A DNA stretch of 64,000 bases. It comes from Siphonodentalium dalli (taxonomy: Eukaryota; Mollusca; Scaphopoda; Gadilida; Siphonodentaliidae). The position numbers and the translations under genes were made by a program. Positions 1 through 64,000 of the stretch are shown in pieces. The DNA lies in the NCBI GenBank assembly GCA_032622095.1, contig CP136066.1, positions 169,954,664 through 170,018,663 on the forward strand, given 5' to 3'. Within the stretch, counting starts at the first letter, position 1; every line of letters begins with the position of its first letter. Below the pieces are notes generated by a model. That model made no database searches. It had not been told where the DNA came from and worked only from the letters and a program-made list of their open reading frames with translations.

Positions 1-1135
1 TCAGCATATCTTCTATACGGTGTACCTACGATTATAGGACATTCATCAGTGTGCACTGAGACGACATTTGCTCTTAAAAGCAAATCAAGGTCATTATAGA
101 CAGATCAACAATCCAATAATTCATTTATATTATTCATAAATATCTTCATAACTGACCAACCCGTGAATCAAACGGTTGGATACATGTATACACGAAGTTA
201 AGAGTGTATACTCCACATATCATTTTAATATATACACGCCAACAATTTATTGGCATTAATGACATATTCATAACTGATCAACCCCGTAATCAAACCATGA
301 CGCAAATATACGACGCTGCTAAAACGATTATAATATATGTATACACTAAGTCATAGTGTCTACTCACATATCACATTGACATATTTAATAATTATAGAGT
401 ATAGAGTACTCATCTTCATGATAACAAAACTCGTTCTCGTGATTATTAGGTCAATGCAATACGAGCGCATATACTTTACGCCAGTCAGATGTCTGACAAA
501 TTGATCGTGTAAATATATATATATATATACTGATTGTGCGAAGGCACGACACACGATACCTTTACTCGCAATGTTCGAATAATAGCATAACAATAACGGT
601 AGGATTATACACCTACCTCAAATCACTGCATCTCACCAACCATTCGCTAAAGCATTACCGCACCCCCTCCCTTACGCCGATAATCGCGAAATTATGATTT
701 CATTAGAAATCAATTCATAAGCGACGAATTATGCCCAAAACGAGACTGCAAAAATGTCAGACACAAGTACACAATCATACAATGCGCACCAGTTAACTTC
801 ATACATTGAACACTATCAACCACCCATGAAAACACTTTCTATGCACTTAACGTGCTAATAATCACATACTCACCTTATTTTTGCCACAACATAATCATTA
901 GTCACATATCTCATAACGCGCAGCCCCCCACCCCCCCCCCCATGCAAACATGTCAAATATCCCACGAACCTACTGCTACAATAGCGCTCTTTATATATTG
1001 GGCGCACTCACGTGCTATATATATTAAACACAATTATACGCGAAGTGCATCATATACATATATCATCTCTATCACCAATAATAAAACACAACTTTAATAT
1101 AACAAAACAAAAAAGACCCCTAAAAACCCGCAACA
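1..1135. other. Non-coding, AT-rich, C/A-skewed sequence; no gene seen
   Basis: Open frames here are short and low-complexity. From about position 600 the plus strand becomes visibly poor in G and rich in A and C, a bias that continues to about 4200. No splice-bounded exon or recognisable domain was found. Confidence 0.6.
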
Positions 1136-1137
1136 AA

Positions 1138-1760
1138 AACGCTCTTTATTATAGAGCGATTGGTACATAAGCCACGGCATTTCTCCCGTCAACAACCCAT
1201 TCCCCAACCCCTACCTCATTTTACGGACAGTTGTCCGACCTTATTTGAGGCCATGAAACCATAACTACCGCCACAAACGCTCTTTATTATAGAGCGATTG
1301 GTACATAAGCCACGGCATTTCTCCCGTCAACAACCCATTCCCCAATCCCTACCTCATTTTACGGACAGTTGTCAGACCTTATTTGAGGCCATGAAACCAT
1401 AAATACCGCCACAAACGCTCTTTATTATAGAGCGATTGGTACATAAACCACGGCATTTCTCCCATCAACAACCCATTCCCCAATCCCTACCTCATGTTAC
1501 GGACAGTTGTCCGACCTTATTTGAGGCCATGAAACCATAAATACCGCCACAAACGCTCTGTATTATAGAGCGATTGGTACATAAACCACGGCATATCTCA
1601 CATCAACAACACTTTCCCCAATCCCTACCTCATTTTACGGATATTCGTCCGACCTTATTTGAGGTCATGACACCCTAAAACTGCCACTAAACGCCTTTTA
1701 TTATATGGCGTGTGGAATATTAACCACGGCATGCATCACCCAGATATTCACTATTTCCCA
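1138..1760. repeat. 138-bp minisatellite, about 4.5 copies, with internal hairpins
   Basis: Unit starts (AACGC) fall at 1138, 1276, 1414, 1552 and 1690, an exact 138-bp period. Each unit begins with CGCTCT-TTATTAT-AGAGCG, a 6-bp hairpin, and later contains CGGACA-GT-TGTCCG, a second hairpin. Units 1-4 are nearly identical. Unit 5 is diverged, yet keeps the first stem, with one T-A pair replaced by C-G on both sides, and loses another pair. Confidence 0.93.
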
Positions 1761-2137
1761 ATCCTAATATGAAAGTCCAAACGAAAGTCCCCCCCCCCCC
1801 GCCCCCACACACCCCTTCCCCCACAAAATTTTATTTCACCCGCTCTCAAGCAATATCTCTTCGAGGCATCTACACATAATGTCCAATGATAAATTAACAC
1901 ACTAAACATCATCTAATAATCAGATTATAACTCAATACTAGCAAGTCCAGTGTGCATCGGTGCACAGTGCACACAGGGCTAAACTTGCTTTCCTCAAACA
2001 ACAAAAAATAAATACAATAAAAATATGTTACACAAGTATCATATCAATAAATAGGAATATTTCAACATAAACTAATAACATAAACAAACATTACCCAGCC
2101 AATTTATCTGCCTCATAACATAACCAAAACTATCCAT

Positions 2138-2167
2138 AAAATATGGGCAAGGGAAATGCCCATAACG
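2138..2167. repeat. 30-bp dispersed direct repeat (second copy at 4272-4301)
   Basis: The motif beginning AAATATGGGCAAGGG and ending ATAACG occurs here and at 4272 with one mismatch. The first copy abuts the 162-bp minisatellite. No function can be assigned. Confidence 0.8.
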
Positions 2168-2705
2168 TACATGTTAACGGCCAATCAAGGCCTAATTAAC
2201 TTAACATGTAATATATAACACACGACAAACGTGTGTACACAGTTACCTATCAAATCCTCACATGCCATTCCCCATCCAATTCCCATGACACCCGAACGCC
2301 CTTCCACAAGAAAATCTCCAAATACGACGTACATGTTAACGGCCAATCAAGGCCTAATTAACTTAACATGTAATCTATAACACACGACAAACGTGTGTAC
2401 ACAGTTACCCATCAAATCCTCATATGCCATTCCCCATCCAATTCCCATGACACCCGAACGCCCTTCCACAAGAAAATCTCCAAATACAACGTACATGTTA
2501 ACGGCCAGTCAAGGCCTAATTAACTTAACATGTAACCTATAACACACGACAAACGTGTGTACACAGTTACCCGTCAAATCCTCATATACCATTCCCCATC
2601 CAATTCCCATGATACCCGAACGCCCTTCCACAAGAAAATCTCCAAATACAACGTACATGTTAACGGCCAATCAAGGCCCAGTTAACTTAACATGTATATA
2701 ACACA
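2165..2705. repeat. 162-bp minisatellite, about 3.3 copies, with palindromic cores
   Basis: Unit starts (ACGTACATG) are at 2165, 2327, 2489 and 2651, an exact 162-bp period. Each unit carries ACATGTTAA ... TTAACATGT, a 9-bp inverted repeat enclosing two GGCC blocks, followed by ACACG-ACAAA-CGTGT. The last copy is incomplete and runs into a C/A-rich stretch with similar words. Confidence 0.93.
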
Positions 2706-5640
2706 CAGTGCACAATCGTGCATAAAAATCCCAAATATATGTACAGAGCTAACTGAAGCTCACTCTTACATACATGTAACGCGCAATACACGGACCCCAC
2801 ATGCATCTATATCGTGCATAAAACAAAAATCCAATACACGTGAACACGATATTCACGTACAAACTTCACCCAATACCGCCGCTTACCAAAATGTGCATAT
2901 ACAGTGCCAAAATAGGCTCACCATGTGCACTTTATCCCAAACGACACAAATATTGTCAGTCCTTAAGCAATATTTATCATATTCTTCCCTACCCCATATA
3001 TTATTGTCAAATATACTTGCCAATGATTAACTGTCATTAATAACATATTCATATACGCCCTATATCGGATCTTATAACTAAAATTAACACATGTCCAACA
3101 TCAGTTCATACTACCATTACTATTCATTAAGGCCAAACGATGTATAGAACCCACGTATATAGAAGCATCAAGTTTCTTCATCCAAATCCCACACACGTAC
3201 AATCATCGAGTTGTTCCAATAGGACAACGGAATACAAATTTCCGATATAATTTGTCCAGGAACAAAATATCACGTCACGAACACATTTTGTTCAAATATA
3301 TCAATACAATTAAATAGGAACATACACTTACCATTCATATACAATGCTACCGATATAGATCACCATGCAATGATAATATTTTTTATTTATATAAAGGCAT
3401 ATCCCCCTGTACATATAAACACACGCAACTTCACATATACAGCCAGACTTATATGACTCATCACACATGGGTTCGATAAGACTAAAGGACGCGACATTCG
3501 TATCTAATATCAATAAAATTGAAAGCTACTAGCAAATGCCAATCAGTTCGGCTATCGTCGATATGATATATGTCAAACACGTGCGCTCCAAATATATTTA
3601 ATTATATATATACTTATATACTTCACCACATCATTTTCCATAAGGGGCATATTTCTACCCCAAATATCGTTACTGCGAAAATCACTGAACAGCTGCAACA
3701 AAGCAACGCTATATTATGACACGATAGGCTGTGAAATATAAGCATCAAGAAACAGATCAATTAACATGCCACGAGCACCATCTCATAAACACACGTGTTC
3801 TTAACAAGATGAATCACCAAACCAATACGCTACACTCCAGCCAAAAGGTCAACTTGACCCCAACACATTCATATCTAAAATTATAAATATGTGCAAACAT
3901 TTACAGCAATGGTAAAAACGAATTGTCTCTCATCATAATTTATTTCACCATTTTATTATTGAATGCATTGTTATTATATGTACGTCTATTACCAATGTGC
4001 TACAATTTCAGCCTCATCCACATTACATGATCACCATTACCCCAGTTAGGTCCATAATTTTGATGTTACATAAGATTTTCCGCTGCGCTAAAAATCTTAC
4101 ACGGGTAGGGGACATATGTGAGATAACTACCCATTATAATCTCACAACTTGATTCAAACTATACGAATGTCCCAATATATAAAACCCCAAACTCAGATAT
4201 TCGTGTTCGGTTCTCGAAACCTCACACGTCTTATTCTCAGCGAAGATATACACACAATGAAGATGGCTCCCAAATATGGGCAAGGGAAATGCCTATAACG
4301 AAGGAACCAATCCCGATGTGTATTGCCAAACGCCTCATCTAATATGCGTCCCAAATAGTATATAAGAGACAACCACATCCCATCACCTCATGCTTTTCCT
4401 ATTCCACTTCCGAGCCTCTAATACGTAGAGGCTCGACTATTCTAACACTAGGATCATCGATTGTCATATTTGTATACACTGCTTGTATCTTATTCACGAC
4501 GTAATAAAGACTTGTACCTATATATATCTATGTGTCCATTACCTCACAATGTCTGGGCGACAAACATGTGTAAATGTCCCTCAGGCGGACTTCAGAGGAG
4601 GAACATGATGTTGCTGGCATTGAAATATTGTCACACCTGGATCTTTCAATAATGCCCAGATTATAAGTAAATGAATATAACATCTCATATTCTCTTGAGA
4701 GTATATTTATATTACCATTGGTCATTTATATAGGCGGGCATGATTATGATACTATACTCATCGGGACTTTCTATTATGCAAATTACATAAGCTACAGTCA
4801 TTATCTGATTTAAAATGTCAGATAGACAAGACGATTTTCGGACCAAAGTGCAGAAATCGTTCGAATAAATCTGATGTACAGAACCGCCACAGCCGTGATT
4901 GGTTTGAAATAGAACCGTAACACGCACCCGTGTTGATTACGAGGTCACAGCTCCCAATTATCAACCCCTATCGGGATACTTTCTCAGTTATTTTACAAAA
5001 GAATAACACGGGTATACATTATAGTCAGTGTTTGTCTTCAGAATGCGTTTCATATTTAATACGCCACGAAAAACAAAGAAATTGTGTCCACGTGGCTTGA
5101 TTTTCAGTGATAACATATTGATATTTACGCGTTAACTAGCTAATACCGAGATAATTGTGCTCTAGAGTTCATGTTTCGATAATACGGCACTTCTGCAGCC
5201 TCTGTTCAGTCAGGAAAGTATAATATATTCAAGATATCTATAATTATGCGTGAATTTGTCACAAAAATGATTATTTTCAATTATCAGGAACCGTAACAAA
5301 TCAGGCAAGAACCATCACAATACCAGCGATCGAACGACTTCCGATGTAACAGTTCCTACACAGTGGTTTGGTGATGTGAAAGCAATACAATGAATGTGTG
5401 TTTTTATCGAGTAGAAGTAGGAATCCCATTCACTGTATAAGATACAATTACATCAGCATAATTGTTATATTTAATCTGTCCGAATGCAGTCAATTTAAGA
5501 GCCACACACCCAAAACTGTTTGTGCCACTTTCTTTAGCCACTAGCACATTTTGTTGAGCCACTTTTGTTTTTCTTTCGCAATTTGTGCAAGATCCATCAG
5601 GGTTACATCTGAACTGTTTCAGATTGCGTATAAACTAACT
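2706..5640. other. No supported gene; C/A-skewed then ordinary AT-rich sequence
   Basis: The stretch to about 4200 continues the G-poor bias and contains many CACGTG/ACATGT-like words without a clear period. From 4200 the composition is ordinary. It holds the hairpin at 4411 and a repeated 30-mer at 4272. The open frames are short and resemble no family I recognise. Confidence 0.5.
4411..4435. other. Perfect 10-bp-stem hairpin
   Basis: CGAGCCTCTA, five bases, then TAGAGGCTCG: a perfect 10-bp stem with a 5-nt loop in AT-rich surroundings. No T-run follows on either strand. It could be a foldback fragment or a transcribed structure; the sequence does not decide. Confidence 0.75.
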
Positions 5641-5647
5641 GACTCAC

Positions 5648-5796
5648 CACTTCCCGTGTAAGACCCATCAGCTTTACATCCGTACTGTTTCAGTTTGCGT
5701 TGTGCCTCTTCTAACACGGGCTGCATCTTTTCGCTAAGCGCTGGTGAACATCCATCCACATACCTCATCACGCAGTCAAAATAGTCCTTCGTCGCG
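5648..5796 (-). CDS. Candidate internal exon of an unrecognised Cys-containing protein
   Basis: On the minus strand a 149-bp open segment is bounded by a good acceptor (pyrimidine-rich TTTCCATTTCAG ending at 5797) and a strong donor GTGAGT (5647-5642). It encodes about 49 residues, ATKDYFDCVMRYVDGC onward, with three cysteines and an amphipathic, Glu/Lys-rich helix-like middle ending in GCKADGSYTG. The composition is protein-like, unlike the low-complexity frames nearby. It would enter with one base of a codon and exit with one base of the next. Just downstream (5595-5640) about 45 bp resembling its last third is duplicated and continues as a 73-codon open frame, suggesting a duplicated or decayed neighbouring exon. 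I do not recognise the family. The partner exons were not found, so this may be an isolated or dead exon. Confidence 0.4.
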
Positions 5797-6409
5797 CTGA
5801 AATGGAAAGTACAGTGAACTTCATAAAAAATAAATGCCCACATGAATAATCCTAGCTAGTATGTTTCAATGCCCACTTAATTTTCGAATACCCAGCTCAC
5901 ATTATATACAACATATTCCGTAAGTGTATACCACTTGGAAGAGGAAGCTCCGAAACATTATATTGTCAACTAATCCGGTCGAATAAACTGTGGGGAAAAA
6001 AAAATTTGTCGAGGTACCGAGGTGCGTTCTGTAATTAATTTTGATCCGGACTGTACTGTAAAGTCTATTATTATCAATGGAAGGGGGTAGCGATATCTCT
6101 TAGTTTTAATTCTGATGTATTCTGGGTTAACAACGGGGGAAGTTTTGGGGTGATTCTGAGAATTTAGGCTCAACCTAGAAAACAATTCGACTCAGTCGGG
6201 TTTTATTCTATTTTGAAGAGGAATATATCCAAAATCCGCTAAAATCCGCTTTGAGCATTTTTTGTAATCCAAAATGGCTTACATGATGGCAGTTTGCAGC
6301 TAAAACAAAATTGTATTGATATTTGTTTGTAAATAATTATGTTTGAATGTTCAAAATTATTAAGTCCTGGACCTGTGGTAATCAATATTCTTGAGAAGAA
6401 AGTATTTTA

Positions 6410-8105
6410 GGAATTACTATCGAAGGAAAGGGTTATGTATCTGGCTCCGCCCATATGTGACACGGTGAACCAATTTAAACAAATTTGAATCCCAGTCACA
6501 CAAGGAACCTCCATAACAAATCTTAGCTATATTGGGCTGATGAATCTTGAGAAAAAGCCGTTTTAAGAATTACTATGGCGGGAAAGAGTTATTTCCCTGG
6601 CTCCGCCCATATTTGACCTGGTGACCCATTTGAACAAAAACTGAATACCAGTCACCTAGGTACTGCCCCAACCAAATATGACTTAACCCTTTCACGACAA
6701 TGACACAGGGTGTTCGTGAAATTTTAGGAAGCTCCAGTGATGGAATGGTTAAGAATTACCATTGGTGGACAGGTATGTCACTGGCGCTGGTCCTATTTCA
6801 TCAAGTTACCCCATTTGAACAGATCTTAATCAGTCATACAAGGAATACCAAATATAAGTTAAATTGGTCCGATGGTTCGTTAGAATAATTTAAAAGATAT
6901 GGAGGGAAATAGCTATGGCTCTGGCTTCGCACCCAGTTGACCTGGTGACCTCATTTGAACAAATAGTAATGTGAATCACATAGAAAACATCAACAAGAAG
7001 TATGAACCCAGTCAGTCTAATGGATCTGGAAAAGAAGATAACTGTTGACAAATGGACAGACAGAATGATGCACAGACATATGGACAAATTCAATAAAGTA
7101 TAACCCCCATTTTTCTTTGCAAAATCAGATAAGGAGTTCAGCTGGGTAACATAATAATACTGTAAGAACACATTGTATTTGATTTTAATTACATTAAAGC
7201 TATGTGTTGGTTGTTTATCAAAGTGCTTCAGATAATATCTCAAATATCACATGATGACATGTGTACGATTAACTCTAGATGGCTGCACACCAATTTGGAT
7301 GGAGGTGGGGTTAGAGGGGTGGATGGGCTTAGAGATTGTGGTGTTTGTTGTGAGGCAGTGGTGGAGTCTGGTCTGGTTTGAAGGAAAGGTAAAGTATTAA
7401 TGAGTCTCGGTGATTTCATTAAAGACCTATTTGTTAAGACCCCTAGCTCAGCCCCGTTTTGACAGATCGGGACCATTTTAACAAATCTGGATCTCAGTCA
7501 CCCAATTATCCTTCACACCAAATTAATTTTAAAAACATTTCATTAAAAAAAAGTAGTTATTATTTAATTATGTTTTGTTAGCTGGTAACGTCATTTGAAT
7601 GGACAGATCTGAATGAGAGTTACTTAGGGAGCATCCATGTCAAATATGAACAAATTGGGACGTATGGTTCTGAAGAAATATACATTTTATGAATTACTAC
7701 GGCGGGAAAGTTATGGTCCTGGATTCATAACTATTTGATTAGGTGACATCATTTAAACAAAACTGAACTGACTGCGAGTCACCTAGGGAAGATCCACACC
7801 AAATATGAACCCATTCGGTTTTATGGTTCTGGAGAAGAAATTTTAAGTTTTAAGAATTACTATGGCGGGAAAGAGTTATCGTCCTGGCTTCGCAACTATT
7901 TGACCTGGTGACCTCATTGAACAAATCTGAATGTGAGTCACCTAGAAAACATCAAGACCATATATGAACCCATTCGGTCTTATAGACTTCTGAGAAGAAG
8001 ACGATGCTTGGCGGACGGTCGCCCTGGCGGACGGACGCCCTGACGGACGACGGGCGAGGAGTGATGACTATAGCTCCACCGGAGACTTCGTCTCAGGTGA
8101 TCTAA
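6410..8105. repeat. Diverged ~200-bp interspersed molluscan repeat, several copies
   Basis: About seven to eight degenerate copies carry the same order of words: a GGCGGGAAAGAGTTAT block, CTGGCTTCGCACC, TTTGACCTGGTGACC, GTGAGTCACCTAGG, and GGTTCTGGAGAAGAAG. The block ends at 7995-8105 with a GGACGG-rich run and a small hairpin (GGAGACTTCGTCTCAGG) before TGATCTAAAA. This final module is of a type common in molluscan genomes. It is non-coding and probably derived from an old non-autonomous transposon that amplified locally. Confidence 0.7.
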
Positions 8106-8139
8106 AACACTTCTTCCTATATCTCCGTTAATTAGTCAA

Positions 8140-8715
8140 TATTATCCTCGATTAATCCTAACATCAATATTAAAAATAGTTGTTCTTTGTCAATATTAAA
8201 ACTCGATTAATCCTAAAATCAGTATTACAAATATTTCTTCTTAGTCAATATTAAAACACGATTAATCCTAAAATCAATATTACAAATATTTCTTCTCAGT
8301 CAATGTTAAAACTCGATTAATCCTAAAATCAATATTACAAATATTTCTTCTTAGTCAATATTAAAACTCGATTAATCCTAAAATCAATATTACAAATAGT
8401 ACTTCTTAGTCAATATTAAAACTCGATTAATCCTAAAATCAATATTACAAATAGTTCTTCTTAATCAATATTAAAACTCGATTAATCCTAAAATCAATAT
8501 TACAAATATTTCTTCTTAGTCAATAATAAAACTCGATTAATCCTAAAAACAATATTACAAATATTTCTTCTTAGTCAATATTAAAACTCGAATAATCCTA
8601 AAATCAATAATACAAATATTTCTTCTTAGTCAATATTAAAACTCGATTAATCATAAAATCAATTTTACAAATATTTCGTCTTAGTCAATATGAAAACTCG
8701 ATTAATCCTAAGATT
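8140..8715. repeat. 55-bp satellite array, about 10 copies
   Basis: ACTCGATTAATCC recurs at 8311, 8366, 8421 and 8476, exactly 55 bp apart, and the register extends in both directions. Each unit also contains TCAATATTACAAATA and TTCTTAGTCAATATT. The edges are more diverged than the centre, as in arrays homogenised by unequal exchange. Confidence 0.93.
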
Positions 8716-9411
8716 ACTCTTAGTATATCTCCATTTAATAAAGTGATCCTGCAAGTGTGTCCTGGTGGGTAAAATATATTTGATTTTAGTCGAGAAACCT
8801 CAGAGTTATCAGATATCGAGTTTTGAAATTGTTATTTTTCACCAACTGGAATATTTGGTGGCCTAGTAAATATTCGACGAGCCGACAGACATACTTTCGA
8901 TACCAAATTGCGTTGAACAAATTGTTGATCTATAACACGTTTTTGAAAATGTTATACTAGAGTTGACAGTGGTCAGCATTAATTGTTGGTAAATATTCGA
9001 TTCTGATAAATTAAGCATCTTTTGAAGAAATATTGTTGTTGTTGTTGGAATCTGATGATACGGGGACCATCGAATCTGATTGTGTACCTTTAATTGCGGA
9101 CTAGGGGTGAGAAAGTGCATGTAGCGTATATAACACATACCGACAGACCACGCCCATGTTAGTAGTATCTCTCTTTAAATCTTCCACGTATGCGTCTGTG
9201 CATGTAAGAAGTTCATGTGTGTCGCAGTTCTGGCCATGTGACGAATCTGGAGAAAACGTTATATAATAAAATGTGTCTATAATAAACTATAATACATTCT
9301 GAAAGCAACTTGAAGAGGGTTAATTATCACAACAATATTCACCATGTATTTCTAATTCAAGGCGCAACATTGTTATTATTATGATCATGCTGCTATTGTT
9401 TAAGAAGACCG

Positions 9412-9433
9412 CCCCCCCCATTCAAGGGGGGGG
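9412..9433. other. C8/G8 hairpin
   Basis: Eight C, ATTCAA, then eight G: a perfect 8-bp homopolymeric stem. It is a likely replication or sequencing trouble spot rather than a functional site. Confidence 0.8.
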
Positions 9434-10689
9434 TCAGAAAAATATTTTCAGGCACGTATGCTGATTTTTTCCTTTCGACCCTTGTTTGGAACCACCCACC
9501 CCGCGTTCAAATTTGTTTCCGTTTTCGGCAGTTTTTCCCTACCATTTTTGGACACCCACCACCACTTTTAACACTAAAACAGATTTGCGTGGGGAAATTC
9601 ACTGTAAACAGCTGTATGTGAATTTATGTGTATACTATTTGTCATGGATGTTAACATTGAAATATAAATAGGAACGAGTCTGTTTGGGGTCATTCGGCGA
9701 AAAAAACATGCCTGCCAGAGGCCATATTGGATTTAAAAATTCAATGCATTAGCATGGGCTACAGGCTATACTGTTTGTCTGATCATCATGCTAATATTGA
9801 CATTCTAATGCGTTTTAAGCCAAACCTATTGCAAAAGCCGTAGAAAAGACTTGCAGGAAAATAAATTTGAGTTGCGGAAAAATTGTGCGTTGGTCCCATC
9901 GACCACCCACCCACCCGGCATGCGTGCCCGGAAAAATCCCCCCCGCCCCATTCGTGAATTTTCAAAAAATCTCAATTTCGAACTATCAATCTGAAAGGGA
10001 AAAGCATTATCCCTCATAACCAATATAATACTATAACCTGTTCACCCCATGCACATTATGACATATACGTTCTTAGTAATTTTAAAATGATGTTTAAAAC
10101 AAGACAGGCAATGACTGTGGGGTCTCTACTTGACTGTATACACTGAGAATACTGGGACTCTGAAGACTACAACAGTCAATAATTGTCAAAATCACCTAAG
10201 ACAAGTAACAGGGACATATCTGAGGGTTCTCAGATGAGCAGGGCTCTTCATATTGAAATGTTTAGTTGCACACCACTGACAAATATACAACCCCTTACCA
10301 TTTTTAACAAGACGGCCAGACCACAGTCCTAAGTTCACAAAATTACTTTTGCACACCCCCCTCAGGTTGAAAGTTTACAACTGGTACCGGTACATCAAGC
10401 GATTAAACTTGGAAATTTCTAATCTGACATCCCCCATGGAGTTAAGTTTTGCGGCCGTTTCGTTCCAACAGTTTAACCCGAGTAGGAAAATATGGACTGT
10501 TACTGGTTGGAAAATCAAATAAATAACTAATGTTGTATCAGGCATGAAACTGCCAACTGTTTATAATTGTTATCAAAGAAAAGGGCGTCTAGTAATTTCA
10601 AGCGGTAGATTTTAAGAGTTGAAGTGAATTGATTTTCCTCCAAAGTTTCCTAAATAATTACCACATTTTAAGAAATCTGAACCTCAGTC

Positions 10690-10990
10690 ACCTAAGGACC
10701 CTGCATATCATATATAAGCTATAAGGGAAAGTGTTATGGCCCTGGATTCGCACATATTTGAACAAGTCTGAATGTGAGTCGCATAGTGAACATCCACACC
10801 AAAATATACAAACCCCTTCTGTCTTTAATATATAACTGGAGAAGAAAACAACTGATGAACCGATGGAAAGACATCACGATAGACGAATGGGGGGAGTCCC
10901 GACAGACGAATGGATGGAGGACAGTCTGAGACAAATTCAATCCAATATACATGTACCACAATTTTTTCTTTGCAAAATCAGAGTATAATG
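10690..10990. repeat. Isolated copy of the ~200-bp molluscan repeat
   Basis: It shares with 6890-7140 the block from GTTATGG and the GTGAGTC motif through the GACAGACGAATGGA-like run to TTTTTCTTTGCAAAATCAGA. This is the same family as the 6410-8105 cluster. Confidence 0.6.
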
Positions 10991-11028
10991 AGTTCACCTG
11001 TTTAGCTTTATGTGTTTTTCTTGTACGA

Positions 11029-11107
11029 GTCCAGGTTGTGGTGAAAAATCATAAGGGACGAGACGCCTAGCGCCGAGTCTAATATGACTTATAACCACAA
11101 CCTGGAC
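11029..11107. repeat. 14-bp perfect inverted repeat, 79 bp overall
   Basis: GTCCAGGTTGTGGT (11029-11042) is the exact reverse complement of 11094-11107. The spacer contains a GACGAGACGC / GCGCCGAGTC partial inner inverted repeat. It is probably a miniature foldback or transposon end. No target duplication is apparent. Confidence 0.6.
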
Positions 11108-11520
11108 GAAAACATTGAATAATGACATTGTTGTTATCCATCTGTACGTTTATCCAAATGTTTGTTTGTTTGTTTGTTTGTTTTTTTTAATTCTTTATCC
11201 AAATGTTGGGAATACAATTATTGTATGTACTCTCCCCTGTGACGTGGCGACAGGGTTATAACAAATTTATGGATGCCGAATGCACAAAATTTAAGGGGAA
11301 TATTTCTGCCTTTCCGACGTTGGCATATATCACGTTGGTATCTTTCCTCTTAAATTTCATACAAACTGTACTAAACAATTCAGTCATTCCTGAGGGCTAT
11401 ATGGCAGTGAACATCTCTGGAACCTAAACAACTCATAAAGAGAAGCTTGAGAATGCCCATATATATAGTTTGCTTCAAGCATATGCAAGGTTTTGCTGTC
11501 TATGTTGTTCCTCGCTCAAA

Positions 11521-12572
11521 CAGGGATGTGGCTAGAGGGTCTCCGTTAGGGGGTGTCCACCTTGGGAAATTCCAATTGCACCCTCCTTGAATCAGACACC
11601 AAACACAACTTTTGCATAATTCCATTTGCACCCCCCCCCCTTGAATCAGAATCACAGACCAAACACAAGTTTTGCATAATTCCATTTGCACCCCCCTTGC
11701 ACATCAGTCCTCAGGCCTAATATCCTATGTATTCATAAACTATGTTGTTCTATATGCCCGGTATAAGAAAATTCAGATACTTTAACCTGAGAATTGCATA
11801 AATCCTAACAGCTGGTAGCCTACTCCAGACAAATTCACACGGCTACGGGTATGAGACCAGGACATTGTGTCCGTCCATGTTTGTTCAGCCCGGAGTGAGA
11901 AAAATTGGAAAACTATACAAGAAAATCGCAAATCCTAGCATCTAGACTGGCCTCAACGGAAGCTTCCCTAGTGTTGGAAATTTGAAACCTCATACTCCCT
12001 CTTAGGTTGGAAAATTCTCCAACTGATGACCATTTCAGTCCAAAAGTTTGACCGAATGTACTAAACTACTGTTTTGTTTGTAAACTAATTAGCAGTTTTG
12101 TATTGGTCACGGGGGGCGGGGGGGGGGGGGGGCAGTGACACACCGGGTCGACCATGGTTCGGCCCGGTGTTCGAAAATTTTGAAATCTGAACAAGAACAT
12201 CGCAAAATCCTAGCATCTAGACTAGCCTCAAGTCTTCTTAGAGTTGGAAATTTCAAACCTGACACCCCCCACTTAGGTTGGAAAATTTCCAAATGATGAC
12301 AATTCCAATGACAATGTTGACCAAATGTATGACAATATTGTTTTCTTAAATTTAGTAGCAGTTTTGACTAGCCACGGGGGAGGACCAGGACACAAGCTTT
12401 CCAAGTGTTGGAAATTTCCAACCTGTCACCCCCCCTAAGGTTGGAAAATTTCCAACTGATGACCATTCCAACTAATGTTTTGGCAGGTATGAAATTTCCA
12501 AGTGTTGAAAATTTTGACCAAAGTTGGGGGGGGGTGAGACACCCACACCCCCCCCCTCTAGCCACACCCCTG
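11521..12572 (+). mobile_element. Non-autonomous hAT element (1052 bp) with perfect 8-bp TSD
   Basis: The ends are CAGGGATGTGGCTAGAGG on the left and the inverted CAGGGGTGTGGCTAGAGG on the right, with CGCTCAAA immediately outside both (11513-11520 and 12573-12580). CAGGG...TGGC terminal inverted repeats with 8-bp duplications are the signature of the hAT superfamily. No transposase is encoded. The inside is built from repeated GGTTGGAAAATTTCC / GGAAATTTCCAACC words and C/G homopolymers. A relative in opposite orientation lies at 42006-49462. Confidence 0.92.
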
Positions 12573-13129
12573 CGCTCAAATCTGGACGGATCGTCAGAAA
12601 CAATGTATTTCATTGATTTGTGCTTTCTGTAGGCCAGATCACGAGAAAGCATCAACATAATTATTCCCACGATGTCTGCATATACGATTTGATGTCAGGT
12701 ATGACAACTGATGAAACATTGTTTATTTATGACATATGGTGCATTGTAAACATAATATTGTATATCTCCTTATTGATTGTGCTAATTGCAATGAATTCCC
12801 GTCGCCCGTATAGTGTGGCAACGCTGGGTACAGTCAGCTGTACAGGAGTTAGATGAACTTGCCAAGGTCACGCCACGATTTTCCTGATAAAATAAAACAG
12901 TACTTGGTCGCTACGATATGGCTGCGGCATTGTCGTGGGCATGCGCAGTGGATGCTCCACCTGCGATTTTCCCCACTTACGGTTTTAATCGCAACGTCTG
13001 CGTTGGCTCTAAAAGAAGAAAATATAGCGTGGCGCGATATACCGACCATTCAAGTAATCCAATACCGACTACTCGGTATTAAAAATAAAACCGCGGTATG
13101 ACTAAATACCGAAAAACCGCGAAGCCCTA

Positions 13130-14290
13130 GGAGATACTGTATGGCCATGAGTGGGATGTATATGCATATATTGAGTGGCTATATGGTAATGGGTGTGGCC
13201 AAAATGTATACCGGGAGTGACTGTATGGCCAATGTTGGGGTGATATGCGGGGTATTGGTATATCTAGGGTTGTATGGCCATTGGTGAGGTGTTTATGTAT
13301 ACCTGGAGTGACTATATATGAATGGGTGGGGTTTATATGTATGTCTTGAGTGGATATATGTTCATATCTGTGGCAAATAGGTGTACATGGAGGAACACTA
13401 TGGCCAAAATTGTGGAGTGATTATGCATGCCATGTGTTATTACGACGAATGTGGTGTGTGAGTATACAGCGGGTGACTGAATTGGCATGAACGAGATGTG
13501 CATTGAAGCCTGGCGTGTATGAATGGCCGTGTGTGCAGAGTATGGGATATATAGAAGGGCTGTATGGCCATTGGTGAGGTGTACATGTATACCTGGGGTG
13601 ACCGTGGTTATGGTTGCAGTGTATATGTATATCTTGAGTGACTATATGGCCATGGGTGTGGGAAATATATATACAAGGAGTGATTGTATGGCTTGATTGG
13701 TTGATTGATTGATTGGGGTTTATTGTCGCTTTAGCAACTAAGGCCATATCACGACATTGCCAGTTTTAGTGGTGGAGGAAATCCGCACACTTGCGACTAA
13801 TCTAACAGTGATTTCAATGGCTGATAGACTCGTCAACCATGTGCGGCAAACCACCGGCCATCGGCGAGTAACTGCCAACTCCACCAGATAACGATTTCGA
13901 GTTACAAAATCATGTGGAAACATGTGGATTTGAAACCTTATCGCCAGCGCTGCATGGAGGGCGAAACGGATTGGAGTGGTACCCCTAACCGATTGAGCCA
14001 CCGACGCCCCGTGATTGTATGGCCACTGATAAGGTGAATATGTATACAAAAAGTGACTGTATGATCACCGATGTGGTGAACAAGTACACATGTAGTGAAC
14101 ATATAGTCATGGTGAGGTGTAGGGTTATACCTGGTGTGACTGCGTTACTGTACAGTCATGTGTGGGTGTACGGGGATACGAAGTGTGGCTGTATGGTCAC
14201 GCGTGAGGTGTATGTATATAAAGGGAGTGGCTACACATGGAGTGATTGCATGGCCATGGGGGTGCGCAGATGTACCTTTGGGTGACTATG
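13130..14290. repeat. Degenerate GT-rich minisatellite interrupted by a SINE
   Basis: Words such as GTGACTGTATGGCCATGGG, GGTGTATATGTATACC and TGGAGTGAC recur at irregular ~45-60 bp spacing on both sides of the SINE. G greatly exceeds C on the plus strand, the opposite of 600-4200. The long open frame on the minus strand (13421-13747) is a low-complexity translation of this array. Confidence 0.8.
13693..14010 (-). mobile_element. tRNA-derived SINE with (AATC)n tail and 13-bp TSD
   Basis: Read on the minus strand, it starts GGGGCGTCGGTGGCTCAATC, containing a Pol III A box (13985-14001, TGGCTCAATCGG). A B box GGTTTCAAATCC follows (13926-13937), close to the canonical GGTTCGANTCC. The 3' end has GCTAAAGCGACAATAAACCCC followed by (AATC)n, a tail shared by molluscan SINE families. 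GTGATTGTATGGC flanks both sides (13680-13692 and 14011-14023), a 13-bp target duplication as produced by LINE machinery. The tRNA-like head is decayed. Confidence 0.9.
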
Positions 14291-14355
14291 GCTTTGCAAA
14301 ATAACTCCTGGATATGTTAATTGATAGAGAGGTAATGTCAGAGTGTTCCCGCCTA

Positions 14356-14421
14356 GCATCAAAATTGATTGACTTATGCCAGGAAAAGGTTTTCCTGGCA
14401 TAAGTCAATCAATTTTGATGC
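14356..14421. other. Perfect palindrome, 32-bp arms with 2-nt spacer
   Basis: Positions 14356-14387 and 14390-14421 are exact reverse complements over 32 bp, separated only by GG. Directly after it, 14423-14465 forms a second, imperfect ~18-bp stem (ATGGGCCA ... TGGCCCAT). A near-spacerless perfect palindrome is normally unstable in vivo, so it is either very young or a read/assembly fold-back artefact. Confidence 0.9.
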
Positions 14422-14599
14422 CAATGGGCCAGTATTTTGGTGTTATTTGGCACCATAATATGGCCCATCTCAGTTCAGTTCAAAGTTCTGCCAATTTCCG
14501 TTCAAAACAATCATGGCCAGAATCCCAAAAGAAGTTTTTGGTAACATCCCATACTGTATCCTTTAGTATGAATGTGGACAGCAGAGAATAATGTTCGAG

Positions 14600-15580
14600 A
14601 TGTAAGTAAAAAATATAATTTTTTTTACCAAATTTGATTGCCATTTTGCAAGCTATCTTGGGTAATTTTGCCTAAATACACCTCATGGTCACGCATTTAA
14701 GACATATCAAACAATAACCAGATTTTATACCAATGATAGTTCCATTTTACTTGAAAAACATTTTTTTTGCCGGTTTTGACAATCAAGCGAGGTGCATCAG
14801 AAATGTTAGTATTCAATGTATAAAATACACAATAGCCAATTGTATTAATTATACCTCAACTTGTAACCGATTGCATGACACGCTGGGGCGATATCTACCA
14901 TTTTTAATATTTTGGCCGTCATTTTGGCAACCACTAAGTCAGATTGAGTTTGAATATTCATAAGTAATGGTATGCCTTACTTACATTGCACAGTTCTGCC
15001 CATTTCTTGTTGAAATATGACTACATTCCCAATGGTGATTTTTGGTAAATTTTTTACCGCATTCTATAAAATCAAATGTTTGAGGGATCGGACGAGACTG
15101 TGGCCACATGAATGGCACATTTCATTGCTCCAACGACCACTTAAATGAACAGTACAAAATAAAGCTAGAATTATCAGTCAGTTCCATACAGCAGAAACTG
15201 ATCTAGAGGTTATTAGTAGAAAAACATTTTACTATGAAAAGTGGAATTGTATCTTAGCTTCACAAAAGTATATACATTTGTATACATATGATTTTCTCAC
15301 TATAATTTGCATCAACCTAACTTGGTAAACCATCTGAAAAAACGGCGGATATGTTGGGCGCCATCTTGTCTGGTGTCTACACAGCCACTTTTTTCGTGTT
15401 AAAATTGATTCGAAGTTGAGGAGCATCATAAGGAAGAAAATGAGTCAGGTAAAGTTAAATCTTGGGGTGACTGTACCCTATCAGCTCCTGGACTAGTATA
15501 CATGTTAGCATAGTTAATTGGGGGAACTCTTGTTCCCATGGCAACTAGGTCCTAAATGTGGGTATGGTGAAACCTGCTTT
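14600..15580. other. No supported gene
   Basis: AT-rich single-copy-looking sequence. There is weak similarity between 14480-14590 and 14990-15070 (TTCTGCC.ATTTC... then TTTTTGGTAA) hinting at an old duplication. It ends in an (AT)n tract at 15584-15615 that abuts the Helitron-like element. Confidence 0.45.
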
Positions 15581-15582
15581 GA

Positions 15583-15615
<33 letters not shown>

Positions 15616-15616
<1 letters not shown>

Positions 15617-16360
15617 TAGCCGATGAGCCCGACGTTGTCCGGGCTATTAAAAAACCAAATTTCAAGTCGATAGCTCCACCCGTTTCCGAGATCTGGTCTG
15701 CGCATGGGCGAAGCTGGCGTCGCACGGGCTCGGCGACCCGATAAAATTCGTATCTGGGGCAAGATACATTCACATAGCAAATTTCAAGTCGATAGCCCCA
15801 CCCGTTTCTGAGATCTGGTCTGCGCATGCGCGAAGCTGGCGTCACACGGGCTCGGCGACCCGATCGTGTCCGGGCTATTAAAAAACCAAATTTCAAGTCG
15901 ATAGCCCCACCCGTTTCCGAGATCTGGTCTGCGCATGCGCGAAGCTGGCGTCGCACGGGCTCGGCGACCCGATAAAATTGGTATCCGGGGCAAGATACAT
16001 TCACATAGCAAATTTCAAGTCGATAGCTCCATCCGTTTCCGAGATCTGGTCTGCGCATGCGCGAAGCTGGCGTCGCACGGGCACGGCGACCCGATAAAAT
16101 TCGTATCCGGGGAAAGATACATTGACACAGCAAATTTCAAGTCGATAGCTCCACCCGTTTCCGAGATCACGTCTGCGCATGCGCGAAGCGGGCGCCGCAC
16201 GGGCTCGCCAATACGACAACGTCCACCGCCTGGTCAAACTACACACACGTACCAAGTTTCGTCCCGATCGGCCGAGAATCGTAGATTTGTATTAATGACA
16301 GACAAACAAACATACAGACAAACAAACAGACAAACAGAGGTCTTCAAAATATATATGAGA
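15616..16360 (-). mobile_element. Helitron-like non-autonomous element A1 (745 bp, five monomers)
   Basis: On the minus strand the element begins TCTCATATATATTTTGAAGA, followed by a GTCT/GTTT microsatellite. It has about five 122-bp monomers and ends with a hairpin (AGCCCG ... CGGGCT, 15645-15626), then CATCGG and CTAG (15619-15616), with T outside. A 5' TC, a 3' hairpin a few bases before CTAG, no terminal inverted repeat and a central minisatellite match the Helitron/Helentron-derived class (HINE; bivalve pearl type). No Rep/helicase is encoded. Confidence 0.8.
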
Positions 16361-16754
16361 CTAGCCGATGAGCCCGACGTTGTCCGGGCTATTCAAAAAC
16401 CAAATTTCAAGTCGATAGCTCTACCCAGCCCGAAATTTCAAGTCGATAGCTCTACCCGTTTCCGAGATCTCGAAGCTGGCGTCGCACGGGCTCGGCGACC
16501 CGATAAAATTCGTATCCGGGGCAAGATACATTCACGTACCAAATTTCAAGTCGATAGCTCCACCCGTTTCCGAGATATCGTCTGCGCATGCGTTGCACGG
16601 GCGCCGCACGGGCTCGCCAATACGACAACGACCACCGCCTGGTCAAACTACACACACGTACCAAGTTTCGTCCCAATCGGTCGAGAATCGTAGATTTGTA
16701 TTAATGACAAACAGACAAACAGACAGACAGACAGACAGAGGTCTTCAAAATATA
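16361..16754 (-). mobile_element. Helitron-like element A2, joined head-to-tail to A1
   Basis: Its CTAG end (16361-16364) directly abuts the TC start of A1, so the two sit end-to-start with no host DNA between. It has two monomers plus a duplicated 3' terminal module. Its own 5' terminus diverges at about 16754, where the Penelope-like element begins. Confidence 0.78.
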
Positions 16755-18377
16755 TTGAGCAAAACAATACAGGAAGCAATCAAACAGCAAAACTCAACAT
16801 ATATAGAGATCTGTGAACCAGACGATCTGAAATTGAGACCAATTATCGCTGGATCCTCTTGTCCCACTAACAGACTCAGCAATTTCTTGGACATAATCAT
16901 GAAACCATTATGTGGAAAAATACCAAGCTACATGTACATAAGAGATGACATGGATTTTGTCAGAGAATTGCCAGAAAGAACTGAAGAAGGGTCAACACTT
17001 GTGAGTTTTGATGTAGTTGGTCTCTACTCAAATATTCCACATGATTTAGGAATAAAAGCAGTAGAATACTGGATCGAAAAACATCACGATGTGATCGACA
17101 AGAGATTCAGTTATGACTTCATCGTACAAAGTTTGCGTATCAAATTGGAGAACAATAAGTTCTTCTTCAATGACAAATACTACCTACAAATAAAAGGAAC
17201 TGCCATGGGCACAAAAGTGGCCCCTACATTCGCAAACCTTGTTATGGGCTTACTAGAAAATGAACTATATACAAGAGCGGAAAACATCTTCCCATTGTCA
17301 ATAAGTACACATATTCGAACATCTTGGAGGAGATACCTTGACGATTGTTTTGTAATATGGATTGATTCAATGGACAGTCTCAACGAATTCCATGTGTTAC
17401 TTAATTCTCTGGACAAATCTATTCAGTTCACGAAGGATGCAAGCAAGGAGGAACTCCCATTCCTAGATGTTCTGGTAATTCTAAATAACACGAAAATTGA
17501 AACTGACATATATTATAAACCCACCGATACACACCAATATATGGATTTCCGCTCTTGCCACCCGTCGCAGACCAATAGAAATATTCCATATAGTCTTGCT
17601 AGACGTGTGTGCATGATCGTCAGTAATGCAGAAAGGAGACTTTTGAGACTAAAGGAATTAGAGTCATTCTTATCGAAACAACACTATCCAAAAGGTTTGA
17701 TTACAAATGGGATTCAGAGAGCCCAACTCATTCCAGAAAATGAATTACGGACTGCCAAACAGAAGTCCTCAGAAACTAACATTATTCCTTTTGTGACAAC
17801 ACACAATCCACACCACTTTAATATATCTGCAAAAGCCCAAGAATTACTACCAATTCTTCATACCAGTAATAAAATGCGATCTTTGGTGACCAAAGCGGAC
17901 ATTTTACCCGGCAAGCGTCAACCAAGGAACCTAAAACGCATGCTCACTGGTGCTAAATTCACGACAAACAGATCTAAGGAATATAAAGTCAACAAATGTG
18001 ACGATCCCAGATGTAAAGCGTGCCAGCACATCATAGAAGGAAATACTATTACCCTTAAAAACGGTATGAAGATATACACCAATGCCGATATGACGTGCAA
18101 GACAGTAAATCTGATATACTGTATAGTGTGTGATGGATGCGGAGAAAGCTATATTGGAGAAACTGGCAATAGTGTGGTTGAGCGTATGCGAATCCACCGA
18201 CAGCATATTAAGCAGCCAGAATACAGGAAGATTCCATTGAGTGCCCATCTGGACGATTGTGGAAGAAAGAGTTTCCATGTCTTCCCGTTCTGCAAGATGT
18301 ACAAGAGCAAAATACATCGCAAGATTCGGGAAGATTTCTTCAAAATCCTGTTCAAAGCAAAACTAAATGCTGACTAA
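16755..18377 (+). CDS. Penelope-like element polyprotein: reverse transcriptase + GIY-YIG (5'-truncated)
   Basis: The open frame runs uninterrupted to TAA at 18375-18377; upstream it continues by chance to an ATG at 16593 inside the Helitron repeat. Counting from that ATG, the PLE part starts near residue 55. RT motifs are RPII (82-85), FDVVGLYSNI (139-148, catalytic D140), GTAMGTKVAP (202-211), YLDD (248-251, catalytic pair), FLDV (290-293) and KPTDTHQYM (309-317). A Cys-rich linker (C469, C474, C477, H479) leads to a GIY-YIG endonuclease: LIY (507-509), YIGETG (520-525), R531, and E580 as the likely catalytic Glu. This order is diagnostic of endonuclease-bearing Penelope-like retroelements. 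About 540 residues remain; full-length proteins are longer, so the N-terminal part is missing. The absence of stops and frameshifts implies a recent insertion. Confidence 0.93.
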   Translation: MSKTIQEAIKQQNSTYIEICEPDDLKLRPIIAGSSCPTNRLSNFLDIIMKPLCGKIPSYMYIRDDMDFVRELPERTEEGSTLVSFDVVGLYSNIPHDLGIKAVEYWIEKHHDVIDKRFSYDFIVQSLRIKLENNKFFFNDKYYLQIKGTAMGTKVAPTFANLVMGLLENELYTRAENIFPLSISTHIRTSWRRYLDDCFVIWIDSMDSLNEFHVLLNSLDKSIQFTKDASKEELPFLDVLVILNNTKIETDIYYKPTDTHQYMDFRSCHPSQTNRNIPYSLARRVCMIVSNAERRLLRLKELESFLSKQHYPKGLITNGIQRAQLIPENELRTAKQKSSETNIIPFVTTHNPHHFNISAKAQELLPILHTSNKMRSLVTKADILPGKRQPRNLKRMLTGAKFTTNRSKEYKVNKCDDPRCKACQHIIEGNTITLKNGMKIYTNADMTCKTVNLIYCIVCDGCGESYIGETGNSVVERMRIHRQHIKQPEYRKIPLSAHLDDCGRKSFHVFPFCKMYKSKIHRKIREDFFKILFKAKLNAD

Positions 18378-18379
18378 TG

Positions 18380-18431
18380 ACGTAATAGCCGGAAGTGCAT
18401 GGGAGAGTTATCTCCCTTGCGTCTATTACGT
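18380..18431 (+). other. Nested hairpin in the PLE 3' UTR
   Basis: Three bases after the stop codon, ACGTAATAG (18380-18388) pairs with CTATTACGT (18423-18431). Inside, GGGAGA (18401-18406) pairs with TCTCCC (18411-18416). The inner part on the minus strand is the AAGGGAGATAACTC word common across molluscan genomes. It sits just upstream of the ribozyme and could act in template recognition or 3'-end formation (inference). Confidence 0.75.
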
Positions 18432-18442
18432 ACGACAATAAC

Positions 18443-18490
18443 AGTCTACTGAAGAGTGCAATGATACTAAGCACGAAAGGCCTCTAGACT
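18443..18490 (+). ncRNA. Hammerhead ribozyme motif (type I, minimal/dimer form)
   Basis: All conserved parts are present in order. Stem I is AGTCTA (18443-18448) with TAGACT (18485-18490). The core is CTGAAGA (18449-18455), and stem II is GTGC/GCAC (18456-18459, 18471-18474) with an 11-nt loop. GAAA spans 18475-18478, stem III is AGGCCT (18478-18483), and the cleavage triplet is CUC, with cutting expected after C18484. Stem III has no loop, but AGGCCT is self-complementary, so two molecules can pair to give a 6-bp stem III. This is the dimeric arrangement described for hammerheads in Penelope-like elements and some satellites. Only the 3' copy exists because the element is 5'-truncated. Confidence 0.87.
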
Positions 18491-18540
18491 TACAAATGTA
18501 TTAAATGATCGTGTTATAAGTCATGTCTCCATTCTTTTGG

Positions 18541-18543
<3 letters not shown>

Positions 18544-18574
<31 letters not shown>
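18544..18574. repeat. (AT)n microsatellite
   Basis: About 31 bp of alternating AT follow the PLE 3' end and are the likely insertion target or tail. Confidence 0.9.
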
Positions 18575-18575
<1 letters not shown>

Positions 18576-19940
18576 CTGTTCAGATCTGCGAAGGTAATCT
18601 TAAAGCATGAATTCCCATTCTTATCATGTGCACCTCAGCTACCACCTGAACTTCAATTAGTCAACAACCGGCCAATCTCGAAATTGCCAAATATTTGCAT
18701 GCCTATCAACTCATATGACCTGTTATTCTCACAACACCTAAAATATCTGGCATAGTGACTATTTGTCATTTATTCTAACAGAGGTTGCTCTAGTAGACTA
18801 ACAGAAGTGTTAAGGCATAATGCTAGATAATGGGCTGGTTGACAGACTTATCGGGAAATGGTTATAAATTATGGAATTGGGTGTATCCTGTACAATGACC
18901 TAAGTTTTCATATATAAGTAAACTTGTCCTGATGCAACTAATGCCTAGATCATTGTGTGCATGGAAAAAGAGTGAGCAACTATCTCAAACATTAATGTGA
19001 CTATCAATGGGTAGAAAATATCTGTCATCAGTGCATCAAGCCAATCAGTGAATTATTTGCATGTCTTTCAACGCAGATGATCTCTCACAAGACCGAAATT
19101 ATCCAAGTCTGGTACAGTGCTGTGATTTGTCATTTATATATATAAACGAGTATGATATGTCCGGCTTTTTCTCTCAGACCCCTGGACCGAGTTCGACCAA
19201 ATTTGGTGTGGTGACTCGGGGCATCCTGGTGGATGTTATAATGGTATTAGTTTTTCAAATTTTTTAATTAAACGAGAGGCCGATCACGATCGGCAGATGT
19301 TTAACCCATACCTTGGCGATAGCGATTAACTATAACTGACAATTGGTCAAAGATATGATCACAGTAATACATATATCAGTACTTAAAATTAAAATCAAAA
19401 GCTCATATAATTTGTCTTAAGAAGGGGTTAAAGTATTTGGGGTGAGGGGGGGTCGTTTTAAATATCATAATTATGTCCCTATTCACACAAGGACCTCTCA
19501 CTGTGAGATCCAATGGTTTAGCCATTAATCAATTTGACAGATAGGATAAACAATTATCCAGCCAACAGGTTGTTTATCTTTACCTTCATACAACCATCCC
19601 CTAGAGCTCTGTAACATGTGTCATCACTCAATTAATAACATATTTCTATTGGAATGACATCTATTAAAGGTACACTCATATAGTCTGGATATTGGATGTT
19701 CACATGGCAATTTATTGATATCATTATATTACATCAACTATTGCAATAAAATCTTCATATTTTCAAAACAGGACATCACACCTGATTAATGATATACAAC
19801 TAAAACAAGTTAATATCAACGACAACTTTTTTTTTTTTAATTAAATAATTTTTGTATTATTATAAAAGTTTTTAAATATTTTTTGCGTGTTAAATTGAGC
19901 GAGGAAATTCAATCTAAATTTTTTTTTTTAAATTAAAATT
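18575..19940. other. No supported gene
   Basis: AT-rich sequence with a short GCCGATCACGATCGGC hairpin near 19280 and homopolymeric A/T runs at 19828-19960. No domain or splice-bounded exon was seen. Confidence 0.5.
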
Positions 19941-19954
19941 TCGAATAAAAAAAA

Positions 19955-20250
19955 GAAGAAAAAGGGGTCATAACTCCTTTAAAATTAATCGGATCAAACC
20001 CATATTCGAATGTGATCTGTATTTCGGGCTGACAATCTCACATATAAAATTTGTTGTCAATCAGATAAAAAATATGTGAGTTATGGCAGCATGGGTGAAT
20101 TTTACGTAAAAAAAGGGCCATAACTCTGAAGAAAAAAACTCGGATCAGACCCATATTCGAACTCGAACTGTATTTTGGGCTGAGAAACCTATATACAAAA
20201 TTTGGTTCCAATCAAATAGAAAATGTTAGAGTTATCACATTATGTGACGG
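19955..20250. repeat. Two tandem copies of a ~145-bp molluscan repeat
   Basis: Both copies read: GGGxCATAACTC, CGGATCA.ACCCATATTCGA, CTGTATTT.GGGCTGA, ATAxAAAATTTG, CAATCA.ATA and GAGTTAT. The pattern is widely seen in molluscan intergenic DNA and is non-coding. Confidence 0.75.
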
Positions 20251-20259
20251 TTTGGGCAA

Positions 20260-21240
20260 AGGGTAGTAATATCAGGACATACACGACATTTATAGACGGT
20301 TGATTCTCAAAAGCCTTTGGCACTTTACACAAAGCCGATGGCAAACGACAAAGGCGATTTCTCACTTTTTCTGGAGGAATCCTGAACCCATTTGAAATCT
20401 TGAACACACCATGAACTGAAGTTATTTGGTCTCGAAATCAGCTGAGTGTGTGAACGAAAGGTAATGCTATCAGGGAATTATCAATTGATAACGGTGGTTT
20501 GGTTCCCCCGAAATCCTGGGCACTTTACAAAAATCGGCTGGCAAATACTAAAGGCGAATTTGCAATGTTTTGAGGACCCCACTATCCCACCTGAACTCTT
20601 AAACGAACCGATTTGACATGCTCTCAATTTTAACTGAGGTGTGGACAAAATTACTGGTAGTATTTTTAGGAAGTATACAGTTGTTATGGATGGGATTGTT
20701 CCCGAAAACCTGTATATATGGCACTATACAACAAGTTGCTGTCAAACGAAAAAGGCTAATTTTCACTGTCTTATGGGACCCCAATCCCAATATTTGAAAT
20801 CTTTAACACACCATTAGCTGACTGCGGGTGCTACCGATATGACGCGCGATTGTGGCAGAATGGATGTTCTATAAGATAAGATGCAAACTTGAATGATAGG
20901 TAGGTTCACAAATACATGTGGGACCTTACAAAACAGATGGCAAACGATAAAGTGCATTTTACTGTTTTGAGAGACCTCTACCCCTTGTAAACTATTGAAC
21001 TCATCACTAACTGACGGTGTGGACACATGACTATTCTATTAGGAAATGAACATTTTTTATAGATGGTTTGGAAACCGACAGGCAGAGACAGTTTATAAAA
21101 AAGCGGCTGGCAAATACAAATTCAAATGTTCACTGTTGTATGACCCCCCCCCCCCCCACCCAATTTGAAGAGTAGAACACACCACGAACTGGAACGATAA
21201 CCTCTTAATATTAATTGCATGAGTGTATGAACAATTAGAA
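20260..21240. repeat. ~200-bp minisatellite, block 1 (about five diverged copies)
   Basis: The order GGTT.TTCCCGAAA, GGCACTTTACA, GGCTGGCAAATA, TTTTCACTGTTTT, TTTGAA.TCTT.AACACACCA and TGAGGGTGTGGAC repeats at ~170-205 bp. The short minus-strand frames here are repeat translations. An equivalent block lies at 26510-27480, on the other side of the Helitron-like array. Confidence 0.8.
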
Positions 21241-21269
21241 GTCGTAGAAGGAAGTGCACAATTTATATA

Positions 21270-21725
21270 TTTCATATATATGTTGAAGACGTCTGTCGGT
21301 CTGTATGTATGTATGTCTGTATGTATGTATGTATGTATGTAATTTATACAAATCTACGATTCTCGACCGATCGGGACAAAACTTGGTACGTGTGTGTAGT
21401 TTGACCAGGCGGTCGTCGTTGTCGTATTGGCGAGCCCGTGCGGCGCCCGATTCGCGCATGCGCAGACGAGATCTCGGAAACGGTTGGAGCTATCGACTTG
21501 AAATTTGGTATGTGAATGTATCTTGCCCCGGATACGAATTTTATCGGGTCGCCGTGCCCGTGCGACGCCAGATTCGCGCATGCGCAGACCAGATCTCGGA
21601 AACGGGTAGAGCTATCGACTTGACATTTGGTTTTTGAATAGCCCGGACAACGTCGGGCTGGGTAGAGCTATCGACTTGAAATTTGGTTTTTGAATAGCCC
21701 GGACAACGTCGGGCTCATTGGCTAG
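21270..21725 (+). mobile_element. Helitron-like array element 1 (456 bp, two monomers)
   Basis: It begins near 21270 with TTTCATATATATGTTGAAGA, a diverged 5' end, followed by (TGTA)n/(TGTC)n. Monomer GCGCATGCGC cores are at 21453 and 21575 (122 bp apart). The 3' hairpin module is duplicated before CTAG at 21722-21725. The left neighbour is the 200-bp minisatellite. Confidence 0.8.
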
Positions 21726-22293
21726 TCTCATATATATTTTGAAGACCTCTGTTTGTTTGTCCGTTTGTCTGTATGTTGTTTGTCTGTCATTTATACAAAT
21801 CTACGATTCTCGACCGATCGGTACGAAACTTGGTACGTGGGTGTAGTTTGACCAGGCGGTCGACGTTGTCGTATTGGCGAGCCCGTGCGGCGCCCGCTTC
21901 GCGCATGCGCAGACGAGATCTCGGAAACGGGTGAGCTATCGACTTGAAATTTGCTATGTGAATGTATCTTGCCCCGGATGCGAATTTTATTGGGTCGCCG
22001 AGCCCGTGCGACGCCAGCTTCGCGCATGCGCAGACGAGATATCGGAAACGGGTGGAGCTATCGTCTTGAAATTTGGTATGTGAATGTATCTTGCCCCGGA
22101 TACGAATTTTATCGGGTCGCCGAGCCCATGCGACGCCAGCTTCAGGCATGCGCAGACCAGATCTCGGAAACGGGTAGAGCTATCGACTTGAAATTTGGTT
22201 TTTGAATAGCCCGGACAACGTTTGGCTAGGTAGAGCGATCGACTTGAAATTTGGTTTTTGAATAGCCCGGACAACGTCGGGCTCATCGGCTAG
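21726..22293 (+). mobile_element. Helitron-like array element 2 (568 bp, three monomers)
   Basis: It starts with TC directly after the CTAG of element 1. Monomer cores are at 21900, 22021 and a mutated one at 22143. The 3' module is duplicated, and the first hairpin copy has TTTGGCT in place of TCGGGCT. It ends CTAG at 22290-22293. Confidence 0.82.
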
Positions 22294-22969
22294 TCTCATA
22301 TATATTTTGAAGACCTCTGTCTGTATGTTTGTCTGTCTGTCTGTCTGTCATTAATACAAATCTACGATTCTCGACCGATCGGGACGAAACTTGGTACGTG
22401 TGTGTAGTTTGACCAGGCGGTGAACGTTGTCGTATTGGCGATCCCGTGCGGCGCCCGCTTCGCGCATGCGCAGACGAGATCTCGGAAACGGGTGGAGCTA
22501 TCGACTTGAAATTTGGTATGTGAATGTATCTTGCCCCGGATACGAATTTTATCGGGTCGCCGAGCCCGTGCGACACCAGCTTCGCGCATGCGCAGACGAG
22601 ATCTCGGAAACGGGTGGAGCTATCGACTTGAAATTTTCTATGTGAATGTATCTTGCCCCGGATACGAATTTTATCGGGTCGCCGAGCCCGTGCGACGCCA
22701 GCTTCGCGCATGCGCAGACGAGATCTCGGAAACGGGTGGAGCTATCGACTTGAAATTTGGTATGTGAATGTATCTTGCCCCGGATACGAATTTTATCGGG
22801 TCGCAGAGCCCGTGCGACGCCAGCTTCGCGCATGCGCAGACCAGATCTCGGAAACGGGTGGAGCTTTCGACTTGAAATTTGGTTTTTGAATAGCCCGGAC
22901 AACGGGTGGAGCTATCGACTTGAAATTTGGTTTTTGAATAGCCCGGACAACGTCGGGCTCATCGGCTAG
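22294..22969 (+). mobile_element. Helitron-like array element 3 (676 bp, four monomers)
   Basis: This is the longest unit of the array, with cores at 22461, 22583, 22705 and 22827, exactly 122 bp apart. The (GTCT)n tract follows the 5' end. It ends CTAG at 22966-22969. Confidence 0.83.
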
Positions 22970-23531
22970 TCTCATATATATTTTGAAGACCTCTGTCTGT
23001 ATGTATGTTTGTTTGTTTGTTTGTTTGTCTGTCATTAATACAAATCTACGATTCTCGACCGATCGGGACGAAACTTGGTACGTGTGTGTAGTTTGACCAG
23101 GCGGTGAACGTTGTCGTATTGGCGAGCCCGTGCGACGCCAGCTTCGCGCATGCGCAGACGAGATCTCGGAAACGGGTGGAGCTATCGACTTGAAATTTGG
23201 TATGTGAATGTATCTTGCCCCGGATACGAATTTTATCGGGTCGCAGCGCCCGTGCGACGCCAGCTTCGCGCATGCGCAGACGAGATCTCGGAAACGGGTG
23301 GAGCTATCGACTTGAAATTTGGTATTTGAATGTATCTTGCCCCGGATACGAATTTTATCGGGTCTCAGAGCCCGTGCGACGCCAGCTTCGCGCATGCGCA
23401 GACCAGATCTCGGAAACGGGTGGAGCTTTCGACTTGAAATTTGGTTTTTGAATAGCCCGGACAACGGGTGGAGCTATCGACTTGAAATTTGGTTTTTGAA
23501 TAGCCCGGACAACGTCGGGCTCATCGGCTAG
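22970..23531 (+). mobile_element. Helitron-like array element 4 (562 bp, three monomers)
   Basis: Cores are at 23145, 23267 and 23389. Its 5' microsatellite (GTTT)n and its 3' end are nearly identical to element 3, so 3 and 4 probably share a recent duplication differing by one monomer. It ends CTAG at 23528-23531. Confidence 0.83.
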
Positions 23532-23937
23532 TCTCATATATATTTTGAAGACCTCTGTCTGTATGTATGTTTGTTTGTTTGTTTGTTTGTCTGTCATTAA
23601 TACAAATCTACGATTCTCGACCGATCGGGACGAAACTTGGTACGTGTGTGTAGTTTGACCAAACGGTGAACGTTGTCGTATTGGCGAGCCCGTGCGGCGC
23701 CCGCTTCGCGCATGCGCAGACGAGATCTCGGGAACGGGTGGAGCTATCGACTTGAAATTTGGTATGTAAATGTATCTTGCCCCGGATACGAATTTTATCG
23801 GGTCGCCGAGCACGTGCGACGCCAGCTTCGCGCATGCGCAGACGAGATCTCGGAAACGGGTGGAGCTATCGACTTGAAATTTGGTTTTTGAATAGCCCGG
23901 ACAACGTCGCCCGGACAACGTCGGGCTCATCGGCTAG
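23532..23937 (+). mobile_element. Helitron-like array element 5 (406 bp, two monomers)
   Basis: Cores are at 23707 and 23829. The 3' hairpin is partly duplicated (CCCGGACAACGTCG twice). It ends CTAG at 23934-23937. Confidence 0.82.
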
Positions 23938-24325
23938 TCTCTTATATATTTTGAAGACCTCTGTCTGTATGTCTGTCTGTATGTCTGTATGTATGTCATT
24001 TATACAAATCTACGATTCTCGACCGATCGGGAGGAAACTTGGTACGTGTGTGTAATTTGACCAGGCGGTCGTCGTTGTCGTATTGGCGAGCCCGTGCGAC
24101 GCCAGCTTCGCGCATGCACAGACCAGATATCGGAAACGTGTGGAGCTATCGACTTGAAATTTGCTATGTGAATGTATCTTGCCCCGAATACGATTTTTAT
24201 CGGGTCGCCGAGCCCGTGCGACGCAAGTATCGCGCATGTGCAGACCAGATCTCAGAAACGGGAGGAGCTATCGACTTGAAATTTGGTTTTTGAATAGCCC
24301 GGACAACGTCGGGCTCATCGGCTAG
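23938..24325 (+). mobile_element. Helitron-like array element 6 (388 bp, two monomers)
   Basis: It is the most diverged of the six: the palindromic cores at 24109 and 24231 are mutated (GCATGCACA, GCATGTGCA). It ends CTAG at 24322-24325, again followed directly by TC. Confidence 0.8.
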
Positions 24326-24617
24326 TCTATTATATATTTTGGGAAATCTGTCTGTGTGTGTGTGTCTGTCTGTCTGTTCGCGATGGACTCGAAAACGGCC
24401 GAGCCGATTTCGATGAAACTTGGTATGTGGGGGTACTTTCGGCCGGGGAGTGGCATGGGCCTATTAATTTGCCCGTGCGACGTGACCTTGACCTTGAAAT
24501 CGGGTCATTTCGAGGTCGAACGACCGAGTATTACGGGATTTCGATGAAAATTAGTGTCTATGGATACTTTCATATGGGGAGTGTCGTAAGCGTATTCGTT
24601 TGCCCATATATATATAT
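24326..24617 (+). mobile_element. Helitron-like element 7, different subfamily, 3' end lost
   Basis: It starts TCTATTATATATTTTGGGAA at the CTAG of element 6 and has a (TG)n/(TGTC)n tract. It then has a different body (TTCGCGATGGACTCG, CGATGAAACTTGGTATGTG, GTGACCTTGACCTTGAAAT) typical of other molluscan elements of this type. It is cut off by the pogo-like element. Confidence 0.65.
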
Positions 24618-25695
24618 ACTTCGTTAAGTCGAATCGCAATATATCTTTGGTTTACTTCGAGTTATCGGTGTGTTCGACTTAACCATTTCAAACACAAATT
24701 CCAACTAGTCGAATTCATTTCGATCCAATAATAATTGCTTTCAACCTTGTGCACGCTATATACCCACGCTAAATAAATAGTCAGTTACTATGCTGATCAT
24801 ACACAACAGACGAGATGATATTTGTTCTGATTATTTATTGAATAATATAATAAAGACACAGAATATGATAAGTAAACATCAACAAATTCGCGGTAGAAAT
24901 AACAAAAGTACATTTGACCAGGAAGTGGTTACAATACTATTGGGATTACAAAAATTGGGATTCAGGATTGGAAGTTATCAAGGACTGTGGTTTCTGCAGA
25001 AAAATAGTTGTTGAATCTCTCTTTAGTTTATCGCTGATACCCAATATCTCCATTAAGTCGTCGCTCGTGTCTGCTTGGGTCATGAGATAACGCAGTACAA
25101 TGTCGCAGCTATGCATTGTGTCATCGATTGTCGGGTCGGGCTTGGTGCACTCGATGACCTCGTCTTCGTCGTCTTAAGTCAAAAAGCCGTTCTTTGATGC
25201 TTTTAGTGTCCATGTTTTTCTTTCCATCATCAGATGGTGGCGTGTTTTTTTGTTCTGAACATTGTTTTCGTTTTGGGAAAGCATGACCGAATGAAATTAT
25301 TCTCCATATCAGGCGATTTAAATATCATTTTCATTTCGTCTGTCAACGCTTCTAATCCTCACACGGGAAATTGATCCACGCACCTCGTTAATATGTTAAA
25401 GAAATAATGCATGAGGACAAATAAAGACTCCAGGAAACGTCACGGCTTTTTATGCAATTGAATAGAAGCACACTGAGTTATAATCACATGGTGATGCATC
25501 GCCGACGGCGCTTCGACTTAACCATAGTAATTAGTGTTATAAGCTGGCTGGTGGGACCAAATTTCGTTTCGACTTATCCACCTTCGACTTAACCGTGATT
25601 ATTCTATTGGCTTTGCACACAAGCTCAGCCGGGACCAGGCAATGGCGTCGACTTAAATGGGGTATTCGAGTTACGGACGTTCGACTTAACGAAGT
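24618..25695 (-). mobile_element. pogo/Tigger-like DNA transposon remnant (1078 bp)
   Basis: Perfect 16-bp terminal inverted repeats ACTTCGTTAAGTCGAA lie at 24618-24633 and 25680-25695. Subterminal TTCGACTTAACC / TTCGAGTTATCGG words recur, as usual in invertebrate pogo-like elements. It contains the C-terminal end of a transposase on the minus strand. A TA duplication is not evident, so a few terminal bases may have been lost. Confidence 0.7.
24978..25173 (-). pseudogene. C-terminal fragment of a pogo/Tigger-type transposase
   Basis: The minus-strand translation reads DDEDEVIECTKPDPTIDDTM, then a stretch containing VLRYLMTQADTSDDLMEILG, and ends with a Gln/Lys-rich QKPQSLITS-like tail. An acidic segment, then a small helical domain, then a K/Q-rich end near the 3' terminal repeat is the layout of Tigger/pogo transposase C-termini. 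The DDE catalytic domain is absent and no start is present, so this is a dead internal deletion derivative. Confidence 0.55.
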
Positions 25696-25699
25696 TTGA

Positions 25700-26510
25700 T
25701 ATATTTATGCTTAGACACACACAGGAAGGTACCGCATAAATGTATTTTCTGGATATTGTCTACATCCTACACGTATTGTCCTTTATTTCGTTAAGGGTTA
25801 GACTTGTTGCGGTACCTATTCTTTATGGCTCCGCTTGGTTTGTTGAACAGATTACCCGTAACACAGTGTATCGTTTTCAAATGGACTTTAATTTATATTA
25901 ATGTAAAACACATTAATAAATAAAACATTTGTATAAAATTAGAAATGAAACACTTATATTATATGGGTAATATTGAGAAACAAAGGTGAGGGCTTTAACA
26001 GGCCCAACCGAGAAACCGAGGTTGAAGATGGTGGGTAAACCCACAACTGAATCTACAAAATGTGATACCTGGAGACCTGGGCTGAGAAATAGTTTAGAAA
26101 GACCCTGACTCCAGAAATAAAAGGGGAGGGTGGATGGGAAAAGGAAAAACATGCGTTTCCAAAATTAAGGGAAGTCTAAAGGGTTGAATAAAATGTGAAG
26201 TTAAATAATTTGTTGTTCCCGCAGGAATAAACCCGACTTCCCTCTTCAAGATACTCAACGCAAAAGATCGATTTAGGAATATTTAATTTTGTCATCCAGT
26301 TAAGACTATTTCTGTAACTCCCTTTCTGATTGGCTGAACACCACTGAACTCTGTCTTCGCATCATCGATTGGCCCTCAGCGTGCCAGACTTAATTGCGAC
26401 GGCCTTGACCTTATCCCTACTGTTGTTTACACATTATGGTTTGGAGTCTTTGCTTAAAACTAGGTATGGTGCCTTGCCCAAAGCTGTGTATATATATGTA
26501 TATATATATA
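25700..26510. other. No supported gene
   Basis: AT-rich sequence between the pogo remnant and the second minisatellite block. No repeat family or coding domain was recognised. A TATATG microsatellite lies at about 26487-26512. Confidence 0.45.
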
Positions 26511-27480
26511 TAGATTTTGTTCAGAAATCATGATCGCTTTCCGAAAAGTGGCTGGCAAATAAGAAAGGCAAAATTTCTTTTCTGAGAACCACTTACCGTA
26601 TTTGAATTCTTGAAAACACCACATGATGAAATGATATGTGCTCTCAATATTGACTGAGGGTGTGTGACGAACGGACATTTTGTATCAGGATATACACACC
26701 ATGGATGTGTTGGTTCCCGAATACATGCACCGTGTGGCACTTCACAACAAGCAGCTGGCAAATAATAAAAGCGAATTTTCACTGATTTATGTAAACCTAC
26801 CCTATTTGAAGTCTTGAACACATCACGTATTGAGTGGATTATGCTTTCAATGTCAACAAAGGTTTGGCTGAATGGCTATTCTATCAGGCACTATACGATC
26901 TATAAGGATGGGTTCGTTTCCCACAAAAAGTGGCTGGCAATTAACAGAATGCAATTTTAACTGTTTTGTGACAACAGATACGCTATCATAAGTCACCAAA
27001 ACACAACGAAGTTGAACGAACTGAAGGGATATCCTCTCAGGTTTAACCGAGCGGTGGACAGAGGAGCCTCATATGGTAGTTATACCAGGATGTAAACAAT
27101 TTGTATGGATTGTTGGTTCTTGAAGTATGCATGCAGATGGGAGTTTATATGACACTTTGCAAAAATCGGCTGGCAAATACGAAAGGCAAACTTTCACTGC
27201 TTTGGGACCCTCTACTCTATTTGAAGTCTTGTACATACTACGAATTAAACGATATGCTTTTCCTTCTAACAGGAGGTGTGGAGAAAATGATATTATATCA
27301 GGAAATATACAATTACTATGGATGGGATCGTTCCCGAAAGACTGCGGCATCCTACAAAAAGCGAACGGCAAATAAGAAAGACCATTTTTCGATGGTTTGG
27401 AGACCACCTACCCTATTTTAAGTCTTGAACACCCAACGAACTGAATAGTTGATAACGTTCTCTCAGCTACACATCACACT
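26510..27480. repeat. ~200-bp minisatellite, block 2 (about five diverged copies)
   Basis: GGCTGGCAAAT-type words at about 26548, 26755, 26933, 27167 and 27365 mark the period. The words and order are the same as in 20260-21240. The two blocks were plausibly one array later split by the Helitron-like array, the pogo element and adjoining DNA. Confidence 0.78.
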
Positions 27481-27483
27481 GTT

Positions 27484-28167
27484 TTGATTTTGATAGTGGG
27501 AAATAAAACTAAGAGAATTGCCACCTTGGTGCACAGACTATATAGTGGGGATTTCAGGAAGCTGAAACCGTTACTCATTTGGGCATTCCACAAAATAATC
27601 GTTCAAATCGCTCAAAGAATATCGGACAGGGCATGCCAAATGATTAGGAGAAAATTCTTCGCTGTTTGCAGGTCGCCAGTCACAAAATTGTTCATTAATT
27701 TATTTAAACATGCTGTTATACCGAAGGCATTGTATGGTTGTGAAATGTTGTACGACCTCAGCGAAGCACACTACCTACTTATTGAACGGTCATATCGTAT
27801 GTGTGTTAACATTATGCAGATCTTACCTAAGAGAACGAGTACCGAGCTGGCCCTATCAATCCTCGGACTATCGCCGCTTCGAGTTGAAATAGATAAGCGA
27901 AAAAATTTATTCATGGGTTCGCTCATAAACTAGATGGACGGTCAAGCTGAAGCCCTAGAAATATTTCTTTCCAATGTGTATGGTCTTCTCATGTTTAACC
28001 GGCCGTTAATATGCTTCACAAAAGATTTATTTCCAAATTTACATATGTATAACCTATACCAAAGTATCACTACCTTTGTAAATTGCGGAATTTTTCCATT
28101 GCAAAGCCACTACATTCATGGAAGGAGCTGTAATACTTTCGACTGTACCTGGCATAAGTATGGTTAA
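27484..28167 (+). pseudogene. LINE reverse-transcriptase C-terminal region, one in-frame stop
   Basis: Residues reading KHAVIPKALYGCEMLYDLSE, later LPKRTSTELALSILGLSPLR, match the post-RT region of invertebrate non-LTR retrotransposons (P-x-LxYG-E-W-like, then LP-RTS, then a 'lGl-Pl-ei-rk' segment). The frame continues past a TAG at 27931-27933 (no frameshift) to a stop at 28165-28167, with FPLQSHYIHGRSCNTFDCTW near the end. RT catalytic motifs and an endonuclease are missing, so the copy is 5'-truncated. The clade (jockey/CR1/L2-like) is not resolved. Confidence 0.7.
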
Positions 28168-28374
28168 TCCTACCTGAGAGGTCACTGTCCTGGCCTGATG
28201 ACGGGAACAACAACAAGGTGAATGATATAGGTCATTGACTCTGGAGTTCACTGCTTCCGTCAGAACAAGTTATTAATTGTCTACCTGTTTTGATGGGAGC
28301 GGGACACACGTGTTCCAATCAAATCACGACATCTGGAGTTCAGGGCGTTTTCCTCTCAGCGCATATATACTAGA

Positions 28375-29007
28375 CTAGCCGATGAGCCCGACGTTGTCCG
28401 GGCTATTTAAAAACCAAATTTGTCCGGGCTATTCAAACACCAAATTTCAAGTCGATAGCTCTACCCACCCCGACGTTGTCCGGGCTATTCAAAAACCAAA
28501 AACCAAAACCCGATAAAATTCGTATCCGGGGCAAGATACATTCACATACCAAATTTCAAATCGATAGCTCCACCCGTTTCCGAGATCTCGTCTGCGCATG
28601 CGCGAAGCTGGCGTCGCACGGGCTCGGCGACCCGATAAAATTCGTATCCGGGGCAAGATACATTCACATACCAAATTTCAAGTCGATAGCTCCACCCGTT
28701 TCCGAGATCTGGTCTGCGCTTGCACGAAGATGGCGTCGCATGGGCTCGGCGACCCGATAAAATTCGTATCCGGGGCAAGATACATTCACATAGAAAATTT
28801 CAGGTCGATAGATCCACCCGTTTCCGAGATCTCGTCTGCGCATGCGGGAAGCGGGCACCGCACGGGCTCGCCAATACGACAACGTCGAGCGCCTGGTCAA
28901 ACTACACACACGTACCAAGTTTCGTCCCGATCGGTCGAGAATCGTAGATTTGTATAAATGACATACAGACAGACAGACATACAGAGGTCTTCAAAATATA
29001 TATGAGA
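28375..29007 (-). mobile_element. Helitron-like element C1 (633 bp) inside the LINE tail
   Basis: CTAG at 28375-28378 and the TC start at 29007-29006 bound the element on the minus strand. Comparison with 40111-40130 (CATATATACTAGA then CAGAGCC) shows the empty site: nothing is lost, and only a GTCT overlap is ambiguous, so at most 4 bp are duplicated. It has a duplicated 3' module with a deletion (28420-28510) and about three monomers. Confidence 0.88.
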
Positions 29008-29031
29008 CAGAGCCAAGCTCTCGGCTATGAC

Positions 29032-31337
29032 TAGTCCCAGTCTTCTTGTACTAAAACCAGCTAAGATATTGGGATGGCGATTTGCTGTTTTTAGTCCCAG
29101 CCCGCTTGCATACCAATCCTATCACACGAGTTACGCCCACGATTAGTCCAAGTCTTCTTGTACTAAAACCAGCTAAGATATTGGGATGGCGATGCTGGCG
29201 TTTAGTCCAAGACCGCCCTATATGGTCGCTTATGACACGGCTTAAGCGTTAGTGACCCGCTAAAATAAAACCACAATTATATGAAATAAAATATCACAAT
29301 TGCGACAATAAACGGATATTTTCCGCAGAAGACATGCTATTTTATCTGAAACCCACATCAGTTGTGAATTTAAAACGGTAATTTAATGCGAAAAGAGACA
29401 TTTACCTCAATGTTTACAATTTTTTAAAAGTATGCGAACTCGGTTGACCTCGCGAACTGTGTTCGGCATTTTCCGTTGAAAATATTCCGTAGATTTTGGA
29501 CAACAACGCAAATTACGAAGAATTCTCCATTGTAATCGTAATTATGTGTGTCAATAAATAAAATAATAAATAGATTAATTAAACATTGAAGATATAAATG
29601 TAATACATTAAATAAATTACGGGGAATTACAACCCTCTCAAAGTTTAAAACAGTGTAAACACAACGAGTATTAGAATAAATAATATGGTGCTACATTTCC
29701 CACATTTGGTGGACTTCGGCGAAATTAAGATATATACTAAGCGAACAGAGCAATATACTGCTCTTGTTAAGCACACAAAAAATCAAACAAAATTTGTATA
29801 AATTTTTAACCTTAAGTTTGAAAAGTCCCACTAAAACGGAAGAACTATATTTCGAAACTGTGTGATTCGGTTCTCCGATTATTTTATCAACACAAAAGTC
29901 AAAATGCACATGGATGAAAATCACACGGATGGAAAGTCAGACACAAGAGTTCTAATTTGCTCCAATTTTGACAAGTTGCTTGCGAAAATTGTCAACAAAA
30001 CTACCGTTCTGATCCTCCATTATGTCATTAAGTTTTTAGTGCGGGAATTGTTCTGAAACCACATAGAAAACTGGACTTTCGGGCGATCGGTTTTCGACAT
30101 TTTTGTTCGGAAAACCCGCGCTATATATGGAAACGGAAAGTAGAATTCCCAGAACAAACAGCGGATTATACCGAACTTATTCGGACCACTTCGGCTTTCG
30201 GTTAAAACGTAAACAAACAGAGAAACAAATCGATGTTTATGGCAATCAACCGGAATATTCTATGTGTAATTTAACATTAAAGTTAGATTATTATACACCA
30301 TTGTGACCATAAGATGTAAGCCTTTCCGATGTATATAGCATCATGTATTGATTTGCTAGGTAAATCGAGTAAAATACACCACAGATTCCCGCCACAGATC
30401 GTGGGCGTAAGTCGTGTGGTAGGATTGGTATGCAAGCGGGCTTGGACTAAACGCCAGCATCGCCATCCCACTATATTAGCTGGTTTTAGTACAAGAAGAC
30501 TTGGACTAGCCCACGATCTGTGGCGGGAATCTGTGGTGTATTTTACTCGATTTACCGAATGAATCAATACATGATGCTATATACATCGGAAAGAGAGACA
30601 TATCATGGTCATAATGGTGTATAATAATCTAACTTTCATGTTAAATTACGCATAGAATATTCCGGTTGATTGTCACCAACATCGCTGTTTTTTCTGTTTG
30701 TTTACTTAACTGAAAGCCAAACTCAGGTTCCGAAGAACTTCGGCATTGTCCGGTGTTTGTTTTGGCCGAGACGAATTTCGATACAAACAAAATGGCGGCC
30801 CCCATGATATTCTAATGGTCATTGTGTTTACACTGTTTTAAACTGTGAGATGGTTATAATTCCCGTAATTTATTTAATGTATTACATTTATATCTTCAAT
30901 ATGTATTTAATCTATGTAATAATTTATTTATTGTCACGTATAATTACGATTACAATGGAGAATTCATCGTGCGTGGTTGATTGAAAATCTACGGAATATT
31001 TTCACCGGAAAATGCCGAACGCAGTTCGCAAGGTCAACTGAGTTCGCATACTTTAAAAAATATGTAAACACTGCGGCAAAAGTTTCTTTTCACATTAAAT
31101 TACCGCTTTCAATTCACAACCGATGTGGGTTTCAGATCAAATAGCATGTCTTCTGCGGAAACTATCCGTTTATTGTAGCAATTGTGATATTTTATTTCAT
31201 ATAATTGTGGTTTTATTTGAGCGGGTCACTAACGATTAACTCGTGTCAAAGGAGACCATGGGCCTGGAACTCGGACTAAAGACCGGCACCTCCATCCCAA
31301 TATCTTAGCCGGTTTTAGTACGAGAAGACTTGGACTA
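29032..31337. mobile_element. 2.3-kb foldback (MULE-like) element with 9-bp TSD
   Basis: The ends are TAGTCCCAGTCTTCTTGTAC and the inverted TAGTCCAAGTCTTCTCGTAC. GGCTATGAC flanks both sides (29023-29031 and 31338-31346), against GGCTCTGAC in the uninterrupted relative (40139-40147). The outer ~600 bp of each end are inverted copies (29032 to ~29680 against ~30790 to 31337). A second inverted pair (~30160-30408 against ~30513-30740) continues the stem inward. A ~105-bp terminal module is also found at 29134 and inverted at the very centre (30408-30513). 9-bp duplications with very long inverted ends suggest a non-autonomous Mutator-like element. No transposase is present. Confidence 0.85.
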
Positions 31338-31679
31338 GGCTATGACTTGACTTGACACTCTCTTCTGTTCGATGAACGCTTCGTCGTAGTAGTTATGTTT
31401 ATGTATTATCCGTGGCCACCTGATGGTGTGCACTTGTATATTGTTGTACAATAAATTTCATCAACGTGTTTCCAAGAATTCCAACTTAATGGTTAGAACC
31501 TGTGGGACCAGTAGCCCGAGAGAATGGTTCAGGTCGTTGTGGTGCCGAGTTAGCAGAACATTTCTTGGAACTCTTGGACAGGTGGTCACGGAAGAAAACT
31601 ATGGAGGAAATTGAACGGATGAAATAAGGTATGAGGCAATTTGCAATTAGTTGGCTTGGTTCACAACTCTTTATAGGTA

Positions 31680-32790
31680 GATTTAACTATAGTTTAAAAT
31701 GGTTCCATCAATTTTTCTATATAAGGTAAACTTAGAAACTACTGTTGAACCAGTATGTTTATTTCGAGTTGTTGTTGTTTCATTAATCGTTGCATCGATT
31801 GGAAATAAATGAGATCTGGTCTTAATTTGTGTGCAAATTGGCTAAACTCTTCATGAGTCGAGTTATCATTATTTAAAATTGTTGTTTCACATTTAAATAA
31901 ATGATAGCTGGTCTAAAATTGTGTGTGAATAGACCATTGTTATGTTCCGGGACACCCTGTCGCTTGTTCTGTGGAAATTGCTTAGCTTTGAAGTAAATGG
32001 TAGACTTAAGAAGAAAGTTAAAACAACTTGTCAAAATATGAATTTATCAATGGAAGTTGAAATAAAGAGTGGTTTTTTATTTTCGAGGTATTATTAGTCA
32101 CATGTACGCTGGTCTAAATTATTGTGCAAATTGGCCGTAATTATTAAAATTGAAAAATGTTATCAGCTAGAAGAAATAATCACTGGGATAACATTATGTA
32201 TCCAGCGGTATGGTATCCAATAATTGGATAAGATTGATCTGACAATCTGCTCGAGAAAGACTCCCAGTGAATTATTAAATTAAGCATGGTAGAGATATTG
32301 TGAAGAAGAAAAAATTCTCACATCGAGTAATCTGTCGATTGTATTAGTTTTTTAATTGAATAATATGCGAGGGAATACACAGTTATAGTTTAAATTGTGG
32401 CGTCAAAAATTTTCTATATTAGATATGCTTGGAAATGACTGTTGTATCAGCGTTTTCTATGTAAAATTGTTGTTTCAAAAATCGTTGCGTCGATTTGAAA
32501 TAAAGATTGTTTGTTTTTCGAAGTATTATTAGTTACATGTACGCTGGTCTAAATTTTTGTGCAAATTGGCCGTAATTATTAAAATGGAAAAATGTTATCA
32601 GCTAGAAGAAATAATCACTGGGATAAAGTTATGTGTCCAGCGCTATGGTATCCAAGAATCAGATAAGATTGATCTGACAATCTACGCGAGAATGACTCCC
32701 AGTGAATTATTAAATTATGCATGGTAGAGATATTGTAAAGAAGAAAAAATTCTCACAACGAGTGATCTGTCGATTATAATAGTTTTATAT
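31680..32790. repeat. 435-bp tandem duplication (two clear copies plus diverged flank)
   Basis: 32060-32345 and 32495-32780 align throughout (GTGCAAATTGGCCGTAATTA at 32124 and 32559). Upstream, 31690-31800 and 32380-32500 also match, so the duplicated unit is about 435 bp. It is non-coding. Confidence 0.85.
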
Positions 32791-33112
32791 AGGTATTAAA
32801 TTTACTGATGATTTTAGGATGTTGTCAAGTTAATCAGTATGATTTTAGTGAGTTTTGGTTTTGAACGAATTGTGGGTTCAATTTTTGTTAAGGCTGTTCT
32901 GTCGGTCACTTGAGCGTATAATATTAGTTTTATTGTGCTCAGATTATCCATTTGACAACATTAGTTATTTATGACAGTTTGTCAAGAAACTGGTTGCGTC
33001 CAGCGAAATATATCTTTAGATACAAGAAATTAGTTGAAGTAATTCGAAAAATTAAAATTAAAGACATTATAGTCACTTGAAGTTTGAAGTATGGTTTAGG
33101 AATGTTCCATAT

Positions 33113-36100
33113 CACGCCCGATAACCCTATAGGCTGGTGGCTGTGGGTAGGCATATTGTTGTAATGATATTGCGTGGCGGGTTTCTCAACCAAGGTATGT
33201 TTTAGATTATAATTGATCAAATACGCTGTAAAAGGTCAGATTTTTTTATCACGTCAGATGCAGTAATGTCTGATTTATAAGTTGAACCTCTTGGTAACAA
33301 TTTGGCATTGTAGAATACGTTGTTTGAAGACAAAATATCTCGGATTTTGTCGACTTTTTCAAACTTTCAAAGTAAACAGACTCCCAAATTTGCTCAGCAT
33401 GTCGATTTGTAAGTTATTTTCGTGGATACATGTGGTATAGAATCTCAGTGACAAGACAAACATGACTACGAACTCAAATAATGCATTTTTCAGTTAAAAA
33501 AAGCTATTTGACATACTGTCCCGTCAATATTTTGTGGTAGGCATAATGAATAGCCAAACACCGAGAGGATAGACATATGGCAAACACAGATTCGCATGTA
33601 GCACAATGATCAATAGTGGTTTTAGTCTGAGAAAAACGCTTTTGTGATGCTATATTATTCACATTTAGTGTTGTAAATTCACATCGTCCATGAGTCAGGA
33701 AACATACACTACTTATTTCCAATAACTAAATATTGGCAGTTGTAATGTAAAACGTTTTAACTGTGACAAACTTGCAAAATGGGGTTTTAATTGAAAATGG
33801 GGAAAGTATAGCCCAAATTATTCAGCATATTTTAATGTAAAAAAATGACCCATGCCAGCTTTGTGCAGTTTTCAGGCTGAATGGTCATGGTCCACTACAT
33901 ATAGATAATATAACTACCATTTATAGCCGGTTTTATTTTTAGCGTTCTGCGAAAGAATGGCGTTCATATATTTGTTTTTTTCTCTTCGACCAGAACTATT
34001 CATGTTTACGCCAGTTTATGGAATATAAACCGCACACAAATAAATAACAGCATACGATGCTATTAACAATAATTCAATGTCCCGCCAATGATAAATGTAT
34101 AAGTTATACATAATTTTATGTGGTATCAATATAGGTAAAGACATTGGGCTCAGAGAAATATCAGGTGCGAAAATTAGGGTCGCTAGAACCTGTATAGCTA
34201 GAGCATACATATAGTGTACCTGGACCATGACCCAGTTATGCTGCATATACATAAACAGGAGCACCGAGCAATAATACAAATGTGTGTGGGCCGTTAACTT
34301 AATTGACCCTACCCCAATTAGCTGTGTGAGCCAATGAGATAATTGCATTATACAGCCTGGAGCAATGGTCGCTACTGCGAACAGGCAGTTAGACAAAAAG
34401 ACTCATTTTACCGGCTTACTCTATGTCGCTTTGATTTTGTTTTGTATAAAAGAGTATTGGTTTCATGTAAGTTGACACAATATAATAATATAACAGTAAC
34501 AGCCCTATTGGGCTTTTTGGATTAGTAAATTATGAAGGTTGGACATGTCACGCTGAGCTAGAGAAGTGACAACTGGAAATATAATGAGGGGATTAGGAAG
34601 TGCTAGATAAGCTTATTAGTTAAAACTATCAAATCAAACTATGTACACATTTGAGATAATGGACCACATAGTGTTGTAATATCCAAGGGATGATTTGTTG
34701 GGGAAAGAGGGACACTAAAATGGCCAAAGTATATGACAGCACCTGTTAAATTCACCTGTTGTCGATTAATACAGGCTGATTAGGGCGCCTCTTCCTGATA
34801 GCTTTCGGATTTGTGAAAGTAATGACAAATAATTTCTCAATATACTGAAACATGTTTGTTCTATACGCGTAATGTGCCAATTATGAAGATTATTAATTGT
34901 TATTATAACATTTTTTATTTTAATTTAAATGTCTTTATTAATTCCTTAGATATATAAGTCACGTTTTTACATAGCCCATACACACCCACATGGCAGGGAC
35001 AAGGGCGTTCTTTTTGTCTGAAATAAAAGAATTATTATATATTGTACAGATGTTGTTCCATAACGCCCTTCTTGGTAATAGGGTGGTCTGCTCTACGTCA
35101 TTTGAAAATTGAAAAATTATTACAAGTTACAACACACAGAGGCTCCATACATACGGCAAACAGTCCCTATATTATTCTAGGACATATATAAACACTATAG
35201 TATATTGCAATATATGCCGTATGTATTGGAACCTATGTCTATGGAATTGCATACAAGTCCTTTAATTTTTATCGAAATAGGGAAATTGCATGGTACACCA
35301 TCGATAAATTGATAGATCGTGTGTCTATTGTGAAGAGATATATTATAATAACATTAAATATTTATTATGTGTTACATATCCAGCTTGACAAGAACAGTGA
35401 ATATCCGAAATTATCGAACAATTTATCTCAAAATCGACGCCATGTGCATGTTCATTTTCCATCATGCTTCGGTGGTAAATTGCCCCAATAAAGAGCTTGT
35501 CGTCGCAAATAAACATTGAAACTGAATGTATGTAGCCTTCACTAAAGTACTTGTATTCTTGTTGTCGCGATTTCAATGAAGTACAAGTCGAATTGAAGAA
35601 AAATCCAGCTGCGAATTCATTCTGGTGGTATAAGTCCACCAAATTTGAAACACGTCGTTCCTTGTTGTCAGACATATCGGCGTGTGATGTCTAACCTGCT
35701 ATAATTCAGTCTGGCAATTTATGGCAGGTGTGGTTATCGCCGCTGGGAAGTAGCGTGAATTGAGTGGGCGCTGTTGTCTCATGGGCTATATATAGGAGGA
35801 ATCGCCGTGAGATTTTCGTGAGCATTTATAGTGGTAAATGTTTTTGTCAATACCGTGGGGCAGGTTTTTGGGTGCGTCTAAAATTCACCAAGTACGATAT
35901 CATATCGGAGAAATGATCACCTCATTAAAAAAACATCGAGTTGTCATCGCAGGATGATTTCAGATTTTCTGACATTTAAATCTAAGATTCTGCTTCTAAA
36001 TGCAGAAATTAGTCAATAAATCTGATAAAATGTATTAAAACTTAGAAATAATTAGTATTTATTCAGTTTATTATGAAATAATAGCACAAATTTGAGCGGG

Positions 36101-37377
36101 TTTTGCAACTTCCGTTTAAACTGTAATGCATATCTCAGAAATGGTTGACGTTAGAAGGCCATTAGTGAAAGGGCCGACACTTTGTACCTACTTCGTACCC
36201 AACCTGCCCCACGGTATTGACAAAAAATGCCAACCATTTATAGTGGTCCAATTGTATTTATATCTGACTCAGGCCCCGCTCAATTATCTATTTCAGAAAG
36301 AAGCTAAAATAATGTCGGAACCAGAAGAAATAGAGCCCGATCTAGATGAATCTTTGTGTTAATTTTCTTATATTGAGCAGTGTGTAGCCCATACAACATC
36401 TTTACCAACGTATTCAACACGTATACAATACGGAAAACGTCGACGTTACGAGTCACAAATTACGTCAACTTTATCTTTTGAACAAGAACTACAAACTTTA
36501 TTAATAAAGTCGCCTATCAGTTTGATAAAAAATGGCTATAAATTACGGCAGAAACGAATCAATAAACGCTAAATCTCGATGTTGAATAGTTCTAGTGGGT
36601 GTGTAATAAAACAGAACCACACATTATGTGTGCGTGGTGAGAAAATTAAATTATGCTGCAAGTTACAACTCGCGCCCCATCGTTGTAACGTTGTAACATT
36701 CCGCGTAACAAACTCATGCGTTAATTTTCACGTCATGCACACATATGTGTGGTTCTGTCTATTTTATATGAATGAATAATCATTCCAGAGTGTATTTATC
36801 AAATAATATATGCCAGAAGTTGCATATTGTTGGCTTTCAAGTGCTAAATTGGAGCTTGGTCAATATTTACCACGTGCCTATCAACAATGCCACTTGCCTA
36901 TCATAACAAGTTTGTGCTTTGCCATGAGCCTATCTGCGGGGGCAATATGCCTGTCATAAATTTGTGATATGACACTCAGGAAAATCGATATTTTTCCACG
37001 AAAAATATGTCTTTTATTGTGGATTTTGGTTTCATTGTATCAATGGAATGTGCATCTAGTGACATGTGTACATGAAGCCTACATATCGAGATTTCTACCA
37101 TTTATATTAGGTAGTTTCTTTGATAAACGACAAAAACAGGTTGTAAAATTCGACAAATTAAGTAATAAAAAATATATCTAAAGGCACACGACTATCACAA
37201 ATGATGTATGAATACACCATTCATGGTCCTATCTAATGCCATAAGCGTTCTTGCCGGGTGGATTCCAGAATTTATGATTTTCCTCAATTTCTGAGCACAC
37301 GTGTGAAAACCGCCACACAATATCACTACAGCAATATGCCTACCCACAGCCACCAGCCTATAGGGTTATCGGGCGTG
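33113..37377. mobile_element. 4.3-kb segment bounded by 71-72-bp inverted repeats; possible DNA transposon
   Basis: 33113-33184 and 37307-37377 are near-perfect inverted copies whose outer ends read CACGCCCGATAACCCTATAG. CATAT flanks both ends (33108-33112 and 37378-37382), a possible 5-bp target duplication; in AT-rich DNA this could be chance. Inside are a SWIM-like open frame on the minus strand and otherwise AT-rich DNA without a recognisable transposase. The superfamily is not assigned. Confidence 0.6.
35343..35675 (-). CDS. Possible SWIM-like zinc-finger exon (partial, perhaps dead)
   Basis: This 110-residue frame starts MSDNKERRVSNLVDLYHQNE and contains KYFSEGYIHSVSMF near residue 43, followed by an acidic and beta-rich stretch. 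It ends IHCSCQAGYVTHNK. The CxCxAG element near residue 94 is the first half of a SWIM zinc finger (CxCx(n)CxH), as in multi-exon, repeat-associated SWIM/YqaJ proteins of molluscs. The CxH half is not in this frame. About 1 kb downstream on the same strand (around 34366) an acceptor-like ...CTGTTCGCAG precedes a short frame reading DHCSRLYNAIISLAH, which resembles a CxH half with His changed to Arg, but the phases do not join. It is therefore probably a decayed gene carried in the inverted-repeat segment. Confidence 0.35.
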   Translation of the reverse strand: MSDNKERRVSNLVDLYHQNEFAAGFFFNSTCTSLKSRQQEYKYFSEGYIHSVSMFICDDKLFIGAIYHRSMMENEHAHGVDFEINCSIISDIHCSCQAGYVTHNKYLMLL

Positions 37378-37382
37378 CATAT

Positions 37383-38205
37383 AGCCAAATGGTTCCAATG
37401 TTTTGCAAAAACATCTACACGGATGGTCAGTGGTATTTTGTGTTACGACACGCCTGGATTACGTTGAAATGTTGAAGAAAAAAAAAATGTATATATATTT
37501 CAAGGTATATGCAACCAAAAAAAGAAAGAATGCATATAAAACTGATGGTGCCATTATTAACACTGCTCCGGGATCTTAGAGTGTCTGTGGGTTATACCGG
37601 ACCCATACATGATTCCATCGTCATGTATGTAAAGTCTGGGGACGGCACAATTTACCCGGAACAGAATAGTAAGAAAAAAGAGAACTTACCTTTAATGGAA
37701 TTTAAATGGATCCGAAAATAATCCTATTAATTCCATGAAAATTGTACTGAACAAAGACACAATTTTTCATGAAAATTATACTGAATAAAGACACATTTTG
37801 AACTATAGCTATGTTGAAAACATTATCATTGAGAAATATATCCGTCCAACAGAAAATTCATAACTGGCTGCTTAGCCCATCAAACTCAAATGACAAAATA
37901 AGGCAATTACTAAGATACATACAAATTGTTTGGTCAAAATTCCTGAATGATACATCGAGACCCTCGTTTAGCCAAAATATACTTCGTCTTCAATAGAAAT
38001 GAAACTGTGCCCCAGGGTATTAATTATGCAAACTGGTCAAAACTGTCCACCCGGGACAATGGTAGATTTTCACTGACCGCACGAGAGAAGATACATGATC
38101 TCATGGTTATTGATGCATGCTAAATTGATTGATGTCTTACACCGCTGAGAACCTGTTGTGTTTGTACTGTAGGAACTAAAGTGGTAATTATATACATTTC
38201 ATTTA
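37383..38205. other. No supported gene
   Basis: AT-rich sequence. A local 40-bp duplication, TTCCATGAAAATTGTACTGA and its partner around 37733-37800, is the only structure noticed. Confidence 0.4.
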
Positions 38206-38209
38206 GACG

Positions 38210-38640
38210 TTAAGCTGTGGTCAGGAAAAATTAAGATTCGTATATGGATACCGAACTATTGAATTGAAGTTTAAAGGGAGGCGTCGGAACGAAATGGGAA
38301 ATTAGCCCCCCCTGTCGTTTAACAAACGTTGTATGAGGTCATGCAAAATTACCAGCAGTTCTGATAAGGCAAAGGTCCAGAAATCAAATTTCTCGCTATA
38401 AGGTCAAAATTATTCATAGACCACACGCTCAGTCTGAATTAGAAATTAGCTTGCACATTTTCAAATTAAGAGTTGTCTGAGGTCATGAAAATATAAGTTA
38501 GTCGTTGTCTGAAGATTTTAAGTTTAAAGGGACATATGAGAATGAACTGGAAATACGTTTAAAGAGTTAGCTGATGTCAGGAAAATAACGTTTGTATAGT
38601 GAACTATTGAATTGTTTTAAAGGGACATATAATAATAATG
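38210..38640. repeat. Degenerate tandem repeat
   Basis: GAACTATTGAATTG, TTTAAAGGGACATAT, GTCAGGAAAA and AACTGGAAAT words recur two to three times in the same order with uneven spacing. Non-coding. Confidence 0.55.
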
Positions 38641-38764
38641 TAATGTAGGTGGTATTAAAACCCATATATAATTAGCTATGTGAACCAATGAGCCAAGCAG
38701 GAGTACATTTTATTCCGTTGTTTAACAAGGAATGTATATATATCTATAATCTATGGCATGTATA

Positions 38765-39145
38765 GATAATTGTTAGGTTATGTTCTATCGACATTTTCAC
38801 GGCAATGAAATAGAGATTTTACTCGAAATGCGTGATTTCACACGCTGATGCCAACAAATTGGGAACATTTTATGCTATATAGCATTCGAATATGCTTGTA
38901 TACAGCCTTTAAGCCCAACTAAAATGTTTAGTCAGCTCAAAAGGGCATTTCGTTAAACACGTGGATAGCATGTATATAGAATGACAAATTACTCCTGATG
39001 TACATATTTTTATGTTACATGATAATTGTTAGGTTATGTTCTATCGCCATTTTCACTGCAATGAAATAGAGATTTTACTGGAAATGCGTGATTTCACACG
39101 CTGATGCCAACAAATTGGGACATTTAATGCTATAGAGCATTTGTA
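38765..39145. repeat. Direct repeat pair, ~125 bp, 256 bp apart
   Basis: 38765-38885 and 39021-39145 match closely, starting GATAATTGTTAGGTTATGTT and including ATGCGTGATTTCACACGCTG. The second copy differs at a few single bases. Confidence 0.9.
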
Positions 39146-39871
39146 CAAGAGCAATTGTACATGATGGTGTAGGTAGGGCTTTTATGCCCCAATTACAATG
39201 ATAATCGGTAATGGTCATTTTCAAGGTTGAAATCGTGTTCTACACGTATAAGCGTGATGTAACGCTATTGACATTACCCAGATAATTCATTTCAGTTCTT
39301 ACACAACGTATATGAAGTCCTTTACACTAGACAGTACTATGTTGATCGGTTATTTATGCCCAAATTCAAGATCGAGTTGAACTTATTCAACTTTCGTATC
39401 GAACCAAGGCAAATATAACCCTCCACAGGAAGTCAAGTTCTGGATATTAAACCATATTGATCCTTTGTCAAATGTCGCCCGAATTCAAGGTCAAATTGGA
39501 ATTAATTCCAATGTTCGTACCGACACAAGGCGATTGTTTGAACATAGCTATGACGATGGGATCGATCGCGTCCTCCATCGCTGGATCTGGATCCACTTAG
39601 TATCCGGAATGGAGCCAGGACGAACGGAGTTAATAGGGAGGCCACTATTGACTCCCAACACGGAATCAGAAGCTAATATTCCAGGATTATGACATTCCTC
39701 TGTTCGGAACAATTCCTGCTATCGACGATTCGGAGTATGATATTCCTGTGTTAAAAACTTATGTTTTATTGTGTTACATGTATATTCCAAATGGGAAAGT
39801 TTGGATTTCCATCACGAAGTTATCAAGTTTTTTGTCTTAGGACAAAAATCTTGAAAAAGGTGATGAGAGTT

Positions 39872-40281
39872 ATGTAATACTTTCGACTGTACCTGGCATA
39901 AGTATGGTTAATCCTAGCTGAGAGGTCACTGTCCTGGCCTGATGACGGGAACAACAACTCTGGGGTGAATGATGTAGGTCATTGACTCTGGAGTTCACTG
40001 CTTCCGTCAGAACAAGTTATTAATTGTCTACCTGTTTTGATGGGAGCAGCACACACGTGTTCCAATCAAATCACGACAAATCTGGAGTTCAGGGCGTTTT
40101 CCTCTCAGCGCATATATACTAGACAGAGCCAAGCTCTCGGCTCTGACTTGACTTGACACTCTCTTCTGTTCGACGAACGCTTCGTCGTAGTAGTTATGTT
40201 TATGTATTATCCGTGGCCACCTGATGGTGTGCACTTGTATATAGTTGTATAATAAATTTCATCAACGTGTTTCCAAGAATT
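39872..40281 (+). mobile_element. LINE copy 2: last codons and 3' UTR only
   Basis: It matches LINE copy 1 from GTAATACTTTCGACTGTACC (the last ~15 codons) to GTTTCCAAGAATT without large gaps. Severe 5' truncation is typical of aborted target-primed reverse transcription. It preserves the uninterrupted sequence at both insertion sites in copy 1. A short TTATG on both sides may be a target duplication but is too short to trust. Confidence 0.83.
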
Positions 40282-40464
40282 ATGAATATGAATACTCGCA
40301 CGCAATAGCTACTGCCGACTTAACGAACGCGCAGCTGACTTTTTTCCGAATGGTAAAGCCTTGTCCAAACTCAGTATGTAGAGGTTGGTTGATGGCTAGA
40401 GAGAAACCCAACATTCTGCCGAAATCTCTTTGCATGGCAACATTCTCTCCAAAACTACATACGA

Positions 40465-40700
40465 CAACGCTGCAGCATGTAAACATTGCCACTCCTCATA
40501 TTCATGCCAGATGTAACATATGTTCCTTCACGGCTTCTCCCCTCACATTCAAGAACTGAGAAACACCTTCTGGTACAACATTCTAAACAACACGGAGTGC
40601 AAGTATATAGATTGCTAGACAATATCACACCAGAAGGATTTCTCACATATGTAGCTGGTGGCGCCAGGAAATGTAACGAGGAAATTCTTTTCTTGGACTA
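40465..40700 (+). pseudogene. Possible decayed LINE RNA-binding/C-terminal fragment
   Basis: Two overlapping frames give HARCNICSFTASPL and, after a frame change, EKHLLVQHSKQHGVQVYRLL then GFLTYVAGG. This resembles the C-x2-C ... E-x-HLL ... R-x-L ... LL-GG end of LINE polyproteins. The similarity is weak and rests on joining two frames. Confidence 0.25.
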
Positions 40701-40759
40701 CCTCACATTCACATATATATATATATCCTTATGTATCCTCCATATCACGAAGAGTTGAT

Positions 40760-41995
40760 ATAATGTAATAAATACAAATGGTGAACAAAAACAAGATGAC
40801 ATATACAGATAACCCAATGTTTAAAGGAAACCACAAAGTACAAGATGGCGCAGACGCTTAATGACTAATATTGAAGTAGAGATGGATTAATATCGATTCC
40901 GTGCTACTGGTGCGTCATTTGTTGGACGGCGATGAATCGAGATGGGGAAATTTCCATGAGATTCAAAAATGTACCCCACGCAGACACCGAATCGATGAAT
41001 CGCAGACCAAGAACTGGCGCATGTATATAGCACATAGATGTATGGACGTACATTAGGTCAGTTTCAAGTTTGCTATGGATCCATGTGTGATTAATAGCAC
41101 ATAACATTCATGTGTACTCTTTCTGTATATAATTATTGTGTGTATATCATTGGACATGCGCATGACTGTGCAACTCGCTCATGAATATAATATCTTCATA
41201 TGTTATAGGAATAAACATTATCTCTCCCATATGTCGTCAGTAACAATAACTTCATTCCTATAAAGTCTACATTGTTGCATGTTTATCTATAGCTGTTATC
41301 AATAACATGTCTTGGTTTGTTGTTGTAACTGGGGCCTGGAAGTCTGAACACGTCTTTAATAACTTAAAGAATGTCCCGGGCCCAATTTTCAACAAACGAG
41401 TCATGATGGGTCCCATTGTGGTCAATTGGGGAATTTGGTAAATTTGTTGTCCAAAATATGTAATTCTTCGACAAAAACCGTCTTTGAGGGTGGATAGCTA
41501 AAGTCCAGTATCACACAAACCATTCACAACTTCTTTCTACATATATGCTCTTCCGTTAAGTGCCTCACGATATGGATTAAATATTTCGGCATTATTGCCA
41601 TATCCATTTAAATGATGTTTGAAAACAAATATTTCTGTGAAAAAGAGCGATTTGTCAGCAAAAAATAAATGTTTCGTCTCCAAATGGCAAGATAACCAAC
41701 ACTGTGTTCAAATCAACTAGAGATGTGGTATGATGTAGTAATTTTAACACCAACAATGTTGGAAAATAAGTTAGAACTTAGCCACAGGGCTCGCATTACC
41801 AAAACCGTTAATTTCTGGAAAATGTCACTGGTGCATGGGTATCGTTCATTGTCGAAAATATATATTTATTCTTCAAAAAAAGTCGGTTTCAATTTGTTCT
41901 ACCGTAGGTAGAGGGGTATCTCGAAAACTAGAGCTCTTTTTTTCGATTTGGCCGTTGCACCATGCATCGATCTATATATAGTCTACACTCAAATT
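40760..41995. other. No supported gene
   Basis: AT-rich sequence with no repeat or coding signal beyond short frames. Confidence 0.45.
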
Positions 41996-44396
41996 TGTCT
42001 GCATGCAGTGACGTGGCGACAGGGGGCGGTTGGTCTAAATTTTCAACAGTAGGAAATTTTTTACCTGCCAAAACATTAGTTGGAAATTTCACACCAACAA
42101 TAGGTTGAAAATGTTCTTGTAGTTTGATTTTCAAATAATTTATTGGGGGGAATTAATTGTTTTTGGACCAATATTTGCATATTGTCCTATTTTATCAAAA
42201 TTTTGGACTGAAACGGTCATCAGTTGGAAATTTTCCAACCTTAGGGGCGTGACAGGTTGGAAATTTCCAAAACTTGGAAAGCTTGTGTCCTGGTCCCTCC
42301 CCCGTGGCCAATTAAACACTGCTAGTCAATTTAAGAAAACAATATTGTCGTTCATTTGGTCAACATGGTCATTAGAATTGTCATCAGTTGGAAATTTTCC
42401 AACTTAATTAGGGGTGTCAGGTTTGAAATGTCCAAATATAGGAAGGCTTGATGCTAGTCTAGATGCTAGGATTTTTCGATTTTCTTGTTCAGATTTCAAA
42501 ATGTTCGCACACTGGGCCGAACCATGGTCGGTTCGGTTGTCATTCTCCCTCCCCGTGCATGGCTATACAAAACTGCTAATTAGTTGAACAAAACAATATT
42601 TTACTACATTTGGTCAAACTTGTGGACTGAAATGGTCATCAGTTGTTGAAATTTCAAACCTGAGGGGGAGTATGAGGTTTGAAATTTCCAACACTAGAAA
42701 AGCTTCAGTTGAGGCCAGTCTAGATGCTATGATTTGCGATTTTCTTGTATAGTTTTCAAAATGTTCTCACACCGGGCCGAACAACCATGGTCTCTAAGCT
42801 TGCCCGTAGCCGTGTGCATTTGTCTGGAGTTGAACCACTAGATGTTAGGATTTATGTAATTTTCAGGTTAAATGGTTTATGAATATATAGGATACTAGCA
42901 GGGTTACCCGGCGTTGCCCAGGTTAATGTATGCTGTGGATATTTGTTGGGAATAGAGAATGCTCTTGCTGAAAATGTTATACATTTTCTCATAAATTGTA
43001 TATTCAAATAGCATCACAATACATGATTATTACAGTCATGGAATATAAGTAGTGACTCACCTTGTCAATTGTCATTCTGTTTATCGCGATTAATCCGTTC
43101 CACCAATAATGAAGTATTTATTTATTTACAACTGCGTATACATTAGACGTTATAATATGATACATGAACATCATAAACACATTAGTTCGATAAAAGATGA
43201 TAATTGGGTTTTACATATTGAGATGTATCAATCAATGTAGTGGGTTGGATTAAGATCTCGAGGACACCAGACTATCATATCTCCATGAAGATACAGATGT
43301 TTCAAAGAAATTTCCAGGTGCTCCACTGTTCGTGGTGCTATATATTGACTAAATAGTCTTAGTTTAAACAAAATGTTGCTGCCCAATATATCAGATACAT
43401 GTGCCAGGCACAGAGCGAGATTTTGAGTTGTTTCTGTCAGTCGATGAGTCTGTTCTAAAACCCTTGTCAGATGTCAGTATTGGTAGGATCCTGAAAAGTC
43501 TTGTGCTACTAACTGCATTTTCTTGTACATCAAAAGAAACTATATTTGACTGCACACTGTGACCACTATTTTTGAACAGGCCTTCCATATCTCTTGACAA
43601 ATTGTAACTTTTTGTGGAAACTGTATTGAATGGAACAGACTTAATTTTGTTATTATATATGTGCAATCCTCTGACGGTTCGAGGTCTCTCAGTTTGCACG
43701 AATATATGTATCTCTTCATTAGAATGATAAATATACGTTTATGCTTCTTCTAGTTATCTCTTTTTGCTAGCTCATTGTGTGAATGCCTTGATTGCCATTC
43801 CCATATAAATATGACTGTTAAGAAGATATAATTGTTCAAGTGACTTATGTGGGTCACCATATGTCGGGATTATGAAATGTGAGATGGCCTGATGACTGTA
43901 TATAACTTATATGTGGATATCGGCGAATAGCAATCTTATCAACGACAGTGCATATACGCTCGCCATCCGTGACGCAAACGACACCAAATGTGATTTAATT
44001 CATGGTATATCATTAGAGAAAAAGGTGTATGAATTTGGTGGAATTTGGTTTATTAAATCAATTGTTGATGCAACGCTGACTCGAACAACGCCATATTGCG
44101 AAGGTGATTATGTATTCGTTTGGTGGAAATCAGCGACAAAACTATTTCCCCTCCCACCAACAGCGTCATTTTAGAAAATTTTAACCCGCACCATTATCTT
44201 CCTTGTAAAAAGTTACCCTTCTTAGAACGCCTTGGTGCCATCTCGATTGTACGGCGTGAAGTTTTATATAGAACGCACACAGACAGACAAAAAGACAGAC
44301 AGACAGCACGATTTTATTTCTTGTATCATTTGAGAAGAACGTGTCTGAATTTGATGGTAATTGGTACTAAAAATATTTTGTATCAGTTTTGGTGAC

Positions 44397-47300
44397 CATG
44401 GGCGTAGCCAGCTAGGGTTCGGTGGGTTCGGACGAACCCGCCCTTGAAAACAGAGGGCCCTCGTCGCGTAACTTCCAGACTTCGACAGGTCGGTGGCTCG
44501 GGCAACAGCAGCTTGGTTAGTTAAATTAATGTATGAACCCCCGAAGTTGCCCGAGCCAACGAACCGTCGAACCATGGAAGTCAGGCGACGATGGCACGTT
44601 TAAAAGCAGTCGACAAAAGCATGATCGGCCAATACTAGATTATTTCTCATTAAATTGAGGTCCGTATAATGTTTCAGTGAAATCCGAACATACGCCGTGG
44701 CGAAAAGTTTATTTTAATATGAATCAAATCAATACTACAATAGTCGATTCAATAGTCACATATGACATGTCGGCATATCGTCGCATGAGTGCTTAAGGGT
44801 TCTAAATCCACATCACCCTTTTTGTGGGAAGTTCTTGATACCCAGTTTATGTATATCGGTAAATAGATAATGTACCGTTGTCTCATATTTGATTCGAGAA
44901 TTCGTAATAAGCACTCAATTGCACTCATGGGTGTTCAATGTTATGAGGGTGAGAAGTAATATAGATTTTTGTTCTGTTTGGGCATAGAACATTCTCATTC
45001 TCGTCATTTTTGTTCCATGCTTAATTGCTTGCGCACAAAGAACATTCCAGCACACGTGCACAAGGAGCATCCATTTGCGCAGAAAGCGTGTAACTGCTTA
45101 GCTCTTTATGACATTTTTTGCAATAATTTATCCCAGTTGAATGGCAGATTGAGAAACAAGAATATAAATATAATTCCAACATCGTCAAACACACAAAGGA
45201 AAACATTATTGAATTTATTGTTAGCTTGACATCTTAAAGATGAAACTTGTTTGGGCACAACATTTAGGCACCCACGATGTTATTTAAATGGTTGCATTAC
45301 ATATATATTAAAATAGTCCATAAACCAACCGGGGACAAGCTTACATTTAGAACCGATGTATAATAATTTGAAGATTCAGAGTCAACTACACGTTTTTTAT
45401 AATTAATCGAGACCCATAAATAATTATAAAGCATTTAGTCCACCATGGATTTCCATAATTATGTTAATATGTTGATTGATTCAGATCGTAACAGCTTACA
45501 TGTAGCTGCTATGTGTTACTCGGCTCAGATGCATGTAACTAACATATCGGGTGCTAAAATATTGTGCACATACGACTTGAGCATCTTTACACAATTGAGT
45601 CCATGTCACCACAGTTATGTGAAAGTGACCGAAACCCTCCCATGGTGTGCACATTAACAGTACACATATAGGGATAAACATGGAATATAGGGCGTGTATG
45701 TTCTTGGAAATGGGTTAACGGACACGGAATGTGTTCCGGTTACTAACAACAACAACAAAACGGCGAAAACCATGTCCATTTGAAATATGTTTTAACTAAA
45801 GAGAAACATATATCCCAAGCTGATTTCTGACACGTGGTACGTACTCTAAAACATGCATGCAATGGGATACTTTTGGCATTCGCATAATAACTGTCAAACG
45901 AATACGACAGTAGTGCATAGTCCGTAGCACTCTATATATGCATGAATAGAATATATATTCGAACATGTGATGTTCTCAATTAATAATGCAGTGTTCGAAA
46001 CAATAAATCCAATGGGGGTGACAAGTGTCATACTGTGAATTGTCAGATTTAGACATATTAAGTATCGGTGTCAGGGTTCGCAAAGTACCGTCGGCACCAG
46101 GACATTCGATACGGATCTGCACTGAGAACAGTATCGGAACCGCGGTACTGGCGCCACAGTACCAGCCATATTTGATTTCCACCGACAGTCGGTGAGCTAG
46201 GAAACACATCAATTGTTTTTGTTTTGTTCTTTCTGAAGATCAATCACTCATAATGCTCGAAAATATGCCATAATAATGATTGACGCGCGCGTTCAATGCG
46301 ACACACTTTGCTTTCCATTATGGGTTTGTCGTGAACTGTAGCTTGTTGGTCGATTTAATCTTAATATATAACTATCAGTCGGTACATTTATATTCCCGTC
46401 CACTACATGATTCATGTACATAATTATATGCAACATATACGTTACATTATACACTAAATTGATATAAATATTGTATGCATGTGGAAGAATTTGACAGGTG
46501 CGGGGTGAACTGCATTTATCCCTGCAGCAGCGCAACAGTAAAATATAATAATGTCGGACCAATGACTGTAATCGGAAAGTCAGCAAAGATTTATTTGATC
46601 ACAAGGTGACCAAACAATTCCACACAACCTTGCTGTCAGCAAAGTCGTGGCTGTTTACTCAGCAGTTCGGTCATTATGTTAAACAGAATGGTGATGAAAA
46701 TCCAGAACCTGATTCTTTTTCTGAATTCTATCATAAAGCCTGTAATATATTTATTATGATCATTGGAATCGAACCGGGATGTGCTACGGGAGATTAATTC
46801 AAGGACGCGATGTCCTTATGACGATTCGTGTGTGCAGTTCTCAATATAGCAGCACAATGAACACGATTGCGTAACTAATATGACCCATCATGAAAACATG
46901 TGATCCACGAACATTATAGCAACATAACTGAATTCAGCTTCAAATATATACCCAAAATAGCTGTTAACTTTGCGTCAACCCGCTTTATACTAAAGCATCA
47001 TTGATTAGTAGTTATCCTATAGCGCCAGGGCCCATACAAGCTAGGGGTTGAACACAAGGAGAAGAGACTTCTCCCTCTGGAGATTTTAGGGAGACTTCAG
47101 CCCAAAATAGGGAGAAGTGGGGAGACTTAAGAAAAACATAAGAAACACTTAGGCTAAATAAACAATATTATTTGAGTCTCTGACACCGCCGCATTGAAAT
47201 GAATGGCCCGCATTGGACTTTTTATTTCCATTTTTGATATTCTGACCAATAAAAAAAGTTAAAAACATTTGTTTTCATACACCAACAAAATGTTAAATTA

Positions 47301-48019
47301 CAAATAAAAACAATTAAATATTAATAACTGTTTTCAGTTTATTTATTCCTTATCCAATTAATAAAATATTATTATTACAAAAATCCAACATAAGACCACC
47401 TCCGCATGATTTTCAGACAATAAGCTAAAGAAGCGTTTGTGAAAACATTCCCCACAAAAAATAAATATGGTTCCTGCTGCACTTTATGTATCCGGCGTGT
47501 TTGTATCACCTAAACATCCCGCCGAATGAAAAATATTTCATTCCAAATTTCCAATGTACATTTCTATAACTGAGTCTGAGTATCCATTTATAATATAGAA
47601 AGGGTTATATGTTGCCAATCAATCCAGATTACCGGCGGTTCTTACATGTGAGAACCTCCACCGCATGCACCGCGGTTACGATTCCGGTACTGATACCGAT
47701 TACGAATCCCAGACAAATATATAATATAATATCAAGTTCAAAGGGTACATTTAATTTTACTATAGACAAAGGCGATATAGACACCACAATAATTTGAGAA
47801 CGTCTAGAATATGTGCGTTTAATTATGTTCTTTTAAAAAAAAACAGTAAAATTAAATGTTATATTTTATTATTTCTCTGATATACGAGCAGATATTACAC
47901 AAATAATGGTCAAATATGCTCCAGATTCGCGTCTTCACACGCGGCGTTTTGAGCCTCGGTTCTGTGCCCCTCAAGTTAATATTCGAACCCGCCTACTAAA
48001 AATGCTGGCTACGCCCATG
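44397..48019. mobile_element. 3.6-kb non-autonomous hAT nested in the Helitron-like monomers
   Basis: Perfect 16-bp inverted ends CATGGGCGTAGCCAGC (44397-44412 and 48004-48019) are flanked by TTGGTGAC and TTGGTGAA (44389-44396 and 48020-48027), an 8-bp duplication with one change. Outside, the two flanks rejoin as a normal monomer (TATCAGTTTTGGTG followed by CCTCCCGTCCCTATTTC), as seen intact near 48530. A ~44-bp subterminal inverted repeat lies at 44463-44506 and 44546-44589. No hAT transposase domain is visible in any frame. Confidence 0.87.
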
Positions 48020-48027
48020 TTGGTGAA

Positions 48028-49220
48028 CCTCCCGTCCCTATTTCGGACTCAAGCTGCACACACTAAGACTCATTAGAGATTAGAGATGCATATATATGAA
48101 ATTGGTGAAAATTGGCGAGTATACAAATTCGTATCAAATTTAAGGTCCCCATATCTCTCACCCATAGGGCACCATTTTGGTGTATCTAAACCACACGATA
48201 ACAGTCCTCGTATCCCGGAGAAGAATATGTATAAATCTGGTGGAAATCGGCACTAAACATATAGATATAATTTTTTGTGTCCCTCTCATCTCTATACACC
48301 ACTGACTCGAATGGCCCCACTTGTGACATCCTTAAACCACACGATTATCCTCCTAGTTTGGTGATAATCGGCGACTAAACAATTTTTTTTATCAAATTTG
48401 GTGCCAATCCCGCCCCTCTCCATCTCTCACCCAAACAGCACCACTATGGCGTCTTTAAATCACGATTAGATTCCTCGTATAATGGATAAGAACGTGTATC
48501 AATTTGGTGGAAATTGGCGCTAAAACAATTGTGCATCAATTTTGGTGCCCCCCGTCCCTTTCAATGCAACCCTGACTCGAATGAGGCCACATTTGACAGA
48601 TAAAAGCCACACCATTAGACTCCTCATACCATGGGGATGATGTTGTATAAGTGTGGTGGCAATCGGCGTCTTATTATAAAATTTAGTGCCCACCCCCTCA
48701 CAATCTCTCATCCAAAAACAACAATTTGGCGTTGTTAAATCGAACAATTAGATTCATTGTATCATGAAGAAGAATATATATCAATTTGGTGGAAATCGGC
48801 GCTAAAATTAGTTTTATCAATTTTGGTGCCCCTCTCCCCTTCCGTTCATCCCTGACTCAAACGACGCCACTTTTCACATATTTAAACCACACCGTTGGAT
48901 TCTTCATATCATGGGGATGATTATATGTAAGTTTCGTGGCAATCGGCGACAGAGAAAAACATCTCCCCCCCCCCCTTCCGGGCACCCCTGACGCGAACGG
49001 CGCGACTTTTGCCATATTTAAACCACGCCATTAGATTCCTCATATTATGGGGATGATTATATATAAGTTTGGTGGCAATCGGTGACAAAAATTTTGTCTG
49101 CCCCTCCCCCTTTTCTGCCCCTGACAACAACGGCGTCACTTTAGAAAATTCTAACCCCGACCATTATCTTTCTCGTAAAAAGCTACTCCTAGTAGACCGC
49201 TTTGGCATCATCTAGATGGT
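48028..49220. repeat. ~140-bp minisatellite of the second Helitron-like family
   Basis: GGTGGAAATCGGCGCTAAA or GGTGGCAATCGGCGAC words occur near 48249, 48362, 48510, 48657, 48790, 48938 and 49074, spacing 113-148 bp. Each is preceded by ATGGGGATGATTATATATAAG-like text and followed by a C-rich stretch (GCCCCTCCCC). The same monomers recur at 43940-44300 on the other side of the hAT. Confidence 0.85.
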
Positions 49221-49470
49221 CCCCTGTGAATTTCTATAGAACACAGACAGACAGACAGACAGACAGACATTCGTAAATATAGATATATATTAGGCCTGGG
49301 CACTGATGCGCAAGGGGATGGTGGTGGAAATGGAATTAATAAAAAGTTGTGTTTGGTCTGATTCTGATTCAAGGGGGGGGGGGTTCAGTTGGAATTTCTA
49401 AATGTGGATAAGCCCTACCCCCCCCCCCCTAACGGAGACTCTCTATTCTAGTCACGTCCCTGTCTACATG

Positions 49471-50448
49471 AATGCATGCAGTCGCATAGGACATGAACAT
49501 CTTTATTTTATTAAACAGTCATATTGGGTAATATTATCGTTTTATTGTCATTAGCGTACTAATTTCGTCGGTTTCGTGGATCTAACAGAACAAAAACACG
49601 TTTATTACTAACATCGACCTGTATTATCCATCGATGGTACGACAGACATGCCTATTCAAATCGCAAGACTGTTTGCACTGGTTAATATATACCGCTGACT
49701 AACTTTCATTCGAACAAGCTGCGTGTAACATGTATACGATTGTGAACGAATTGTGTACGAATTAAAATTCAAATGCTGTAAGGCAAAACAAAATCAGTAT
49801 AGTGGGAATGAAAATACTCACGGCCAAACATTATCACAGACAGAATGCATATTCCCAGCACATGAGCCATTTCTGAATAACCACTACTCTTATAATATCG
49901 AAATTCAACAGAGGATGGTTGTGTTAATAGACGGTGTGCGAAAGGCGAAATGATTTACACACACGGTTATTTATGTGTTGGTCACGGATGAATTGCTGGC
50001 CTCAAGTAAGGGTGGTTTCGTTGTTTATTTCGAGGAATCATACTGCAACAGATGAATTCAGCTCAAATATATTGACAGGTGTCATGTAAAACATTTGCAG
50101 TAGGTTAGCGTTATTACGTATTTGCGGATGTAGTTTAAAATGGGCAAAATAGACTACTACGATGGAACGGGCATGTGCATTTGTAAATTGGGATGTTTTT
50201 TTAATGTATAACAACATGATAATCAATAACAGTGGCATGTTCTGTCAATTATAGTCGCTATATTTATGCTATTAATTGGGGAACTCCGCAAATTAAACTA
50301 CGCAATTGTTATCACAAACGAATACCTACAGTACTGCAAAGTGAGGAAGTTTCCTCACGATTGGTGCGCCACCTATTGGCAGGTGTCATTATCGAAATAC
50401 GATAGTGGACCACCGTGTGCGTAACGTAACTATCACAAGTATAACTAG
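49471..50448. other. No supported gene
   Basis: AT-rich sequence between the nested hAT and the 9-kb composite. Short frames only. Confidence 0.45.
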
Positions 50449-51644
50449 TAGAGGCTCTAATTTCCATTTTTTGGCTCCCGTGTGTATTTTGTGAAGAAAT
50501 ATAGCGACTATGCTAATGATGTTGCCTGATATCTCAGGCACCAGAAAACAAATGTTATACACATGGAGGTCGCGACTGTGTGGATTTATGACGTCATCAA
50601 GATGGCGCCATCCAATTTTTTAGATTAGGCACTGCGTCAGTGTTATTAATAGCATGTAGTGCATTTATGATAGGAAATATAATACGTCTCTACTGTTGTG
50701 ATACTTTTACAACAGGCTTCACTTTGACAGAAAAATGGACCACATTAAACCAAGATGACCGCCAAAATGGCGACCGAAATTCGGAAAATTTATGATTTTT
50801 CACACTTGTCTCTTAAAACATTCACGGTTGTTTGAAATCGGTGGCTAATAGCAATTTAGTTTTAAATAAATTTTAATACCTAACCATTTGGATATTATAA
50901 TATGTCCTATTTTGGGTCTTATTCCTACCATATATCGTCAAAATGTGAATTCATAAATATGCTATGAAAAATTTTAAAAAATCGATTTTGTAACTCGAGC
51001 CAAGTGTTAGCCAGAAAATAGCTGAATTTGATGAAGAGAATGTGCAACAATTTTAAATATATAGATTGTCATATCATTACAACCAATAAAAGTGCATATT
51101 TTCAAGATGGCGGCAAAATGGTTGCCAAACTAGAGAAATCATTAAAATATGTCCAATTTTTTTTTATATCACTCCTAATGTGCAATTTAGTGAATACATG
51201 TGAATATATTTGCTCCATGTTGGCAAAAGAACATGGAGTTATGAAACACTATGAATGTTTTGTGAACAATGGCTGTTTATACCTAAGATATCAAGAGAAT
51301 GAAATCACGAAAATGAGACAAAAGCATCAAAATGGCAACCATGAACAATTTCAGAGTTGGCATTGAGTCTGGGAGGAAAATTTAGGTAGTGAAATGATTT
51401 TGTTTCGCCATCAATGTCTCCATTGCATCACGCTTCCCCTTGACAGTAAATTTTGGAGCTCAAAATCTAAGATGGCTCCCAAAACGGCGACCGAAATTCT
51501 AATAATTAATCACAGCGGTTTGAAATCGGTGGGTAATAGCAACCTTATTTTCCAATAAATTATAATATCTAATCATTCGGCAACTATGGCATGTTACATT
51601 GACAAGTATTTAAGAATATGCATCTAAATTCAGTGATGGTGACT

Positions 51645-51690
51645 GAGAGTACCAAGTTACTGAGTTACCAAGTTACTGAGTTACCAAAAT
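51645..51690. repeat. ~17-bp tandem repeat (2.5 copies)
   Basis: ACCAAGTTACTGAGTT is repeated within the direct B-like copy. Confidence 0.8.
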
Positions 51691-53075
51691 GGAGAAATCA
51701 TTCAAATTTGCTAGTTTCATTGATAATGCTCCTAAGGTGGGTTTCAGTGACTACTGGTACAAAATGTGTCCCCTGTTGGCAAAAGACCCAGCAATGTTGA
51801 TACAATATGAATATTTTGCGAACAGTAGCTGTTACCGGAGATTTCATGAGAGTGGAAACATAGAAAACAGATGAATTAGATAAATTCATCTGATGCTGAC
51901 CTGTTTAGAAAATATCCAAATCTGAATATATGCTCGTTAAACCATCATTATATGTACATCGGAAAAATCCCCAACTCAACAATAAGGCTGTCGGTATTTA
52001 GCAATACTTTAATTACTTCATCTTGATATCGTCCCCCTTATGGAGTTTGGATGAGAATTGTTCAATTGATTCCTGTATTGCTCATGTAACGCCATCATAC
52101 TAAGTATATTCAACCGAAATTCAGCTGGTCATGGAACTTAAATGGATGGACATCGAACAATGCAGTACACAGACAACAGTAGCGGAATATAATGCGTTGA
52201 CATTACAGATAGCTGCCATGTTAACATGCTTGATATATTAGTGTAAGCTGTCCAAATATAAGAATAGGAGCTAATATTTGTTTTATTCGTCATTTATATT
52301 AATATACATGTACGAAAACACAGGCTACACTTTAGTGAAAATGAGAAAAATTCCTTGAATAACAACATCTAGTTCAAATCCAATGCACTGCGTGAGTGCA
52401 TCAGGGGATTATACGACACTAATAGCTTTGCTGCAGACTACCAATCGAGGGCCTTCATATGTACGCTCTATGTGTCTTCTGCTAAGAAGTATGTGTTGGT
52501 GGATTTCTAGCAGACATCTGGTTATTTCATACGAACAAGAGCTACTAGAGATAAATTATATTCAGGTTTGTACCAAAACAGAAACTGCCGTTGAGCACTG
52601 AAAAACTCATTGGTCAATTCACTGACTCCACACCCAAGATTTGCAAAAGCGTGGCTGATTTTGGTCGATAGAGCTAGGGTAGGAAGATATCCTCATATAA
52701 TGAGTTGCATTGGGATATTTGACTTCCACAGAGGAAATAGTTCTATGGACATCACATATACTGCAAGTTCGTTCCGTGTATGTTCCCCATATTCCTGTGC
52801 AGAACTGTGCAGTCATCATGTTTATATTAGATACACTCATGTCATATTTGTCGCATGTGTTATCGAAATTCTTCCATACTTGCGTTATACGGTCTCATCA
52901 AAATGTCATACAAGAAACATGTTGACAAAAATTTTGTTTTCAATGCCTGCACTTCTGTAATTGTATCGGCTATCGGCAACGTTCCAGATACAACTAATAT
53001 GATATATATTCCCACATAGTTCGATTTTGGCTGTAGAGGCGATTCAACTCACCGACATGTTGAGATATAGAGAGT

Positions 53076-53203
53076 AATCAATTGGTTTCGATGATTACGT
53101 GACATAATTCACGAGGGGAGCCGGGCTCCGCTCACTCGGGTTTTACCAATAGGACCGGCTACCCGAGTGAATTATGTCACGTAATCATCGAAACCAATTG
53201 ATT
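53076..53203. repeat. 37-bp perfect inverted repeat (128-bp MITE-like foldback)
   Basis: 53076-53112 and 53167-53203 are exact reverse complements over 37 bp, starting AATCAATTGGTTTCG. The 54-bp spacer holds TCACTCGGGT (53132-53141), which can alternatively pair with ACCCGAGTGA (53161-53170), overlapping the right arm. Two mutually exclusive foldings are therefore possible. The element lies between B and B' of the composite. Confidence 0.88.
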
Positions 53204-56200
53204 ATTCTGTTTGTTACACACTTTCAACCGCTAAAAGTTGCTAATTCTAAAGAGAAGATGTGACAAAATAAGCCCAGATCAGCTGATTCTCCCATTTTGA
53301 TCCCCAACGTATAGTTGCGCGTGCAGTTACGCGGATGGACACATAATTTAAATAATTGTAACGTAACGATACCGATTGACCTCATAATGTTATGCGATTC
53401 ATTTTTTAAAGTTTCGGAAATTTTCTGTAAAAATTGTGTTTATTCTGACCGAACAAGCATGGCACTTGGAACGGGATATTGTGAAGATCCTGATGGTGTG
53501 TGTAAATAATGTTGGTTCATGCAGGAAATGTTTGGAAATCGTGCTAAAAGTAGAAAGATAAGTTTCGAAGTGACGACATTTTAATCATCGACGTAAACAA
53601 ACTCTCGAAGAGCAACACGTGAAAATTCAGCTCGGAACTGGATAAATTTATTGTTCACATGGAATTGTTCATAGTTCATTTGACTGGAATATATATGACA
53701 TCGTCCGAATCATCGGAGTCGATAATAGGTAAGATTCTTCTTCATGTTACCAGTGTATTAAATGCTTCTGTATCATCGTTAGCAGTTCGTTTCTGTTCAA
53801 CTTCAACCATGTTTGAGCCGCAGAAAGTGAAAATAGTTCCGGCTTTGAGTGGAACTGTCCAAAATCGCGTGCTCTCACCGGTGACGTAATTCACAGGTGT
53901 GACATTATCACTTTTAACTCACCAAGAAATCCTTATAAATCACGTCTAAGTGTGTAATAAACATGTATTATTGGGTGGAAAGTTTGTAGTATTCCTTCCA
54001 GATGTTTTATAAAGGAACATCTTGAGGAATGTGACAATGTTTCAACTATTCAAACGATTTTGGGTGACTAATCACAGATATGCTAAAACAAGAAACTAAA
54101 AAATGCCATCTAACTTTAATGTATCTTATACAAAACTGTCTCATAATTAGATATGAAATAAGGTTCTAGTGCTTTGCACTAAAATATGTAAAGCCTGTGT
54201 GTCGCTGGTATTTTTAAGTTGAGCAATTATATATCCCAGTGGCAGTATGATAGCAATACAGACTTCGACTTCGATGAAGTCAAGTTGTGATATTGCTCCT
54301 GAATATTCTAAATGTGTGTGGTCAGACGAATCCAACGTGACCAACTATTCACCAAGAATAGACAACGAATAAAGCAGATCTGCCCCAAATGAAATAATAT
54401 AGCCGTAATGTTGAATTTCTCTCTGTATTATAACTGCAGGGATTCTTTTGCGTTCGAGTACTCGTTATGCTCTTATAACGATACAGTCAGCACATATACG
54501 GTTTGAGTTCCCTCCCCAAAACGGGCAAGATCATTTAAATTGTATTGGGCAATTTCAAGTTCGATTTCTAAGAATCCATTTTGATACATTCTCGTATGGA
54601 TAAAAATTAGAGCCAAATTACAACATAATATGTTTTCATAGATGTCATAACTGATAAATAAGACAAGTTCTGCTTGCCACAGTTTACAAATAACCGAAAA
54701 TGATGTAAGGGACATGTGTGCCAATTCAACAAATTTATATATTTCGGTTGCCATTTTGACAGCCATCTTGGGTTTTTGAAATCAATTTTGTTTTTTCAAA
54801 AGGAAGCTTGGTGCAATTTCATCATTGATGTAGAAATATTTAACTTTTCTGTATTAAATTTTCTTCCTCACTCAGTGCCCATTCTGCAATTGTTTGTGGC
54901 TGCCATGATGATGATTTGATCTAATTTTCGTGGTAGCATTCTGTTGAATTCTCGGGTATAACAGCTATGGTTCACCAACTTTACAAAGTATACCATAAGT
55001 GCATGATCATCCGCGAACAGGGAGCACATATATTCACATATATTCACATTTCCCCAACACATGATTGATATCAATGAAAATTTGACAGATTTCAGTGATT
55101 TCTCCATTTTGGCAGCCAACTTGGTCGCCATCTTAAACGAATATGCATTATTTTCATTGTAATTATATGGCAATTCATATATTTAAAACAGTTTTATATT
55201 ACCTTCATCAAATTCAGTTATTTTCTGTTTAACACTTGGCCAGAATCACAGAATTGAATTTTGGTTAACTTTCATAGCACATTTTTGAATTCACATTTTG
55301 AAGATAGTTGGCAGGAATGAGATCACAAATATGACCTATTATTGTGTCTAAATGGTTGGATACTAGAATTTATTGAAATTTAGGTCGCTATTAGCTACAA
55401 ATTTCAAACACCCGTTAATGTTTCAAGAGGAAAGTGTGAAAATCAAAATTTCGGTCGCCATTTTGGCGGCCATCTTGTTTATGGTGGCCACTTTTTCTAT
55501 CAAGTGGAAGTATGATCACAGTGGATCAACGGACACGAACCAAAACCGGAAGTCGTAGATTTCGAGGTGGAGAAATATCTGTCGACAAATATTTGTTGAC
55601 ATTTTTTGACGGTTTTTTGGGAAAATAAACGCTTGGATAGCATATCTGACCAACTGAAGGTGAGTGAATATTTCTTCGCTGATGTTCGGACACCGACGAT
55701 CAATTTAAGTCAGTTGTCATTGTTCGATCGCGGAAAAAATGTCATTTAATCATCGCCGCGAGACGATTTCTTCCCCAAAATATCCCAGAAAATCATACTT
55801 TTCACATTCATCGCAGACAGCTGTCGCAACAACCTATATACCGGTCGAAAGGCCTGTTTTCCCCCCAAAAATGCATATTTTGAGTATTTTCACGGACTGT
55901 CTCAAAATTCCAAATTTCATCTTTTGATGTAGGTACCCACCTCGAAAATACTGTCCGGTTAGTCCCGAAAAATTTAATCATTAGTTGTAAAAAATCTGTC
56001 CGCTTAGTCGTGATTTTGCTGAGGTCTGCCATCTTCAATTTCTGGTCGAAAAAGCAATTTTGCCGCAAATGATGGGCGTTTCATTTGACTTTTGCGTGGC
56101 CACAATGGTTCTGGGTGTTCATAATGTTGTATATGTCTCCTGGTACAACATAACATCCAGGCGGTGACTTATATATATAACTGAACTGTAACCTGTAACT

Positions 56201-57326
56201 GAAATCCAACTACGAAGTACATGTTTGGTAAACATATAACTTTTGATGTATGTCATATTGTTAACTCTCGGAAGGCCGACATAACAAAAAATGATTTACA
56301 TCCATCTTTTTTCAGAAAAATGCAGCGGTGTGCCGATTTTTACCCTTTATATTTGATTATACACTCGCAACGAGTTGTGGCCCACAACTTGTGGGGTTAT
56401 ACAGGAGGCAGCTTGTTCGTCCTTTCGTGGATGCAATTTTCCGAGTTTTTATTGCTAAGTTTTGCGGTCATTTGTTTTTTTGGCTTGGCATATATATATT
56501 TAGTACCATGGGAACATGCGAACATATATGATTATGAAATATGTCAGACCTTTTTGTTTGGAGTTATGACATTTTTCGACTAGAAACTTATTGTTTTCAA
56601 TATTCAGCAATGGTTAAAACAATAATGTGGAGGGGCCTAAACATACAGTCGGAGGGGTGTACAGCTATATCTGTTACTAATATTAGCTTAAGTTCAAGTC
56701 CACTAAGCGATATTATTTTATAATTCCAGGTGCTACTGACGATAGGATCGCATGCCTGCCTTCATATATGTAACCACTGTGCGGCAAAGGCTTGCGGCTT
56801 CGCTGAGGCAATCGACGATGGGATTTTACAACACCCGAATGAATGTTTGAAAATAAAATTATTGAAAATAAAAAATATAAAAATTATTTATAATAAAATA
56901 CTATACAATACTATACGAAATATTGGTACTCTCGGTTGATATAGAGATTATAAACATCACCAGGAAAACTCCAGTGTTCTTTCGAGTTGTTGTATTCTTA
57001 ATCCCACCTTGGCTGTCCATTAATGTAGAAGTGTTGTGTTTCCTACATGTATATAGCGGGTAAAATTCCAATCTATAGCGTACAACTGAATGTGGAACCA
57101 GATGCAAGTTATACTTTTGTAAATATATAGGCACGTGATTTTTGTCTTGTTGTATTCAAATCGCGCCATAATTAATTGTTTCCACATTGATTCACACACT
57201 GGATAATTTGGTTGGGAAGTTTTTAACGCAAATGGTCGCTTATATATTCAAATTTAAGCGGACAGAAGACATGCAGACAGACCCTACTCGTTCATATATA
57301 TATAGACAAAAAATTAACTGTATGGG

Positions 57327-58190
57327 AGGTCAAATTCACATTTAATAATGAATTGCGCTTAAGCGCATATACCACACATCGCGCTGAAGCACACATATAT
57401 GGCATTTGCGCATAATTGAAATGAATTGCGCTTAAGTGCAATTAATTCCGATTAAGCGTTATGAGTTGCTTGGGAGTAAGTGTAACTACCCATATAACCT
57501 AACTATTAGCATGACCGGGTGTATCTGCATTTGGCTAATTTAAACTAAAGGTCCTCAATCCGATCAGAAAGACCCATATTATAAAGATACAACAACAACG
57601 ACAATATTTCTTCAAAATAAGCTTTAGTTATCAGAATCGATTAACTGCAAAAAATAATGCTGACCACTGTCAACTATGGTATCAAATTTCCCAAAAACGT
57701 GTGATTTATAAACATTTTGTTCAACAAAATATGGCCGTATAATTACTAAAGTATCACGAAATTTTACCGTATTACCACTTGTTTTAGAGTTATCCATCTT
57801 CATCCGCAATTTTGACCGAAACCACCCTTTTCACGGCGTGTTTCTGGGCAGCAATCAATTGAAATAACAAACTTCAATAATCGATATCTGATCACACTTG
57901 AGCTTTGATGGGTTGGTTCCTCGACTCGACTAAAACAGAAGGTAATACTGTCGCGAGTCACCCATTTTGATAAAGAATTTAGGCTAGTTCACAATCACAA
58001 CTATCCAAAGCAATGAAAACAAGGAGGTGATATGTCAATATGAGTTCAGGTTTAGTTATAGATTCACCTATTTATTCACCAGGGGTACATAGTTACACAC
58101 AGTATAACCACGAATTGCGCTTAATCGCAAATAATTATGCTTAAGTGCTATTGCTTAACTGCAATTAATTATGAAATGTGAATTTGGCCT
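57327..58190. mobile_element. 864-bp element with TTAAG-rich inverted ends
   Basis: Ends AGGTCAAATTCACATTT and inverted AGGCCAAATTCACATTT are followed on both sides by clusters of GAATTGCGCTTAAGCGC-like palindromes. No coding capacity and no clear target duplication. It sits between C and C' of the composite. Confidence 0.65.
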
Positions 58191-59731
58191 CTGATAGAAA
58201 TGGAAATAAACATCTGCATATTTGATTGCTATGCTATAATATGTAATATTAGCGAAAATTCTCCGAAATATGGGTGGGTGCCTGTAGTTTAAAACATAAA
58301 AATAAAGGGGTGTATATATACCCGAAAAATGTAGTTAAAACTTTATACAATCGTAATCAAAACTCGGGTGGTGAGTCCCGAAAGTGGCCATAATGAAAAA
58401 GAACAGCCATGGGTCACGATTTGTTTTTTTCTGAAATTAATCGAATTTTAATTGTTTTAAGTATCAAATTTCACGCTATATACTGGCTGAAATATCAAAC
58501 TATTGGAAAATACATCTACACCTCCCACCATCAAAACAATCCTGTTGCTACGGCCTTGGTCATGGAGGGCATTGTTATATTCTTGTTCTAACAATATTTC
58601 CATAAATGATTCTTTGGTTAATGACCTTACACGATCTGAACGAATATATGAGAGCAAATTGCAAACTGTACTCGGTAACTAAACTTGATCAGTATACTAT
58701 AGTTGCAACAGAAAAGCAGTTGCCCCAAAACGTGCCACTGTTAACGAAAGGCAGCCAATCAACTAATCCATTTCGACTCTTGATTGAACAACAAAAACTG
58801 TCCGCCGGGTCTGGTGGATTGCAACTAGATTCCGGGGTGTACAGGACTAACCGGACAGTATTTTCGAGGTGGGTACCTGCAATCAAAAGATGAAATTTGG
58901 AATTTTGAGACAGTCCGTGAAAATACTCAAAATATGCATTTGTGGGGGGAAAACAGGCCTTTCGACCGGTATATAGGTTGTTGCGACAGCTGTCTGCGAT
59001 GAATGTGAAAAGTATGATTTTCTGGGATATTTTGGGGAAGAAATCGTCTCGCGGCGATGATTAAATGACATTTTTTCCGCGATCGAACAATGGCAACTGA
59101 CTTAAATTGATCGTCGGTGTCCGAGCATTAGCGAAGAAATATTTACTCACCTTCAGTTGGTCAGATATGGTATCCAAGCGTTTATTTCCCCAAAAAACCG
59201 TCAAAAAATGTCAACAAATATTTGTCGACAGATATTTCTCCACCTCGAAATCTACGACTTCCGGTTTTGGTTCGTGTCCGTTGATCCACTGTGATGATGT
59301 ATTAGTTTCACATCAGTGGTGAGATATTCAATTTTCTATCATAAATTCACTAATAGCTAATAATCAAACTGACTTAGTGCATACTTTGAAATTTTGGATG
59401 GCGGCCATCTTGGTGACGTCATAAATCCACACAGTCGCGACCCCCAGGTGTTTAACATTTGTTTTCTGGTGCTTGAGATATCAAGCAACATCATTAGCAT
59501 AGTCGATATATTTCTTCACAAAATGCACACGGGAGTACATAAGAGCCTCTACAACTTATCGCCAATTTCATGCTTAAGACATTTCAAACATATCATCTTC
59601 GGCTTGTTTTATTTTATTTTGATGGAAAGGAATAATAAATGAGGTGATCAATATATATAACGACAAATAGAATCAAATTAGCCAATTTCCCGTGAAACCG
59701 TTCCCTATCGTATGGCAATACCTTACTCGTA

Positions 59732-59812
59732 TTTAAATTCGCGCAGTACTATTTTTCGCTCAGTTTTGAATTCGCGCACTTCAAATTCGCGCACTAATCT
59801 GCGCGAATTAAA
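59732..59812. repeat. Cluster of AATTCGCGC half-sites
   Basis: AAATTCGCGCAG, GAATTCGCGCAC, AAATTCGCGCAC and the inverted TGCGCGAATT lie within 80 bp. It may be a transposon terminal region or a protein-binding cluster. Confidence 0.6.
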
Positions 59813-59819
59813 AACTCAC

Positions 59820-62415
59820 AAATATATTTTCGTATTATATAAACACGATCACAGTGGATTTACATCGTGTAAAACATAACTACATCATCAATTTGCTGCG
59901 ATGATCAATGAATGTGTATATGCTCAAATTATGATTCTGATACATTGAAATAGTTATGGACTGCACTCTCAAATAAAGCAATTGATTGAGTTACTCCATA
60001 GAACCTATAGCCGCGATAGTACCAAACAGGTTGATACTACATGCCTTTAGAACCTGTTTAACGCTATAGAACCCAGATGATAAGTTCCGCAGAGAACCAA
60101 ATCGTTGGCCACAAGCTGATTTGGTGAGACCGTCACGTGTGTCGATATCGAGTGCCGTGTGCAAATGATCAAAATAAAGTGAAAAAATGGCCGCTTATCG
60201 ACTCGCTGTCATAGATATATCGTTTAAAAGTACCTTATAACAACACAAAAACACGACGCAACACCCGCTTGCATCTTTTATTTAAAGGCGAATTCGGCCT
60301 CGATTTACAGGCACACATTTGAAGTTTTAGTGTTTCCTAAAATGAAACGATAAGAATTTGCCGGTTGCTAAGTTACAATGAAGGTATGAAAATTTAAATG
60401 AAAAATGAATTTATTTTGGCCAAATTTGGTGAAATTGGATCAAATAGGTTACTTCTTGTACTGTAGATGTTCTGGAATAATGTCAACACTGTTTGATTTG
60501 GGTCTTAATCTGAATCGGAGTAGCTGTTAAACTACAAAAACCGGTCGCTGTTGATATTTTAGAGTTGTTATTAATTCAACTGTCAGTGAGTGTCATTGTT
60601 CACAACATTCCAACACTGGCAACAGCTGTCCAAGCCAATGATGTCGGTGTTACACTTGGTACTGATACGAGAATAATTCCCCAAAGCTTTGATGTCAACC
60701 ACTAGTAATTAGTACATGACAATATTATCAACAACAACACGTAGAAACTGAGAAAGTTTAGTCAGAATTGGTGTGTCGATATTGTCTTCTTCGGAATTAA
60801 TTATTGCGAACTGACGTGTCGACACAGATCAGTCTCTCGTCTCATATGATACATCATCATATTTCATCGAAATATATGCGTGGCCATGTCTACCAGTTTT
60901 GGAGTCTGCTGAACATTGTTTTGAATGTTTCTACGGAGTCTGCGACAAACTGATAGGCCTACTGATTTATAGTGTTTTGATGTATGCATCATTGCATGTA
61001 CTGGTTTTAAGGTTGTAGGCCGTTAATGACCGCAGTTGTACCGCCATTCAACCACGCAGTCACGTGGTATCACCACGATTGATAGTTTTCTTATACGGCA
61101 TAACATATCGCCCAGTTACATGTATGGAGTCTGCTATTATTTTGATCGAAACGATGGTGACGCTGTGATATTGTTGTGATATATGTATGGAATGACGGAT
61201 AATCTCGGAGACACGAATCAAATTCTGGGACACACATTATCATTGAATCCGTCACAAGCTTGTATTAGAAGTTGACTTTGTTCACTGTAACGTACTACAG
61301 CTATGCTCTAATTAATAGTCCCCTTTAACAAGGTTGTTGGGCGTTAATGACACCGGTTATACCATACCGGCGTTCAACAACGGCCAAGTGGTTGACATGT
61401 TGCAACCGCGGGTTTTCTTACTACGGTATTAATAATAATATTTTTCGACCACTGTATTAATTTTTCACATGACCACCTCACACCAAGTCCTGCTTTTTGT
61501 GAGCGCCATGCACCGTGTTAACTATACACAAAACAATATTTCAATTAATAATTTGTTTACAGTTTAATTAACATTCGAAGTTGGTCACTGACCGACATTC
61601 GCAACTGCATCATCAATGCAGCGTCAAGCCATGCCATAAATATACACTCTGTGGTGGTTATATTGCTGACTTTAAAAAGGTATGAAGGTCGGCCATGGTG
61701 GTATTGATCATGATTAATAGCATCAACGCGGTCGAGTAACGCGGAAAAATCGGTGGCCAACGTCATTAAGGGGGGCGGGGGGGTCAATTAGAGCATAGCT
61801 GTATACATACATGTACATGTAGACCATTCCAATGGCCAGATGCATCATGTTCTTATCATTACATGTGTGGCTATCATTCTGAACGATTCGGCCATTTCCG
61901 CTTTGCTAGGATATAACCTCTTCCATAACTGGAAATCATATTCGCAAAATTCTACATTATATGGCTCTGATGATCAGGCAATGACATTGACTCGTTGACG
62001 CATAGATGCGAATGGAGAATAATGTTTTCACCATGGCTGTACCAAACTTGATTATATATTAAATACATTAAACTCGCTGTGTGTTATCTTAGCATTTGTT
62101 CATATACCGATACAGCACATCGGAAGAGTGCGATAAGCACAACACTCAACATCGTGGCATTTTTTTTGGGAGAATAATAATAATTTAGGTGACCCATTCA
62201 ACACAAAAATATTGTGGCGAAGACTAATGAGCGCTATAATGGTATTTTGCAAACAACATGGTGTCAGTTTTAATTAACCAAAGTTAATTGTCTCCCCATT
62301 GTTGAGTATTTTGCTTATCGCACGCTATTTACATACTGTACAACAGGTTTACATAATGCAGCGTAGGAAATACGACAATTACATACTATTTACGCGATAT
62401 TTGTTATGGGTATAA
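59820..62415. other. No supported gene; one diverged direct repeat
   Basis: 61012-61110 and 61331-61440 share AAGGTTGT.GGCCGTTAATGA, TTCAAC and GTTTTCTTA.TACGG in order and each folds partly on itself. Otherwise this is AT-rich sequence without recognisable coding regions. Confidence 0.45.
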
Positions 62416-62419
62416 AGAA

Positions 62420-62761
62420 AGGTCTGAGCGAACCACATATTAACTATAATAGCCTGATCGGGCTAAAATAGACCGATCGGTCTTCCTGGCACAGTACTCA
62501 CTGTTGAAAGAGTGGGAACTCTAAATTTCTTGATAATTTGAATCTGTTTGTTTGAATAGCTGTATACATGTATGTTTATTTTGAATATTCTCAGTAAATA
62601 ATTATGTGGTGTCCTGCAAAAGAGATCAGAATTAATTTTGTTTTAAGTATTGGTTTGCTACCCGTGTCCCACATGCATGTTGGCTGTGAAAGACCGATCA
62701 GTCTATTTTAGCCCGACCATGCTATTATACATGTAGATCGATTTGTGGTTCATCCAGACCT
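62420..62761. mobile_element. 342-bp MITE-like element with ~75-bp inverted ends
   Basis: Ends AGGTCTGAGCGAACCACA and inverted AGGTCTGGATGAACCACA continue inward to TATAATAGC and GGGCTAAAATAGAC.GATCGG on both sides. There is no coding capacity. A target duplication was not resolved. Confidence 0.75.
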
Positions 62762-62829
62762 GTTTAAGATGTCTGATATATTATGTTTATACGGTTCAAG
62801 CCCATTAGTGCCAACGCATAATAATATAT

Positions 62830-63015
62830 CTGCAATAAATCACAAAACTTTGTGATAAATCTCAAACATATTTGCGATAAATTGTAAAGTATAATCACCA
62901 AGTAGTTTTAGAGTTATCGTAAAGATGCTTGAGATTTATCGCAAAGGTTTGCGAGTTATCGCAAAGGTGTTTGTGATTTTTCGCAAAGTCGTTTTGTGAT
63001 TTATCGCAAAGATTT
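62830..63015. repeat. Iterated TTTGCGATAAAT / ATTTATCGCAAA motif, about eight copies
   Basis: Copies of [A/G]ATTTATCGCAAAG or its inverse occur every ~22-30 bp, switching orientation near 62900. The left copies read GATAAAT and the right ones read ATTTATC. It lies between the MITE and unannotated DNA. Confidence 0.75.
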
Positions 63016-64000
63016 TCTCCCCTCAGCACACATGCATGCTGGCTGTTTTAGTCTCATCCGATGTCTGTTCCGTGTACACAAGCAGTTGCAACGCTACGTT
63101 AGTTGCATATGGCCTAGTTGTTGAAATGGCGTTAACCCTGAGGTTCATGACTGGATGTGCGCTGGTGCAGCATTAAAGATATTGCGTCAGTGATATGGAG
63201 CATCGCATATGTAAGAGAATGCACTGGCTCGCAAGGTCCATGTAAATATTGTTAGGCCTATGCATTATCTTACAATTAGTATCATTTAACTGCGTTGATA
63301 AACCATTTTGTCTCCGAATTTCAAATAGTTTTTATATTGACGACGTGTTTTCCTTAGAGGGGTCTCGTTCCCGAGCGATAAGCATATACGTGTACCCGAA
63401 ATCAACGCTATACTAATCGATGTTTTGGCGGGAAATCTATAAATATCGATTTGTTACTAAATATACTGACCTATTTAAATTAACGTTACTTATCAATTGC
63501 CAATCAAAATTAACGTTACTTATTAGTTACGACGTTGACCTAGTGACCTAGAAACCTAGAGACTCAGTATCCAGTTCCACCTCAAACTTTCAAAGTTCAT
63601 AATAATTAACATAACTGATTAAAGTGGTCAGGAGCAAAGGTGAGTTAATCTCAATTATAAATACCAAAAGACGAAACATATTGTACATTTGTGGATGATA
63701 TTTTCTATATAAAAAACGTCAAAAACTAAGTTACAAAAGACGCAAAGTGCTGAAATTTCGAAACTGCAATTGACTGAATTGTAGTAATTTGTAGTTGTGT
63801 ACCGGTACTGTAAAAGTTTTGTCTACATATTTCATTCAATTATTACAAATATTTGACTCGAAACAAAATTCAAGTTTGCCTATTGGACATTTGGAGCTTG
63901 TCTTTAATTTTCTATAGACGTTTTCACCTAAAAGATTGATGGAATAGTGTCAAAGCTCGAAGCCAACAAACTTGAATTATATTAAATATTATACTTAATC
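63016..64000. other. No supported gene
   Basis: AT-rich sequence. TTAACGTTACTTAT occurs twice near 63480-63520. No exon or repeat family was recognised. Confidence 0.4.

Follow-up and report, generated by a model that had tools for sequence, protein, structure and literature searches.

A probable dimer-type minimal hammerhead ribozyme in the pseudo-LTR of a Penelope-like element of Siphonodentalium dalli

The locus examined here raises the question of whether a short motif, lying 65 nt beyond the stop codon of a Penelope-like element (PLE), is a hammerhead ribozyme (HHR) and, if so, how its self-complementary stem III might be used. We analyzed the window, by which we mean the whole stretch of 64,000 nucleotides, together with relatives of the element in the 2.23-Gb assembly. 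The motif has all the conserved core positions of a type I hammerhead, namely CUGANGA, GAAA, the A15.1-U16.1 pair and H17 of the Rfam family RF00163, and its core is of the standard form (C3-G8), unlike the variant cores of several sister families. Its position, the complete set of conserved residues and the perfect 6-bp stem I, as given in a preliminary description of this DNA, agree exactly with our reading of the sequence (Table 1). In our view the motif is very probably a minimal dimer-type hammerhead of type I, situated in a PLE pseudo-LTR; the comparisons of related sequences below document the conserved core, covarying stems, self-complementary stem III and, elsewhere in the genome, HHRs flanking tandem units.

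Table 1. Features of the hammerhead motif and its host element, in window coordinates.
Feature	Position	Strand	Details
Type I HHR	18443..18490	+	core pattern, Rfam score, family alignment, leave-family-out model
Stem I	18443-18448/18485-18490	+	AGTCTA/TAGACT, 6 Watson-Crick pairs
Core CTGAAGA	18449-18455	+	
Stem II	18456-18474	+	GTGC/GCAC, 11-nt loop
GAA	18475-18477	+	
Stem III AGGCCT	18478-18483	+	palindrome
C17	18484	+	predicted cut just after
5'-truncated PLE, family A	16758..18550	+	97% identical to L027:2514-4288; 3' end 18550 common to many copies
Open frame	16593..18377	+	PLE part from 16758; flanking repeat before
Reverse transcriptase domain, partial (RVT_1)	16872..17378	+	Pfam PF00078, E 3.1e-7, residues 94-262
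GIY-YIG endonuclease domain	18111..18365	+	Pfam PF01541, E 2.2e-4, 21.9 bits; cut-off 22.6, 0.7 bit short
Stable 3' UTR hairpin with GAGTTATCTCCC	18380..18431	+	fold of 18378-18440, z -3.83, 0/200 shuffles equally stable
PLE sequence 3' of cut site	18491..18543	+	in 42 long matches listed (query spanned it); other copies end within
(AT)n microsatellite, 3' junction	18544..18574	.	insertion target or primed end

The host had been taken for a PLE, and this is borne out by the RVT_1 match and the slightly sub-threshold GIY-YIG match in one frame; the pair of pseudo-LTRs typical of such elements comes from other copies and not from the one in the window. The frame, described earlier as still open, is so over the part that remains, but the copy lacks ~1.9 kb at its 5' side, as counted from the ATG at L027:661, and the first 165 nt of the ORF belong to a flanking repeat. 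Thirty-nine of the 42 long matches listed (the window included; 40 of 167 candidates were scored) show 96-100% identity, which would point to a fairly recent spread of family A. The earlier reading of the window copy, which is 5'-truncated, as evidence of current activity is not supported. Repeats spaced at 122 bp flank the copy in opposite orientations (15646-16739 and 21365-23997), and the left array begins beside an (AT)n stretch at 15578-15615. In several PLE families the stop codon is directly followed by a GAGTTATCTCCC-like motif with TGACGTCA-like boxes (window 18380-18431; flanks of L028, L030 and L033), a possible promoter or protein-binding structure; GAGTTATCTCCC or a close form is also found in flanks of families B, C and E.

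The core pattern alone yields 5 matches in the window against 3.5 expected, which is not significant, and RF00163 scores the motif at 18.9 bits, short of its gathering score of 34 (E 0.033 over 191 nt); hence, the hammerhead claim needed further support. A scan of the whole window with RF00163 gave zero matches at gathering level, the same model reported none of nine loci with sister HHRs at E <=1, and across the genome it returned one chance-level match (24.1 bits, E 1.69) among the 73 of 419419 candidates scored. The gathering cut-off is a detection threshold rather than a mechanistic feature, and the Rfam type I model misses HHRs of this sort. A covariance model was built from 11 motifs outside family A, which represent six further HHR types in this genome, so that the family of the window was left out. 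The single match of this model in the 64-kb window, at E up to 10, is exactly 18443-18490 (39.5 bits, E 3.3e-7). The comparison with Rfam that had been proposed as a check on the motif thus fell below the cut-off, while the model of same-genome families recovered it. At E <=0.01 the latter model matched 56 of the 77 loci tested (part of 120 fetched), its 11 source motifs among them; the 21 missed include the family-A copies L013 and L060 along with truncated or overly short flanks and flanks in which no motif was expected.

The sister families came from a search of the assembly with the PLE protein (84 of 3436 candidates scored; relatives listed from 100% down to 40% identity), after which flanks were fetched; the labels A, for the family in the window, to H were made for this analysis. 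Families B to H carry six further HHR types, with B and C sharing one HHR sequence. In B-G the HHR follows the stop codon, and in H it precedes the frame of the next unit; the H HHR was at the expected place in 4 of 10 loci checked (L044, L073-L081). The first HHR scans of these families gave no match, despite a standard core in some of them, because their stem and score limits were strict; the motifs were first seen by eye in 3' flanks, and a relaxed pattern scan, free of restriction at positions 3/8 and in stem III, came next. Of the 22 distinct motifs collected, 13 were aligned and nine were left out, these being eight family-A copy variants and one type assigned to none of the families (L014/L021). 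Since a motif entered the list of 22 only if positions 3/8 were C-G, U-A or U-G and stem III was one of five hexamers, the 100% pairing there is partly by construction.

In the 13-HHR alignment, stems I and II covary among the relatives, as expected of a type I hammerhead: two-sided changes occur at 13 of 15 pairs (8 of 500 shuffles reach 13), 87.2% of cells are paired against 58.9% when shuffled, and the covariation score is 0.783 against 0.244 (0/500), whereas structures slid along the alignment are 28-42% paired. The number of further standard pair types showed no excess (22 against 22.2 shuffled). The motif might still be a chance match to the hammerhead core, given the chance-level pattern count and the low Rfam score; however, this covariation, the match of the independent leave-family-out model and the similar place after the stop codon in related families lead us to reject this reading as practically negligible. 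The type left out of the alignment, at L014:1197-1238 (-) and L021:55-96 (-), which are one genomic place, is hammerhead-like, with a CTGAAGA core, an 8-bp stem I and a non-palindromic stem III, AAGCCT, and scores 36.2 bits with the leave-family-out model. L082-L085, tried as a further family, were set aside when L083 and L085 proved to carry the family-F HHR.

The natural variants bear on how stem III is used. AGGCCU is its main form in A to G, and ACCGGU takes its place in H (L044, L073, L074, L080, L086 and L088), where both inner pairs have been exchanged, GGCC to CCGG, with self-complementarity kept. Judged from sequence comparison, this exchange is the best sign that stem III would pair with another copy. 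Stem III is thus self-complementary among the relatives, as in dimer-type PLE hammerheads, save that the palindrome is broken in single copies (L010, L016, L021 and L039) and in the L014/L021 type; the core is broken in the 3' copy of L027 and in both copies of L002. Positions 3/8 are C-G in A, F and G and U-A in B-E and H, with a U3-G8 pair in one A copy, L007. A midpoint-rooted tree of 13 reverse transcriptase (RT) fragments, in which E and H are long branches, joins A to B, C and D with support that is not strong (81/88), and F to G (98/99). If these groupings hold, the 3-8 pair would have changed at least twice. The first pair of stem II is U-U (U10.1-U11.1) in E, F and G.

The monomer of the window HHR folds no better than its shuffles (z -0.49) and is predicted to keep stems I and II. 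The epithet loopless, previously given to its stem III, is apt for the full 6-bp intramolecular stem, but a monomer can form one A-U pair closing a GGCC tetraloop, at a predicted cost of 5.3 kcal/mol relative to an open stem III. The predicted lowest-energy homodimer is an exact double hammerhead (-24.9 kcal/mol), with an ensemble binding energy of -7.06 kcal/mol and a predicted Kd of ~1.1e-5 M (~11 uM). Among seven family representatives, an inter-strand stem III is predicted in six and the exact double hammerhead for A and G only; D, E and H have the same topology with an extra predicted U3-A17 pair, the F homodimer is without stem I, and B pairs otherwise. For F and H the predicted Kd values are 2.2 mM and 0.4 mM. 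Among the 256 possible inner tetramers of the window HHR, GGCC ranks fifth in predicted binding, with four non-palindromes ahead of it. We reject dimerisation in trans as the main mode because the predicted Kd is too weak: according to these models, separate RNAs that bind with a micromolar or weaker Kd are unlikely to pair in a cell, so that tandem copies joined in cis are the likelier partners. The earlier proposal that stem III joins two RNAs is therefore favored by a palindrome kept in related families, once by full exchange, and weakened where separate RNAs are meant.

Tandem copies do exist in this genome. Each of the three tandem units fetched (L021, L022 and L027) has an HHR on either side, giving the two HHRs per unit of dimer-type PLE hammerheads, while the window copy has only one. 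L021 and L022, both broken up by insertions, comprise an upstream piece with its own HHR, the coding part and an HHR on the 3' side; in L027 the two HHRs are 3703 bp apart, the coding part consists of two overlapping frames, and an HHR lies ~120 nt upstream of the next frame's first ATG. The genome holds 90 exact cores (0 in a reversed control), and neighboring pairs of these within 6 kb are same-strand in eight cases, head-to-head in nine, of which two look like copies of one duplicated stretch, and tail-to-tail in none. By analogy, the head-to-head pairs fit priming on both strands, as seen in vitro for the Poseidon element PAc of Anolis (PMC11167929). At L002 such a pair is bordered by (AT)n on both outer sides; L007 is known only through matches. 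A PLE family ~41% identical to that of the window (L044; C6:25303653-25314776; C3:268172062-268178387) has uninterrupted RT matches in tandem units ~4.78 kb apart, with the HHR ~145 nt before an ATG taken by eye as the next start.

The 3' ends of the copies indicate which RNA was copied. The 42 long matches listed all reach at least 18546, a count biased by a query that spanned the stretch and by the scoring of 40 of 167 candidates. Two ends recur: GGATC followed by (AT)n at 18543/18544, ~60 nt beyond the cut, and CGGTT followed by (TA)n, ~39 nt past the first. Among 15 further copies fetched, known only from an upstream query, five reach a recurrent end (L089, L091, L095, L102 and L103) and 10 end earlier, four of the latter being copies of one duplicated stretch; 14 of the 15 extend beyond the cut site. 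The exact cores are unchanged for 8 nt past C17 in 75 of 90 cases and for 8 nt upstream in 67. Thirteen of the remaining 15 have point changes, small insertions or deletions past C17, and two (L101 and L104) end at C17, so 88 of the 90 run on into PLE sequence past the cut site, which means that their RNA templates were uncut there (or re-joined). As a rule, then, the copied RNA would have been uncut at the HHR site, or re-joined. The 3' ends of L101 and L104 (family A) at C17 lie in (TC)n(TA)n with different flanks, and that of L117 (family B) lies at A17 in (TA)n; as the junctions share bases with the target (CTCT in A, TATA in B), they are ambiguous, and we do not claim these three copies as proof of cut templates. 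The exact-core pattern is blind to copies ending before C17, such as L060, which diverges ~3 nt before it.

Taken together, these observations can be accommodated as follows. In a transcript of tandem units, two HHRs would pair via AGGCCU and crossed stem I strands into a double hammerhead, predicted to cut after C17 and to release a unit-length RNA with a 5'-OH and a 2',3'-cyclic phosphate. Reverse transcription would usually begin beyond the cut site, and in many cases (TA)n targets would prime it at AU-rich sites within the element; where it starts on RNA uncut at the HHR, cleavage would not be needed for the insertion. Weighing against this account, HHR mutants of the Anolis element had no effect on insertion in vitro (PMC11167929). 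It is conceivable, if distinctly improbable, that the palindromic stem III serves as a copy counter: putative cutting would need two pseudo-LTRs in one RNA, which would limit processing to tandem-unit transcripts, and insertion would occasionally use the cut 3' end, L101, L104 and L117 being the copies in point.

Two other readings have to be weighed against dimer action. The HHR might act as a monomer through the single A-U pair and the GGCC tetraloop, perhaps assisted by the PLE protein, with the palindrome being incidental. Cleavage of the Anolis PLE HHR, for which stems I and II were described, required added PLE protein in vitro (PMC11167929), and the monomer here should retain these same two stems; however, the predicted cost of the one-pair stem III and the family-H palindrome, kept through a two-pair exchange, make this somewhat unlikely. 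Alternatively, cleavage might be vestigial and the motif kept for a structural or protein-binding role in the pseudo-LTR, close to where reverse transcription starts, which would sit well with the copying of uncut RNA in nearly all exact cores and with the continued insertion of the Anolis mutants in vitro. We regard this too as unlikely, since families whose proteins are 41-61% identical keep the catalytic core, G12-A14, A15.1-U16.1 and the 3-8 pair included.

Minimal type I HHRs of PLEs were reportedly described by Cervera and de la Pena in 2014 and by Lunse, Weinberg and Breaker in 2017. In the passages and paper listings consulted, we found no mention of an exchange of the palindrome between sister PLE families. 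That hammerheads occur in PLEs had been put forward as established knowledge, and indeed dimeric minimal PLE HHRs, in tandem, without a monomer stem III and acting as dimers, are described in the portions consulted of two papers (PMC7761336, PMC6466107). As far as those portions go, the pseudo-LTR site, the tandem arrangement and the weak or missing monomer stem III are as here, dimer action being predicted in our case, and nothing categorical sets the two apart; what this genome contributes is a family whose stem III palindrome has been exchanged. What is new is thus a member of the PLE HHR family, the kind itself having been described already. Palindromic stem III loops have likewise been reported (PMC3088659, PMC7229834; both consulted in part): the satellite HHRs of newt and axolotl (HHR_Amex1) resemble the window HHR in having a single stem III pair and a palindromic tetraloop, and this type works better as a dimer, but they sit in short tandem retrozymes, whereas the window HHR is in an RT-coding PLE (PMC7229834). 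Natural U3-A8, as in families B-E and H, and the U10.1-U11.1 mismatch, as in E, F and G, appear in the consulted part of Perreault et al. 2011 (PMC3088659), and we accordingly do not present natural U3-A8 as a novelty. PAc shares with our element an HHR in the pLTR, AT-rich targets, unprocessed RNA as the main template and an optional tail between two internal RT start sites (30-40 bp there, ~39 bp here), but its HHR overlaps the start of the ORF whereas ours follows the stop (PMC11167929). The role of hammerheads in PLEs has been called a mystery (in the part consulted of PMC7761336); with seven HHR types, and with natural paired exchanges affecting both the catalytic 3-8 pair and the stem III palindrome, this genome offers a ready set for testing dimer action.

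Two further arrangements were noted among the copies. Four same-strand copies on C8 (at 18574403, 18607805, 18642131 and 18677110), 33-35 kb apart and sharing a 3' flank, look like a tandem segmental duplication. At L106, L108, L109 and L110 (C3:28.37-28.64 Mb) a hammerhead fragment, whose core was read only beside L106 (L113) and is broken there, adjoins a repeated sequence, the reverse complement of which resembles, by eye, a C2H2 zinc-finger coding sequence.
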